Assembly (NCBI GenBank): GCA_021372315.1
Contig: JAJFUT010000099.1
Location: forward strand, 1-37,685
Origin: Methanobacteriota archaeon
GTDB taxonomy: Archaea > Thermoplasmatota > Thermoplasmata > Methanomassiliicoccales > UBA472
Length of the DNA: 37,685 nt
Direction: 5' to 3'
The stretch's first letter is position 1; every line of letters begins with the position of its first letter. Under the pieces are notes generated by a model, which was not told the DNA's origin, searched no databases, and saw only the letters and a list, made by a program, of their open reading frames with translations. The position numbers and the translations under genes were made by a program. Shown one piece after another: positions 1 through 37,685 of this stretch.

Positions 1-52
1 TATAAATAAATATAAAATATAAATGGTTTGGAGCTCGGTTTTGCTATCGTGC
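1..52. other. AT-rich spacer downstream of the pstS-like gene
   Basis: Positions 1-25 are almost entirely A and T (TATAAATA-type runs) and 26-52 carry no reading frame. On the minus strand this could be a T-rich transcription end for the pstS-like gene or a promoter for a gene beyond the window edge. The sequence does not decide which. Confidence 0.4.
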
Positions 53-1057
53 TCAATTCTTGCTCACCATAGCGATGTTGGACACGTATGATGTCTCGGT
101 CAGCTCGGCCGATGACCCGGAGGCTTCCTTGGCGTAACCGATCCCAACGTATCCGACGCCGCCTGCGGAGTTCTCGACCTCAGGGATGATCAGCGCATTT
201 GAGTTGAACTGCAACATGGACGACGCGTAGTCCTCCTTCTGCCTCAGGACCATGTCCTTGAACGAGGCATAGCTGCCGGAGGCACTGTCCCTGCCATAGA
301 GGGAGATCGCCAGATCGTCGCCGCCCACCTGGTTCCAGTTCGTGATCGTTCCATTGAAGATCCCTTCAAGCTGGGTCAGGGTCAGAGTGTCGACCGGGTT
401 GTCCTCGTTGACTATGATGGCTATTCCGTCGACTGCCACCTTCCACTCGACTGGGTTGACACCTTTCTCGATCGCCAGAACTTTCTCAGCGTCTGTCATG
501 GCCCTAGAGGCTTGCGCCACCTCGACCTCTCCTTGGTAGAAGCTCTTGATGCCGGCCCCGGAACCGGGCGTCGATAACGTCACGGTGTAATCCGTGTCCT
601 TCTCGAACTCGGCTGCCCACAAAGTTGCGATTTCGGCCATCGTCGTAGACCCGGACTCTTTGAAGTCACCTGTCACATCGGTGTTATTTCCTGTAGCTAA
701 CATTGACTTCATTTCAGCGAGGTCGCTCGGCTGGAGGCTATAGAATCCCGCGTTCTCGACAAGCTGTTGACCGGTCTCGTTCAGAACGAGGTTGAGCCAC
801 AGATAGAGCGATGTACCCTCGGCTGGAACACCGTCAGTGTAGAGATATAGATATCTCGACAGAGAGTAGTTGCCGTCATAAACCGCGGCTTGATCCAGTG
901 GCGAATATGCAACGGAGCTGTCTGTTTTCTTGAGTGAGATTATCTTCACGGTTTGAGCGTTGTCATCGGAACTGTTGTTCATCGTCAAGCCGACAAATGC
1001 AGCGACGATAAGGATAGCGACGATTCCGACGGCTATGTACATATTTTTCTTTTCCAT
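53..1057 (-). CDS. pstS: PstS-like phosphate-binding protein, circularly permuted
   Basis: This 334-residue protein is anchored by a hydrophobic N-terminal helix (about residues 6-24) with no lipobox cysteine. It would bind phosphate outside the membrane for an ABC importer. PstS hallmarks are present but in the wrong order. The segment that normally ends PstS (YSLSRYLYLYTDG, 64-76; GQQLVENAGFYSL, 96-108) comes first. The normal beginning follows: SGSTT (135-139), GSGAGIKSFYQG (165-176), DGIAIIVN (210-217), the NGTITNW region (235-241), GRDSASGSY (255-263) and GGVGYVGIGYA (299-309), and the protein ends there. All ligand-loop motifs are retained, so it looks functional. A GGTGATC ribosome site precedes the ATG. 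The divergent phoU gene supports a phosphate role. No pstCAB genes are visible before the window edge. Confidence 0.85.
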   Translation of the reverse strand: MEKKNMYIAVGIVAILIVAAFVGLTMNNSSDDNAQTVKIISLKKTDSSVAYSPLDQAAVYDGNYSLSRYLYLYTDGVPAEGTSLYLWLNLVLNETGQQLVENAGFYSLQPSDLAEMKSMLATGNNTDVTGDFKESGSTTMAEIATLWAAEFEKDTDYTVTLSTPGSGAGIKSFYQGEVEVAQASRAMTDAEKVLAIEKGVNPVEWKVAVDGIAIIVNEDNPVDTLTLTQLEGIFNGTITNWNQVGGDDLAISLYGRDSASGSYASFKDMVLRQKEDYASSMLQFNSNALIIPEVENSAGGVGYVGIGYAKEASGSSAELTETSYVSNIAMVSKN

Positions 1058-1200
1058 TCAGATCACCATCGTTCGAATTTGCCAAAGCAGCGGCGACGGG
1101 GCGGTCGCGAACGGAAAAATCATGTTCGCAGTATTGTCTTGCCCGTACGAACACTTCTGCCCTGTGCCTTTCTTCACAGTACGACCGAGTCTAGAAATTT

Positions 1201-1211
1201 GGTTATATACA
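1201..1211 (-). promoter_or_regulatory. Candidate TATA box for the pstS-like gene
   Basis: The minus strand reads TGTATATAACC here, the best TATA-like element upstream of the gene. It would leave a leader of about 115-120 nt before the ATG at 1057, which is long compared with other promoters in this window. The core TGTATATA is shared with the palindrome facing phoU at 1269-1282. Confidence 0.35.
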
Positions 1212-1237
1212 TTGTGCAAATAGAATATGTTCAAGAA

Positions 1238-1282
1238 TATTGAAAATATATCTATATATTCAATAAGGATTGTATATACAAT
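1238..1282. promoter_or_regulatory. Two palindromes in the pstS/phoU divergent promoter region
   Basis: TATTGAA at 1238-1244 is repeated inverted as TTCAATA at 1259-1265 around an AT-only core. Immediately downstream, 1269-1282 is a perfect 14-bp palindrome, ATTGTATATACAAT, which includes a TATA-like TATATA core about 40 bp before the phoU start. These are likely the phoU core promoter plus operator. The protein that binds them is unknown. Confidence 0.5.
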
Positions 1283-1322
1283 ACACTTATCTAAGGAGTG
1301 AACAGAACAGGAGGCCGTGGAC

Positions 1323-2336
1323 ATGGAGATAAGAAAGGTACAGAAGACCGGGGCGTCGACCATGACGGTGTCGCTGCCGAAGAGCTGGGTCGACCAGCAT
1401 GGGTTGAAGCCCGGAGACCCGGTCTCCATGATCACGCTCCCCGATGGGACCATCAGCATCGATCCGAAGAGAGAGAAGCGCAAGGACTCGTCGAAGAGGG
1501 TGATTTGGGCGGACGACAAGGAATCGTCCGAGCACCTGATCCGCAAGATGATCGGGGCCTACCTTGCAGGTTTCAATCTGATAGAGATCAGGTCCAAGGA
1601 GCGCCTTGACCATAACATCAAGCAAGCGATAAAGGACTTCGCAAAACTTGCCATAGGCCCGGAGGTCATAGAGGAGACGAGCAACGTCATCGTGCTCCAC
1701 GACCTGTCGGACCCTGTCGAACTGCCTCAGGAAAAGTGCGTCAGGAGGATGCACCTCATCGTCAGTTCGATGCACAAGGACACGATGGAAGCGCTGAACC
1801 CTTACGATACAGGCCTCGCTCACGACATCATCGACAGGGACGTCGACGTCGACAGGCTCTACTGGATGGCGGTGAAGCAGTACAACCTCATCATCAGGGA
1901 CAGGAGGCTTTCTGAGAAGATCGGCGTCGATATCTTCCAGGGCATGGACCTCGTGACCGTTGCAAGGGGCATAGAGAGGATAGGCGATCACGCCGAGAAG
2001 ATCTCGAAGAACATCATCCTGGCCGAGGAACAGGAGATCAAGCTAGAGAACGCCGACGAGCTGAAGAAGCTCTCCAAGGCGGCTTTGAGCATACTTGACG
2101 CGGGCATCGATTCCTTCTTCCAAAAGAACATCAAGAACGCAAATTCAACGATCGATTCTGGCAAGCTCGTCACGGTCGAATGCGAGAAGCTGTCCGCTTC
2201 CACGAGGATCAAGAACACTCAGGCCGGCGTTATTTTCAACTCGATCATCGACAGCCTCATCAGGACGACGATGTACGGCATGGACATAGCCGAGATAGCG
2301 ATCAATGCGGCCATGAGGGACGGGGACAGCAAATGA
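1323..2336 (+). CDS. phoU: PhoU-family phosphate regulator with N-terminal AbrB/SpoVT domain
   Basis: This 337-residue archaeal PhoU-type protein starts with a swapped-hairpin AbrB/SpoVT DNA-binding domain (about residues 1-45; KTGASTMTVSLPKSWV is typical). Two helical PhoU repeats follow (about 105-205 and 215-330), with the DHAEKISK stretch typical of the metal-binding second repeat. PhoU proteins restrain phosphate uptake; with an AbrB domain this one may also bind DNA and could act on the adjacent palindromes (inference). A GTG at 1317 is also possible, but AGGAGG at 1309-1314 lies 2 nt from it and 8 nt from the ATG at 1323, so the ATG is preferred. It is divergent from the pstS-like gene. 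Confidence 0.88.
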   Translation: MEIRKVQKTGASTMTVSLPKSWVDQHGLKPGDPVSMITLPDGTISIDPKREKRKDSSKRVIWADDKESSEHLIRKMIGAYLAGFNLIEIRSKERLDHNIKQAIKDFAKLAIGPEVIEETSNVIVLHDLSDPVELPQEKCVRRMHLIVSSMHKDTMEALNPYDTGLAHDIIDRDVDVDRLYWMAVKQYNLIIRDRRLSEKIGVDIFQGMDLVTVARGIERIGDHAEKISKNIILAEEQEIKLENADELKKLSKAALSILDAGIDSFFQKNIKNANSTIDSGKLVTVECEKLSASTRIKNTQAGVIFNSIIDSLIRTTMYGMDIAEIAINAAMRDGDSK

Positions 2337-2360
2337 TAGCTGGCGCATCGATCATAGTTG

Positions 2361-2440
2361 AACGTTCATATAAATGATTATTGTAATATTTTAATTGAAA
2401 GGTCATTGATGTTCTGAATGCAAATCGTTAATAACTTTAG
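2361..2440 (+). promoter_or_regulatory. AT-rich promoter region of cooS
   Basis: The spacer between phoU and cooS has two TATA-like elements, CATATAAAT (2368-2376) and TTAATAAC (about 2429-2437). The second would give a short leader before the ribosome site at 2474. I cannot tell which is used. No clear operator repeat is visible. Confidence 0.35.
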
Positions 2441-2488
2441 ACTCAAATGATTTTTCAAGCGCCGTTAAGACGTAAGGAGGATCATACA

Positions 2489-4426
2489 TTGGGAGACGAA
2501 TTACCGGAGATCATCTCGGTCGAATGTCTCAGAGTTCCAGCGAAACACCTGAAACCTGAGGATATCGACCAGAAGGTAGAGGACAGGGCACTGGACAGAA
2601 CAACAAAAGAGGTCCTGAAAAAGACGATGAAGGAGGGGACGGACACCGTTTGGGACCGATTCGAGAGGCAACAGCCTCCGTGCAAGTTCTGTTCCGAAGG
2701 CATCTCATGCCAGCGTTGCGCGATGGGCCCATGCAGATTGATGGGCGGCGATCGGACGAGAGGGGTATGCGGTGCCGATGCCGATCTCATGGTCGCAAGA
2801 AATCTTCTCGACACGATAGCTACCGGGGCCGCTTCGCACTCCGACCATGGCAGGGAGGTCGTGGAGACCCTTCTCAAGGCGGCGAGGGGTCATGCTGCCG
2901 GATACGGTGTCAAGGACGAGGAGAAGCTCAAGCGCCTGGCTGCCGAGTACGGGATCGATGCGGGTCTGCCGATCAACAAGATGGCGGAGAAGCTTGCCCT
3001 GGCGATGCTGGAGGAGTTCGGCACCATCAAGGGAACGATGCAGATGCCTAACCGGGCGCCGGCTGAGGACATCGAGCTCTGGAAGGCGGCGAAGATACTG
3101 CCCCGGAGCATCGACCGGGAGGTCGTCGAGGCGATGCACCGCGTTCATATGGGGGTCGGCGCCGAATACAATGGGTTCCTGCAACAGGGCATGAGGGCGT
3201 CAATGGCCGACGGATGGGGCGGGTCCATGATGGGGACGGAGATATCGGACGTCCTCTTCGGAACCCCTGACATCAACCGTTCGAAGGTCAACCTAGGCGT
3301 ACTGAAGCACGACGAGGTCAACATCTCGCTGCACGGGCACAATCCGATCCTGTCCGAGATGGTTATCAAGGTCGCTGGTATGCCGGAGATGATCGAGAGG
3401 GCGAAGAGCGTCGGCGCCAAGGGGATCAACCTCGTCGGCCTCTGCTGCACGGGGAACGAACTTCTGATGAGGAAGGGCATCCATCAGGCCGGGAACCACA
3501 TGGACCAGGAGCTTGTGATCACCACGGGCGCTCTGGAGGTGATGATAGTCGACTACCAGTGCATATTCCCGACCCTCGCGAACACGGCCGCATGCTACCA
3601 TACGAAGCTGTTCTCCACGTCCCCGAAGGCGACCATCTCCGGTAGCTATTACATGGAGATAACGCCTGAGAACGCCTACGAACAATCGAGGAAGATGGTG
3701 ATCGCGGCCATCGACAACTACCCGAACAGGGTACCGGAGCGCGTCCTGATACCGGACAAGCCGATGGACGCCATGGTGGGCTTCTCGGTCGAGGCGATCA
3801 AGAAGGCGCTGGGAGGCAGCCTGAAACCGTTGCTGGATGTGATCGTGTCGGGCAAGATAAGGGGATGCGTAGGCATCGTCGGGTGCAACAACCCCCACGT
3901 CAAGCATGACTACGGACATGTGACGCTGGCGAAGGAGCTGATCAAGAGGGACATCCTTTGTGTCGAGACGGGGTGCTCGTCCATCGCGTGCGCGAAGGCG
4001 GGGCTCATGCAGCCCGAATCGATAGAGCTAGCCGGAAAGGGATTGAAGGAGGTTTGCGGTTCATTGGGGATCCCGCCGGTGCTTCACATGGGCTCCTGCG
4101 TGGACAATTCCAGGATACTCACGCTCGCTGCCGAGCTGGCGAAGATGGCGAACGTCAGGATCGACCAGCTGCCGATAGCGGGCGCGGCCCCCGAATGGTA
4201 TTCCCCCAAGGCGGTAGCGATCGGAAGCTATTTCGTCGGCAGCGGGGTGAGCGTCGTTCTCGGGGTGATGCCGCACATCGGAGGGAGCGCCAACGTGGTC
4301 AAGGCATTGACGGATGATATAGAGTCCGCCGTCCATGCGAAGTTCTGGGTCGAGCCGAACCCGAAGAACGCCGCGGCCTTGCTCTTCGATCACATCGAGA
4401 CGAAGAGGAAAGCACTGGGCATGTGA
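2489..4426 (+). CDS. cooS: Monofunctional Ni-Fe carbon monoxide dehydrogenase catalytic subunit
   Basis: This 645-residue CooS interconverts CO and CO2. The N-terminus carries C65-x2-C68 (D-cluster position) then C74, C77, C82 and C94 (B-cluster). C-cluster ligand motifs follow in order: HGHNP, GLCCTGNE, DYQCIFP, GCNNPH, ETGCSS and GSCVDNS; the lysine of the SPKAVAIG motif and the ASHSDHG stretch are also present. The residue that is the second D-cluster cysteine in the CX7C type is serine 73 here, giving the CX2C type. A TTG start at 2489 is chosen because AAGGAGG (2474-2480) sits 8 nt upstream; an ATG at 2447 in frame lacks such a site. No cooF ferredoxin, cooC maturation factor or acetyl-CoA synthase gene is adjacent, so partners and physiological direction are unknown. 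Confidence 0.93.
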   Translation: MGDELPEIISVECLRVPAKHLKPEDIDQKVEDRALDRTTKEVLKKTMKEGTDTVWDRFERQQPPCKFCSEGISCQRCAMGPCRLMGGDRTRGVCGADADLMVARNLLDTIATGAASHSDHGREVVETLLKAARGHAAGYGVKDEEKLKRLAAEYGIDAGLPINKMAEKLALAMLEEFGTIKGTMQMPNRAPAEDIELWKAAKILPRSIDREVVEAMHRVHMGVGAEYNGFLQQGMRASMADGWGGSMMGTEISDVLFGTPDINRSKVNLGVLKHDEVNISLHGHNPILSEMVIKVAGMPEMIERAKSVGAKGINLVGLCCTGNELLMRKGIHQAGNHMDQELVITTGALEVMIVDYQCIFPTLANTAACYHTKLFSTSPKATISGSYYMEITPENAYEQSRKMVIAAIDNYPNRVPERVLIPDKPMDAMVGFSVEAIKKALGGSLKPLLDVIVSGKIRGCVGIVGCNNPHVKHDYGHVTLAKELIKRDILCVETGCSSIACAKAGLMQPESIELAGKGLKEVCGSLGIPPVLHMGSCVDNSRILTLAAELAKMANVRIDQLPIAGAAPEWYSPKAVAIGSYFVGSGVSVVLGVMPHIGGSANVVKALTDDIESAVHAKFWVEPNPKNAAALLFDHIETKRKALGM

Positions 4427-4451
4427 GAGCAAACGATTTTCGTCGGACCTC

Positions 4452-4490
4452 GAAAGGAAGGCGAAGGCCGACCTTTCCCGGTCATTCTTT
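4452..4490. terminator. Possible shared terminator between convergent cooS and leuD
   Basis: GAAAGG (4452-4457) can pair with CCTTTC (4472-4477) around a GC-rich loop, followed by TTCTTT on the plus strand. The stem is short and the assignment is weak. It rests mainly on its place between two converging genes. Confidence 0.25.
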
Positions 4491-4529
4491 ATCACCGAAC
4501 TAAAAGTAAGGAAAGAGGTTTTGGCCGGC

Positions 4530-5033
4530 TCATAGATTGAACCCGCCGTACTTCTTGAAGTGCTCGGCCAGTCCGCCATCGTTGAGGATCTTCACCATGA
4601 CCGGGGGCAGCGCGACCGCCTTGATCTCGATACCCTTCGTCTTGTTGACGACGACCCCCTTCTCAAGGTCGACGAACAGCTCGTCGCCCTCCTCTATCTT
4701 CGAGGTGTCGCACTCGATGACCGGCAGTCCGACGTTGATGCAGTTCCTGAAGAATATCCTGGCGAAGGACTTGGCCAGCACAGCGCTGATGCCCGCTGCC
4801 TGGATGACCAGCGGCGCCTGCTCCCTGCTGGAGCCCATGCCGAAGTTCTCCCCTCCGACGATGAAGTTGCCGTTCTTGATCTCCTTGTGGAAACCGGGCC
4901 TGATGTCCTCCATCAGGTGCGTCGAGAGGTCCTTCATGTCGGTGCTCTTGAACTTGTACTTGCCGCTGATGATGTAGTCGGTGTTGATGTTCTTGCCGAA
5001 CACGTGCGCGTTGCCTCTCATCTGCGTCTGCAT
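4530..5033 (-). CDS. leuD: Isopropylmalate/homoaconitate dehydratase small subunit (swivel domain)
   Basis: This 167-residue small subunit of an aconitase-family hydro-lyase contributes the swivelling domain to the LeuC partner. It has NINTDYIISGKYKF near the N-terminus and the GSSREQAP motif. The loop that sets substrate choice in archaeal small subunits reads YKFK (residues 26-29), unlike YLVY or YLRT known from Methanocaldococcus isopropylmalate and homoaconitate enzymes, so the substrate is open. Two adjacent ATGs exist: 5036 overlaps the leuC stop as ATGA, but GGAGGTG is better spaced (5 nt) for 5033. Last gene of the three-gene minus-strand operon. Confidence 0.85.
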   Translation of the reverse strand: MQTQMRGNAHVFGKNINTDYIISGKYKFKSTDMKDLSTHLMEDIRPGFHKEIKNGNFIVGGENFGMGSSREQAPLVIQAAGISAVLAKSFARIFFRNCINVGLPVIECDTSKIEEGDELFVDLEKGVVVNKTKGIEIKAVALPPVMVKILNDGGLAEHFKKYGGFNL

Positions 5034-6283
5034 CATAGCACCTCCCTTGGGTCGGCGATGCATCCCTTGATGGCGCTGTAGGCCGCGGTCGCCGGACTGG
5101 ACAGATAGATGTCGGCCTTGGTGTTGCCCATGCGCCCCTTGAAGTTGCGGTTGGCTGTGGACAGGACGTTCTCGCCATCCGACGGTACGCCGTTGCAGGT
5201 CCCGACGCACGGTCCGCAGGACGGGGACAATACGGTGGCCCCTGCCTTAACGAGCTTGCCGATGATGCCCGTCTCGAGCCCCTGGGTCAGTATCATCTTA
5301 GACGACGGGGCGACGATCAGGCGCGTGCTCTTGTTGACCGTCTTCCCATCGAGGATCTTCGCTGCGATCTCCAGGTCCTCGTACCTGCCGTTGGTGCAGG
5401 TTCCGATGTAGATCTGGTCGAGCGGCAGCCCGGCCACCTTATCGATCGGGACGACGTTGTCCACGTCGGGCGGGCAGGCGATCTGCGGGCTCATGTCGCT
5501 CAGGTCCTCGACGATGACGCGCTCGTACTTCGCGTCCATCGTGGCGTACACGGGCTTGAACGGCACCTTGGTCTTGTCGGCCAGGTACTTGACGGTCTTC
5601 TCGTCGCAGGCCATGAGCCCGGCCTTGGCGCCGGTCTCGACGGCCAGGTTCGAGATCGTCATCCTCGCGTCGACGCTCATCGCGTCTATGACGTCCCCGT
5701 ATATCTCCAACGCCTTGTACGTGGCGCCGTTGGACGTGAGCGTCCCGACCATATGGAGCGCGACGTCCTTGGAGTATACGCCCTTCTGCAGCTTCCCGTC
5801 GTAGACGAGCTTTATCGTCTCTGGCACCTTGAACCACATCTTCCCGCTTATGAGCGCGGCGGCCATGTCCGTCGAGCCCACGCCGGAGCTGAACACGTTC
5901 AGCGCGCCATAGGTCGTCGTGTGCGAGTCGGCGCCGATGACGATCATTCCCGGTGCGACCTTCCCCGACTCGGGCAGCAGCGTGTGGCACACGCCCTCCC
6001 CGATGTCGTAGAGCTTCACCCCGTGCTTCTTGGCGAACTCCCTCATCTTCTTGTGAAGGTTCGAAACGCCTTCGATCGGCGACGGGACGTTGTGGTCGAT
6101 GACGATGGAGTACTTGGACGGGTCCAACACCTTCTGCCCGTTCATGTCCTCGAACGCCTTGATCGTCAACGGCGTTGTGCCGTCCTGGCTCATCATATAG
6201 TCAACTGGCGCGACGACTATCTCTCCGGCCTTGACGGCCTTCCCGACGTGCGCCGATAGTATCTCCTCAGCGATGCTGCCCAT
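5033..6283 (-). CDS. leuC: Isopropylmalate/homoaconitate dehydratase large subunit
   Basis: This 416-residue large subunit of the 3-isopropylmalate dehydratase/homoaconitase family would bind a [4Fe-4S] cluster through the cysteine of YIGTCTNGR and the CxxC of SPSCGPCVGT; GADSHTTTYGA is also typical. With LeuD it isomerises a 2-hydroxy tricarboxylate or isopropylmalate. The ATG at 6283 is favoured over the GTG at 6292 because an AAGGTG site is 8 nt away. It begins 18 nt after the NifV-like synthase, and its TGA overlaps the first leuD ATG. The upstream synthase resembles homocitrate synthases, so homoaconitate may be the substrate rather than isopropylmalate. Confidence 0.87.
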   Translation of the reverse strand: MGSIAEEILSAHVGKAVKAGEIVVAPVDYMMSQDGTTPLTIKAFEDMNGQKVLDPSKYSIVIDHNVPSPIEGVSNLHKKMREFAKKHGVKLYDIGEGVCHTLLPESGKVAPGMIVIGADSHTTTYGALNVFSSGVGSTDMAAALISGKMWFKVPETIKLVYDGKLQKGVYSKDVALHMVGTLTSNGATYKALEIYGDVIDAMSVDARMTISNLAVETGAKAGLMACDEKTVKYLADKTKVPFKPVYATMDAKYERVIVEDLSDMSPQIACPPDVDNVVPIDKVAGLPLDQIYIGTCTNGRYEDLEIAAKILDGKTVNKSTRLIVAPSSKMILTQGLETGIIGKLVKAGATVLSPSCGPCVGTCNGVPSDGENVLSTANRNFKGRMGNTKADIYLSSPATAAYSAIKGCIADPREVL

Positions 6284-6301
6284 TGTGATCACACCTTTTC
6301 C

Positions 6302-7480
6302 TTAGTCTTTCAGCTTGTGGATCTGACCGTTCTTGTAGTCCTCGTACATGTAGCCGAGCTCGAGCTCGGTCAGCGAGCGCTTCAAGGCGATGGAGTTTGC
6401 ACGGACGTGCTCGAGCAGGACGCCGGACGCTTCGTCGTCGACCTCGTACCCGTTCTTCTCAAGTATCTGCTTGATCGTGTGACGCCCAGAGTGCTTCCCG
6501 ATGACGATCTTGCGCTGGAGACCCACTTCCTCCGGGGAGTACGGCTCGTAGTTGCTGAGGTACTTTATGACGCCATCGGTGTGTATGCCCGCCTCGTGGG
6601 CGAAGCAGTTCTCGCCGACTATCGGCTTCCATCCCGGGATCGTCCTCCCGGCCGCCCTGGCGACGTAATCCGAGACCTCCCGGAACCTCTTGGTATCGAA
6701 ATCGACGTCCATCTTGAGGATGTGCCTCGCGGCCATCGCTATCTCCTCGAGCGGGCTGTTACCGGTCCTCTCGCCTATCCCGAGGACGGTCGTCGAAGCG
6801 AACCTGGCCCCCGCCTGGATGCCAGCGATGGCATTGGCCGTGGCCATTCCGAAGTCGTTGTGCGTGTGCATCTCGACGTCGATCTTGGCGTTCTCGATGA
6901 TGTACTTAATATCGTCGTATGTGCGGCGGGGGTCCTGCATGCCTATCGTGTCGCAATAGCGGAACCTATGCGCGCCCGCCTCCTTGGCCGTCTTTGCGAA
7001 GGTGATCAGGAAGTCCCTGTCCGCCCTCGACGCGTCCTCGGCGTTGCACGAGATATAGAGGCCGTGAGCCTTGGCGTGCTCTATCGCCTCCGTGATCCTT
7101 TCCAGGACCCATTCCCTGGACTTCATCAACTTGTGCTGGATGTGAATATCTGAAGATGACATCGATATGGCCACTGAGTCGACGTCGCAGTCGATGCTCT
7201 GGTCGATGTCCTCCTTGTTCGCCCTGTTCCATCCTAGGATCGATGCTTCCAGTCCAAGCCCGGCAATTTTCTTGATCGCTTTCTTCTCATCCCCGCCCAT
7301 CGCCGGGATCCCCGCCTCGATCTGCTGCACTCCGATCTCGTCGAGAAGCTTAGCTATGCGCAGCTTCTCCAGATTGGCGAACACTATGCCTGCCGCCTGT
7401 TCCCCATCTCTGAGCGTCGTGTCGCAGATTACCAGCGGGTACTGGTTCAATTTTGCCAGGATCTTTGAGCTGTCCTTCAT
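6302..7480 (-). CDS. NifV-like homocitrate synthase (isopropylmalate/homocitrate synthase family)
   Basis: This 392-residue DRE-TIM acyl-CoA lyase condenses acetyl-CoA with a 2-oxo acid. CDTTLRDGEQ opens the barrel, HTHNDFGMATANA carries the metal-binding histidines, and GENCFAHEAGIHTDG follows. Several stretches fit NifV-type homocitrate synthases better than LeuA: IEAGIPAMG, EDASRAD and AGAHRFRYCDT. The C-terminal leucine-sensing domain of LeuA is absent. Homocitrate could serve nitrogenase cofactor, aminoadipate-type lysine or coenzyme B synthesis; isopropylmalate cannot be excluded. The frame stays open to an ATG at 7594, but a TATA element at 7557-7573 would place transcription start inside that extension, and GGGAAAAGAG precedes the ATG at 7480. 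First gene of the operon with leuC and leuD; no isocitrate-type dehydrogenase follows. Confidence 0.8.
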   Translation of the reverse strand: MKDSSKILAKLNQYPLVICDTTLRDGEQAAGIVFANLEKLRIAKLLDEIGVQQIEAGIPAMGGDEKKAIKKIAGLGLEASILGWNRANKEDIDQSIDCDVDSVAISMSSSDIHIQHKLMKSREWVLERITEAIEHAKAHGLYISCNAEDASRADRDFLITFAKTAKEAGAHRFRYCDTIGMQDPRRTYDDIKYIIENAKIDVEMHTHNDFGMATANAIAGIQAGARFASTTVLGIGERTGNSPLEEIAMAARHILKMDVDFDTKRFREVSDYVARAAGRTIPGWKPIVGENCFAHEAGIHTDGVIKYLSNYEPYSPEEVGLQRKIVIGKHSGRHTIKQILEKNGYEVDDEASGVLLEHVRANSIALKRSLTELELGYMYEDYKNGQIHKLKD

Positions 7481-7556
7481 CTCTTTTCCCTTTCCCAATT
7501 GCTCCAATGCACTAGCGAACCATCGGGCTTCAGGTCCGATGACAGGCCGTGCAGAG

Positions 7557-7573
7557 CTTAATAATATTTCTTT
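7557..7573 (-). promoter_or_regulatory. TATA/BRE element for the NifV-like/leuCD operon
   Basis: The minus strand reads AAAGAAATATTATTAAG, a purine-rich BRE-like stretch followed by a TATA-like core. Transcription would begin near 7535, giving about a 55-nt leader to the ATG at 7480. Confidence 0.45.
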
Positions 7574-7744
7574 TAACCGCCAAGTCACCGACAAGAAACG
7601 GTTCGGCGAGTCCCATAGCGGACAGAATTGCAGTCGGAGTATGCCACGCTATGTCACACCGAAATGACTTCATGAAAGGTTCCCTACAAAAGTGTTTCGC
7701 AGAATGACACCTTCGACGTAACGAGAATATCGATGAGCTGGTCG

Positions 7745-8785
7745 TCAGCCCTCGACCCTGTATCTCAAGAGCGCCGCCATGCCTCCCAAGGACTCTAGCT
7801 TCCGCCCGCCCTCGTGCTGCTCGCTCACGACGACGACCTTGCCCCTTGCCAGGTCCACCGCTGACATCAAGGGCTCCATCTCGCTCTCCCTGACCTTCTT
7901 GTCGAGGACCAGGAGAACATCGACCGCGCCGGCGTTCACGGCAGCCTTCACCTGCTTGATGCCGTAGGCCACAGGTCCGTCCTTCGCGATCTCCTCCAGC
8001 ACCTTCTCCACGAGCGCCATCTCCTCCGCGACCCTTGAGTCCTTAAGGACGTCCGCGCCGATGCCCCTCTTCATGAGCTCGTGTATGCCCTGCATCCCCG
8101 ACTGGCCCGTGTGGTAGACGAACGAGCGCTTGAACAGGTCGGGCTCCCTCTCCCTGCCCTCGGCCTGAAGGTTCTCCTTCGTGAACCCCGGTCCGAGCAG
8201 GACGATGGCGACCCCTTCGGTGGCGACCTGTTTGAGCTTTGATATGATTTCTCCGAAGTAATCACCGGACTCCTTCTGCTCGTACATCTTGCCGCAGCTG
8301 GGCCCGCATATGTCGGCGACCTTCTTGATGCCGTACTGCCTCAGCACGGCGATCGTCGCCTCGTCGTTCTCGAGCGCGACGAAAACGATGACCGGCTTGC
8401 CCGCCTCATCGACCGAGCGCTTCACTCGGTCCAGGTCGGTCTGGGTCCACTCCTTCTTGTAGACGTCGATCCAGTCCCCCTCGTCGAGGATGAGCGTATG
8501 ATACGAGCCGACGTCCTGCGGTCCTTCCTCGATGACGCCTAGCAGCCTCAGACTGGCATCGTACTCGTGGAACTCGACCTTCTCCACCCTGATCCCGAGG
8601 GTCATCTTCTTCTTCTCGCCCCTCTCGGCTCGGACCTTGTCGGTCTTCGTCTCGTCCCTCCGATATGTCGCGGCAAAGACCAGGTCCCCTGGGCGGACTA
8701 TGTTGTAGAGATGCCAAAGGTCGTCCTTTATCTCGACCTGGAGCTTGATCTCCCCTTTGAACCGGTCCTGGTGGAGTACCCGCAT
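7745..8785 (-). CDS. pelA: Archaeal Pelota, mRNA surveillance and ribosome rescue factor
   Basis: This 346-residue protein matches archaeal Pelota in length and layout. It has an Sm-like N-terminal domain (about 1-125, with DDLWHLYNIVRPGDLV and the EKKKMTLGIRVEKVEFHEYDASLRLLG core), a central eRF1-like domain (about 130-255, LLGPGFTKENL) and a C-terminal L7Ae-fold domain (about 260-346, YGIKQVKAAVNAGAVDVLLV). With archaeal EF1-alpha and ABCE1 it splits stalled ribosomes in no-go decay; unlike eRF1 it lacks a GGQ loop. A TATA box 29 bp upstream of the ATG implies a leaderless message. It stands alone between the leu-type operon and carAB. Confidence 0.93.
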   Translation of the reverse strand: MRVLHQDRFKGEIKLQVEIKDDLWHLYNIVRPGDLVFAATYRRDETKTDKVRAERGEKKKMTLGIRVEKVEFHEYDASLRLLGVIEEGPQDVGSYHTLILDEGDWIDVYKKEWTQTDLDRVKRSVDEAGKPVIVFVALENDEATIAVLRQYGIKKVADICGPSCGKMYEQKESGDYFGEIISKLKQVATEGVAIVLLGPGFTKENLQAEGREREPDLFKRSFVYHTGQSGMQGIHELMKRGIGADVLKDSRVAEEMALVEKVLEEIAKDGPVAYGIKQVKAAVNAGAVDVLLVLDKKVRESEMEPLMSAVDLARGKVVVVSEQHEGGRKLESLGGMAALLRYRVEG

Positions 8786-8809
8786 CGGTTGAAGCGAATG
8801 GTCTGGATG

Positions 8810-8820
8810 ATATTATAACC
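8810..8820 (-). promoter_or_regulatory. TATA box of pelA (near-leaderless)
   Basis: The minus strand reads GGTTATAATAT, centred about 29 bp upstream of the pelA ATG at 8785, so transcription should begin only a few nucleotides before the start codon. A GC hairpin, GGGGCG/CGCCCC (8828-8833 and 8842-8847), lies just upstream. Confidence 0.5.
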
Positions 8821-8995
8821 TATGACGGGGGCGGAGATCGTCGCCCCTCTCCCGCTCCCGGTCCTTGGAACATGCTCAAGTACGCTCGATGTTCCCCTGT
8901 TCCGACACCATGACCACGGGATGAACAAACCCTTCATTTTCTTGTCCCCATATGGACAGAATCGCTGAACTCGGTTGGATGAATCTCAAATAGGG

Positions 8996-9003
8996 TTATA
9001 TAT
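8996..9003 (+). promoter_or_regulatory. TATA box of carAB (near-leaderless)
   Basis: TTATATAT lies about 29 bp upstream of the carA ATG at 9029, and no ribosome-binding site precedes that ATG. An inverted repeat TGTCC/GGACA (8943-8947 and 8954-8958, around CCATAT) lies about 40 bp further upstream and could be an operator. Confidence 0.55.
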
Positions 9004-9028
9004 CCCGTAAGATTACCATCGATTTCTG

Positions 9029-10114
9029 ATGGCAAAGTGTTTCCTTGTGCTTGAAGACGGGACGATTCTCGAGGGCACAGGTTTTGGTTTTGAGGAAACT
9101 GCATACGGGGAAGTCGTTTTTAACACTGGGATGACCGGTTATCAGGAGAGCTTGACAGACCCGTCCTATCTCGGTCAGATACTGATAATGTCATATCCGC
9201 TCATCGGAAACTACGGAACGAACGTCCATGACGTCGAGTCGGGGAAGGTACAGGTGCGCGGGTTCACGGTGAGGCAGAACTGCGATGAGCCGAGCCAGAT
9301 GTACCAGGGAAAGACCCTCGATGAGTACCTGAAGGAGAATCGGGTCCCGGGGATATCCGACATAGACACAAGGTCGCTCATCATAAATATCAGGGAGAAG
9401 GGGACGCCCAGGGGCGCGATCGTCTTCAACGAGGACCCGATGGAGGTCCTTGAAAAGATAAGGAAGATGCCTTTTCCCTCCGAGGAGAACCTCGTAGGGA
9501 TGGCAAGCACCAAGAACATCATCCGTCACGATTCCGAAAGAAAGGGGGCGAAGACCGTCGCCTTGTTCGATTGCGGCGCCAAGGCGAACATCATAAGGGA
9601 GATGAAGAAACGGTTCAACGTCATCCAGCTTCCATATGATACGCCGAGGAAATGGTTCCGCGACAACGAGGTCGACGGCATCATGATCTCCAACGGGCCT
9701 GGGGACCCCGCGCATCCGGCCCTTAAGGGGACCGTCATAAGGACAATCGGGGAGGTCAAGGAGGACTACCCGATCATGGGGATATGCATGGGGAACCAAC
9801 TTCTGTCCCTGGCCTTCAAGGGTAATACTTACAAGTTGAAGTTCGGCCACCGCGGTGCGAACCAGCCGGTGAAGCACAAGGACCGCGTCTTCATCACCTC
9901 GCAGAACCACGGTTACGCCGTGGACCCGGCGTCCATAGAAGGGAGCGGGCTCGAGGTAACTCACGTCAATGCCAACGACGGGACGATCGAAGGGCTGACC
10001 CACAAGGAGCTCCCGATCTTCTCCGTCCAATATCATCCCGAGGCGAGGCCGGGCCCGATGGACACGACCTTCCTGTTCGACGACTTCGCGAAGATGCTGG
10101 AGGCGAAAAGATGA
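9029..10114 (+). CDS. carA: Carbamoyl-phosphate synthase small (glutaminase) subunit
   Basis: This 361-residue subunit hydrolyses glutamine and passes ammonia to CarB for carbamoyl phosphate, the precursor of pyrimidines and arginine. The N-terminal CarA domain is typical (ALEDGT-like start, FNTGMTGYQESLTDPSY). The class I glutaminase follows, with SNGPGDP, the nucleophile cysteine in GICMGNQ and the histidine-glutamate pair in QYHPEA. The message appears leaderless. Its last four bases overlap the carB start as ATGA, so the two subunits are translationally coupled. Confidence 0.95.
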   Translation: MAKCFLVLEDGTILEGTGFGFEETAYGEVVFNTGMTGYQESLTDPSYLGQILIMSYPLIGNYGTNVHDVESGKVQVRGFTVRQNCDEPSQMYQGKTLDEYLKENRVPGISDIDTRSLIINIREKGTPRGAIVFNEDPMEVLEKIRKMPFPSEENLVGMASTKNIIRHDSERKGAKTVALFDCGAKANIIREMKKRFNVIQLPYDTPRKWFRDNEVDGIMISNGPGDPAHPALKGTVIRTIGEVKEDYPIMGICMGNQLLSLAFKGNTYKLKFGHRGANQPVKHKDRVFITSQNHGYAVDPASIEGSGLEVTHVNANDGTIEGLTHKELPIFSVQYHPEARPGPMDTTFLFDDFAKMLEAKR

Positions 10115-13100
10115 CCAGGCCGGGCAAGAGCAAGGGGAAGCTGATGGTTATCGGCTCCGGGCCCATCGTCATAGGCCAGGCGGCCGAGTTCGATTTCTCC
10201 GGCTCACAGGCATGCCGCTCTCTGAGGGAGGAGGGCTACGAGACGGTGCTCGTCAACAGCAACCCCGCGACTATCCAGACCGACCTCGAGATGGCCGACA
10301 TCGTCTACATCGAACCTTTGAACGTCGAGACGGTCGCCAGGATCATCGAGAAGGAGAAGGTCGAGGGCGTCCTGTCGGGAATGGGAGGACAGACCGCGCT
10401 CAACATATGCTCCGAGCTGGCCGAGAAGGGCTACCTCGAGAAGCTCAACTGCCGCTTATACGGGACCCAGCCCCATGCCATCGCCCTGAGCGAGGACAGG
10501 GAGCTGTTCAAGCAGACGATGATCGACAACGGCGAACCGGTGCCGCGGTCGATGACCGTCCACAACATCGAGGAGGCGAAGAAGGCCGTCGAGTACATCG
10601 GGAGATACCCCGTGCTCATCAGGCCCGCTTATACCCTGGGAGGGACCGGGGGAGGCGTGGCTTACAACGAGGAGGAGCTCGTTCCCATCGTTGGAAGGGG
10701 TCTAATATATTCGCGCATCAAGCAGGTGCTGATCGAGGAGAGCGTGCTCGGCTGGAAGGAGTTCGAGTACGAGGTAATGCGCGACAAGAACGACAACTGC
10801 ATCATCATCTGCTCGATGGAGAACCTGGACCCGATGGGCATCCACACCGGCGAGAGCATCGTCGTGGCGCCTGTCCAGACGCTCAACGACGTCGACCACC
10901 AGCGGCTCAGGACCGCCTCGATCAAGATCATCAGGGCCTTGGGCATCGAAGGAGGATGCAACGTTCAGTTCGCCTTCGACCCGGCTACCAAGGAGTACAG
11001 GGTCATCGAAGTGAACCCGAGGGTCTCACGTTCGTCGGCGCTCGCGTCCAAGGCGACGGGATATCCGATCGCCAGGGTCGCGGCGAAGATCGCCATCGGA
11101 AAGACGCTGGACGAGATCCAGAACAAGATCACCGGAAAGACGTCGGCCGCGTTCGAGCCGACGATCGATTACTGTGTCATCAAGATCCCGCGCTGGCCCT
11201 TCGACAAGTTCAGGACGGTCGACAAGACGCTCGGCACGCAGATGAAGTCCACCGGAGAGGTGATGGCCATCGGCCGCACCATCGAGGAGGGCATCATGAA
11301 GGCGATCCGCTCGCTCGAGACGGACAAGGTCGACCTCGAGGCCGAGAAGTGGAACGAAACGGAGCTCGAGATGGAGCTCAAGGTCGCCACGGACAAGAGG
11401 ATCTACGCGATCGCCGAGGCGTTCAGAAAGGGCATGGACATCGAGAAGATCGCCGCGCTCACGATGTGGGACGATTTCTTCCTCAAGAAGATCAGGAACA
11501 TCGTCCACATGGAGGAGGAGCTGAAGAAGGGCAAGCCTTCGGTCGTCCTGCTCAAGAGGGCGAAGAGGCTCGGGTTCCCCGATGAGAGCATAGCGAAGTT
11601 CTCCCAAATGAAGGAGGAGGACGTCCGCGAGCTCCGCATCAAGAACGGCATCGTGCCGACGTACAAGATGGTCGACACCTGCGCTGCCGAGTTCGAGGCG
11701 GCCACGCCTTACTTCTACTCGACCTACGAGACCTTGTCCGAGGGCAAGTGCTCGAAGAAGAGGAAGGTGATCATCGTCGGCGCCGGACCGATCAGGATCG
11801 GCCAGGGCATCGAGTTCGACTATTGCTGCGTCCACGGCGTTATGGCATGCCAGGAGGAGGGCGTCGACGCCATCGTCATAAACAACAATCCCGAGACGGT
11901 CTCGACCGATTACGACATATCGGACCGCCTCTACTTCGAGCCTCTCACGCTGGAGGACGTCCTCAACGTCATCGACAACGAGGACGCGGACGGGGTGATA
12001 GTCCAGTATGGAGGCCAGACGTCCGTCAACCTCGCCGTCCCGCTCGAGCATGCGCTCAAGGGCAAGAGGACGAAGGTCCTCGGCACGAGCCCGGACATGA
12101 TCGACATGGCCGAGGACAGGAAGCGCTGGACCCAGCTCATGAGGGACCTCGACATCCGACAGCCAGAATCGGGCACCGGCCATTCGTACGACGAGGTCAA
12201 GGCCGTCGCCGACCGGATCGGATACCCTGTGCTGCTCAGACCGTCATACGTGCTTGGCGGAAGGGGCATGGAGATCATCTACAACGAAGAGGAGCTCAAG
12301 ACCTACGTCGAGACCGCCGTGCGCGTCTCCCGGAAGCACCCAGTCCTCATAGACAAGTACCTTTCGCACGCCATCGAGCTGGACGTCGACGCCGTATGCG
12401 ACGGAAAGGACGTCTTCATCGGAGGCATAATGGAGCACATCGAGGAGGCTGGAGTGCACTCCGGAGACGCCACGATGGTCCTTCCTTCGCAGACGATACC
12501 GTCCGAGACGATAGAAAGGGTGAAGGAGATCACCATCAAGGTCGCTCTCGCCCTTCAGATCAAGGGGCTCATGAACCTTCAGCTGGCCGTGAAGGGGGAC
12601 GAGGTGTACATGATCGAGGCCAACCCCAGGGCGTCGAGGACCGTGCCCTTCGTCTCCAAGGCGATCGGCATCCCGCTGGCCAAGCTCGCCACGAAGGTGC
12701 AGCTCGGAAGGACGCTCAAGGAGCTCGGATACGTGGGCATGGCAAAGTTCAACCACGTCGCAGTCAAGGCATCGGTCTTCCCGTTCCTGAAGCTGCCTGG
12801 CGTGGATTCGATCCTCGGCCCGGAGATGAAGTCCACCGGCGAGGTCATGGGAATCGACAACGACTATCACGCGGCGATGTACAAGGCGCTGGTCTCGGCC
12901 GGGATGAAGCTCCCGACCAAAGGAGGCGTGTACTTCACCGTCGCCGACAACGAGAAGGCGCTGATGCTGCCCGTGGCGAAGGAGCTGCACGAGATGGGCT
13001 TCCAGGTGTTCGCCACCAGAGGCACCTCCACGTTCCTGAGGAACAACGGCATACCGACGACGACCGTGTACAAGGTCAGGGAGAACACCCCTCCAGACGC

Positions 13101-13320
13101 GCTCGGACTGATGCGCATGGGGCAGATCAACCTCATCATCAACACTCCGACCTACAGCTCGGGGTCGATAAGGGACGGCGCCATGATGCGCCGCCTTGCC
13201 GTCGAGCTCGAGATCCCCTTCCTGACGACGATACAGGCGGGCAAGGCGACGGTCGGCGCTATGAAGAGGGCGATGCTGGGAGAGGTCGACGTAAGGGACA
13301 TCGCGTCATACCATGATTGA
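10111..13320 (+). CDS. carB: Carbamoyl-phosphate synthase large subunit
   Basis: At 1069 residues this is a full-length CarB, not the split form of some archaea. It has two homologous ATP-grasp halves (about 1-400 and 555-935), each opening with a phosphate loop (VIGSGPIVIGQAAEFDFSG; VGAGPIRIGQGIEFDY), an oligomerisation segment between them and a C-terminal MGS-like allosteric domain (about 940-1069, TRGTSTFLRNNGI). The first half activates bicarbonate and makes carbamate; the second phosphorylates carbamate. It ends 9 nt before the convergent eamA gene. Confidence 0.96.
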   Translation: MTRPGKSKGKLMVIGSGPIVIGQAAEFDFSGSQACRSLREEGYETVLVNSNPATIQTDLEMADIVYIEPLNVETVARIIEKEKVEGVLSGMGGQTALNICSELAEKGYLEKLNCRLYGTQPHAIALSEDRELFKQTMIDNGEPVPRSMTVHNIEEAKKAVEYIGRYPVLIRPAYTLGGTGGGVAYNEEELVPIVGRGLIYSRIKQVLIEESVLGWKEFEYEVMRDKNDNCIIICSMENLDPMGIHTGESIVVAPVQTLNDVDHQRLRTASIKIIRALGIEGGCNVQFAFDPATKEYRVIEVNPRVSRSSALASKATGYPIARVAAKIAIGKTLDEIQNKITGKTSAAFEPTIDYCVIKIPRWPFDKFRTVDKTLGTQMKSTGEVMAIGRTIEEGIMKAIRSLETDKVDLEAEKWNETELEMELKVATDKRIYAIAEAFRKGMDIEKIAALTMWDDFFLKKIRNIVHMEEELKKGKPSVVLLKRAKRLGFPDESIAKFSQMKEEDVRELRIKNGIVPTYKMVDTCAAEFEAATPYFYSTYETLSEGKCSKKRKVIIVGAGPIRIGQGIEFDYCCVHGVMACQEEGVDAIVINNNPETVSTDYDISDRLYFEPLTLEDVLNVIDNEDADGVIVQYGGQTSVNLAVPLEHALKGKRTKVLGTSPDMIDMAEDRKRWTQLMRDLDIRQPESGTGHSYDEVKAVADRIGYPVLLRPSYVLGGRGMEIIYNEEELKTYVETAVRVSRKHPVLIDKYLSHAIELDVDAVCDGKDVFIGGIMEHIEEAGVHSGDATMVLPSQTIPSETIERVKEITIKVALALQIKGLMNLQLAVKGDEVYMIEANPRASRTVPFVSKAIGIPLAKLATKVQLGRTLKELGYVGMAKFNHVAVKASVFPFLKLPGVDSILGPEMKSTGEVMGIDNDYHAAMYKALVSAGMKLPTKGGVYFTVADNEKALMLPVAKELHEMGFQVFATRGTSTFLRNNGIPTTTVYKVRENTPPDALGLMRMGQINLIINTPTYSSGSIRDGAMMRRLAVELEIPFLTTIQAGKATVGAMKRAMLGEVDVRDIASYHD

Positions 13321-13329
13321 GCGCCTTTC

Positions 13330-14229
13330 TCAAACAACTTCCTTTTTTCCTATCTTGACCTCGTACTTGGCCACTATGATCACTCCGGCCAGCAGCATCG
13401 CTCCGCTAACGATAATGAGCGGCGATGGCATCTGTGAGAAGAAGATCATCGCCAATACGGACGCGATGATCGGCTCGCCGAGGAGCGAGACGCTGACGAA
13501 CGATGCCGTCACATACTTCAAGCTCCAGTTGTAGACGGTGTGCCCCATGATCGTCGACACCCCTGCCAGGAGCAGGAACAGCGCGATGTTCTCCAGAGAC
13601 ATCGGGAGCACTGGAGCGGACACCGCGAAGCATGACGCGAACAGGAACATCGTCGCGAACAAGTAGACGAGAAATGCGTATGGCACTATGTCGATGACCT
13701 GTCTCATGACCCTGCCACCGATGAGATATATCGCCGCGAGCACGCATCCGATGAGCGCCAGCACATTTCCTTCGAAGCCGCTTCCGCCCAGCCCGCTCAT
13801 CGAGACCAGCACTATCCCCGCGAATCCGAGGACCATGCCTGCCATTGCCTTCTTGTCCGTTTCCTTCAGATAGAAGATCGAAACGAGCCCGATGAGCAGC
13901 GGGTGGGCGGTGACCAGCAAGGTGGAGGCCGCCACGGTCGTGAGCGTGAGGGACGTATTGAACGTGTAGAAGTGCAGCGCGAGGACGACACCGATGCAGG
14001 CCAGGACGATCCAATGGCGCCTCGGGAGGGCCGCGATCTGAGGTCTGGACGGCCCGATGGCAAAGGGAAGAAGCATCAGGGTGGCGAAAAGCATCCTGTA
14101 CGCAGCTATGACGAGCGGATCGGCATCGCTCCAGACGATGAATATGGACGCGAAGGACACGCTGACGACCGCAACGAGGACCCCGATGTACGGGGACGCT
14201 CCCTTCCCGCCCGCATTGAAGAATGCCAT
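13330..14229 (-). CDS. EamA/DMT-family membrane transporter
   Basis: This 299-residue protein has about ten hydrophobic helices in two EamA repeats (about 14-145 and 155-293), with the charged loop FYLKETDKKA after the first repeat and SLLGEPIIASVLAMIFF late in the second. Proteins of this family export or import metabolites, often amino acids; the substrate cannot be read from sequence. It lies 4 nt downstream of an ACT-domain regulator and is probably cotranscribed with it. Both face away from the aromatic operon, so an amino-acid-related role is possible but inferred. Confidence 0.88.
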   Translation of the reverse strand: MAFFNAGGKGASPYIGVLVAVVSVSFASIFIVWSDADPLVIAAYRMLFATLMLLPFAIGPSRPQIAALPRRHWIVLACIGVVLALHFYTFNTSLTLTTVAASTLLVTAHPLLIGLVSIFYLKETDKKAMAGMVLGFAGIVLVSMSGLGGSGFEGNVLALIGCVLAAIYLIGGRVMRQVIDIVPYAFLVYLFATMFLFASCFAVSAPVLPMSLENIALFLLLAGVSTIMGHTVYNWSLKYVTASFVSVSLLGEPIIASVLAMIFFSQMPSPLIIVSGAMLLAGVIIVAKYEVKIGKKEVV

Positions 14230-14233
14230 CGTA

Positions 14234-14734
14234 TCAATGGATCATTATGGACTTGACGCCGCGGCAGTTCTTCAACCGCGGGATCAGCTCCGGCGGGACC
14301 GCAAGGTCTGTGATGATGAACAGACGGGGCTCTGTGCTCAGGTCCGGGTCTGTGACTATCGCCTGGCGAATGCTGATGCCGGCCGTGGCTATGATACCAG
14401 TGACCTCGGCGATTATTCCAGGCGTGGACGCGTTGTTCGGTATGATCTCGATCGCGCTCCATCCCATCTCCGAGGCGACGTCCCTCAGGAACGCCGTCGG
14501 CTTGAGCTTCGAGAAGACCCTCATCAGCTCAGGGCTGGTCTGGATGGTCTCGACCGCCGCTCGGACGATCCTCCTGTCGACGCCGGCCGCCTTTCCGATG
14601 GCCACGTCGCCTAGCTCGATCTCACCGCTGTATATCCGGCCCTCTTGCACCCGCAGCCCCTGTTCCAGGAGGAGCTTTGCGACCTTCGCTTGCGATGGGT
14701 ACCGGCCGAAATAGTTCGATATCTGCTTCCACAT
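14234..14734 (-). CDS. ACT-domain protein, predicted regulator of amino-acid metabolism
   Basis: This 166-residue protein resembles the archaeal family often described as a predicted regulator of amino-acid metabolism with an ACT domain. The N-terminal half (about 1-75) looks like a helix-turn-helix-type domain (RYPSQAKVAKLLLEQGLRV, IGKAAGVDRRIV). The C-terminal half (about 92-166) is an ACT fold with the ligand-loop-like NNASTPGIIAEVTGIIATAGISIRQ. Its gene is divergent from the aromatic operon and precedes the EamA transporter, so it may sense an aromatic or other amino acid and control one or both. That link is inference; its DNA target is not known. Confidence 0.75.
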   Translation of the reverse strand: MWKQISNYFGRYPSQAKVAKLLLEQGLRVQEGRIYSGEIELGDVAIGKAAGVDRRIVRAAVETIQTSPELMRVFSKLKPTAFLRDVASEMGWSAIEIIPNNASTPGIIAEVTGIIATAGISIRQAIVTDPDLSTEPRLFIITDLAVPPELIPRLKNCRGVKSIMIH

Positions 14735-14756
14735 TTCAAATCGGCATCCGCCTGGT

Positions 14757-14767
14757 CATTTAAATTG
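14757..14767 (-). promoter_or_regulatory. TATA box of the ACT-eamA operon
   Basis: The minus strand reads CAATTTAAATG, centred about 28 bp upstream of the ATG at 14734, consistent with a leaderless transcript. Confidence 0.5.
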
Positions 14768-14869
14768 TTTGCCATTGTATAGTTTTGTTCATCGCATCGA
14801 TTTGGAGGGCGGGGGAAAGCATTTAGAGTCATCATCATGATAGAGTCTGGGCTATTCTCCTTGGCAGTG

Positions 14870-14883
14870 GTCCGCATGCGGAC
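14870..14883. promoter_or_regulatory. 14-bp perfect palindrome upstream of the aromatic operon promoter
   Basis: GTCCGCATGCGGAC is a perfect palindrome ending about 8 bp before the TATA element of the aromatic operon. This is a position where a bound regulator would interfere with or assist TBP/TFB. It is GC-rich, unlike the surrounding promoter DNA. Confidence 0.5.
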
Positions 14884-14890
14884 TGCGAAA

Positions 14891-14899
14891 GGATTATAT
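14891..14899 (+). promoter_or_regulatory. TATA box of the aromatic/homocysteine operon
   Basis: GATTATATG sits upstream of a GAGGTGA ribosome site (14927-14933) and the GTG start at 14938. Expected transcription start is near 14920, leaving a short leader with the ribosome site. Confidence 0.5.
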
Positions 14900-14937
14900 G
14901 CGTGCTAAGAATTGACACGGCTCACCGAGGTGAAAGA

Positions 14938-15729
14938 GTGCTTGGAAAGAACGTTAGGATGGAACGCATCATGGACAGGTCCACTGGACGCGCTGTTATA
15001 GTTCCGATGGACCATGGTATTACCATGGGCCCGATCGAAGGGCTGGTCGACATGAGGTCGACAATTGACAAGGTATCTCAGGGAGGGGCGACCGCGATCG
15101 TCCTCCACAAAGGTATCATTCCCTATTCACACAGGTCGTTCGGCCGCGACATCGGACTTATCGTCCATCTGTCCGCGAGCACGGGGCTGTCCCCGTATTC
15201 GAACTACAAGGTGCTCGTGACCACGGTGGAAGAGGCGATCAAGGTCGGGGCCGACGCCGTATCGATACACGTCAACCTAGGCGACGAGCATGAGCCGGAG
15301 ATGCTTCGCGATTTCGGCGAGGTGTCGAGGAAGTGCACTGAGTGGGGCATGCCCCTGCTTGTGATGATCTACCCGAGGGGCAAGGACATCAAGGACGCCT
15401 ACAACATCGATCTGGTCAAGAAGTGCGCGAGGACCGCGGCCGAGCTCGGAGCGGACCTGATCAAGACGAACTACCCCGGGGACATCGATTCCTTCAGGGA
15501 GGTCGTCAGGGGCGCAGAGGCGCCGGTCATCATAGCCGGCGGACCAAAGATGGACTCGGACGAGCGCGTGCTCCAGATGGTCAAGGACTCCATGGACGCG
15601 GGCGGAAAGGGCGTCAGCATCGGCAGGAACGTCTTCCAGCACAGGAACCTGATCGGCATCACCAAGGCCATCAGCGGCATCGTGCTCGAGGACATGGACG
15701 TCGAGGAAGCGCTGAAGATCCTCAAGTGA
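14938..15729 (+). CDS. aroA': 2-amino-3,7-dideoxy-D-threo-hept-6-ulosonate (ADH) synthase
   Basis: This 263-residue class I aldolase-like enzyme makes ADH from aspartate semialdehyde and 6-deoxy-5-ketofructose 1-phosphate, the archaeal alternative to DAHP synthase. VIVPMDHGITMGP is the characteristic aspartate-containing motif near the N-terminus, and ADLIKTNYPGD carries the Schiff-base lysine region; the phosphate loop GGPKMDSDE follows. The frame opens at a GTG at 14902, but that lies too close to the TATA box. GAGGTGA 4 nt before the GTG at 14938 fits better and gives family-like length. aroB' follows after 4 nt. Its substrate is supplied by asd later in the same operon. Confidence 0.92.
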   Translation: MLGKNVRMERIMDRSTGRAVIVPMDHGITMGPIEGLVDMRSTIDKVSQGGATAIVLHKGIIPYSHRSFGRDIGLIVHLSASTGLSPYSNYKVLVTTVEEAIKVGADAVSIHVNLGDEHEPEMLRDFGEVSRKCTEWGMPLLVMIYPRGKDIKDAYNIDLVKKCARTAAELGADLIKTNYPGDIDSFREVVRGAEAPVIIAGGPKMDSDERVLQMVKDSMDAGGKGVSIGRNVFQHRNLIGITKAISGIVLEDMDVEEALKILK

Positions 15730-15733
15730 TCAC

Positions 15734-16765
15734 ATGTCTGAAAAGTTGGTGTGGGTAAGGAGCGACCACCTCCCTGCCTACGATGACAGGAAGAAGGTAG
15801 TGACAACGGCACTGGAAGCTGGACTTGTCGATATCCTGGTAAGGGAAGAGGACAAGGAGCTGTTGCGCCTCGGCCGCTTCGACGCGATCATCGTCAGAGG
15901 CGACGAGCTATACGAGGACGGGAAGCTCACAGGTAAGATGATCGAGATCAATCGGCCGGACGACCTGGCGAAGGCCTCGGCCCTCAAGGGGAAGGTCGAT
16001 TACCTACTCATCGCGGCGAACGACTGGAAGGTCATTCCGCTCGAGAACCTCATAGCCGAGTTCCAGCGCTCGAACACGAGCATAATCGCAGGGGCCAGGA
16101 CGCCGGAGGATGCGAAGGTCTTCTCCGAAACGCTGGAGGTCGGCGTGGACGGCATAGCCATCGAGCCGACCGACGCCTCGAAGATAGCGGACTTCAAGGA
16201 CATCTCCATCGCGGCGACGGGCAAGATGGACCTCTCGGCCGTGAAGATCACGAAGATAACGCCGATCGGGATAGGCGACAGGGTGTGCATCGACACCTGC
16301 TCGCTGCTAAAGGTCGGGGAGGGGATGCTGGTAGGCTCTCAGAGCTCGTGCATGTTCCTCATCCATTCCGAGAGCCTGGAGAGCGCGTACGTCGCCGCGA
16401 GGCCGTTCCGCGTCAACGCTGGCCCGGTGCACGCGTACGTCATGTGCGCCAATGGCAGGACGAAGTACCTCTCTGAGATCAGGGGAGGCGACGAGCTGCT
16501 GGCCGTCAGATCCTCTGGCGAGACCAGACCTGTGGTCGTCGGAAGGGCCAAGGTCGAGGTCAGGCCGCTGCTCATCATCGAGGTCGATGCCGAGGGAAGG
16601 AAGCATTCGATCATACTCCAGAACGCTGAGACCATCCGCGTCTGCACCAAGGACGGCCCCGTCTCCGTCTCCGACCTCAAGGTCGGCCAGGAGATCCTCG
16701 CGAAGCTCGAGGCGGGCGGAAGGCATTTCGGCCACGCCATAGAAGAGACGATCAACGAGAGGTGA
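15734..16765 (+). CDS. aroB': 3-dehydroquinate synthase II (archaeal type)
   Basis: This 343-residue member of the archaeal dehydroquinate synthase II family oxidatively deaminates and cyclises ADH to 3-dehydroquinate with NAD. Family features include the N-terminal LVWVRSD stretch, the central RVCIDTCSLLKVGEGMLVGSQSS region and the RPFRVNAGPVHAYV and YLSEIRGGDELL motifs. It is unrelated to bacterial AroB. It starts 4 nt after the ADH synthase stop and ends 2 nt before the aroDE ATG, fixing the first two archaeal shikimate steps at the front of the operon. Confidence 0.93.
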   Translation: MSEKLVWVRSDHLPAYDDRKKVVTTALEAGLVDILVREEDKELLRLGRFDAIIVRGDELYEDGKLTGKMIEINRPDDLAKASALKGKVDYLLIAANDWKVIPLENLIAEFQRSNTSIIAGARTPEDAKVFSETLEVGVDGIAIEPTDASKIADFKDISIAATGKMDLSAVKITKITPIGIGDRVCIDTCSLLKVGEGMLVGSQSSCMFLIHSESLESAYVAARPFRVNAGPVHAYVMCANGRTKYLSEIRGGDELLAVRSSGETRPVVVGRAKVEVRPLLIIEVDAEGRKHSIILQNAETIRVCTKDGPVSVSDLKVGQEILAKLEAGGRHFGHAIEETINER

Positions 16766-16767
16766 GC

Positions 16768-18234
16768 ATGAAGGTATGCGTATCCGTCGCTGAGAAGGAT
16801 GTCCGATCGGCCGTCGATGCCTGCATCTCAGCGAAGGAGAGGGGGGCGGACCTCATCGAGGTTAGGTTCGATCATATGGACCAGGTGCCAATGTCCCTTT
16901 TGGGCTTCGGGTCGGTCGGGGTCCCGATGATCGCGACCCTGCGGTCCGTCGCAGAGGGCGGCAGGTATTCTGGCTCGGACGATGGGAAGGTCCGGTTCCT
17001 CGCCGAGGCCGTCAAGGAGGGTTTCAGCTACGTTGACGTCGAGCTCGGTTTCGCTTCCATGGCCGATCTCTCGAAGGCGGTTGGCGACGGGAAGATGATC
17101 GTCTCCTACCACGATTTCGAAAGGACGCCGAAGACCTCGGACATGGTCCATTTACTGGTCTCCTGCTCGGCCAAGGGCAGCTTGGCCAAGGTCGCGTTTC
17201 AGATCAACAGGCCCAAGGACGTCCTGGCCCTCGTCGAAGCATCGAGGGCGTACGCCGAGACGGGCAACGATTTCGTGGCCATCGGGATGGGCGAGAGGGG
17301 AGCGGTGACGAGGGTGCTGTTCGAAAGGTTCGGGGCCTCGTTCACATATGCTTCGATGGGCGCCGGCAAGGAAGTGTCCCCTGGACAGATAGACATCGGC
17401 TCGATGAGGCGTCTCAAGGGCGATATCATCGTCACCGGCGTCACTGGCCAATCGCTTTCACATTCATTGTCGGCGTGGATGCACAACGCCGCCTACGCCG
17501 ACGAGGGCATGCCGGGCATGTACCTGAAGTTCCAGGCCGAGAAGGATGACCTTCCGGACCTCCTCGATATGATCACCGAGCTGGAGATCAGGGGTACGAA
17601 CGTCACGATACCGCACAAGCAATCGATAGTCCCGCTGCTGGACGAGCTGGACCCTGAGGCCGAGAGGATCGGGGCGGTCAACACGGTCAAGAACGAGGAC
17701 GGCGTGATGAAGGGTTTCAACACCGACGTGCACGGCGTCAGGATGACGTTCGAGAAGGCCGGGTTCGACCCGAGGGGGAAGGACGTGCTCGTCATGGGGG
17801 CGGGAGGGGCCGCAAGGGCCGTCTCTTCGTACTTATCGGCGTCCAAGGCAAATACTTACATGGCCAACCGCACGCCCGACAAGGCGAAGGCCCTGGCCGA
17901 TTCGTTCGACGGGATAGAGGTCATCGACCTGAACGATGTGGCCAAACGCAGATACGACGCGATCGTCAACTGCACGCCCCTGGGGATGAAGGGATATCCT
18001 GACGAGCTGTCGGTCCCGGCCGACGTCATCGGACCGGGGCAGTTCATCATGGACACGATCTACAACCCGCCCAAGACCAGGCTGGTCCTCGAAGGGGAGG
18101 CGAGGGGCGCCAACGCGGTCTCGGGCAAGGACATGCTGATATTCCAGGCCATGAGGGCATTCGAGATCTGGACCGGAACGCTTCCGAAATATGAGGTCAT
18201 GAAGGCCGGGTTCGAGGAAGGGATGGCCCGATGA
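16768..18234 (+). CDS. aroDE: Bifunctional 3-dehydroquinate dehydratase / shikimate dehydrogenase fusion
   Basis: This 488-residue fusion carries steps three and four of the pathway. Residues about 1-215 form a type I dehydroquinase: EVRFDHM, TLRSVAEGG, the catalytic histidine in VSYHDFERTP and the Schiff-base lysine in AKVAFQ. Residues about 220-488 form shikimate dehydrogenase: TGQSLSHSLSAWMHN binds shikimate, NVTIPHK has the catalytic lysine, GFNTD the aspartate, and GAGGAARAV plus ANRT the NADP site. The ATG at 16768 is chosen over the overlapping GTG at 16762 because of the AGGTGA just upstream. The stop overlaps the kinase start as ATGA. Separate proteins are usual in archaea; this fusion could channel dehydroshikimate. 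Confidence 0.93.
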   Translation: MKVCVSVAEKDVRSAVDACISAKERGADLIEVRFDHMDQVPMSLLGFGSVGVPMIATLRSVAEGGRYSGSDDGKVRFLAEAVKEGFSYVDVELGFASMADLSKAVGDGKMIVSYHDFERTPKTSDMVHLLVSCSAKGSLAKVAFQINRPKDVLALVEASRAYAETGNDFVAIGMGERGAVTRVLFERFGASFTYASMGAGKEVSPGQIDIGSMRRLKGDIIVTGVTGQSLSHSLSAWMHNAAYADEGMPGMYLKFQAEKDDLPDLLDMITELEIRGTNVTIPHKQSIVPLLDELDPEAERIGAVNTVKNEDGVMKGFNTDVHGVRMTFEKAGFDPRGKDVLVMGAGGAARAVSSYLSASKANTYMANRTPDKAKALADSFDGIEVIDLNDVAKRRYDAIVNCTPLGMKGYPDELSVPADVIGPGQFIMDTIYNPPKTRLVLEGEARGANAVSGKDMLIFQAMRAFEIWTGTLPKYEVMKAGFEEGMAR

Positions 18235-19073
18235 AGGGAACTGGTGTTTCGAGGAGCGCCGGCACGGTCATAAACGCCATGGCCACCGGAAAGGGATGCG
18301 CCTTCGGCATAGACATCAGGACCGAGGCCGAGGTCGAGATCAACGACAGCGGAGTCGTCAATGCGCGAATAGAGGGGCTCCCGGACGAACCCACGAAACT
18401 TATAGAGCTCTGCGCGAGGAAGGTACTGGACCGCTTCGGGATGAAAGAGCTCGGCGCGGATGTTGTGACGCGCTCGAACATCCCCGTGTCCAGAGGCCTG
18501 AAGAGCAGCAGCGCCGCGTCGAACGCCGTCATAAAGGCGACCCTCAGGGCGATGGAGGAGGACATGCAGGTCCTGGATGCGATCAGGATAGGCTGCGAAT
18601 GTTCGATCGAGGCCGGCGTATCGATAACTGGGGCTTTCGACGATGCCTGCGCATCCATGCTCGGCGGCATATGCCTCACGAACAACACCGAATACGAGCT
18701 CGTCAAACGAGAGAGGATGGACGACTCGCTCGTCGCGTTGATCTACACCCCTGAGCGCATGATCAGGAAGAGCGGACTTCCGCTGGCGAAGATCAGGACG
18801 CAGAGCGACCTCATCGAGCTCGCGTACATACTCGCAGCGAACGGCGACTACAGGACTGCCATGAAGCTGAACGGGATAGTGTACGCGTCGGTCCTCGGGG
18901 TCGATGTCTCCGTTATCTACGAAGCGCTGGCCAACGGCGCCGTTACGGCCGGGATGAGCGGGAGCGGCCCCGCGATCGTCATGTTGGCCGAACGGGACAG
19001 GGCAGAGGGGCTCAGGTCATCCCTCAGCGTGTCGAAGGACGTCATCGTTGCGGAGCTGTACAATTGCGATTGA
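18231..19073 (+). CDS. aroK: Archaeal GHMP-type shikimate kinase
   Basis: This 280-residue kinase of the GHMP superfamily phosphorylates shikimate at O3 and is not related to bacterial AroK. The ATP loop is PVSRGLKSSSAASNAV (about residues 83-98), and the C-terminal glycine-rich motif is GMSGSGPAIVML. GHMP kinases also include homoserine and mevalonate kinases; position between aroDE and aroA makes shikimate the clear substrate. The start overlaps the aroDE stop by 4 nt. Confidence 0.92.
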   Translation: MKGTGVSRSAGTVINAMATGKGCAFGIDIRTEAEVEINDSGVVNARIEGLPDEPTKLIELCARKVLDRFGMKELGADVVTRSNIPVSRGLKSSSAASNAVIKATLRAMEEDMQVLDAIRIGCECSIEAGVSITGAFDDACASMLGGICLTNNTEYELVKRERMDDSLVALIYTPERMIRKSGLPLAKIRTQSDLIELAYILAANGDYRTAMKLNGIVYASVLGVDVSVIYEALANGAVTAGMSGSGPAIVMLAERDRAEGLRSSLSVSKDVIVAELYNCD

Positions 19074-19082
19074 GGTGTCAAG

Positions 19083-20351
19083 ATGATTCTTAAGATCAGG
19101 CCGTCGGAGATCGGCGGGAAGGTTCATGCTTCGCCGTCCAAGAGCTACACGCACCGGGCGATCGTGCTGGCATCATTGGCGCAAGGGACGTCCAAGCTCG
19201 GAAGGCCGCTGCTGAGCGGCGATACCCTCGCTACGCTCGAGGCGATGCGTGCGTTCGGGGCCACAACGTCCGAGAAGGACGCTTCCCTGATCGTAGAAGG
19301 CTGCGAACCTCGCTGCCCTTCGGACGTCATCGACGCCGCGAACTCAGGGACGACCATCAGGATCGTCGCGGGAATAGCGTCCTTGCTGCCGTGCTACACG
19401 GTCCTTACCGGCGACGAGTCGATAAGGCGCAGGCCGATGCAGCCGCTGATCGATGCGCTGTCCCAGTTGGGCGTCGAATGTCGTTCCACGAGGGGCAACG
19501 GACTCGCCCCGCTCATAGTCAGAGGACCCAACGTCGGCGGGCTGACGAAGATACAGGGGGACGTGAGCTCGCAGTTCATCTCGTCGCTTCTCATATCATC
19601 GCCGCTCAAGAAGGTGGACACCGAGGTGGTCATCACGACGGAGCTGAAGTCGAAACCCTACATCGACATCACCATGGACATGATGTCCTTGTACGGGGTC
19701 AGGTCGGAGGGGACGGACAAAGGATTCTTCATCCGCGGGAACCAGGCGTACAAGCCTCACGACCTCGTCATCCCTGGCGATTATTCGTCGGCGGCATTTC
19801 CGCTGGCAGCGGGCGTGTTGGCCGGAAGCGCGGAGGTGGACAACCTCGATCCCGGCGACATGCAGGGCGACCGCCTCTTCATGGACATACTGGAAAGGTT
19901 CGGCGCCAAGATAGGGCGGCATGCCCTCTCCGTGAGAGCGAGCGGAGGGAAGCTGGAGGCGGCGGACATCGACCTTGGCCAGGCGCCCGACCTGTTCCCT
20001 ATCGTCGCCGTCGTCGCCTCCCAGGCGAAGGGCGAGAGCGTCATCCGCAACGCCGAGCACGTCCGGCACAAGGAGAGCGACAGGATCTCCGCGACGGTCA
20101 CCTTCCTGAAGACCATGGGCGCCGACATCGAGGAAAGGAGGGACGGATGCGTTGTAAAAGGCCCCTCCCGATTGAAAGGTTCGTTCGTAGCTGCGCACGG
20201 CGATCACAGGATATTGATGGCGGCGGCCGTCGCGGCGCTCGTCGCGGACGGCGAGACGGTCGTCTCGGACGGCGATTGCTTTAAGATATCCTATCCGAGT
20301 TTCGTGGACGACATGAGGTCGTTGGGAACCGATCTGGAGTTGATGGGATGA
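19083..20351 (+). CDS. aroA: 5-enolpyruvylshikimate-3-phosphate synthase
   Basis: This 422-residue enzyme adds enolpyruvate from PEP to shikimate 3-phosphate. Motifs in order: SPSKSYTHRA (substrate lysine), DAANSGTTIRI, RRRPMQPL (PEP arginine), SSQFISSLL, GDYSSAAFPLAAG, KESDRI and HGDHRILMA. The tyrosine-threonine-histidine after the lysine-serine motif varies slightly from bacterial enzymes but fits archaeal forms. GAGGTG precedes the ATG. It overlaps aroC by 4 nt. Confidence 0.95.
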   Translation: MILKIRPSEIGGKVHASPSKSYTHRAIVLASLAQGTSKLGRPLLSGDTLATLEAMRAFGATTSEKDASLIVEGCEPRCPSDVIDAANSGTTIRIVAGIASLLPCYTVLTGDESIRRRPMQPLIDALSQLGVECRSTRGNGLAPLIVRGPNVGGLTKIQGDVSSQFISSLLISSPLKKVDTEVVITTELKSKPYIDITMDMMSLYGVRSEGTDKGFFIRGNQAYKPHDLVIPGDYSSAAFPLAAGVLAGSAEVDNLDPGDMQGDRLFMDILERFGAKIGRHALSVRASGGKLEAADIDLGQAPDLFPIVAVVASQAKGESVIRNAEHVRHKESDRISATVTFLKTMGADIEERRDGCVVKGPSRLKGSFVAAHGDHRILMAAAVAALVADGETVVSDGDCFKISYPSFVDDMRSLGTDLELMG

Positions 20352-21424
20352 ACACGATCGGCGTCAAGCTGAGGCTCACGATCTTCGGCACGAGCCACGG
20401 TGAGGGAGTAGGCTGCGTACTGGACGGTGCGCCGCCAGGACTGGCCATATCGCTGAAGGACATCCAGCGCGAGCTTGATCTCAGGAAGCCGTCGGTCGGG
20501 ATCGGGACCCCGAGGATGGAGGAGGACGTCGTCATCCCGCTCTCGGGGGTCAAGGACTCGAGGGCCACGGGCGGGGCCATCACGCTATTCATAAAGAACG
20601 CTGACAAGGACAGCGACAAGTACAAGGAGTTCGCGTTCAAGCCGCGTCCGGGCCACGCCGATCTCACCGCCGTGATGAAGTATGGCGACGCGCATGACAT
20701 CAGGGGCGGAGGGCAGTTCTCCGGAAGGATGACAGCGCCCATCGTAGCGGCAGGGACGATCGCGAGGGCCATGATATCCCAGATCGGGGTAGGGGTTGGA
20801 GGGTACAGCATGGCCATAGGCTCGGTCGTCGATAAGGAGGAACATCCCTTCGGCGACATCGTCCATTTCGGGCGCGGCAACGAGGTCAGGGCCGCGTCGG
20901 AGGACATGGAGGGCAGGATGAGGAAGGAGATACTCGACGCCAAGGCGGACGGGGACAGCGTCGGCGGCATCGTCCGCTGCATCGCCACCGGGCTTCCGAT
21001 CGGCGTCGGCGAGCCCTTCTTCGATACTTTGGAAGGAGAGCTGGCAAAGATACTGTTCGCGATACCGGCCGTCAAGGGCGTCGAGTTCGGCGCTGGCTTC
21101 AGAGCCGCGGCCATGAGGGGATCGCAGAACAACGACCCGTTCGTGATATCGGACGGGAGAGTCGCCACGTCGAAGAACGATTCCGGAGGGATGCTCGGCG
21201 GGATCAGCGACGGAATGCCGCTCGACATCAAGGTGGCGTTCAAGCCGACCGCGTCGATCGCGATGGAACAGGACACCGTGGACCTGAGGTCCATGAAGCC
21301 TGCGAGGATCAAGATAGAGGGGAGGCACGACCCCTGCATCGTGCCGAGGGCGGTCTCGGTGGTCGAGGCCGCGGTAGCGCTGACATTGGCGGACCTATGC
21401 ATGAGAGGTGGATTCATTGACTGA
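20348..21424 (+). CDS. aroC: Chorismate synthase
   Basis: This 358-residue FMN-dependent enzyme removes phosphate from EPSP to make chorismate. The signatures GTSHGEGVGCVLDGAPPG at the N-terminus, RPGHAD, GGGQFSGRMTAPIVAAGTIA and the C-terminal stretch up to DPCIVPRA are all present. It completes the seven-step aromatic set and overlaps its neighbours on both sides, by 4 nt with aroA and 8 nt with the chorismate mutase-TyrA gene. Confidence 0.96.
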   Translation: MNTIGVKLRLTIFGTSHGEGVGCVLDGAPPGLAISLKDIQRELDLRKPSVGIGTPRMEEDVVIPLSGVKDSRATGGAITLFIKNADKDSDKYKEFAFKPRPGHADLTAVMKYGDAHDIRGGGQFSGRMTAPIVAAGTIARAMISQIGVGVGGYSMAIGSVVDKEEHPFGDIVHFGRGNEVRAASEDMEGRMRKEILDAKADGDSVGGIVRCIATGLPIGVGEPFFDTLEGELAKILFAIPAVKGVEFGAGFRAAAMRGSQNNDPFVISDGRVATSKNDSGGMLGGISDGMPLDIKVAFKPTASIAMEQDTVDLRSMKPARIKIEGRHDPCIVPRAVSVVEAAVALTLADLCMRGGFID

Positions 21425-22511
21425 GAAGGTGGACGGCATCCGATGGGAGATAGAGGAGCTAGACCAGGAGATAATGGAACTCATCGGGAAGAGGATGGAA
21501 GCGGCACTGTCGATGGGCAGGACGAAGGTCGAGAAGGCCATGCCGGTCCGCAACCTGAAGGTGGAGGACGAGGTCGTCAACCGGTACAGGGAACGGGCCA
21601 AGGCGGCGGGCATCTCCGAGGAGGCCGCGGCGGACATCGCGAACATATTGATACGCGAGTCGGTCGAATCCCAGGCGCGCCTCTCACGCCCGATGAAGTC
21701 CGTCAAGGAGGTCTGCATCATCGGCGGTCAGGGGAAGATGGGGCTATGGTTCGCGCGCTACATGGCCATGAGAGGGCACAAGGTCAAGCTGCTGGACACG
21801 AGGAAGAAGGATCCCAAGGTCAAGACCGAGTTCCCCCTCGTCACCGACCTCGATGCGGCGATGAGGACCGCCGACGTCGTCATAGTGGCAGTGACCATAT
21901 CCCAGGCGAGGTCGGTCCTGGAACAGGTGATCGAGGCCAAGCCGAAGGGCCTGGTGTTCGACATCATGTCGGTGAAGCAGCCGATCATTCCGACCCTGGA
22001 GAAGGCGGCGGTCGAAGGCCTCAAGATCTGCAGCGTCCACCCGATGTTCGGACCGAACGCGCTGTCCATGTACAGCAGGAACATCATCGTCTGCGACTGC
22101 GGCTCCACGCGCGGCGTCGAGGAGTTCCTGCCGCTCATCGAAGGTATGGGCGCAAAGGTCACGGAGATGCCTGTTTCCGAGCACGACGAGATGATCTCTT
22201 TCGTGCTGGGACTGAGCCACGCGATCAACATCGCTTTCTTCAGCGCTTTGAAGGATTCGGGCATAGAGTTCAAGAGCTTTGAGGACATCGCCTCGACAAC
22301 GTTCAAGAAACAGTCCGCCTCGGCCATGAGCGTCGCCTTGGAGAGCCCCGACCTCTATTACGAGATACAGCACGACAACCCGTACACGGAGAAGAACTTC
22401 GAACTGCTGGCGAGGGTCTTGTCGGAACTCAGGAGCGCCGCCTTGGACGAGGACAGGTCGCGTTTCGTCCAGATGATGAAGGAAGGCAGGAAATATTTCG
22501 GAGAGGATTGA
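21417..22511 (+). CDS. tyrA: Chorismate mutase / prephenate dehydrogenase fusion
   Basis: This 364-residue fusion commits chorismate to tyrosine. Residues about 1-90 are an AroQ-class chorismate mutase (helical; IEELDQEIMELIGKRMEAA). Residues about 100-364 are prephenate dehydrogenase with the NAD loop CIIGGQGKMG, FDIMSVKQPI, SVHPMFGP and the histidine in GLSHAINI. A TTG at 21417 is preferred because GAGGTG (21405-21410) lies 6 nt upstream; a GTG at 21408 would fall within that site. The TTG lies inside the aroC end, giving tight coupling. The mutase also supplies prephenate to pheA at 33126. Confidence 0.9.
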   Translation: MTEKVDGIRWEIEELDQEIMELIGKRMEAALSMGRTKVEKAMPVRNLKVEDEVVNRYRERAKAAGISEEAAADIANILIRESVESQARLSRPMKSVKEVCIIGGQGKMGLWFARYMAMRGHKVKLLDTRKKDPKVKTEFPLVTDLDAAMRTADVVIVAVTISQARSVLEQVIEAKPKGLVFDIMSVKQPIIPTLEKAAVEGLKICSVHPMFGPNALSMYSRNIIVCDCGSTRGVEEFLPLIEGMGAKVTEMPVSEHDEMISFVLGLSHAINIAFFSALKDSGIEFKSFEDIASTTFKKQSASAMSVALESPDLYYEIQHDNPYTEKNFELLARVLSELRSAALDEDRSRFVQMMKEGRKYFGED

Positions 22512-23576
22512 ATGGCGAAGATACAGGTTGCAGTGCTAGGCGCGACTGGAATGATAGGGCAGAGGTTCGTCCAGCTGCTCGAGGACCACCCCTGGTTCGA
22601 GATCGGGGGGCTCTACGCCTCGGAAAGGTCCGAGGGGAAAGGCCTCCGCGAGGTCATGAAGGTAAAGGACCACGCTTTCAAGGAGGACACCCTGGAGAGG
22701 AAGATAGAGCAGCTCGAGACCAAGGCCATCGCCAAGAGGTGCCGCGTCGCGTTCTCCGGACTTCCGACGGACGTCGCCAAGGACGCCGAGACATCGCTGG
22801 CGAACGCCGGCGTGGCCGTGTTCTCGAACGCGGCCTCGCACAGGATGGAGAACGACGTCCCGCTGCTTATCCCGGAGGTCAACCCGGAGCACCTGGACAT
22901 CGTCAAGAGGCAGAGATGCTACAAGGACGGCGGATACATCGTCACCAACGCCAACTGCTCGACGACCGGACTGGCCCTTCCGCTGAAGGCGATCCACACT
23001 GCATATGGCCTTGAGTTCGTCTGCGTCTCCACGTACCAGGCGATATCGGGCGCAGGATACCCCGGGGTCCCGTCGTTGGACATACTGGGCAACGTCCACC
23101 CTCACATCAAGAGCGAGGAAGAGAAGATGGAGGCCGAGATCTTCAAGATGCTCGGCAAGAAGACCGCCAAGGGCATAGACCATCCGAAGTTCGACATGGT
23201 CGCCTCCTGCGCCCGCGTGCCAGTCATCGACGGCCACATGGAATCCGTGGCCCTCAGGACGAGCAGGGACGCCTCGGCTGACGACATCATCAGGACGCTG
23301 GACAAGTTCAAGCCGGCCCCGCAGAAGCTCGACCTCCCGACGGCGCCTGTCAGGCCGATCATCGTCAGGATGGAGGCGGACCGCCCGCAGCCATTGTTCG
23401 ACGTGTACGCCGGCGAGCCCCTGAGGGCAAGGGGGATGGCCGTCACGGTAGGAAGGGTCCGGCAGAGCGGAAACAAATATACCAAGCTTTGGCTCTTATC
23501 CCACAACACCATCCGGGGTGGCGCAGGAGGATCGGTCCTCAACGCGGAGCTCGCAAAGGCGAAGAGACTGCTGTAA
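22512..23576 (+). CDS. asd: Aspartate-semialdehyde dehydrogenase
   Basis: This 354-residue archaeal/fungal-type enzyme reduces aspartyl phosphate to aspartate semialdehyde. The NADP loop is GATGMIGQRF, the catalytic cysteine is in NANCSTTGLALPL, and the histidine region is SCARVPVIDGHMESV. It directly abuts the tyrA stop, with GGAGAGG 5 nt before the ATG. Its location is informative: the product feeds ADH synthase at the front of this operon and the homocysteine proteins immediately downstream. Confidence 0.94.
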   Translation: MAKIQVAVLGATGMIGQRFVQLLEDHPWFEIGGLYASERSEGKGLREVMKVKDHAFKEDTLERKIEQLETKAIAKRCRVAFSGLPTDVAKDAETSLANAGVAVFSNAASHRMENDVPLLIPEVNPEHLDIVKRQRCYKDGGYIVTNANCSTTGLALPLKAIHTAYGLEFVCVSTYQAISGAGYPGVPSLDILGNVHPHIKSEEEKMEAEIFKMLGKKTAKGIDHPKFDMVASCARVPVIDGHMESVALRTSRDASADDIIRTLDKFKPAPQKLDLPTAPVRPIIVRMEADRPQPLFDVYAGEPLRARGMAVTVGRVRQSGNKYTKLWLLSHNTIRGGAGGSVLNAELAKAKRLL

Positions 23577-23585
23577 GGTGATGAA

Positions 23586-24755
23586 TTGAAGCGAACCGTC
23601 GAAGAGATCAACGCCAGGATCAAGAAGGGCGATGCCGTCGTCATGACGGCCGAGGAGGTCGTCGACCTTGTCAGGAAGGACGGCCTCAAGAAGGCCACCG
23701 AACAGGTCGATGTGGTCACGACCGGCACCTTCGGCGCGATGTGCTCTTCGGGGGCCTTCATCAACTTCGGGCACTCCGAGCCGCCCATCAAGATGTCGAA
23801 GGTCATGCTGAACGACGTCCCCGCCTACGGAGGACTGGCCGCCGTCGACGCCTACATCGGCGCGACCGAGGAATCTTGCAATGGGAGGCCCGATTACGGC
23901 GGAGCGCACGTCATCGAGGAGCTCATCGCCGGCAAGCCTGTGAAGCTCAAGGCGTCGTCCCGCGGCACCGACTGCTATCCGAGGAAGGACATCGAGACGT
24001 ACATCACCCTCGATACGGTGAACCAGGCATACCTCTTCAACCCCAGGAACATGTACCAGAACTACGCCGTGGCGACCAACTCGGGCGAGAGGACGCTCTA
24101 CACGTACATGGGAAAGCTCCTGCCTAACATGAAGAACGCCACGTACTCCAGCTCGGGACAGCTCTCGCCGCTGCTGAAGGACCCGAACCTGAGGACCATC
24201 GGCATCGGCACGAGGATATTCCTCGGAGGGGCGCAGGGATACGTCAGCTGGGAAGGGACCCAGTACAAGACGAACGTACCGCTGCGCAACGGGGTGCCCG
24301 CCGCCTCCGCCAGGACGCTGGCCGTCATTGGCGACATGAAGGCCATGTCCCCCGATTACATCAGGGCCCTCTACATGAACAAGTACGGTATCAGCCTGGC
24401 CGTCGGGATCGGCGTCCCTATACCGGTGCTGGACGAGGACATCATGCGCACCTGCGCCCTCTCGGACGAGGAGCTATTCGCGCCCGTCGTCGATTACGCC
24501 CTTCAGTCGAGGAACAGGAAGCCGATCCAGGAGACCAACTACGCCGAGCTGCGCTCCGGTACGCTCACCATCAAGGGCAAGAAGGCCAAGACCTCCTCGT
24601 TGTCTTCTTACTTCAAGGCGAGGCAGATCGCGAAAGAACTGAAGCGCCAGGTCGAGGAGAAGGAGTTCTACCTCAGCCAATACGTTCAATCCATGCCGGC
24701 CGAGCGCGCGATCAGGCCGCTCGACGTCCACTCGAGGGAGGAGGTGGAGAAATGA
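23586..24755 (+). CDS. COG1900 (DUF39) homocysteine biosynthesis protein
   Basis: This 389-residue member of the family represented by Methanosarcina MA1821 takes part in converting aspartate semialdehyde plus sulfide to homocysteine in anaerobes. Two cysteines, C53 (GAMCSSGAF) and C130 (GTDCYPRKD), match in position the pair I recall as required in the Methanosarcina protein, thought to act through persulfide. Also seen are GGLAAVDAYIGATE and GGAQGYVSWEGTQ. Start is TTG at 23586, 5 nt after a GGTGAT-type site; a nearby ATG at 23581 is out of frame. It overlaps the ferredoxin gene as ATGA. Unlike some family members it has no fused CBS domains. Confidence 0.88.
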   Translation: MKRTVEEINARIKKGDAVVMTAEEVVDLVRKDGLKKATEQVDVVTTGTFGAMCSSGAFINFGHSEPPIKMSKVMLNDVPAYGGLAAVDAYIGATEESCNGRPDYGGAHVIEELIAGKPVKLKASSRGTDCYPRKDIETYITLDTVNQAYLFNPRNMYQNYAVATNSGERTLYTYMGKLLPNMKNATYSSSGQLSPLLKDPNLRTIGIGTRIFLGGAQGYVSWEGTQYKTNVPLRNGVPAASARTLAVIGDMKAMSPDYIRALYMNKYGISLAVGIGVPIPVLDEDIMRTCALSDEELFAPVVDYALQSRNRKPIQETNYAELRSGTLTIKGKKAKTSSLSSYFKARQIAKELKRQVEEKEFYLSQYVQSMPAERAIRPLDVHSREEVEK

Positions 24756-25156
24756 GCTCGAACCGTTACCTGCTGTTCTTCAGCCCCGACCTCATCAACG
24801 AACCGATCACCTACCGGATGGTCAAGGACTTCGACCTCATGATCAACATCCTGAGGGCGGAGATCGACGACACCGGCGGACGCCTGATGATATCGTTCCA
24901 GGGCAGCCCGCAACAGATCAAGAGCGCGCTGAAGTACCTGACCGACAACAAGGTCGAGATCAAGGAGCTGAACGAGTACGTTCACAAGGACGCTGACCGA
25001 TGCACGGACTGCGGCATGTGCGTCTCCGTCTGCCCCGTCGGCGCGTTCGTCATCGACAAGGAGACCTGGAAGGTAGGGTTCATCAACGACAAGTGCATCG
25101 CTTGCGGGATGTGCATCGACGCCTGCCCGCCCGGCGCCATGAAGCTGGGGCAATGA
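24752..25156 (+). CDS. NIL-domain / two-[4Fe-4S] ferredoxin, homocysteine biosynthesis partner
   Basis: This 134-residue protein has an N-terminal NIL domain (about 1-75) and a ferredoxin domain with two clusters: CTDCGMCVSVCPVGAF and CIACGMCIDACPPGAM. It corresponds to the NIL/ferredoxin protein (Methanosarcina MA1822) that accompanies COG1900 in homocysteine synthesis, presumably delivering electrons to reduce the thioaldehyde or persulfide intermediate. It overlaps genes on both sides by 4 nt. Confidence 0.9.
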   Translation: MSSNRYLLFFSPDLINEPITYRMVKDFDLMINILRAEIDDTGGRLMISFQGSPQQIKSALKYLTDNKVEIKELNEYVHKDADRCTDCGMCVSVCPVGAFVIDKETWKVGFINDKCIACGMCIDACPPGAMKLGQ

Positions 25157-25878
25157 TAGTCCGGCGTCATTTCGAGGTCGGGGAGACGGCGGTGACCATC
25201 GTCGCCGAGGAAGAGCTCGTATCTTATGCCAAACGCTCGATCTTCGATTCCAGGCAGGAGATCATGTCCTTCATCGAACGGGATGGGTTCTTCAAGGTCA
25301 CCTTCGACCCGTACGATGAGCCCGAGTCCGCCCCCGCCATCATCAGGAGGATGTGCGACGCCGCACGCGCCGCCAACGTCGGTCCCATGGCCGCCGTGGC
25401 CGGGGCGATCGCCGAAGCGGCGGTCTTGGCGATGGTGGACCAAGGGGCGGACCATGCGATCGTCGACAACGGAGGGGACCTGGCCCTCGTCCTGAACAGG
25501 GAGACCGCCGTCGGCATTTTCGCCGGGACGTCATCGTTCAAGGGACTGGCGTACATGGTCCCTCCTACCGAAGGCATCTATGGCATCTGCACGTCATCGG
25601 GGATGGTCGGTCCTTCGATATCGCTCGGCGCATCCGACGCCGCGACGGTGTTCGCCAAGGACGTATCTCTGGCCGACGCGTGCGCAACGGCATTGGGGAA
25701 CCTGGTCACGTCCGACGCGGATGACGTACTTGGCGATGCGGTCGGCACGATCTCCGACATATCTGGCGTGGACGGATGCGTCGCGATGATAGGCGAAAGG
25801 ATGGCCATGAGGGGAAAGGTCCCGGACCTGGTGCGCTGCGACGACACGCGGTGCAAGGTGTCGGAACGATACCTCTGA
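25153..25878 (+). CDS. COG2122 / UPF0280 ApbE-like protein, homocysteine-linked
   Basis: This 241-residue protein of the UPF0280 family has an ApbE-like fold (GPMAAVAGAIAEAAV, DNGGDLAL, GICTSSGMVG). The Methanosarcina homologue was implicated in anaerobic homocysteine formation together with the two upstream families; its exact chemistry is unresolved. The open frame extends upstream to 25000, but that part runs through the ferredoxin gene in another frame; the ATG at 25153 overlapping the stop as ATGA is the real start. Last gene before the his promoter. Confidence 0.87.
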   Translation: MIVRRHFEVGETAVTIVAEEELVSYAKRSIFDSRQEIMSFIERDGFFKVTFDPYDEPESAPAIIRRMCDAARAANVGPMAAVAGAIAEAAVLAMVDQGADHAIVDNGGDLALVLNRETAVGIFAGTSSFKGLAYMVPPTEGIYGICTSSGMVGPSISLGASDAATVFAKDVSLADACATALGNLVTSDADDVLGDAVGTISDISGVDGCVAMIGERMAMRGKVPDLVRCDDTRCKVSERYL

Positions 25879-25910
25879 TGCCGTCAATGTGACCGCTCCC
25901 CCGACGCCGG

Positions 25911-25919
25911 TATATAAAA
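25911..25919 (+). promoter_or_regulatory. TATA box of the his-ask-pheA operon
   Basis: TATATAAAA lies about 53 bp upstream of the chosen hisG ATG (25968), so transcription should start near 25940. This rules out the ATG at 25923 as the start and marks a new transcription unit after the homocysteine genes. Confidence 0.6.
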
Positions 25920-25967
25920 AGCTTGAAGTATGCTGTCTTCATTCTCCGCCATGTTACTGGTGTGCAC

Positions 25968-26831
25968 ATGGCATTGAAGATGGCCATCCCCAACAAGGGC
26001 AGACTGAACGAGAAGTCCGTTCAGATGCTGAACCAAGCCGGCCTGGAGTTCGATGACGCGGACGAGCGAAAGCTGTACGCGAACGTAAAGCGCAGGGACC
26101 TGTCCGTGATGTTCCTCCGCGCGAGCGACATCGTGAGGTTCGTGCATTCCGGAGCGGTGGACATGGGCATCACCGGAAAGGACCTCGTCCTCGAGCAGGA
26201 TGCGGACGTCAAGTTGCTGGACGAGCTGAACTTCGGACACTGCAGACTTTCCGTCGCGGCACCGGAGGGATCGGGCATCGACACCGTGGACGACGTGAAG
26301 GACGGCATGACGGTCGCCACCTCGTTCCCTTCGATGACGAAGAGGTACTTCGCCAAGCTCGGAAAGAAGGTCCAGATAGAGCAGATATCCGGGGCCGCGG
26401 AGATCACGCCGCACCTCGGGGTTGCGCAGATCATCGTCGACCTCGTCTCCAGCGGCTCGACATTGAAGATGAACAGGCTGAAGGAGATCGCGGTCATAGC
26501 GGAGTCCCAGGCGGTCGTCATCGCCAACAAGAAGGCCTACAAGGAACAGAAGGAGCAGATGGAGGAGATCGTCTCGGCCATCCGCAGCGTCCTGGACGCT
26601 GAGAACAAGAAATACCTCATGGCTGACGTCCCGACCTCGAAGCTGGACGACATCCGCAAGTTCTTCCCAGGGATCGCGGGCCCGACCGTCATGAACATCA
26701 TGGACCGGACGGACATCGTCGCCATCCACGTCGTCATCGACAAGGACAAGGTCTACGACGCCATCGTCAGGTTGAAGAAGATGGGGGCGACGGGCATTCT
26801 GATAACGCCCATCGACCGGATGGTCCCGTGA
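25968..26831 (+). CDS. hisG: ATP phosphoribosyltransferase, long form
   Basis: This 287-residue enzyme joins ATP and PRPP, the first step of histidine synthesis. Features: IPNKGRLNEKS at the N-terminus, DMGITGKDLVLE, the PRPP loop around DLVSSGSTLKMNRL, and a C-terminal regulatory domain (about 215-287, ending ATGILITPIDRM) typical of the long form that binds histidine without HisZ. A frame start at 25923 is too close to the TATA box; the ATG at 25968 gives family-like length. Confidence 0.94.
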   Translation: MALKMAIPNKGRLNEKSVQMLNQAGLEFDDADERKLYANVKRRDLSVMFLRASDIVRFVHSGAVDMGITGKDLVLEQDADVKLLDELNFGHCRLSVAAPEGSGIDTVDDVKDGMTVATSFPSMTKRYFAKLGKKVQIEQISGAAEITPHLGVAQIIVDLVSSGSTLKMNRLKEIAVIAESQAVVIANKKAYKEQKEQMEEIVSAIRSVLDAENKKYLMADVPTSKLDDIRKFFPGIAGPTVMNIMDRTDIVAIHVVIDKDKVYDAIVRLKKMGATGILITPIDRMVP

Positions 26832-26840
26832 GGTGCTGAG

Positions 26841-27902
26841 ATGAAACAGAGATGGCTAAGGTCCACGGTCAGGGACCTCCAGTTATACTACGTCCCCGAC
26901 ATCAGCAGCTCGCCCCTCCGCATGGACACGAACACCAACCCGCTCGGAGAGAATCCTTCCTGCCGCGAGGCACTGGAGGATTGCAAGACGATCGGCCTCG
27001 AGCAATACCCGTCGACCTACGGCGACGCGCTGAGGCGCGAGCTCGCCTCGCTCTACGGAGCGGACATGGACGAGATCGTCGTCGGTAACGGTTCGGACGA
27101 GATCCTAGATATCATTTTCAAGACGTTCATGGAGCCTGGCGGCAACGTCGTCATGGCCTATCCGTCGTACTCGCTGCACGGATGGTTCGGGCAGATCAAC
27201 GGCGGCGGATCGGTCCAGGTCGACCTCGAGGAAGGTTACCAACTGGATGTCGATGGGATGCTGAAGGCCAAGGGGGACCTCGTCATACTCTGCACGCCGA
27301 ACAACCCGACATCGAACACCTTCGCGAAGGAGGACGTCCTCAGGCTCGTCGAGGAGTCCGACCGTCCGGTCGTCGTCGACGAGGCCTACGGCGAGTTCGC
27401 CAGGCCCGGAAGCTCGTTCATTCCCCTGGTGGACAAGTATCCCAATCTCATAGTCACGAGAACGTTCTCGAAGGCCTACGCGCTGGCGGGATTGAGGGTC
27501 GGCTATTCGATAGCCAACAAGGACCTCACCCTGGCGATGCAGAAGGTCAAGGTGCCCTACTCGCTGAACAAGGTGAGCGAGCACGTGGCCGTCAAGGCGG
27601 TGCGGGACCAGGACTTCGTCCGCAGGACGGTCGATATCGTCAACGGCGAGAGGAAGAGGCTCGAGGACGGCCTGTCGGCACTGGGATTATACGTGTACCC
27701 GTCCGAGGCGAACTTCATCATGTTCAGGTGTCCGAAGGACTCGGCGGAGCTCGTCGGTCGCCTCGCCGCCAAGGGCGTCCTCATCAGGGACTTCGGCAAG
27801 AAGAGGCTCCTCGAGAACTGCGCGAGGACCACGATCGGCACCAGGGAGCAGAACGATCTCCTGCTCGACAGGATGGCCGAGGTGATCAGGGAATGGCGCT
27901 GA
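26841..27902 (+). CDS. hisC: Histidinol-phosphate aminotransferase
   Basis: This 353-residue fold type I PLP enzyme transaminates imidazole-acetol phosphate. Markers: RMDTNTNPLGENP, GNGSDEILD, TPNNPTSN, VVDEAYGEF, the PLP lysine in RTFSKAYALAGLRVGY, and NFIMFRCP near the end. Class I aminotransferases can be broad, but the his operon context fixes the role; it could also transaminate aromatic keto acids. Its end overlaps hisH by 10 nt. Confidence 0.94.
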   Translation: MKQRWLRSTVRDLQLYYVPDISSSPLRMDTNTNPLGENPSCREALEDCKTIGLEQYPSTYGDALRRELASLYGADMDEIVVGNGSDEILDIIFKTFMEPGGNVVMAYPSYSLHGWFGQINGGGSVQVDLEEGYQLDVDGMLKAKGDLVILCTPNNPTSNTFAKEDVLRLVEESDRPVVVDEAYGEFARPGSSFIPLVDKYPNLIVTRTFSKAYALAGLRVGYSIANKDLTLAMQKVKVPYSLNKVSEHVAVKAVRDQDFVRRTVDIVNGERKRLEDGLSALGLYVYPSEANFIMFRCPKDSAELVGRLAAKGVLIRDFGKKRLLENCARTTIGTREQNDLLLDRMAEVIREWR

Positions 27903-28492
27903 ACATAACGATGGCCGACTACGGCGTCGGCAACCTGCATTCCATACGCAAGGCGCTGGAGAACTGCGGAGCGAAGGTGCATGTCATAACCGACATGAAG
28001 GGACTGCTCGACGCGGAATGCATCGTGCTGCCTGGCGTGGGCGCCTTCGATAAGACGATGGAGAGGCTCCAGCCGTTCAGGGCGGACATCGTCAGGAAGC
28101 TGAACGGGGGCACGCCCTGCCTCGGCGTATGCATAGGCATGCAGATATTGTTCGACAAGAGCGAGGAGGGGGAGCAGCCAGGCCTCGGATACTACGGCGG
28201 AAATGTCGTGAAGCTGAAGGCGGACCGCGTCCCGCACATGGGATGGAACTCCGTCCAGAGCAGCGATCGCCTCTTCAGGGGCATCTCCTCGCCCTACTTC
28301 TATTTCGCGCACTCGTTCCACGGCAGCCCGAGAGAGGACGTCACCGTCGGGACGACCGAGTACTTCGGAAGGATCCCCACATTGTTCAGGAAGGGGAACA
28401 CCTACGGGACGCAGTTCCACCCGGAGAAATCATCCGCGTCAGGAAACATTTTCCTGAGCAACTTCGTCGATTTCGCGGAGGAGCAGCTATGA
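27893..28492 (+). CDS. hisH: Imidazole glycerol phosphate synthase, glutaminase subunit
   Basis: This 199-residue class I glutaminase gives ammonia to HisF. DYGVGNLHSI opens the protein; PGVGAF, the nucleophile in LGVCIGMQ and the TQFHPEKS histidine-glutamate pair complete the site. The start lies inside hisC, with a 10-nt overlap and CAGGGA just upstream. A longer frame beginning at 27182 runs through hisC out of frame and is not used. Confidence 0.95.
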   Translation: MALNITMADYGVGNLHSIRKALENCGAKVHVITDMKGLLDAECIVLPGVGAFDKTMERLQPFRADIVRKLNGGTPCLGVCIGMQILFDKSEEGEQPGLGYYGGNVVKLKADRVPHMGWNSVQSSDRLFRGISSPYFYFAHSFHGSPREDVTVGTTEYFGRIPTLFRKGNTYGTQFHPEKSSASGNIFLSNFVDFAEEQL

Positions 28493-29199
28493 TGATCATA
28501 CCGGCGATCGACATACTCGGGGGGCAGGTGGTCCAGCTCGTCGGCGGCGTTCCTGGCACCGAGCAGATCACGATCCCGGACCCGCTGACCTCGGCCAAGG
28601 GCTGGGAGTCGAAGGGGGCGCCGATGCTGCATGTCGTCGACCTTGACGCGGCGCTAGGCAGGGGAAGCAACGTCCAGACGATGAGGCGCATCGTCCAGCA
28701 AAGCAACGTACCAGTGCAGGTCGGCGGCGGCATACGCAGCGCCGAGGTGGCGCAGTACCTGCTCGACTGCGGCGCGGCGAGGGTGATCGTCGGCACGAAG
28801 GCGATCAAGGACAACGCTTGGCTCCGAGCCCTGGCATCGAAAAACCCGGGCAAGGTCGTCCTGGCGCTTGACGTCAAGGGAGGCAACGTCCAGTTGAAGG
28901 GCTGGCAGGAGTCGGCCCCGTTCACGCTGGCTCAGATGTTCGACTCGATAAGGGACGTTCCTTTGGCGGGCGTCCTGTACACCAACGTCGACGTCGAAGG
29001 ACAGTGCAAGGGCATCGACGCCAAGGCCGTCTCCTCTTTCGTCGAGGGATGCCCGCACAGGGTCATCGCTTCCGGCGGAGTGACGAGCCAGACGGACATC
29101 GACGTCCTCATGGAGCTCGGCGTTCCGGAGGCGGTCGTCGGGCTAGCCATTTATACCGGCAAATTGAATCCTGAACAGCTTTGGAGGAAAGACCTATGA
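28489..29199 (+). CDS. hisA: ProFAR isomerase (HisA)
   Basis: This 236-residue TIM barrel catalyses the Amadori isomerisation of ProFAR to PRFAR. The catalytic aspartates lie in IPAIDIL and VLALDVKGG, with phosphate-binding loops VGGGIRS and ASGGVTS. No TrpF gene is seen here, so a dual HisA/TrpF role cannot be judged. It overlaps hisH and hisB by ATGA on each side. Confidence 0.94.
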   Translation: MMIIPAIDILGGQVVQLVGGVPGTEQITIPDPLTSAKGWESKGAPMLHVVDLDAALGRGSNVQTMRRIVQQSNVPVQVGGGIRSAEVAQYLLDCGAARVIVGTKAIKDNAWLRALASKNPGKVVLALDVKGGNVQLKGWQESAPFTLAQMFDSIRDVPLAGVLYTNVDVEGQCKGIDAKAVSSFVEGCPHRVIASGGVTSQTDIDVLMELGVPEAVVGLAIYTGKLNPEQLWRKDL

Positions 29200-29750
29200 G
29201 CGTGAGGAAGGCGAACGTTGAGAGGAGGACGAAGGAGACCGAAGTAACGATCTCGGTCGACCTCGATGGGACAGGGAAGTACGATGTGGCGTGCGAGGAG
29301 CAGTTCCTCAGGCACATGCTCGAGACCTTCTCCAGATACTCATCCTTCGACCTCAAGGTCAAGGCGTCAGGCGACAACGTCCACCACTTGGTGGAGGACG
29401 CGGCCATCGTTCTCGGAAGCGCCGTGCGCGAGGCGATAGGCGAAGCGCCTATCGAAAGGATCGCGTCAGCGATCGTGCCGATGGACGATGCCCTGGTCGA
29501 GGTCACGATAGACGTGATAGACAGGCCGTACGCTGACATCGATTGTCCGGACGTCATATATCACCACTTCCTGAGGTCCTTCGCCATGTCGGCCGGGATC
29601 ACGCTCCACGTCATAGTCAAGAGGGGGTTCGACGAGCACCACATCGTCGAGGCTAGCGTCAAGGCGCTCGGAACGGCATTGAAGAAGGCCGTCGTCCCGA
29701 GGGCCGAGGTGCTCAGCACCAAGGCGAGGCCCAAGGTCAGGAGGGGCTAG
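29196..29750 (+). CDS. hisB: Imidazoleglycerol-phosphate dehydratase
   Basis: This 184-residue manganese enzyme dehydrates imidazoleglycerol phosphate. The paired histidine motifs are [10 protein letters not shown] and [13 protein letters not shown], with FLRHMLETF and [15 protein letters not shown]. The usual aspartate before HML (typically FDHML) is arginine here. The ATG at 29196 overlaps the hisA stop and has GGAGG upstream; a TTG at 29181 is less likely. It ends in TAG, one of only two TAG stops in the window, with an in-frame TGA two codons later. Confidence 0.93.
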
Positions 29751-29752
29751 GT

Positions 29753-30505
29753 CTGCTGACCAAGAGGATCATACCGTGTCTGGACGTCAAGGACGGAAAG
29801 GTCGTCAAGGGCATCAAGTTCCTGAACCTCCAGGATGTCGGCGACCCGCCTGTCATGGCCGCCGAATACGAAAAACAGGGAGCGGACGAGATCGTCTTCC
29901 TGGACATCTCAGCGTCCGTCGAGGGAAGGAAGACGATGCTCCAGGTGGTCGAGCGGACGGCCGAGAGCCTCTTCGTCCCGCTGACGGTCGGAGGCGGCAT
30001 CCGCAGCAAGGAGGACATGCGCGCGGCTCTCAACGCAGGAGCGGACAAGGTCTCGGTCAACACGATGGCCGTCCAGCACCCGAGCGTCATTTCAGAGTGC
30101 GCCAAGGACTTCGGCAGCCAGTGCGTCGTCTGCGCGATCGACGCCAAGCGCACGGGCGAGTCGTGGAAGGTCTACACCCACGGAGGTCGAAGGCCCACCG
30201 ACCTCGACGCGGTCAAGTGGGCCGTCCGGGCACAGGAGCTCGGGGCGGGTGAGATACTCCTCACCAGCATGGACGCCGACGGCATGAAGGACGGGTACGA
30301 CATAGAGCTGACGGCCGCCGTGGCCGAGGCCGTGACGATACCGGTCATAGCGTCAGGCGGATGCGGCAAGCTGGAGCACATCTACGAAGTGCTTACGAGG
30401 ACGAAGGCCGAGGCGGCGCTGGCGGCCTCGATATTCCATTACAGCGAGCTCAGCGTCGAGCAGTGCAAATCATATCTCAGGGAAAGGGGCGTGAAGGTCA
30501 GATGA
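29753..30505 (+). CDS. hisF: Imidazole glycerol phosphate synthase, cyclase subunit, CTG start
   Basis: This 250-residue TIM barrel makes imidazoleglycerol phosphate and AICAR with HisH. Catalytic aspartates lie in IIPCLDVK and CAIDAKR, with loops VGGGIRS and ASGGCG. No ATG, GTG or TTG is in frame between the hisB stop and the first strand. CTG at 29753 followed by codons for [11 protein letters not shown] reproduces the canonical HisF start [12 protein letters not shown], and AGGAGG (29739-29744) is 8 nt upstream. The first in-frame ATG (29855) would delete the first strand and catalytic aspartate. It overlaps hisIE by ATGA. Confidence 0.88.
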
Positions 30506-31104
30506 CTGAACTGAAGTTCAATTCGGACGGGCTCATCCCGGCGATCGTGCAGGACAGCGAAACGAACGAGGTCCTCATGATGGCGTACATGAACGCGGAG
30601 TCCTACAAGCTGACGCTGGAGACGGGGTTCACCCATTTCTATTCCCGTTCAAGGCAGAAGCTCTGGAAGAAGGGCGAGACGTCGGGCCATGTGCAGAAGG
30701 TCGTTTCGGTCCAGCTCGACTGCGACGCCGACACGCTGCTCATCAGGGTCAGGCAGGAGGGCGTAGCCTGTCACCTTCAGAGGATGTCCTGCTTCGACGA
30801 GGTCCTGTACGGGGACATCGAAGGGACGATGGCGATCGTCAACGAGCTTCAGCGCGTCATCAGGGACCGGAAGCTCAACCCGAAGGAGGGAAGCTACACC
30901 AACAAGCTCCTCTCTGACGAGGACAAGCGCCTCAAGAAGGTCATCGAGGAGGCCGGGGAGACGGCCCTCGCCTTCAAGGGGAACGACCGCAAGGCGATGG
31001 CCTGGGAGGTCGCGGACCTCATCTACCACCTGATGGTCGTGATGGAAGCTTCAAATATGGGTATGGAGGACGTATACCGCAAGCTATCGGAGAGGAGAAA
31101 ATGA
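30502..31104 (+). CDS. hisIE: Phosphoribosyl-AMP cyclohydrolase / phosphoribosyl-ATP pyrophosphatase fusion
   Basis: This 200-residue fusion carries steps two and three of histidine synthesis. HisI (about 1-110) has WKKGETSGH, the zinc and metal site DCDADT, and cysteines in [11 protein letters not shown] (usual ACHTG varied to ACHLQ). HisE (about 112-200) is an all-alpha NTP-pyrophosphohydrolase domain with [21 protein letters not shown] and [12 protein letters not shown]. The start overlaps hisF and the end overlaps the PHP gene, each as ATGA. Archaea often keep the two domains separate. Confidence 0.94.
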
Positions 31105-31757
31105 GGATAGATCTTCACACTCACACGCTTCTCAGCGACGGAGAACTGCTGCCGATGGAGCTGGCCAGGCGGGCCTTCGTCAAGGGGCACTCGGCCATCG
31201 CGTTCACGGACCACGTGGCGCTGTCAACGCTGGAACGCGTCCTGAAGGAGGCGAGGCTCGACATAGAGCTTGCCGAATCATGGGGCATGCAGGTATTGCT
31301 CGGCGTAGAGATAACGCACGTCCCGGCCGCGAAGATGGACCACGTCATCGCAGAGGCCAGGAGGAAGGGCGCCGAGATAGTGGTCGTCCACGGGGAGACC
31401 ATCAGCGAGCCGGTCGAGAAAGGGACGAACCTGGCGGCCGTGAGCAACCCCGAGGTCGACATACTCGCCCACCCGGGCTTCATCACCGAGGAGGAGGCCG
31501 AGCTGGCCAAGACCAACGGCGTCCACCTCGAGATCACATCGAGGGCGTCTCACTGCAAGACCAACGGACACGTCGCGCAGATCGCCCGCAAGGTCGGGGC
31601 CAGGATGGTCGTCAACACCGACGCACATTCGCCGTCTGACCTGATAGACACGCCTACTGCGTTCATGATCGCACAGGGAGCGGGCCTCGGCCGCAAGGAG
31701 GCGGAGGAGGCGGTCCTCGTCAACCCCGCAGCACTGGTCAAGAAGAGGAGAGGATGA
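31101..31757 (+). CDS. PHP-domain phosphoesterase, candidate histidinol-phosphatase
   Basis: This 218-residue PHP metallo-phosphoesterase has the four typical motifs: [20 protein letters not shown], the glutamate in LLGVEITH followed by VVVHGE and LAHPG, and NTDAHSP. Its ATGA-coupled position between hisIE and ask, and the lack of any other histidinol-phosphatase in the cluster, make removal of phosphate from histidinol phosphate the likely job. Other PHP proteins act on nucleotides or sugars, so the assignment is inferred from context. Confidence 0.8.
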
Positions 31758-33124
31758 TGAGAGTACTGAAGTTCGGCGGAAGTTCGCTCAAGACGGCGCC
31801 GTCGATGCTAGATGTGGGCAACATCATAGCGGCCGACAGGGAGAGGAAGGTGGTCGTCGTCAGCGCGGTCTCGGGGGTCACTGAGTCGCTGCTCCAGTTC
31901 GTCGCACAGCCGAGGAAGGAGGAAGAGGTGAGGGCCTTCATCAAGAAGCTCCGGGACATGCACGTCCAACTGATGGAGGAGGCGATCAAGGACGAGGACA
32001 TCCTTAACGATGGCGTCGAGCGCATAGAGAGGAAGCTCGTGCGCCTCGAGAGGATGCTCTACGGCATCAGCTATCTCGAGGAGGTCACGCCGAAGACGAA
32101 GGACTTCGTCCAATGCTACGGCGAGAGGCTGAGCGTCATACTCGTCGCGGCGATGCTGAAGGACATGGGCGTCAAGGCCGTCCCCTGCGACGCGGACGAA
32201 CTGGGCATAATGACCGACGGCGTGTTCGGCTCGGCCACGGCCGACCTGGACGCGACGAGGTGGAGCCTGGTCCCGAAGATACAGGAGATGTTCTACAACG
32301 GGCAGACCCCGATCGTGACCGGGTTCTTCGGGGTCGGTCCCGACGGCGCGGTCACCGTCTTCGGGAGGAACGGTTCGGACTATTCGGCCGCGGCGATCGC
32401 CAACGCCCTCGACGCGGAAGTGCTGGAGATCTGGAAGGACGTCGACGGCTTCATGAGCGTCGACCCGAAGATAGTCCCGCAGGCCGTTCCGATCAGACTG
32501 CTCTCGTATGACGAGGCCGCCGAGCTGGCCTACTTCGGGGCGAAGATACTTCATCCGATGACCGTCGAGCCGGCGAGGGCGAAGAACATCGCCATCAGGG
32601 TGAAGAACGTGTTCAACCCGGACGCGGAAGGGACGCTCATCCAGCAGAAGAGCGACGAGAACCTGGAATGCATAAAGAGCATCTCCTGCATGAGGAACCT
32701 GGCGATCGTCAAGGTGTTCGGGGAGGGCGCGGGCTACAGGACCGGCGTGATGTCCGTCATATCGCAGAAGCTCAGCGACTCGGACGTGAACATCTACTCT
32801 GCCGTCACATCACAGACGTGCATAGCGCTGCTGATCGACAGGAAGGACCTCTCGCTCGCGAAGAAGATCCTCTCGGACATCAGGGAGGGATTCATCTCGA
32901 AGATCGAGACGAACGACGACCTTGCGCTCATATGCATAGTCGGGGAGGGGCTGGGCTTCAGCAAGGGCATCGCGAGCCGCGTCTTCAACGCCGTCGCGAA
33001 GGAAGGGGCGAGCATCGGACTGATCTCGGCCGGAGCATCGATGGTGGCATACCACTTCACGGTGGACAAGAAGGACCTGGACAAGGTGACCAGGGCGGTC
33101 CATGAAGAGTTCTTCGGGTGCTGA
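31754..33124 (+). CDS. lysC: Aspartate kinase
   Basis: This 456-residue amino-acid kinase phosphorylates aspartate. KFGGSSLKTA opens the catalytic domain (about 1-290), with YGERLSV, VFGRNGSDYSAAAIA and WKDVDGFMSVDP; two ACT repeats (about 305-456) follow and should bind a feedback effector such as lysine or threonine. Two ATGs (31754 and 31757) are possible. It is the step before asd yet sits in the his operon, so aspartate semialdehyde supply is split across two adjacent operons. Confidence 0.93.
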   Translation: MMRVLKFGGSSLKTAPSMLDVGNIIAADRERKVVVVSAVSGVTESLLQFVAQPRKEEEVRAFIKKLRDMHVQLMEEAIKDEDILNDGVERIERKLVRLERMLYGISYLEEVTPKTKDFVQCYGERLSVILVAAMLKDMGVKAVPCDADELGIMTDGVFGSATADLDATRWSLVPKIQEMFYNGQTPIVTGFFGVGPDGAVTVFGRNGSDYSAAAIANALDAEVLEIWKDVDGFMSVDPKIVPQAVPIRLLSYDEAAELAYFGAKILHPMTVEPARAKNIAIRVKNVFNPDAEGTLIQQKSDENLECIKSISCMRNLAIVKVFGEGAGYRTGVMSVISQKLSDSDVNIYSAVTSQTCIALLIDRKDLSLAKKILSDIREGFISKIETNDDLALICIVGEGLGFSKGIASRVFNAVAKEGASIGLISAGASMVAYHFTVDKKDLDKVTRAVHEEFFGC

Positions 33125-33125
33125 G

Positions 33126-33977
33126 ATGAGCGAAAGGACCAAGGTCGCGTTCCAAGGGGTGCACGGCGCATACAGCGAGGACGCCATACACAGGTACTTC
33201 AACGACGGTCAGGAGACCATCCCCTGTGCGGAGTTCGTCGATCTTTTCCACGCCGTCGACAAGGGGCTCGCCTCTCACGGGGTCCTGCCGGTCGAGAACT
33301 CCATAGAAGGCTCGGTGACGGTCGCGAACGACCTGCTCCTAGAGAGCGACCTGACCGTCGTCGGCGAGGTGCTCGTCTGGGTCCGCCATTGCCTCATCGG
33401 GCATCCGAGGTCGTCCTTGAACGACATAAGGAGGGTCTATAGCCATCCCCAGGCGCTCGGGCAGTGCAGCAAGTTCCTTTCGAAGCATCCCGAATGGGAG
33501 AAGATCCCTTCCTTCGACACGGCCGGCAGCGTCAGGATGATCGCGGAGCGCGGACTGGCCGATGAAGCGGCGATCGCCTCCGAGAGGGCTGCGAAGTTCT
33601 ATGGCATGAAGGTGATGAAGGAGGACGTCCAGAACTATCATAGGAACGTGACGAGGTTCTTCGTCCTGGAGAAGAACCCTCCGACGAACCTTCCGGGGGA
33701 CAAGACCTCGCTGGCGTTCACCACCAAGAACGTTCCGGGGGCCTTGTACAAATGCATCGGGGCGTTCGCCGAGCACGGCGTGAACATCACGAAGCTCGAG
33801 TCGAGGCCAAGGAGGGAGAGGACCTGGGAATACGTGTTCTACGTCGATATCGACGGCCACATCTCCGACGCCAAGGTCAAGGAGGCGCTGATCGACCTCA
33901 TGAGGAAGGCCTCCTTCGTCAAGATATTCGGCTCGTACATGAAGGCGGCGCCCTTGGAAGGTCTGGATGGACTGTGA
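33126..33977 (+). CDS. pheA: Prephenate dehydratase with ACT domain
   Basis: This 283-residue enzyme decarboxylates and dehydrates prephenate to phenylpyruvate. The catalytic part (about 1-185) has VAFQGVHGAYSEDA, LPVENSIEGSV and NVTRFFVLE with the conserved TRF. The ACT domain (about 198-275) contains NVPGALYKCIGAF and KLESRP, the phenylalanine-binding signature. No chorismate mutase is fused; that activity is on tyrA. The ATG at 33126 follows the aspartate kinase stop by 1 nt with GGTG upstream; an ATG at 33102 inside the kinase is less likely. Last gene of the 21-gene run. Confidence 0.94.
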   Translation: MSERTKVAFQGVHGAYSEDAIHRYFNDGQETIPCAEFVDLFHAVDKGLASHGVLPVENSIEGSVTVANDLLLESDLTVVGEVLVWVRHCLIGHPRSSLNDIRRVYSHPQALGQCSKFLSKHPEWEKIPSFDTAGSVRMIAERGLADEAAIASERAAKFYGMKVMKEDVQNYHRNVTRFFVLEKNPPTNLPGDKTSLAFTTKNVPGALYKCIGAFAEHGVNITKLESRPRRERTWEYVFYVDIDGHISDAKVKEALIDLMRKASFVKIFGSYMKAAPLEGLDGL

Positions 33978-33986
33978 AAATAAATT

Positions 33987-34020
33987 GGACCCGGTCGGTC
34001 CCGACGGCCCGGTCCTTTCG
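33987..34020 (+). terminator. Hairpin terminator after pheA
   Basis: 33987-34015 folds into a GC-rich hairpin of about ten pairs with one mismatch (GGACC pairs with GGTCC at the ends), followed by a short TTTC. It begins 9 nt after the pheA stop and also faces the 3' end of the minus-strand block beyond, so it may serve both strands. Confidence 0.4.
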
Positions 34021-34039
34021 GTCTGTTCCCTATCTCGTA

Positions 34040-34219
34040 TCAGATGGGGCCTGTCCATCGGTCCCAGTTCTCGTGCCGGCTCGACATATGCTCCTTTGTG
34101 AACCGATGGAAGCGCTTGCAGTACCTGTCATCGCTCTGGGCGGATGATAGGCGGCAATTGCATCTTCCGGATCGTTTCCTCGCCCTAGAAAGAATTGTGC
34201 GCTGTCCTTTTTGCCCGCG
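34040..34219 (-). other. Protein-like frame without a standard start codon
   Basis: This 59-codon frame, ending at TGA 34042-34040, immediately follows the TAA of the amber-containing frame and is in the same frame. The translation has a clustered cysteine pattern (GRCNCRLSS, then DRYCKRFHRF) and ends HENWDRWTGPI. About 31 of its last 40 codons end in G or C. There is no ATG, GTG or TTG before the internal ATG in EHMSS. It may be a gene fragment, a non-standard-start small gene, or chance. Family not recognised. Confidence 0.25.
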
Positions 34220-34618
34220 TTACGCATCGATCTTGTCCTCGATGACATCGGATATGTCCGCGAGCGTGTTCGGCCTGCTCACCCCGCCGAACGCGTAACA
34301 GCAGCGATCGGTCCCGCACATGCAGTGCTGCAGGGCGTTCGCCGCGATCGTCTATTTCCGAAGGTGGTCTGGCCTCGATTCGTCGATGCAGGGCACGAAC
34401 AGCATGTCTAGCTCATACTGGTGCAGTATCGATCGGACCCTGTTGAAGCTCTTCTTGCCGCGCCTCACGCCCTTCGCTCCGGAGCGTATCAGCTCCGACT
34501 CGAAGCACCTGAGCGCCCTGAGAGACCCCTCCGAGTTCGATCTGCCAATATTGACGAGGCACGTCCGATCTTCAGGATCCCCGTCGTGGCCGTATCCGGT
34601 CAGGAAGACCACCTTCAC
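34220..34618 (-). CDS. Uncharacterised 132-codon frame with one in-frame TAG
   Basis: From GTG 34618 the frame runs 88 codons (starting VKVVFLTGYGHDGD) to TAG at 34354-34352, then continues 43 codons to TAA at 34222-34220. By hand count 69 of 88 codons before and 38 of 43 after the TAG end in G or C, and the codon choice (AGG, GAG, AAG, GTC) matches neighbouring genes. So both parts look coding. The part after TAG is cysteine-rich (HCMCGTDRCC) and ends with a helical DVIEDKIDA. TAG could insert pyrrolysine, or could be an ordinary stop or inactivating mutation. The GTG start overlaps the TGA of the frame upstream as GTGA. I recognise no family. Confidence 0.5.
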
Positions 34619-34785
34619 GCGAGCATCACACTATCCTAACGTGCATATGGTGTGCCGCCGCATCCTGCCACTCCGCCGTCCTCGTGCGGCACGAGGGCGA
34701 GCGCTCTCGTGTTGGACCCGACACGCATCTCGTCGAAAGTTGGGAATGATGGCTCTGCGAACTGCCGATCGGCGGGCATGTTCAT
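34615..34785 (-). CDS. Possible small gene with an in-frame TAG
   Basis: From ATG 34785 (or 34779) 49 codons lead to TAG at 34638-34636; six more codons then reach TGA at 34617-34615, which overlaps the next start as GTGA. Read through TAG, the frame joins exactly to the following gene; stopped at TAG, it would leave an 18-nt gap. The peptide contains LVPHEDGGVAGCGGTPYAR and has no recognised family. Codon bias is moderate (about 33 of 49 end in G or C). Two strong hairpins lie inside the frame (34680-34696 and 34708-34725). Confidence 0.3.
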
Positions 34786-34823
34786 TTCCTGACGCCGTCC
34801 GGGCTTTCGCCGAATGCCGTCAT
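34782..34823 (-). CDS. Possible 13-residue leader peptide with a strong ribosome site
   Basis: ATG 34823 follows GGGGAGG (34837-34831) by 7 nt, one of the best ribosome sites in the window, yet the frame is only MTAFGESPDGVRK before TGA. That TGA overlaps the next ATG as ATGA. It may be a leader peptide coupled to the downstream frames, or the intact start of a gene broken by a frameshift. Confidence 0.3.
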   Translation of the reverse strand: MTAFGESPDGVRK

Positions 34824-34971
34824 GTTTTTGCCTCCCCGTGCATTCTTTCGTTCGTGACTTATTCGATCCATATTCTTTTTCGAAAAATCATTCACAATCG
34901 TATAATAATTGGACAAAAATGTTATAAAAATGTAAAGCGCACTGCCTTCCAGCGCGCATCTGCTGAGGAGT
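34824..34971 (-). promoter_or_regulatory. AT-rich spacer with TATA-like elements ahead of the unknown block
   Basis: This spacer after the flavoprotein stop is AT-rich. It includes TATA-like ATTATTATACGATT near 34895-34910 on the minus strand, which would start transcription about 50 nt before the leader ATG. T-runs at 34910-34935 could end the flavoprotein transcript. No gene is visible in it. Confidence 0.3.
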
Positions 34972-35511
34972 TCACTCCATCTTCTTGAGTATCGGACCGG
35001 AGGTCCTGTACTCACCGTCCCAGAAAAGCAGCGCCTTCGACCTGTCGTAATCGACGACCGCGTCCGTGTGAACGATCTTGGCGAGGTACCATGTGTGGTC
35101 CCCCTTCTCGAACGATTCGAGCTTCTTGCACTCGATGTTCATGAGGGCCTCCTTGATCTTAGGGGACCTGGTCAACTTCCCCGGCTCGGCGGTCAGACCG
35201 GCCTCGGCGAACTTGTCCACCTTCTTGCCGGACTTGCTCCCGCAGATCACGACCGCCTCCAGCATGTCCTTTCCAGGGATGTTGATGACGAAATCGTCGT
35301 TCTCCTCGATAAGCTTGTACGACTGCCTGGACGTCATCACACCTATGCCTATGATCGGGGGCTTGAGCGAGAACATGTTGAACATGCCGACGGTCATGAT
35401 GTTCCTCTCCGTCCCTTCCTTGTCCCCCACAGATACCAAGAGAACTGGAGAAGGGGGGAGCATCTGCACGGCCTCCATATGCTGAACATCAACCTTTTCG
35501 ATGTCTTTCAC
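34972..35511 (-). CDS. Flavin reductase-like FMN-binding protein (copy 1)
   Basis: This 179-residue protein of the flavin reductase/flavoredoxin domain family should bind FMN in a split-barrel fold. NIMTVGMFNMFSLKPPIIGIGV and ENDDFVINIPGKDMLEAV are typical, as is the C-terminal GDHTWYLAKIVHTD. Such proteins pass electrons in anaerobes; the partner is unknown. The frame opens at ATG 35529, but GTG 35511 has AGGTG 5 nt upstream and is preferred. It is 39-57 nt downstream of a related gene and probably cotranscribed. Confidence 0.85.
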   Translation of the reverse strand: MKDIEKVDVQHMEAVQMLPPSPVLLVSVGDKEGTERNIMTVGMFNMFSLKPPIIGIGVMTSRQSYKLIEENDDFVINIPGKDMLEAVVICGSKSGKKVDKFAEAGLTAEPGKLTRSPKIKEALMNIECKKLESFEKGDHTWYLAKIVHTDAVVDYDRSKALLFWDGEYRTSGPILKKME

Positions 35512-35568
35512 GATAACACCTGGTATCATGTTTGGTGTGTATCGGATAAGAAACTTTGCATCGCGCTC

Positions 35569-36120
35569 TCAGCGCCGGCGGATGATGTCCCCGATGACGC
35601 GGAACTCCCCGGCCCAGTACATAAGGGCCTTCTCCTTGGGAATGTTCTCTTCCATCTCGGCATGGACGACCTCTCCGAGGAACCAAGTATGATCGCCAGC
35701 CTCGATCTTGTTGACCTTCTTGCATTCCAGGTTGACCATGCAATCGGTGATGATGGGGGACGATATCTTCTTCCCCTTCGCGAACGCAAGACCGCACTCC
35801 TCGAACTTGTCGACATCCTTTCCGGACTTCTGGCCACAGTATAGTACCTCTTCCACGAGGTCCTTGCTCGGCACGTTGATCGAGAAATCGTCACAGGTAT
35901 CGAACAGATTGAAGCTGTACCTCGTCGGAGATATGCCGATGCCAAGCACTGGTGGGTTGAACGATAGCATGTGCACTAGGACGACCGTCATGACGTTCCT
36001 TACACCGCCCTCCTTACCATCCCCGACCGCCGCCAAGATGACAGGATAGGCTGGAAACGCCCTGCATGCCAAAATGGGATTGACCTCGTTCTTGTGCCCC
36101 ATGACGTGTTCGAGGTGCAT
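35569..36120 (-). CDS. Flavin reductase-like FMN-binding protein (copy 2)
   Basis: This 183-residue paralogue of the downstream protein shares the same layout: NVMTVVLVHMLSFNPPVLGIGI, CDDFSINVPSKDLVEEV, CGQKSGKDVDKFEECGL and GDHTWFLGEVVHAEM. The frame is open to 36288 but the extra sequence is AT-rich and not family-like. ATG 36120 follows a G-rich AGGGGGG site; ATG 36102 is an alternative because a TATA-like element at 36131-36147 is close. It is divergent from the phosphorylase gene. Confidence 0.83.
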   Translation of the reverse strand: MHLEHVMGHKNEVNPILACRAFPAYPVILAAVGDGKEGGVRNVMTVVLVHMLSFNPPVLGIGISPTRYSFNLFDTCDDFSINVPSKDLVEEVLYCGQKSGKDVDKFEECGLAFAKGKKISSPIITDCMVNLECKKVNKIEAGDHTWFLGEVVHAEMEENIPKEKALMYWAGEFRVIGDIIRRR

Positions 36121-36242
36121 TGCCCCCCTCTTAAAAATAATACTTTCTAATTTGATTCGTGAAATACGAACGATTATTTCTAAGTCCACACCATCGTTAA
36201 CATTGTTGATATTGTTTTTTTCCAATGATCGAAACGGAATAG

Positions 36243-36251
36243 CATTTAAAG
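36243..36251 (+). promoter_or_regulatory. TATA box of the phosphorylase gene
   Basis: CATTTAAAG is centred about 32 bp before the ATG at 36279, so the message would have a leader of only a few nucleotides. This argues against the in-frame ATG at 36255. Confidence 0.5.
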
Positions 36252-36278
36252 GGGATGTGCATCCTCTTTTTGATAGAC

Positions 36279-37064
36279 ATGACAGCAAGGATAGGAATCA
36301 TCGGCGGGACTGGAGTGTACGACCCGGACAGCTTTGAGATGCTGGAGTCGGTTAGGCCGCTTACCCCCTATGGATTGCCCTCGGACGATATCCATATCGG
36401 GAGGATCAAGGGAGTTGAGGTAGCTTTCATGTCCAGGCATGGCAAGGGTCATGTCTACCCGCCGCACATGGTCAACTACAGGGCGAACATCTGGGCGCTC
36501 AAGCAGATCGGCGTCGAGAGGATCATATCCCCCTGCGCCGTCGGTTCCCTGCAGGAGGAGTACGAACCGGGCCAGATCGTGATAGTTGATCAGTTCATCG
36601 ATTTCACCAAGAAACGCGACTATACGTTCTTCGACGGCCCAAAGACCGTGCATATCTCGACGGCCGACCCGTTCTGCCCCGAGATGAGCTCCATCTTCGC
36701 CAAGGAGGCCAAGAAGGCGAAGATCAAGGTGCACGGCGAGGGGACCTACGTATGCGTAGAGGGTCCGAGGTTCTCGACGAGAGCCGAGAGCCAGATGTAC
36801 AAGGCGTTCGCGGACATTATAGGAATGACCGTCGTCCCTGAATGCCAGCTTGCAAGAGAGATGGAGATGTGCTATTGCAGCCTCGGAACGATCACCGACT
36901 ATGATGTCTGGGCCGACGAACCGGTCGACACCGCGACCGTCCTGAGGATCATGGCCGAGAACGCCGACAAGATAAGGACGCTCATATCGGCGGCCCTGCC
37001 GAAGATACCGGCCGAAAGGAAGAAGTGCGAATGCTCCCAGGTATTAAAGGCGGCCGGGGCCTAA
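36279..37064 (+). CDS. mtnP: S-methyl-5'-thioadenosine phosphorylase
   Basis: This 261-residue trimeric-type purine nucleoside phosphorylase cleaves methylthioadenosine, or in archaea possibly 5'-deoxyadenosine, with phosphate to recycle adenine. Motifs: [11 protein letters not shown] (phosphate loop), [39 protein letters not shown] and [20 protein letters not shown] carries the two aspartates typical of adenine-specific enzymes rather than hypoxanthine-specific ones. A C-terminal cysteine pair (KKCECSQ) is present. It appears to be a single-gene unit with its own terminator. Confidence 0.92.
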
Positions 37065-37104
37065 ATTCGCATACCTCCTTTCATCATTTCGAGGCGGGGG
37101 TCCT

Positions 37105-37136
37105 GGGCCGATGGAGCGGCCCTGATCTACATTTTT
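37105..37136 (+). terminator. Hairpin and T-run after mtnP
   Basis: GGGCCG (37105-37110) pairs perfectly with CGGCCC (37117-37122) around a 6-nt loop, and a run of five T follows at 37132-37136. This fits a terminator for the phosphorylase gene ending at 37064. Confidence 0.45.
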
Positions 37137-37211
37137 GATCCCACTTGGCCCCGTCGCAATGGAAAACGATTTGTGTAGGCCAACCCCACGACGGGTCGGG
37201 GGGATGCTGTG

Positions 37212-37397
37212 ATGTCCCGTCATATCGGACATTTGAACGACGTGATGAAAGAGGCTGTCCTGAAGATCACGAAGGAGAACGGGAAGAGGATCGACGAGGA
37301 CATTCACCACGCCGTGGAAGTGGAATATGAGAACTGCCCGGACACCTGGAAGGCGGTCAAGGACCAACTCGCCAATTACCGCGATTCGTTCATCTAG
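37212..37397 (+). CDS. Uncharacterised 61-residue protein
   Basis: A short, charged, mostly helical protein (MSRHIGHLNDVMKEA to ANYRDSFI) with one cysteine and no membrane segment or metal motif. A GTG three bases upstream (37209) is an alternative start; a G-rich stretch precedes it. Codon use (AAG, GAG, GTC, ATC) matches real genes here. It ends in TAG, one of two such stops in the window, with another in-frame TAG ten codons later. It converges on gcvH. No family recognised. Confidence 0.6.
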   Translation: MSRHIGHLNDVMKEAVLKITKENGKRIDEDIHHAVEVEYENCPDTWKAVKDQLANYRDSFI

Positions 37398-37435
37398 AGG
37401 GTGAGGGCAGAGATGTCAAAGGAGGGCTAGCGCCT

Positions 37436-37685
37436 TCACTTCTTCGCGGCTTCGATGAACCTCTTATAGCCATTCGCATCCATGAGCTCCTTGGTCTCGC
37501 CGGGGTCGCTCATCTTGATGACCGCTATCCATCCTTCGTCGTAAGGGCTCTTGTTGATCGTCTGAGGATCGTCCTCGAGCGGCTGATTGATCTCGACGAC
37601 CTCGCCGGAGACCGGGGCGTAGACGTCGGCCGTGTTCTTGACGCTCTCGACTATCCCGAGGACCTCTCCCCTCTTGACCTTCTGT
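37436..37685 (-). CDS. gcvH: Glycine cleavage system H protein (3' part)
   Basis: The C-terminal 82 residues of the lipoyl carrier of the glycine cleavage system are present; the start lies beyond the window. LGIVESVKNTADVYAPVSGEV carries the lysine that is lipoylated, and INKSPYDEGWIAVIKM is the usual following motif. It shuttles the aminomethyl group between P, T and L proteins; in archaea lacking the full system, H-like proteins may act as lipoyl carriers for other routes. Confidence 0.93.
   Translation of the reverse strand, partial: QKVKRGEVLGIVESVKNTADVYAPVSGEVVEINQPLEDDPQTINKSPYDEGWIAVIKMSDPGETKELMDANGYKRFIEAAKK

Follow-up and report, generated by a model that had tools for sequence, protein, structure and literature searches.

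A membrane-anchored, circularly permuted PstS-like protein in a Methanomassiliicoccales genome

We consider it very probable that the gene at the left end of the window (the whole stretch of DNA that was analysed, 37,685 nucleotides) encodes a membrane-anchored, circularly permuted PstS, most likely formed by in-frame tandem duplication of pstS followed by trimming. A circularly permuted PstS had been proposed from the letters alone in the original prediction, and it is now supported by profile matches, structure prediction with a control, homologues of the same order and the operon in which the gene lies.

Results

PstS was divided into three segments: X, from the start of the ordinary protein to the TNW motif; Y, from there onward to GYVGIGY and a helix; and Z, the last ~85 residues. 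The order is X-Y-Z in the ordinary protein and Z-X-Y in the protein of the window. N denotes X-Y and C denotes Z. The features are listed in Table 1.

Table 1. Features of the permuted pstS gene and its surroundings in the window
Feature	Residues	Position	Strand	Length	Basis
Permuted pstS ORF, segment order Z-X-Y		53..1057	-	334 aa	
N-terminal membrane anchor	1-29	971..1057	-		Homologue comparison; low pLDDT
Segment Z, equal to the ordinary PstS C-terminus	36-120	698..952	-		Profile, phmmer, model
Linker from old C-terminus to old N-terminus	121-131	665..697	-		Homologues, model
Segment X, equal to the ordinary PstS N-terminus	132-245	323..664	-		phmmer, motif conservation
Segment Y, up to the cut of the chain in the Y/Z loop	246-314	116..322	-		Motif conservation
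Unconserved low-confidence tail	315-334 + stop	53..115	-		Model, shuffle test
Reverse complement of the start of contig C9, same genome		1..22		22 bases	Exact match
Divergent gene, PhoU-like C-terminal domain, AbrB-like start		1317..2336	+		Relative in L041

The pstS reading frame begins with ATG and ends at a natural stop codon. As had been noticed from the sequence, its N-terminus carries a hydrophobic membrane anchor, similar to the MEKK...anchor that both ordinary and tandem PstS proteins of the same family have. Behind the anchor come the motifs of segment Z (VKIISLKK...SLSRYLYLYTDG...GQQLVENAGFYSL), then those of segment X (SGSTT...PGSGAG...ASR...VAVDGIAIIVN...ITNWNQVG) and segment Y (LYGRDSASGS...GGVGYVGIGYAKEAS). 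The Pfam profile PF12849 matches the protein in two stretches (125 bits; cut-off, 27), as does the NCBIfam PstS-family model TIGR02136, whose better stretch pairs residues 129-325 with model positions 39-238. When phmmer was run against 4pqj and 4omb, residues 127-309 aligned with the first ~200 residues of a chain and residues 36-115 with the last ~80 of that chain, which places the C-part before the N-part, with every piece present once. Both points agree with the original prediction, which had also located the motifs correctly. Chance can be excluded as the source of this order because the N-part E-values are 1e-22 and below and the identical order is found in 24 genomes. The protein departs from the canonical N-to-C order of segments and is, therefore, a permuted variant rather than an ordinary member of the family.

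One detail did not stand. Residues 323-334 had been thought to resemble the linker at residues 36-50, but local alignment of tail against head gave a shuffle p of 0.89, and the same test gave p < 0.05 in only one of eight f1/f5 relatives. A duplication remnant in the C-terminal tail was rejected because the tail aligned no better than shuffled tails, and none is detectable at the ends.

The structure was predicted with AlphaFold2 from an alignment that combined permuted homologues, Z-X-Y stretches from inside tandems and ordinary homologues entered as separate segments. The model has a pLDDT of 87.5 and a pTM of 0.81, with 257 residues at ≥90, and only the anchor and the tail are unsure. The predicted fold is that of a two-lobed type II binding protein. 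It closes with high confidence, so the concern that the chain might fail to form such a fold was not borne out. The model of an ordinary relative (L060), used as the control, has identical helices and strands in rotated order, and the cut of the permutant falls between its H212-218 and E221-226. Foldseek aligned the permuted model with 4omb over about 199 columns (TMq 0.49) and the ordinary control over 290 columns (TMq 0.83). Since Foldseek follows chain order, the shorter alignment is what a permutation requires. All 41 PDB matches to the permuted model at E ≤ 0.001 are phosphate-binding proteins.

The distribution of the two orders was then read from loci of Methanomassiliicoccales and two outgroup loci. 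These contained 47 ordinary (NC) and 24 permuted (CN) ORFs; two further ORFs were fragments. Tandem forms of both orders were present: ordinary tandems, XYZXYZ (NCNC), as five ORFs of about 590 aa in five genomes, and permuted tandems, ZXYZXY (CNCN), as five ORFs of about 570 aa, also in five genomes. The search for same-order homologues that had been suggested as a check was, thus, positive, with permuted forms in six genomes of family f1, two of f5, which includes Methanomassiliicoccus, and sixteen of f6, which includes a Methanomethylophilaceae member and has the five permuted tandems in addition. At L202 (G060; 4078-5002), X-Y of the permuted pstS is interrupted by a frame change, so the gene may be a pseudogene or the sequence may contain an error.

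The tandem ORFs are open and conserved, with pst genes downstream where the sequence suffices. The copies within permuted tandems are 86-100% identical in DNA. One of these, L187 at 5115-6788 of the single-contig genome G097, is a CNCN form with copies 100% identical in DNA; the duplication may be very recent, or gene conversion may still be at work. Complete loci had only the NC, CN, NCNC and CNCN forms, and no half-trimmed intermediates (N-C-N or C-N-C) were seen among them.

If permutation goes through duplication, functional tandem intermediates are expected (PMC3320104). By this route, pstS would have been duplicated in frame to give a tandem XYZXYZ, and the first XY behind the anchor and the last Z would then have been lost, leaving Z-X-Y. 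In the window's protein, the old C-terminal segment follows the anchor, a short linker joins the old termini and the new cut is in the loop that comes behind the GYVGIGYA strand and its helix. Such a permutant would still close around phosphate and hand it over to PstCA/PstB, whose genes are directly downstream. Of the two standard models (PMC3320104), one is fission and fusion, by which X-Y and Z would have been encoded apart and then joined again in the opposite order. It is improbable here, as no free-standing X-Y or Z polypeptide turned up (the two solitary N matches are fragments next to a frame break) and tandem ORFs of both orders are present. Duplication and trimming is favored because the tandems exist and split genes were not found.

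The ligand-motif residues of PstS (GSTT, GSG, SR, D and R..SGT/S) are present in the protein, and G136, S137, S166, S184, D210, R256, S260 and G261 vary hardly or not at all across 34 permuted and 57 ordinary units. We take these motifs to hold the phosphate ligand, as is established for PstS, and infer that the window's protein binds phosphate. The host is a Methanomassiliicoccales MAG, 95.7% complete and in 127 contigs, and 52 bases separate pstS from the left edge of the window, which is an end of contig G000:C123. After the 22-bp overlap, contig C9 continues with pstC, pstA, pstB (TIGR00972) and phoU. The overlap, therefore, supplies the pstCAB genes that had been expected left of position 1 and places the window's pstS at the head of a complete pstCAB-phoU operon. 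Genes for PstC/A and PstB are also downstream in 20 of the 20 permuted single-copy loci with enough sequence. The permuted gene encodes the sole PF12849 protein in G000, G001, G003, G005, G010, G011, G056, G122, G139, G141 and G146.

These data bear on whether the permutant could be a degenerate or non-phosphate binding protein that merely resembles PstS. Its TIGR02136 score, 201.5 bits, is just below the curated cut-off of 206.6, but plausibly because the permutation splits the match into two stretches. With the motif residues conserved and the permuted gene the sole PstS beside pstCAB-phoU in many genomes, this explanation is very unlikely. An assembly artefact, in which a fragmented MAG would have two pstS copies wrongly linked or a tandem reduced to one copy, was feared from the start and would fit the nearby contig end and the number of contigs, but it was rejected with near certainty since Z-X-Y recurs in genomes that include the single-contig G011 and G056, close relatives share 48-67% identity, the contig overlap runs straight into pstC and a collapsed tandem would show X-Y-Z rather than an anchor joined to Z.

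Several neighboring genes were also recorded. A relative of the gene on the plus strand at the right of pstS (Table 1) is divergent to pstS in most homologous loci, and this gene is a possible regulator of the pst operon. Farther along the window, a 659-aa ORF at 2447-4426 (+) looks by eye like a carbon monoxide dehydrogenase catalytic subunit. Elsewhere in the genome and away from the pst operon, L229 (G000:C65; 4717-5589) encodes a second PstB-like ATPase with 361 bits to TIGR00972. PstC and PstA are apparently fused in two f6 loci, L187 (3105-5099) and L201 (5389-7449), as proteins of 660-690 aa, which was checked with NCBIfam in L187 only.

The number of order switches was estimated from a main tree of the concatenated segments (91 units, 273 columns). 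Its well-supported branches force at least six switches in Methanomassiliicoccales, and all the permutants of this order are cut at the same single loop, Y/Z. The simplest reading, with directions inferred, is that Z-X-Y was gained four times: in f1/f5, in G056/G057/G060, in G141-G146 and in the G095-G139 group. There were probably also two reversions to the ordinary order, G044 and G108, which are nested among permutants; that of G108 is the weaker because its position is less clear in the PstB and wider PstS trees. A single clade of all permuted forms was rejected by the AU test (p = 1e-6), and so was a clade of those in f6 alone (p = 2e-33). In the wider tree (170 units), the f1/f5 and f6 permutants are in distant parts of PstS. 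In the PstB tree, which agrees in the main with the families, the permutant clusters are once more apart.

An intact tandem had been proposed as the ancestor of the window's gene. Intact XYZXYZ tandems do exist in five relatives, but none appears to be a direct ancestor, since in the main tree the two copies of each living tandem fall within their own genus-level lineage. The tree, thus, gives no support to direct descent of the window's permutant from a living tandem.

A third order, Y-Z-X, in which the cut is after TNW, was found in the Thermoplasmatota family f48 (twelve loci, L238-L249) and in at least 12 of 398 Bacillota genomes (L270-L277, L281-L284). The two sets are separate clades in the wider tree, and Y-Z-X arose separately in each. 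These proteins have lipoprotein-like N-termini, and pst genes are downstream in nearly all the loci. Apparent long matches in the Bacillota genomes G1002, G978 and G853 turned out to be ordinary XYZ. Two other Bacillota loci, L285 (G1055) and L286 (G1012), have ordinary XYZXYZ tandems in one ORF of 531-544 aa.

A Bacillota Y-Z-X member is co-linear over 259 residues with PDB 4H1X, PstS2 of Streptococcus pneumoniae, a permuted PstS structure that has existed since 2012. Like the window's protein, 4H1X is a PstS chain with circularly permuted parts; it differs in being cut after TNW rather than in the Y/Z loop, and its order is that of other lineages. The chain of 4H1X thus sets a precedent for a permuted PstS. 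The original prediction knew of no described permuted PstS. This holds for the open literature, where no description of one, including 4H1X, was found (a subscription paper could have one), but not for the PDB, which already had the structure.

Discussion

All three cyclic orders of PstS exist: XYZ, ZXY and YZX. In the type II binding-protein topology, the ordinary N-terminus is in lobe I. Both breakpoints, the Y/Z loop and the site after TNW, are probably in lobe II, in which case the anchor would move from lobe I to lobe II. This shift is suggested by the usual topology and the predicted order of elements. A broader proposal, for which we consider the case evenly balanced, is that PstS permutes recurrently and reversibly among the three orders through in-frame tandem duplications that use two fixed loops, each probably part of lobe II. 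With every switch, the protein would become tethered to the membrane by its other lobe and its phosphate site would stay untouched, and some lineages (G044, G108) would have reverted.

Comparison with known systems helps to place these findings. The ordinary PstS proteins of the TIGR02136 subfamily, 4OMB, 4PQJ and 1TWY, share the segments, motifs, fold and operon of the window's protein but have the order X-Y-Z, with the anchor joined to X. TpMglB-2 (Tp0684) is, like the window's PstS, a naturally permuted, membrane-tethered ABC receptor, and it still binds its ligand, glucose; in contrast to PstS, it is a type I glucose-binding protein of another fold class (PMC4990184). Its authors raise adaptation to tethering as a link with permutation, and the available part of their report describes neither tandem intermediates nor repeated origins, unlike what is found here for PstS (PMC4990184). 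By analogy, the permutation of PstS may be linked to membrane tethering, which we offer as a hypothesis.

DNA methyltransferases and saposin/swaposin follow the same model of tandem duplication and then trimming (PMC3320104); PstS differs from them in having the tandem and both end states within one archaeal order, in being a transporter receptor and in switching repeatedly. What appears to be new here is the Y/Z-loop breakpoint, its recurrence, the living tandems and the probable reversions.

As a rule, the duplication route to circular permutation is deduced from its two end points. Since ordinary, tandem, permuted and permuted-tandem forms are present in one methanogen order, as forms of an operon gene that many of its members have in single copy, it can be tested directly which path was taken, whether it can be reversed and how the breakpoint is chosen. 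Also, such genes may be under-annotated, since the window's permutant is just under the NCBIfam cut-off for PstS. The permuted PstS proteins are a natural test of how the point of attachment affects transport by a tethered ABC receptor.
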